DNA from: Nitrospinae bacterium RIFCSPLOWO2_12_FULL_45_22
Lineage (GTDB): Bacteria > 2-12-FULL-45-22
Direction of reading: 5' to 3'
Assembly (NCBI GenBank): GCA_001803565.1
Contig: MHDQ01000117.1
Coordinates: forward strand, 4,257-9,984
Length of the DNA stretch: 5,728 nucleotides
Position 1 is the stretch's first letter, and every line of letters begins with the position of its first letter. The position numbers were made by a program, and so were the translations under genes. This document shows, piece by piece, positions 1 to 5,728 of this stretch. The notes beneath the pieces were generated by a model. That model saw nothing but the letters and a program-made list of their open reading frames with translations, was not told the origin of the DNA and searched no databases.

Positions 1-63
1 AGCTATGAACTATGAGCTATGAGCTATGAGCTATGAGCTATCAGCTACCAGCTACCAGCTACC
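1..63 (+). repeat. Heptamer array A, AGCTATG orientation (cut by window edge)
   Basis: Nine 7-bp units run without a break: AGCTATG, AACTATG, three AGCTATG, AGCTATC, then three AGCTACC. The common core is AGCT followed by three variable bases. The array begins at base 1, so its true left end is outside the window. It ends exactly where the broken four-helix-bundle gene copy begins. The same order of variants (ATG, then ATC, then ACC) occurs before the intact four-helix gene at 774-801, but there only one AGCTACC is present. Unit number therefore differs between the two copies, as expected for slippage or unequal recombination. Confidence 0.95.
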
Positions 64-79
64 ATCAAAGGGGATGGCA

Positions 80-175
80 ATGGGATTTGCATTTGAAGAT
101 TTACAGGTTTATCAAAGGGCCCTGGAATTTTCCATTGCAGTAACTGATCGGTGTGTTCCGCGGTTAAAAAAATAA
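80..175 (+). pseudogene. Truncated 5' fragment of a four-helix-bundle protein gene
   Basis: Bases 61-148 match 799-886, the start region of the intact four-helix-bundle gene, with two substitutions in 88 bp (139 A versus G, 144 C versus T). The match includes the last heptamer unit, the AAGGGG ribosome binding site and the start codon. The reading frame from ATG 80 keeps the first 23 codons of the family (MGFAFEDLQVYQ and onward), leaves the homology after codon 23, adds eight unrelated codons and stops at TAA 173-175, giving 31 residues. The intact protein has 117. Only part of helix 1 remains, so a folded four-helix bundle is not expected. It is either a remnant of a duplicated cassette or the scar of a recombination that replaced the rest of the gene with the spacer and acyltransferase that follow. 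Confidence 0.85.
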
Positions 176-210
176 AAACCCTGTGCTCTTTGGTAAGTTT
201 ATCTATATAA
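149..210. other. Spacer with no gene; possible intergenic repeat debris
   Basis: This stretch lies between the end of the four-helix homology and the ribosome binding site of the acyltransferase gene. I see no gene beyond the tail of the broken frame. The text around 151-169 (GTGTTCCGCGGTTAAAA) and 180-193 (CTGTGCTCTTTGG) resembles degenerate intergenic repeats I have seen beside four-helix-bundle genes in other environmental genomes. That resemblance is from memory and unverified. No convincing -35/-10 pair with normal spacing was found, although TATATAA occurs at about 204-210. Confidence 0.35.
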
Positions 211-222
211 GAGGGGGCAGTT

Positions 223-705
223 ATGATGGAAGTATTAAAGATCATTGCGCCTGATGTGAAGCTGGGTAAGGATGTTAAGATCTATAACTTTGTTAATCTT
301 TATGGTTGCGAAATCGGTGATGAAACAAGGATTGGGACATTCGTGGAAATACAGAAGAATGTCAGAATTGGAAAGCAATGTAAGATTCAGAGCCATACAT
401 TTATTTGTGAAGGTGTGACCATCGAGGATGAAGTCATGATTGCTCATGGTGTGATGTTCATCAATGACCGTGACCCCCGGGCTGTCAACCACGATGGGTC
501 TTTACAAACGGAAGCCGATTGGACCTGTATTCCCACTTTAGTGAAAAAAGGGGCTTCTATAGGCTCAAATGCCACTATCATGTGTGGTGTAACCATTGGT
601 GAAGGGGCCCTGGTAGGTGCGGGTGCAGTGGTAACAAAAGACGTGCCGGCCGATACGGTTGTGATAGGCAATCCCGCACGGGTTTTGAGGAAACGAAGCT
701 CATAG
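223..705 (+). CDS. Left-handed beta-helix acyltransferase, WbpD/WlbB-like (probable nucleotide-sugar N-acetyltransferase)
   Basis: This 160-residue cytoplasmic protein is built from hexapeptide repeats, visible as I-G-x-x-x-x-I/V units over residues about 10-75 and 104-150 (for example IGDETRIGTFVEI and the IGSNATIMCGVTIGEGALVGAGAVV region), ending in the family signature GNPAR (149-153). The FIND segment (79-82) sits where WbpD-type enzymes carry a conserved Asn. Such enzymes acetylate the 3-amino group of UDP-2-acetamido-3-amino uronic acid using acetyl-CoA; this substrate is inferred from family resemblance and from the WbpB-like dehydrogenase downstream. ATG 223 follows GAGGGGG (211-217) by five bases; ATG 226 is equally possible. 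WbpD itself is about 190 residues, so this copy is short at its C-terminus. Its last two serine codons and TAG stop lie inside heptamer array B, suggesting the 3' end was trimmed by the repeat. Another O- or N-acetyltransferase of the same fold cannot be excluded. Confidence 0.85.
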   Translation: MMEVLKIIAPDVKLGKDVKIYNFVNLYGCEIGDETRIGTFVEIQKNVRIGKQCKIQSHTFICEGVTIEDEVMIAHGVMFINDRDPRAVNHDGSLQTEADWTCIPTLVKKGASIGSNATIMCGVTIGEGALVGAGAVVTKDVPADTVVIGNPARVLRKRSS

Positions 706-766
706 CTGTAAGCTGATAGCTCATAGCTGTAAGCTGATAGCTCATAGCTGTAAGCTGATAGCTCAT
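697..766 (-). repeat. Heptamer array B, AGCTCAT orientation
   Basis: Ten contiguous 7-bp units: AGCTCAT, AGCTGTA, AGCTGAT repeated three times as a 21-bp higher-order unit, then a final AGCTCAT. AGCTCAT and AGCTGAT arrays are the reverse complements of AGCTATG and AGCTATC arrays, so this block points the opposite way to array A. The first unit overlaps the end of the acyltransferase gene and supplies its stop codon. Because 7 is not a multiple of 3 and the units contain TAG and TAA at their joints, the array closes every forward reading frame within a short distance. The exact 21-bp periodicity implies recent expansion. Confidence 0.95.
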
Positions 767-798
767 AGGCATGAGCTATGAACTATGAGCTATCAGCT
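753..798. repeat. 16-bp perfect inverted repeat at the array B/C flip
   Basis: Bases 753-768 (AGCTGATAGCTCATAG) are the exact reverse complement of 783-798 (CTATGAGCTATCAGCT), leaving a 14-base loop. The structure forms where array B gives way to the oppositely oriented array C. The stem could form in RNA or as a cruciform in DNA. No run of T follows, so it does not look like an ordinary intrinsic terminator, though it could still slow exonucleases or act as a recombination or transposition end. Confidence 0.8.
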
Positions 799-801
799 AC
801 C
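774..801 (+). repeat. Heptamer array C, AGCTATG orientation
   Basis: Four units: AGCTATG, AACTATG, AGCTATC, AGCTACC. It follows array B after exactly one junction heptamer (AGGCATG, 767-773), so the 7-bp register is kept across the orientation flip. It ends just before the ribosome binding site of the four-helix gene, as array A ends before the broken copy. An ATG within it (785-787) opens a frame that reads through into the four-helix gene. Confidence 0.92.
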
Positions 802-805
802 ATCA

Positions 806-811
806 AAGGGG
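806..811 (+). promoter_or_regulatory. Ribosome binding site deciding the four-helix start
   Basis: AAGGGG ends directly before ATG 812 and six bases before ATG 818, so it serves the 818 start best. The same site is preserved in the truncated copy (68-73 before ATG 80), showing that the duplicated piece included the translation signal. Confidence 0.65.
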
Positions 812-817
812 ATGGCA

Positions 818-1171
818 ATGGGATTTGCATTTGAAGATTTACAGGTTTATCAAAGGGCCCTGGAATTTTCCATTGCGGTAATTGATATAATTGATGAAAT
901 CGATACGCCAAGGAAGCATTATAGACTGGTCGAACAGTTAGAAGCATCATGCACATCTGTGGCTTTGAACATTTCAGAAGGGAAGGGTCGGTTTTCCAAA
1001 AAGGAATTCAAGCAATTCTTATATATTGCCCGAGGGTCTCTTTATGAAACAATTACAATGCTGCAAATATTCAAGAAAAAAAGTTGGTTGGGTCAATCCG
1101 TTTATGTCAGGTTGTATTCTGAAGCTGAAGAGATAAATAAAATGCTTTCTGGACTAATAAACTCCATCTAA
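818..1171 (+). CDS. Four-helix-bundle protein (23S rRNA intervening-sequence / S23 family)
   Basis: The predicted soluble protein has 117 residues, normal for the family found in 23S rRNA intervening sequences and at many chromosomal sites, and related in fold to the Avd accessory protein of diversity-generating retroelements. Family landmarks are F-E-D-L-x-V-Y (5-11), Q40-L41 with A43-S44 and S47-V48, the NISEG motif (51-55), the S60-K-K-E-F block, and the I70-A-R-G-S-L-Y-E segment. Molecular function is unknown; the helices are basic and may bind nucleic acid. ATG 818 is chosen because AAGGGG (806-811) lies six bases upstream. ATG 812 abuts that site, and ATG 785 would add a repeat-encoded MSYQLPSKG peptide. 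The gene looks more A/T-rich than the glycan genes around it, is bracketed by inverted heptamer arrays, and has a truncated near-identical copy at 80, all consistent with a mobile or captured cassette between two biosynthetic genes. It shows no sign of a glycan role. Confidence 0.9.
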   Translation: MGFAFEDLQVYQRALEFSIAVIDIIDEIDTPRKHYRLVEQLEASCTSVALNISEGKGRFSKKEFKQFLYIARGSLYETITMLQIFKKKSWLGQSVYVRLYSEAEEINKMLSGLINSI

Positions 1172-1175
1172 GTAT

Positions 1176-1301
1176 AGCTCATAGCTGATAGCTGTAAGCT
1201 GATAGGGGATAGGGGATAGGGGATAGCTGTAAGCTGATAGCTGTAAGCTGATAGGGGATAGGGGATAGCTGTAAGCTGATAGCTCATAGCTGTAAGCTTA
1301 G
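1176..1301 (-). repeat. Heptamer array D, AGCTCAT orientation, with AGGGGAT variants
   Basis: Eighteen contiguous 7-bp units begin four bases after the four-helix stop codon. Types are AGCTCAT, AGCTGAT, AGCTGTA and a G-rich variant AGGGGAT, present three times at 1204-1224 and twice at 1253-1266. The AGCTGTA-AGCTGAT pair recurs between them. The last unit, AGCTTAG, is the junction to the opposite orientation. Orientation matches array B, so both lie downstream of a gene. The AGGGGAT runs appear in no other array of the window and look like local expansion of one mutated unit. Confidence 0.95.
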
Positions 1302-1321
1302 AACTATCAGCTATGAGCTAT
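1279..1321. repeat. 14-bp perfect inverted repeat at the array D/E flip
   Basis: Bases 1279-1292 (ATAGCTCATAGCTG) are the exact reverse complement of 1308-1321 (CAGCTATGAGCTAT), with a 15-base loop containing an AAGCTT site. As at the B/C flip, a hairpin forms where the array changes direction. No T-run follows, so an intrinsic terminator is not supported. Confidence 0.8.
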
Positions 1322-1350
1322 GAACTATGAGCTAGCAGCTATGAGCTAAA
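1302..1350 (+). repeat. Heptamer array E, AGCTATG orientation
   Basis: Seven units: AACTATC, two AGCTATG, AACTATG, AGCTAGC, AGCTATG and a degenerate AGCTAAA. It continues array D in the same 7-bp register with the direction reversed, making 25 uninterrupted units over 175 bp. Its last unit runs into the ribosome binding site of the dehydrogenase gene, so this array forms most of that gene's leader. Confidence 0.92.
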
Positions 1351-1356
1351 AAGGGG
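1351..1356 (+). promoter_or_regulatory. Ribosome binding site deciding the dehydrogenase start
   Basis: AAGGGG lies eight bases before ATG 1365. The upstream in-frame GTG at 1356 overlaps this site and is therefore unlikely to be the start. The A-run just before it is the degenerate final heptamer of array E. Confidence 0.65.
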
Positions 1357-1364
1357 TGATATAT

Positions 1365-2375
1365 ATGCTCAAGGTTGGTGTTATTGGATGTGGTTATTGG
1401 GGGCCGAATCTGATCAGAAACTTCGTCCAGATTAACGAGACCGAGGTAGCTCGTGTGGCCGACCTGGATGGGTCACGCCTGAGGCACATGAAAGGGCTTT
1501 ACCCGACGATTGAGACCACGGAAGATTATAGGGATATTATTACCGACCCCCAAATCGATATCGTAGCCGTGGCCACGCCGGTCCGTACACATTACCGGAT
1601 TGCCCTGGAAGCGCTCTCAGCCCAAAAACACGTATTCGTTGAAAAGCCGATTGCGGCATCTGTCCGGGAAGCGGAAGAGCTGATAGCCCTCGCGGAAAGG
1701 AATGAGCGAAAGCTGATGGTCGGTCATACCTTCCTGTACACCTCTGCGGTCCGAAAAATGAAGGAGATTATCGATGCTGATGAGCTTGGGGAAATATATT
1801 ACATCAACTCGCAGAGACTGAACCTGGGCCTGTTCCAACAGGACATCAACGTGATCTGGGACCTGGCCCCGCACGATATTTCGATCATATTATATCTGCT
1901 GGGTCAGGAGCCGCATTCAGTCCGTGCCATAGGCACATCCCATATCAATCCTGCTATAGAAGACATTGCCATATTGACCATGAATTTTGCCAACGGCCTG
2001 ATTGCCTTCATCCAGAGCAGTTGGCTCGACCCGGATAAGGTCCGAAAAATGACGATTGTAGGCAGTAAAAAGAGGCTGGTCTACGATGATGTCCAGCCCA
2101 CGGAAAAGATAAGGATTTACGATAAGGGTGTGGAAAAACCGGCACACTATAATACCTATGCGGAGTTTCCCTACTCGTATAAATACGGCGATATCATTAT
2201 CCCCAAACTGGATGGGGCTGAGCCGATTCACACCCAGTTAAGTCATTTTATCGAGTGTATAAACAATGGGGCCGCACCGATCAGCGACGGAAAAAGCGGT
2301 CTTCAGGTAGTGAAGATCCTCGAGGCGGCTCAAAGGTCTCTGTGCACGGGAAGCAGCCCGGTATCTATCGAATAA
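1365..2375 (+). CDS. Gfo/Idh/MocA-family sugar-nucleotide dehydrogenase, WbpB/WlbA-like
   Basis: The 336-residue cytoplasmic NAD(P)-dependent oxidoreductase has full family length. An N-terminal Rossmann fold is shown by VGVIGCGYWG (4-13, the GxGxxG dinucleotide loop). The family's catalytic lysine is K94 in the EKP motif (93-95), and D166 with H170 in WDLAPHD form the D-x-x-x-H pair expected in the active site. The second half is the alpha/beta substrate-binding domain. The closest recognised group is UDP-N-acetylglucosaminuronate 3-dehydrogenases (WbpB/WlbA), which oxidise the 3-hydroxyl before transamination and acetylation. Other members act on inositols or other sugars, so the substrate is inferred. 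The nearby WbpD-like acyltransferase supports the pathway, but the intervening aminotransferase is not in the window. The gene ends in tandem TAATAA, and the sugar transferase begins 10 bp after its first stop, indicating one operon. Confidence 0.88.
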   Translation: MLKVGVIGCGYWGPNLIRNFVQINETEVARVADLDGSRLRHMKGLYPTIETTEDYRDIITDPQIDIVAVATPVRTHYRIALEALSAQKHVFVEKPIAASVREAEELIALAERNERKLMVGHTFLYTSAVRKMKEIIDADELGEIYYINSQRLNLGLFQQDINVIWDLAPHDISIILYLLGQEPHSVRAIGTSHINPAIEDIAILTMNFANGLIAFIQSSWLDPDKVRKMTIVGSKKRLVYDDVQPTEKIRIYDKGVEKPAHYNTYAEFPYSYKYGDIIIPKLDGAEPIHTQLSHFIECINNGAAPISDGKSGLQVVKILEAAQRSLCTGSSPVSIE

Positions 2376-2385
2376 TAAATCCCCC

Positions 2386-3798
2386 ATGTTCCATCAACAA
2401 TTCTACATTATTGCCAACTTTCTGATGCTCCTGGATGGTGTGATTATTATCGCCACCGGGTATATGGCCTATTCCATCAGCCTGGAATTCAGGACCGAAG
2501 GCTTGATTATGGGCTGGTATGACTTTGTTGGCTCGGGCTTATTCTTGATGTTTATCAATAATCTATTTTTGGGAAGGTTTGGCTTTTATTCCCAGAGACG
2601 ATTTGCCTCAACCTGGGCCATGATTAAGGCCCTCTGTATGGCAGTCTCATTGGGTTTTATCGTCCTTTCTGCGGGTGTCCTTTTAATCGGGATCGAGCCT
2701 TTTTCCCGGGTGTTTTTTATTACCTATTTTTTGTCCGCAATGCTCGCCCTGATCATGACAAGGGTCATCCTGTATTATTACCTGGACCACCGGGCCCGGA
2801 CCAATCTCAACAGCCGCCAGATTCTCTTAATCGCAAGCAATGACCGGATCGGTATGGTAGCCGATGCCCTCTATCAGCAGCGCAGTTGGGGACATCAGGT
2901 AGTGGGATGCCTGAATGTCGATGGGGAAGGCAATACACAAGATTTGGACATACCGGTATTAGGAAATATCGATGACTTTGATAATATCCTGCGTGAACGG
3001 CAAATCGATGAGGTCATATTTGCCTTACCCAAGAATTATCCGCTCGATTTTATGATGTATTTGCGCAAGTGTGAGACCATAGGGGTCAGGGTCCGAATTG
3101 TGCCATCATTGTTCACCCCGGACCATTCGAGCCTGAAGGTCGAAAGCATCGCGGGTATACCCACCATTACCAACTATATCGGCAGTGCGAGCGCCTCCGG
3201 GCTGCTGTACAAGAGGGTCCTGGATTTAGTGGTAGGGCTATTCGGGTTCCTGGCTTTTATCCTGCTTTACCCGGTAGTCGGGCTGGCCATCAAATTGGAT
3301 TCGCCTGGTCCGGTGCTGTTCAAGCAGCGCAGAGTTGGTTTGCATGGCCGTCATTTTAATCTATACAAATTCCGTACCATGGTCTCAGATGCGGAATCGA
3401 AAAGGGCGGAAGTCACGATGGAGGCTGAGTCGGCCTGGCCGACCTTAAAGACGGAGAATGATTCCCGCATCACCAGGGTGGGACAATTCCTTCGGAAGGC
3501 TTCATTGGACGAATTTCCGCAATTTATCAACGTCTTAAAAGGTGAGATGAGTCTCGTAGGTACACGCCCGCCAATACCGGACGAAGTTGAACACTATGAG
3601 GACTGGCACCGGCGAAGGATTTCCATCAAGCCGGGTATTACTGGTCTGTGGCAGGTATCGGGCCGGAAAGAGATCACCGATTTTTCGCAGGTGGTGAAGC
3701 TCGACCTGAAATATATTGATAATTGGCGGTTTAGGCATGATTTTTGGTACCTGTGGAAGACCATCTGGGCCATCCTGGCCGGAAAAGGGGCGAAGTAG
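2386..3798 (+). CDS. Exopolysaccharide polyprenyl glycosylphosphotransferase (initiating sugar transferase)
   Basis: This 470-residue inner-membrane protein would move a sugar-1-phosphate from a nucleotide sugar to undecaprenyl phosphate, the first committed step of glycan assembly. The N-terminal half has about four hydrophobic helices (roughly 8-30, 47-64, 82-103, 106-132), then a soluble Rossmann-like CoA-binding-type domain (about 143-245, starting RQILLIASNDR). The C-terminal bacterial sugar transferase domain (about 275-470) opens with KRVLDLVVG and a hydrophobic segment (280-303). It carries SPGPVLFKQRRVG (306-318), YKFRTM (327-332), LDEFPQ with the Asp-Glu dyad D375-E376 equivalent to that of PglC-type enzymes, GEMSLVGTRP (386-395), and KPGITGLWQVSGR (415-427). 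All core motifs are intact and length is typical of the EpsB/WcaJ class. ATG 2386 lacks a clear ribosome binding site, so translation may be coupled to the dehydrogenase ending 10 bp upstream. The sugar cannot be read from sequence. Association with the downstream exosortase fits the EpsB-type enzymes of PEP-CTERM systems. Confidence 0.93.
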   Translation: MFHQQFYIIANFLMLLDGVIIIATGYMAYSISLEFRTEGLIMGWYDFVGSGLFLMFINNLFLGRFGFYSQRRFASTWAMIKALCMAVSLGFIVLSAGVLLIGIEPFSRVFFITYFLSAMLALIMTRVILYYYLDHRARTNLNSRQILLIASNDRIGMVADALYQQRSWGHQVVGCLNVDGEGNTQDLDIPVLGNIDDFDNILRERQIDEVIFALPKNYPLDFMMYLRKCETIGVRVRIVPSLFTPDHSSLKVESIAGIPTITNYIGSASASGLLYKRVLDLVVGLFGFLAFILLYPVVGLAIKLDSPGPVLFKQRRVGLHGRHFNLYKFRTMVSDAESKRAEVTMEAESAWPTLKTENDSRITRVGQFLRKASLDEFPQFINVLKGEMSLVGTRPPIPDEVEHYEDWHRRRISIKPGITGLWQVSGRKEITDFSQVVKLDLKYIDNWRFRHDFWYLWKTIWAILAGKGAK

Positions 3799-3802
3799 CC
3801 GT

Positions 3803-3810
3803 GGAGGAGG
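3803..3810 (+). promoter_or_regulatory. Orphan Shine-Dalgarno-like GGAGGAGG
   Basis: GGAGGAGG is the strongest ribosome-binding-type sequence in the window, yet no start codon follows at a usable distance; heptamer array F begins six bases later. It lies five bases after the sugar transferase stop. The exosortase start at 3887 is 76 bases further on and has its own GGGAG. One reading is that the array was inserted between this site and an original start codon. Chance, or a role as an RNA element, is also possible. Confidence 0.4.
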
Positions 3811-3815
3811 AATTT

Positions 3816-3846
3816 AGCTCATAGCTCATAGCTGTAAGCTCATAGC
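3816..3846 (-). repeat. Heptamer array F, AGCTCAT orientation (short)
   Basis: Four full units, AGCTCAT, AGCTCAT, AGCTGTA, AGCTCAT, then a partial AGC. The orientation is that of arrays B and D, again downstream of a gene block, here the dehydrogenase-sugar transferase pair. Unlike the others it is not followed by an oppositely oriented partner; 3847-3886 is ordinary leader sequence for the exosortase gene. Confidence 0.9.
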
Positions 3847-3886
3847 GGAAAAAGGACATTCTTGTAGGACTAAGTGGGAGAAAATT

Positions 3887-5530
3887 ATGCAGGGAAATAC
3901 GGTCGATAGAAGGAACGGGCTATTATGGGCTTCAATTATCGTTCTGGCGGGCTCTTTTTGCCTGCAATACTGGGTTGATCTCGGCGACCTGTTAGGCCGG
4001 TGGGACAGTGAGGACTTTTCTTATTGTTACCTGGTTCCGCTGGTATTTCTGTGGCTGGTTTATCTAAAAAGAGACTCCCTAAAAAGATATGAATTACGCC
4101 CCTCCCATTGGGGCATGGTCGTTTTATTACTCTCGGGGGCTTTCTACACGCTGGGTAAGCTCGGCTCGGTGGTAACGTTGATCCATATATCTCTATGGAT
4201 AACCCTTATGGGATTGACCGCATTGATCCTGGGCATCGCCATCGTTAAATCCCTTGGCTTTCCCTTTTTGATTCTGGGCTTTATCATCCCGCTCCCTCCG
4301 TTCCTGAACAATCTATTTACTTTCAAGCTAAAATTGATCGCCAGCTCTTTATCGATAAAAATGATTCAATTGTTTGGAATTTCTGTCTTCCGGGAGGGCA
4401 ATATCATCGACCTTGGCGTCATGCAGCTCCAGGTGGTGGATGCCTGTAGTGGATTGCGGTATGTTTATCCCCTGCTGCTCATAGCGCTATTGTTTGCCTA
4501 TCTGTTCCATAAGAAATGGTGGGAACGTGCCATCATGGTCCTGGCCGCCATACCCATCGCCATATTTTCCAATGCCCTCCGGATCGGCATCACGGTTATC
4601 CTGGCAGACAAGGTATCGCTGGGGGTGGCGGAGGGTTTTTTTCATGATTTTTCTGGGTGGTTGATCTTTATGGTCTCTTTTGTTGTCTTATTATTCTTGA
4701 GCCAGGTTTTAAAGATCATAAAACCCGCCATGAAAAAAGAGACCCCCATGGGCACCAGACTCTCAAGGGGAAATACACATCTACATCGCCATTCCCCCCA
4801 GGGGCTGGCGGTAGGCATGAGGGTAAGAGATGGCTTCTCAGCAGAAAATAAAAAACCAGTTGCCGGCCTTTTCCATCTCAAGGACATCAGCATACCCTAT
4901 CTCTGGGTAGCTTCGATTCTCTTATTGAGCTTTTGGGGATTAAATAGCGCCCTTGCCGCCGGCCGGATTAAACCTGAGAGACTCGCATTCGAGGATTTTC
5001 CCGCCGTGATGGGTGACTGGAAAGGGGAAAGGACATACCTGAGGGAGGAGATATTGAATTCCCTCTGGGCGGATGATTATGTGCACAGCATATTCCGGAA
5101 TGCCCGCACCGGTGATCTGCTTCTTCTCTTCGTACCCTATTATGAATATCAAGGGGTCGGGCATACAGCCCATTCCCCGGTTTCATGCCTGGTGGGTGGC
5201 GGATTTGCCCCCCGGAGCAGGAACATTATCGAGAGAGATTTTCGGGTACCATTCGGCAAAGTGAAGATCAGTCGGATGATCTTAGAAAAAGACGGGCAAC
5301 TCCTATTATCCAACTACTGGTTTCAGCAGCGAGGTCGCATCATCGATAATGAGTACTGGAACAAGTGGTATCTTTTCTGGGATTCGATAAGCAGGAGACG
5401 TACTGATGGGGCCCTGGTAAGGCTGGAGATGCCACTGAGAAATGGCCAGGATATAAAAGATGCCCAGGCATTGCTGGATTCATTCATCCTGGAATTAATG
5501 GAGATACTCCCGAGATACGTGCCCAATTAG
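3887..5530 (+). CDS. Exosortase fused to an EpsI (DUF3485) domain
   Basis: This 547-residue inner-membrane protein has two parts. Residues about 10-280 are a multi-pass exosortase with hydrophobic helices near 12-29, 45-60, 75-90, 95-120, 122-139, 192-207, 215-230 and 255-275. The signature ACSGLRY contains the nucleophile C187; R232 in NALRI and H253 in GFFHDFSGW complete the conserved Cys-Arg-His set. Exosortases cleave and are thought to transfer C-terminally tagged (PEP-CTERM-type) proteins during export in exopolysaccharide-producing Gram-negatives. After a polar linker (about 281-332) comes a membrane anchor (337-355) and an EpsI-type periplasmic domain (about 360-545) with MGDWKGE (375-381) and the HSPVSCL motif (429-435). 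Exosortase-EpsI fusions of about this size include XrtD (VPLPA-CTERM-specific), but I cannot settle the subtype. ATG 3887 has GGGAG (3876-3880) six bases upstream. No tagged target protein lies in the window. Confidence 0.92.
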   Translation: MQGNTVDRRNGLLWASIIVLAGSFCLQYWVDLGDLLGRWDSEDFSYCYLVPLVFLWLVYLKRDSLKRYELRPSHWGMVVLLLSGAFYTLGKLGSVVTLIHISLWITLMGLTALILGIAIVKSLGFPFLILGFIIPLPPFLNNLFTFKLKLIASSLSIKMIQLFGISVFREGNIIDLGVMQLQVVDACSGLRYVYPLLLIALLFAYLFHKKWWERAIMVLAAIPIAIFSNALRIGITVILADKVSLGVAEGFFHDFSGWLIFMVSFVVLLFLSQVLKIIKPAMKKETPMGTRLSRGNTHLHRHSPQGLAVGMRVRDGFSAENKKPVAGLFHLKDISIPYLWVASILLLSFWGLNSALAAGRIKPERLAFEDFPAVMGDWKGERTYLREEILNSLWADDYVHSIFRNARTGDLLLLFVPYYEYQGVGHTAHSPVSCLVGGGFAPRSRNIIERDFRVPFGKVKISRMILEKDGQLLLSNYWFQQRGRIIDNEYWNKWYLFWDSISRRRTDGALVRLEMPLRNGQDIKDAQALLDSFILELMEILPRYVPN

Positions 5531-5583
5531 TAGAGCGTTTCCTAAATACCGTGTAACCGTTCACCCAGGGAAGTTTTATTAGC

Positions 5584-5607
5584 CACTAAGGCACCAAGAC
5601 ACCAAGG
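5584..5607. repeat. Three 8-bp tandem units (CACTAAGG, CACCAAGA, CACCAAGG)
   Basis: Three contiguous octamers occur in the intergenic stretch after the exosortase gene. Octamers of the CACNAAGR type are, from memory, common intergenic repeats in environmental genomes. Like the heptamers they are short, degenerate and tandem, but neither unit length nor sequence is shared. Confidence 0.6.
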
Positions 5608-5621
5608 GTCAAATGTATGAT

Positions 5622-5637
5622 GCAGAGCAAGCTCTGC
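5622..5637. repeat. Perfect 7-bp palindrome with 2-base centre
   Basis: GCAGAGC-AA-GCTCTGC is a perfect inverted repeat. With so short a loop it would open as a smaller hairpin in RNA. No T-run follows, so it is not a clear terminator. It may be part of a REP-like intergenic palindrome. Confidence 0.6.
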
Positions 5638-5669
5638 CATTACAAGCAAAAAATAATTTGTAGTGATCG

Positions 5670-5703
5670 AGCCTTCGGGCTGAGGCCCTCTAGGCCGAAG
5701 GCT
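5670..5703. repeat. 9-bp inverted repeat, possible REP-like or attenuator hairpin
   Basis: AGCCTTCGG (5670-5678) pairs with CCGAAGGCT (5695-5703) across a 16-base loop that contains a further GAGGCCCTC near-palindrome. Flanking GATCGAGC and GCTTGCTCGC extend the symmetry imperfectly. The T-run of an intrinsic terminator is missing within the visible sequence. The stretch 5531-5728 contains no gene that I can support. Confidence 0.6.
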
Positions 5704-5728
5704 TGCTCGCCTCTATCCAGGTCCTTTG

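Follow-up and report, generated by a model that had tools for sequence, protein, structure and literature searches.

The window analyzed here, a stretch of 5,728 nucleotides from Nitrospinae bacterium RIFCSPLOWO2_12_FULL_45_22, covers part of a polysaccharide operon with an exosortase gene, in which protein-coding genes alternate with arrays of heptamers that start with AGCT (Table 1). Re-reading of the positions agrees with the earlier note in that there are six such arrays, with A, C and E in one orientation and B, D and F in the opposite one. The local alignment scores concur: A, C and E align mutually on the same strand (27-38), as do B, D and F (27-47), and all cross pairs between the two sets score higher in the inverted (17-37) than in the direct orientation (7-14). 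The window contains 32 pairs of AGCT spaced by 7 bp, compared to 0.06 in shuffled sequences (shuffle maximum 2), and no pairs at spacings of 5, 6, 8, 9 or 10.

Table 1. Heptamer arrays and genes of the window, numbered from its first nucleotide
Feature	Positions	Strand	Description	Basis
Array A	1..64	+	AGCTATG/AGCTACC units; upstream arm of the truncated four-helix element	same arm sequence as C, leads into the same gene head
Truncated four-helix gene copy	61..172	+	head identical in 86/88 bases to the beginning of the intact copy (~799-886), then breaks off	
Hexapeptide acyltransferase gene	223..705	+	polysaccharide operon; stop codon (TAG) inside array B	
Array B	697..768	-	reads in reverse; three heptamers per period of 21; overlaps the acyltransferase gene end	re-reading, local alignment
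Array C	771..805	+	upstream arm of the intact four-helix element	re-reading, local alignment
Four-helix bundle gene	785..1171	+	PF05635 / TIGR02436 (23S rRNA intervening-sequence protein family)	
Array D	1174..1298	-	intact element, downstream arm; inverted with respect to C	re-reading, local alignment
Array E	1299..1348	+	extra arm in the gap ahead of the Gfo/Idh gene; outward pair with D	re-reading, local alignment
Gfo/Idh/MocA oxidoreductase gene	1356..2375	+	ordinary operon gene, not cargo	
Exopolysaccharide sugar transferase gene	2386..3798	+	TIGR03025; ordinary operon gene	
Array F	3812..3846	-	solo reverse arm ahead of the exosortase gene	re-reading, local alignment

The product of the intact four-helix gene is readily recognized by both profiles of its family, with 101 bits for PF05635 (cut-off 33.8) and 105 bits for TIGR02436 (cut-off 24). 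The first ATG falls inside array C and the conserved domain begins at position 833; translation may actually begin at an ATG that follows AAAGGGG. TIGR02436/PF05635 proteins are common, small, uncharacterized proteins in environmental genomes, and we know of no nuclease function in PF05635. This is the only Pfam domain of the gene, which thus lacks the Y1 (HUH) transposase of REPIN/RAYT systems, and the unit as a whole is devoid of a transposase, nuclease or reverse transcriptase. Arrays C and D align with a score of 18 in the inverted and 9 in the direct orientation, so that the gene is enclosed by complementary ends, as is the case in an intervening sequence (IVS). Unlike an IVS, which resides inside a 23S rRNA gene, this unit is located in the polysaccharide operon, and the window has no match in Rfam and no rRNA. 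No four-helix gene lies between arrays E and F.

In other genomes, the genes for DegT, the hexapeptide acyltransferase, the Gfo/Idh oxidoreductase and the sugar transferase form compact, array-free clusters; accordingly, B, E and F appear to be extra arms in operon gaps, which may have originated as decayed elements, as copies of arms or by recombination between arms. The claim of the earlier note that arrays bracket every gene block thus holds for the PF05635/TIGR02436 gene but not for the other blocks, which consist of ordinary operon genes. Likewise, the idea that the arrays are inverted-repeat ends of cassettes finds support for the four-helix gene between C and D and, as a remnant, for A with the adjacent gene fragment, given the array-bounded presence and absence of such genes in isolates and between species (see below), but finds none for the acyltransferase with B and for the dehydrogenase and sugar transferase between E and F. 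The exosortase gene, as had been pointed out, is adjoined by F only. The arrays of the window region form three outward pairs (preA/A, B/C and D/E), with F standing alone. To the left of A, the contig contains a further outward pair (L025:4143-4186 and 4189-4226), followed by an N gap (4228-4256), so that A is not the first array of the series. Since the genes all lie on one strand, the three outward pairs together with F automatically produce the rule that upstream arrays read one way and downstream arrays the other, and this rule provides no independent support for three cassettes.

Within the 3.67 Mb assembly, the AGCT heptamer is confined to this locus, with no gene-less copies elsewhere, which makes a genome-wide tabulation of the orientation of such arrays impossible; the genome-wide comparison suggested in the earlier note must instead draw on arrays of any heptamer. 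The assembly encodes nine PF05635 genes, and short-period arrays are found beside all nine. Reading of the flanks revealed that the upstream and downstream arrays are reverse-complementary in nearly all cases, with a different unit for each copy, such as AACAAAG-type on C39, CGTTCAA on C92, CTAGGTT on C66, TCATTAG-type on C124 and AATTAGC-type on C67. The best period is 7 in seven copies, 8 in one and 6 in one, the inverted match being weak in the period-6 copy. In 501 kb of this genome, sampled in stretches, there are 23 period-7 arrays and 7 period-8 arrays, compared to 0-1 at most other periods, and many of the period-7 arrays are inverted pairs without a four-helix gene. Of 19 solo arrays, 8 resemble the repeat of a resident element more closely than that of foreign elements in any of the draws (p = 0.07 for the whole set). 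Across genomes, 12 period-7 arrays were detected in 344 kb from genomes with PF05635 and one in 355 kb from genomes without it. Perfect GGGAATC triplets are present in 3 of 398 Pseudomonadota genomes, two of which encode a PF05635 gene (base rate in the phylum, 62/396). In both, this gene is flanked by GGGA(A/T)TC arrays and sits between the genes for biotin carboxyl carrier protein and biotin carboxylase (identified from translated ends), and in one of them a gene-less GGGAATC pair has eight additional bases in common with that element. This arrangement ties the published Xanthomonas-type repeats (PMC4692102) to the gene family.

The association of the gene with arrays extends over many phyla. 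In 80 loci collected by protein similarity alone, the best period in the 300-bp flanks is 7/14 in 56/80 cases upstream and 58/79 downstream, and 8/16 in 11/80 and 14/79, respectively; the excess of periods 7 and 8 is absent from flanks 1.2-1.5 kb away and from within the gene. Given that a consensus protein served as the query, these loci are biased toward canonical members of the family; a set of 29 Pseudomonadota loci found through Pfam provides an independent check, with period 7 being the best upstream of 24 and downstream of 27. The median alignment score is 20 for inverted arms of the same locus, compared to 10 for arms of different loci and 11 in the direct orientation. The same array-gene-array anatomy on plasmids of cultured Nostoc and Calothrix indicates that it is not an assembly artefact; in one plasmid copy (L330), the arms are direct rather than inverted. 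Weak, divergent PF05635 members (e.g. L040, L041 and L045) have no obvious arrays, so that not all members of the family qualify. A typical array spans 33 bp, with about five repeats, a length that is influenced by the detection threshold.

When aligned in phase, the arrays share (A/C)GTNNNN, or N-A-G-T-R-A-N as a heptamer, which points toward the gene from both sides. When trained on upstream arrays alone, a motif model favors the reverse complement in 46/55 downstream arrays, and 44/48 fit in the reverse test with training on downstream arrays. On the protein tree, loci with the same period (7 or 8) tend to cluster, with 13 changes compared to a mean of 19.3 after shuffling, and 0 of 500 shuffles as low; this clustering fits a protein that reads the arrays, with the proviso that near-copies inflate such a test. 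The upstream neighbors are co-directional with the four-helix gene in 83/86 cases (baseline 76%, p = 5e-6) and the downstream neighbors in 75/84 (baseline 79%, p = 0.04), so that the element usually resides in a transcribed gap; two plasmid copies (L326 and L327) are antisense to the surrounding genes. A motif scan of the surveyed loci for location in 23S rRNA produced one doubtful match. A single weak match among 50,697 phage records suggests that the element is not typically phage-borne. Targeting of tRNAs was considered and rejected, as tRNAs adjoin a few copies only.

Comparison of homologous sites bears on the mobility of the unit. In plasmids of Nostoc C052 and N. edaphicum, array, gene and array lie between the gene for a TraM-like protein and the next gene, whereas in C057 plasmids, with 94% identity in the flanks, the same site contains neither arrays nor gene (L328/L334 vs L332/L337); in ATCC 53789, arrays are present at this plasmid site and the gene is absent. 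A site between nrdB and nrdA is occupied in N. edaphicum and empty in Calothrix (L327 vs L335). The unit is thus present or absent, from array to array, at homologous sites, as is characteristic of transposable elements. No target-site duplication was found at the sites compared, and the few empty sites align with a small replacement of the spacer, not a clean insertion. In Flavobacterium, one intergenic site followed through 64 species carries the element in about 30, a gene-less inverted heptamer hairpin in about 19, and another spacer or none in the rest. The same site holds three four-helix types with about 30% identity, and its states are interleaved on the tree (L176 and L183, where the anchor lies inside the gene, were labeled 'none' although both bear the gene; correction of this lowers the number of changes only slightly). 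Because the whole spacer differs between the states, recombination in the flanks that replaces the spacer could mimic insertion and loss. The copy number is 15 in one Flavobacterium species and 4 in another. For 27 orthologously placed Flavobacterium elements, the arms of the same element match at 23.4, compared to 15.4 across species, a value not reached in any of 10,000 permutations. Where the arms mismatch, G-U is not significantly more frequent than A-C (103 vs 88, p = 0.31), and there is hence no sign of pairing selected in the RNA strand; pairing of the arms may matter either as RNA or as DNA.

Taken together, these observations suggest that the window probably contains a small, mobile, IVS-like element in two copies, one of them intact (C-gene-D) and the other broken (A-fragment), with inverted arrays of 7- or 8-bp repeats as the ends of the element, along with solo arms in the gaps of the polysaccharide/exosortase operon. 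No movement of the element was observed among the loci and genomes compared; we infer both its mobility and the recognition of the arrays by the four-helix protein. The arrays would be the ends by which the unit is recognised. The solved relative XCC0516 (2gsc) is described, where cited in PMC4990558 and PMC10053308, as a ring of five four-helix bundles; a five-membered ring of this kind could bind the repeated AGT motif, perhaps with one repeat per subunit, and the similarity between the five repeats of an array and the five subunits of the ring is suggestive only. The paired arms, in the form of a hairpin in RNA or single-stranded DNA, might then be the substrate for copying or excising the element, and gene-less versions could spread in trans via such paired arms, as do IVS in 23S rRNA and REPIN/RAYT in chromosomes; slippage combined with hairpin-templated correction would keep the arms alike. 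On a broader scale, we consider it an evenly balanced proposition that, throughout bacteria, stand-alone PF05635 genes represent an unrecognised class of mobile elements without a known transposase, with ends composed of 7/8-bp AGT-type arrays that are read by a pentameric four-helix ring, and that a large part of the unexplained heptamer excess in bacteria, including GGGAATC in Xanthomonas, the Nostoc heptamers and perhaps TAACTGA, stems from gene-less derivatives of these elements.

The strongest competing explanation, realistic although less probable, is an intervening sequence that acts at the RNA level outside rRNA: the arms would pair in the polycistronic transcript, RNase III would cut the stem, and the four-helix segment would be removed or processed, so that the arrays are selected as a stem rather than as protein-binding sites. 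This scenario is compatible with the co-directional position of the elements in operons, the strong folding of the region as RNA (z -6.6), the covariation of the arms between species, and the precedent of the Coxiella burnetii IVS, which has heptameric repeats ahead of a gene of the same family and a 28-bp terminal stem, and which is excised by RNase III (PMC4990558). However, the arm mismatches lack a G-U bias, some plasmid copies are antisense to their surroundings, and neither the fixed period of 7/8 bp nor the conserved, inward-pointing AGT motif is accounted for by a stem as such. It seems unlikely that the repeats are simply an autoregulatory operator, bound by the four-helix protein only to control its own operon, without mobility and with ordinary gene gain and loss behind the presence-absence pattern: such an operator would need no inverted downstream arm, and would not be expected to yield dispersed gene-less arrays of the same repeat, to differ in sequence from copy to copy within a genome or to coincide with different branches of the family at one site, even if the arrays adjoin the gene, a ring protein could plausibly bind repeats, and the period is clustered on the protein tree. 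Neutral growth of microsatellites with hairpin-templated correction, the gene being a passenger, is very improbable; slippage and quasi-palindrome correction would indeed hold the arms alike, and solo arrays do occur, but the period-7 excess follows the gene and gene-bearing genomes (12 vs 1 arrays in ~350 kb each), and the polarity motif is cross-phylum. The earlier suspicion that random microsatellite spread is unlikely was well founded: with a period of specifically 7 or 8 bp, inverted arms and one gene family tracked across phyla, such spread is rejected. Least credible of all are cassettes carrying whole gene blocks, with the acyltransferase or the dehydrogenase and sugar transferase as content, because, for all that A/B and E/F are inverted pairs around these blocks, the compact array-free clusters elsewhere largely refute this for the present operon, and no gain or loss of such blocks between arrays was seen.

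Intergenic heptamer repeats are over-represented in bacteria, with neither a binding protein nor a mechanism of mobility assigned (PMC4692102, PMC4679880). The interpretation of these arrays as ends of a small mobile element ties together two long-known orphans, the bacterial heptamer repeats and the S23/four-helix protein family. The only publication found to join the two is that on the Coxiella IVS (PMC4990558), which deals with a single rRNA element; no general statement was encountered in this search, which covered few subscription journals and preprints. Should the ring protein prove to read the arrays as ends of the element, the questions around both orphans would become directly testable. 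For annotation, this suggests treating a four-helix gene together with its inverted heptamers as a single unit, and inverted heptamers that stand alone as possible derivatives of it.

Several known systems resemble the present element in part. In the REPIN/RAYT system (REPtron), a gene is flanked by inverted short repeats, gene-less inverted pairs are dispersed, and the RAYT protein is a Y1 transposase. The elements described here also combine inverted flanking repeats with dispersed gene-less pairs of the same repeat, although not in the case of the AGCT repeat of the window; they differ in that the repeats are 7-8 bp arrays as opposed to the single short palindromes of REPINs, and in that there is no Y1 transposase. 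To our knowledge, heptamer arrays of this kind do not occur in diversity-generating retroelements. The Avd protein of these retroelements belongs to a four-helix family that resembles PF05635 and is essential for retrohoming of the RNA-derived copy (PMC10053308). No reverse transcriptase was identified among the proteins of the window with Pfam, and no template/variable repeat was seen. The TAACTGA repeats of Beggiatoaceae, Cyanobacteria and Bacteroidetes form intergenic heptamer arrays that are possibly mobile and have no known binding protein; the reverse complement contains AGT, as does the present motif, but the arrays are mostly direct, upstream of start codons, and no link to PF05635 was drawn (PMC4679880). 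The GGGAATC repeats of Xanthomonas and GGGGA(T/C)T of Nostoc are likewise intergenic heptamer arrays, and a Xanthomonas genome contains some 70 inverted pairs in convergent arrangement; these repeats have been linked to G-quadruplexes and not to a gene, and show no general association with mobile elements (PMC4692102). The Xanthomonas repeats share with the present element the inverted arrangement in intergenic regions, and here a PF05635 gene was found between arrays of the GGGAATC type. Finally, in the 23S rRNA IVS of Coxiella burnetii, the S23p ORF is preceded by GACAGAT heptamers, the number of which varies among strains (PMC4990558). The present element differs from the IVS in its location between protein-coding genes, in the copy-specific unit of the arrays that make up both arms, and in the existence of gene-less derivatives, but shares with it a PF05635-type gene, complementary ends capable of forming a long stem, heptamers before the ORF and a patchy distribution.

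At one intergenic site compared across Flavobacterium species, the repeat units themselves vary. The 8-bp unit of loci L168, L171 and L175 is of the CTAAG type, and that of L173 and L177-L179 is of the CAAAG type; the change, from CTAAG to CAAAG, is present in both arms and occurred inside a single protein family. In some species (loci L182, L185, L189, L194, L197 and L202), another inverted repeat (CCCTCTCCAAAGGAGAGGG...) occupies this site instead of the heptamer arrays.

On a plasmid of Pseudanabaena galeata (L330), a four-helix gene lies within a CRISPR operon, with cas6 on one side and cas4 on the other, and bears long heptamer arrays on both sides, in direct rather than inverted orientation; at the corresponding place of a related plasmid with a type I-D system (L336), there is a short AATTACG heptamer array without a four-helix gene. 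A single genome, G009, contains about 19 short, divergent fragments of the four-helix family (PF05635), mostly arranged as head-to-head pairs.

Coordinates of the features discussed
Feature	Sequence	Coordinates	Strand
PF05635 fragments, head-to-head example	G009, C7	104028-104225	-
		104402-104554	+
Second copy of the PIN-like start	L025	1053-1343	
DegT aminotransferase ORF	L025	2604-4160	
Exosortase	window	3887-5530	
8-bp repeat CACCAAGA	window	5584-5606	

To the left of the window, on the same contig (L025), the DegT aminotransferase ORF begins with an in-frame PIN-like segment (MKIFLDTDVLIDATIGADEY...), of which a second copy is present; DUF433- and DUF5615-like ORFs, identified by eye, lie between the two copies. 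This arrangement resembles what is left of a toxin-antitoxin system after rearrangement, joined to the operon gene.

The non-coding tail 3' of the exosortase gene contains a short 8-bp repeat. The exosortase itself has an EpsI-type C-terminal domain, and its score exceeds the threshold of the TIGR04152 model (VPLPA-CTERM exosortase XrtD); together with the adjoining EPS sugar transferase, it marks this neighbourhood as a polysaccharide/exosortase locus.
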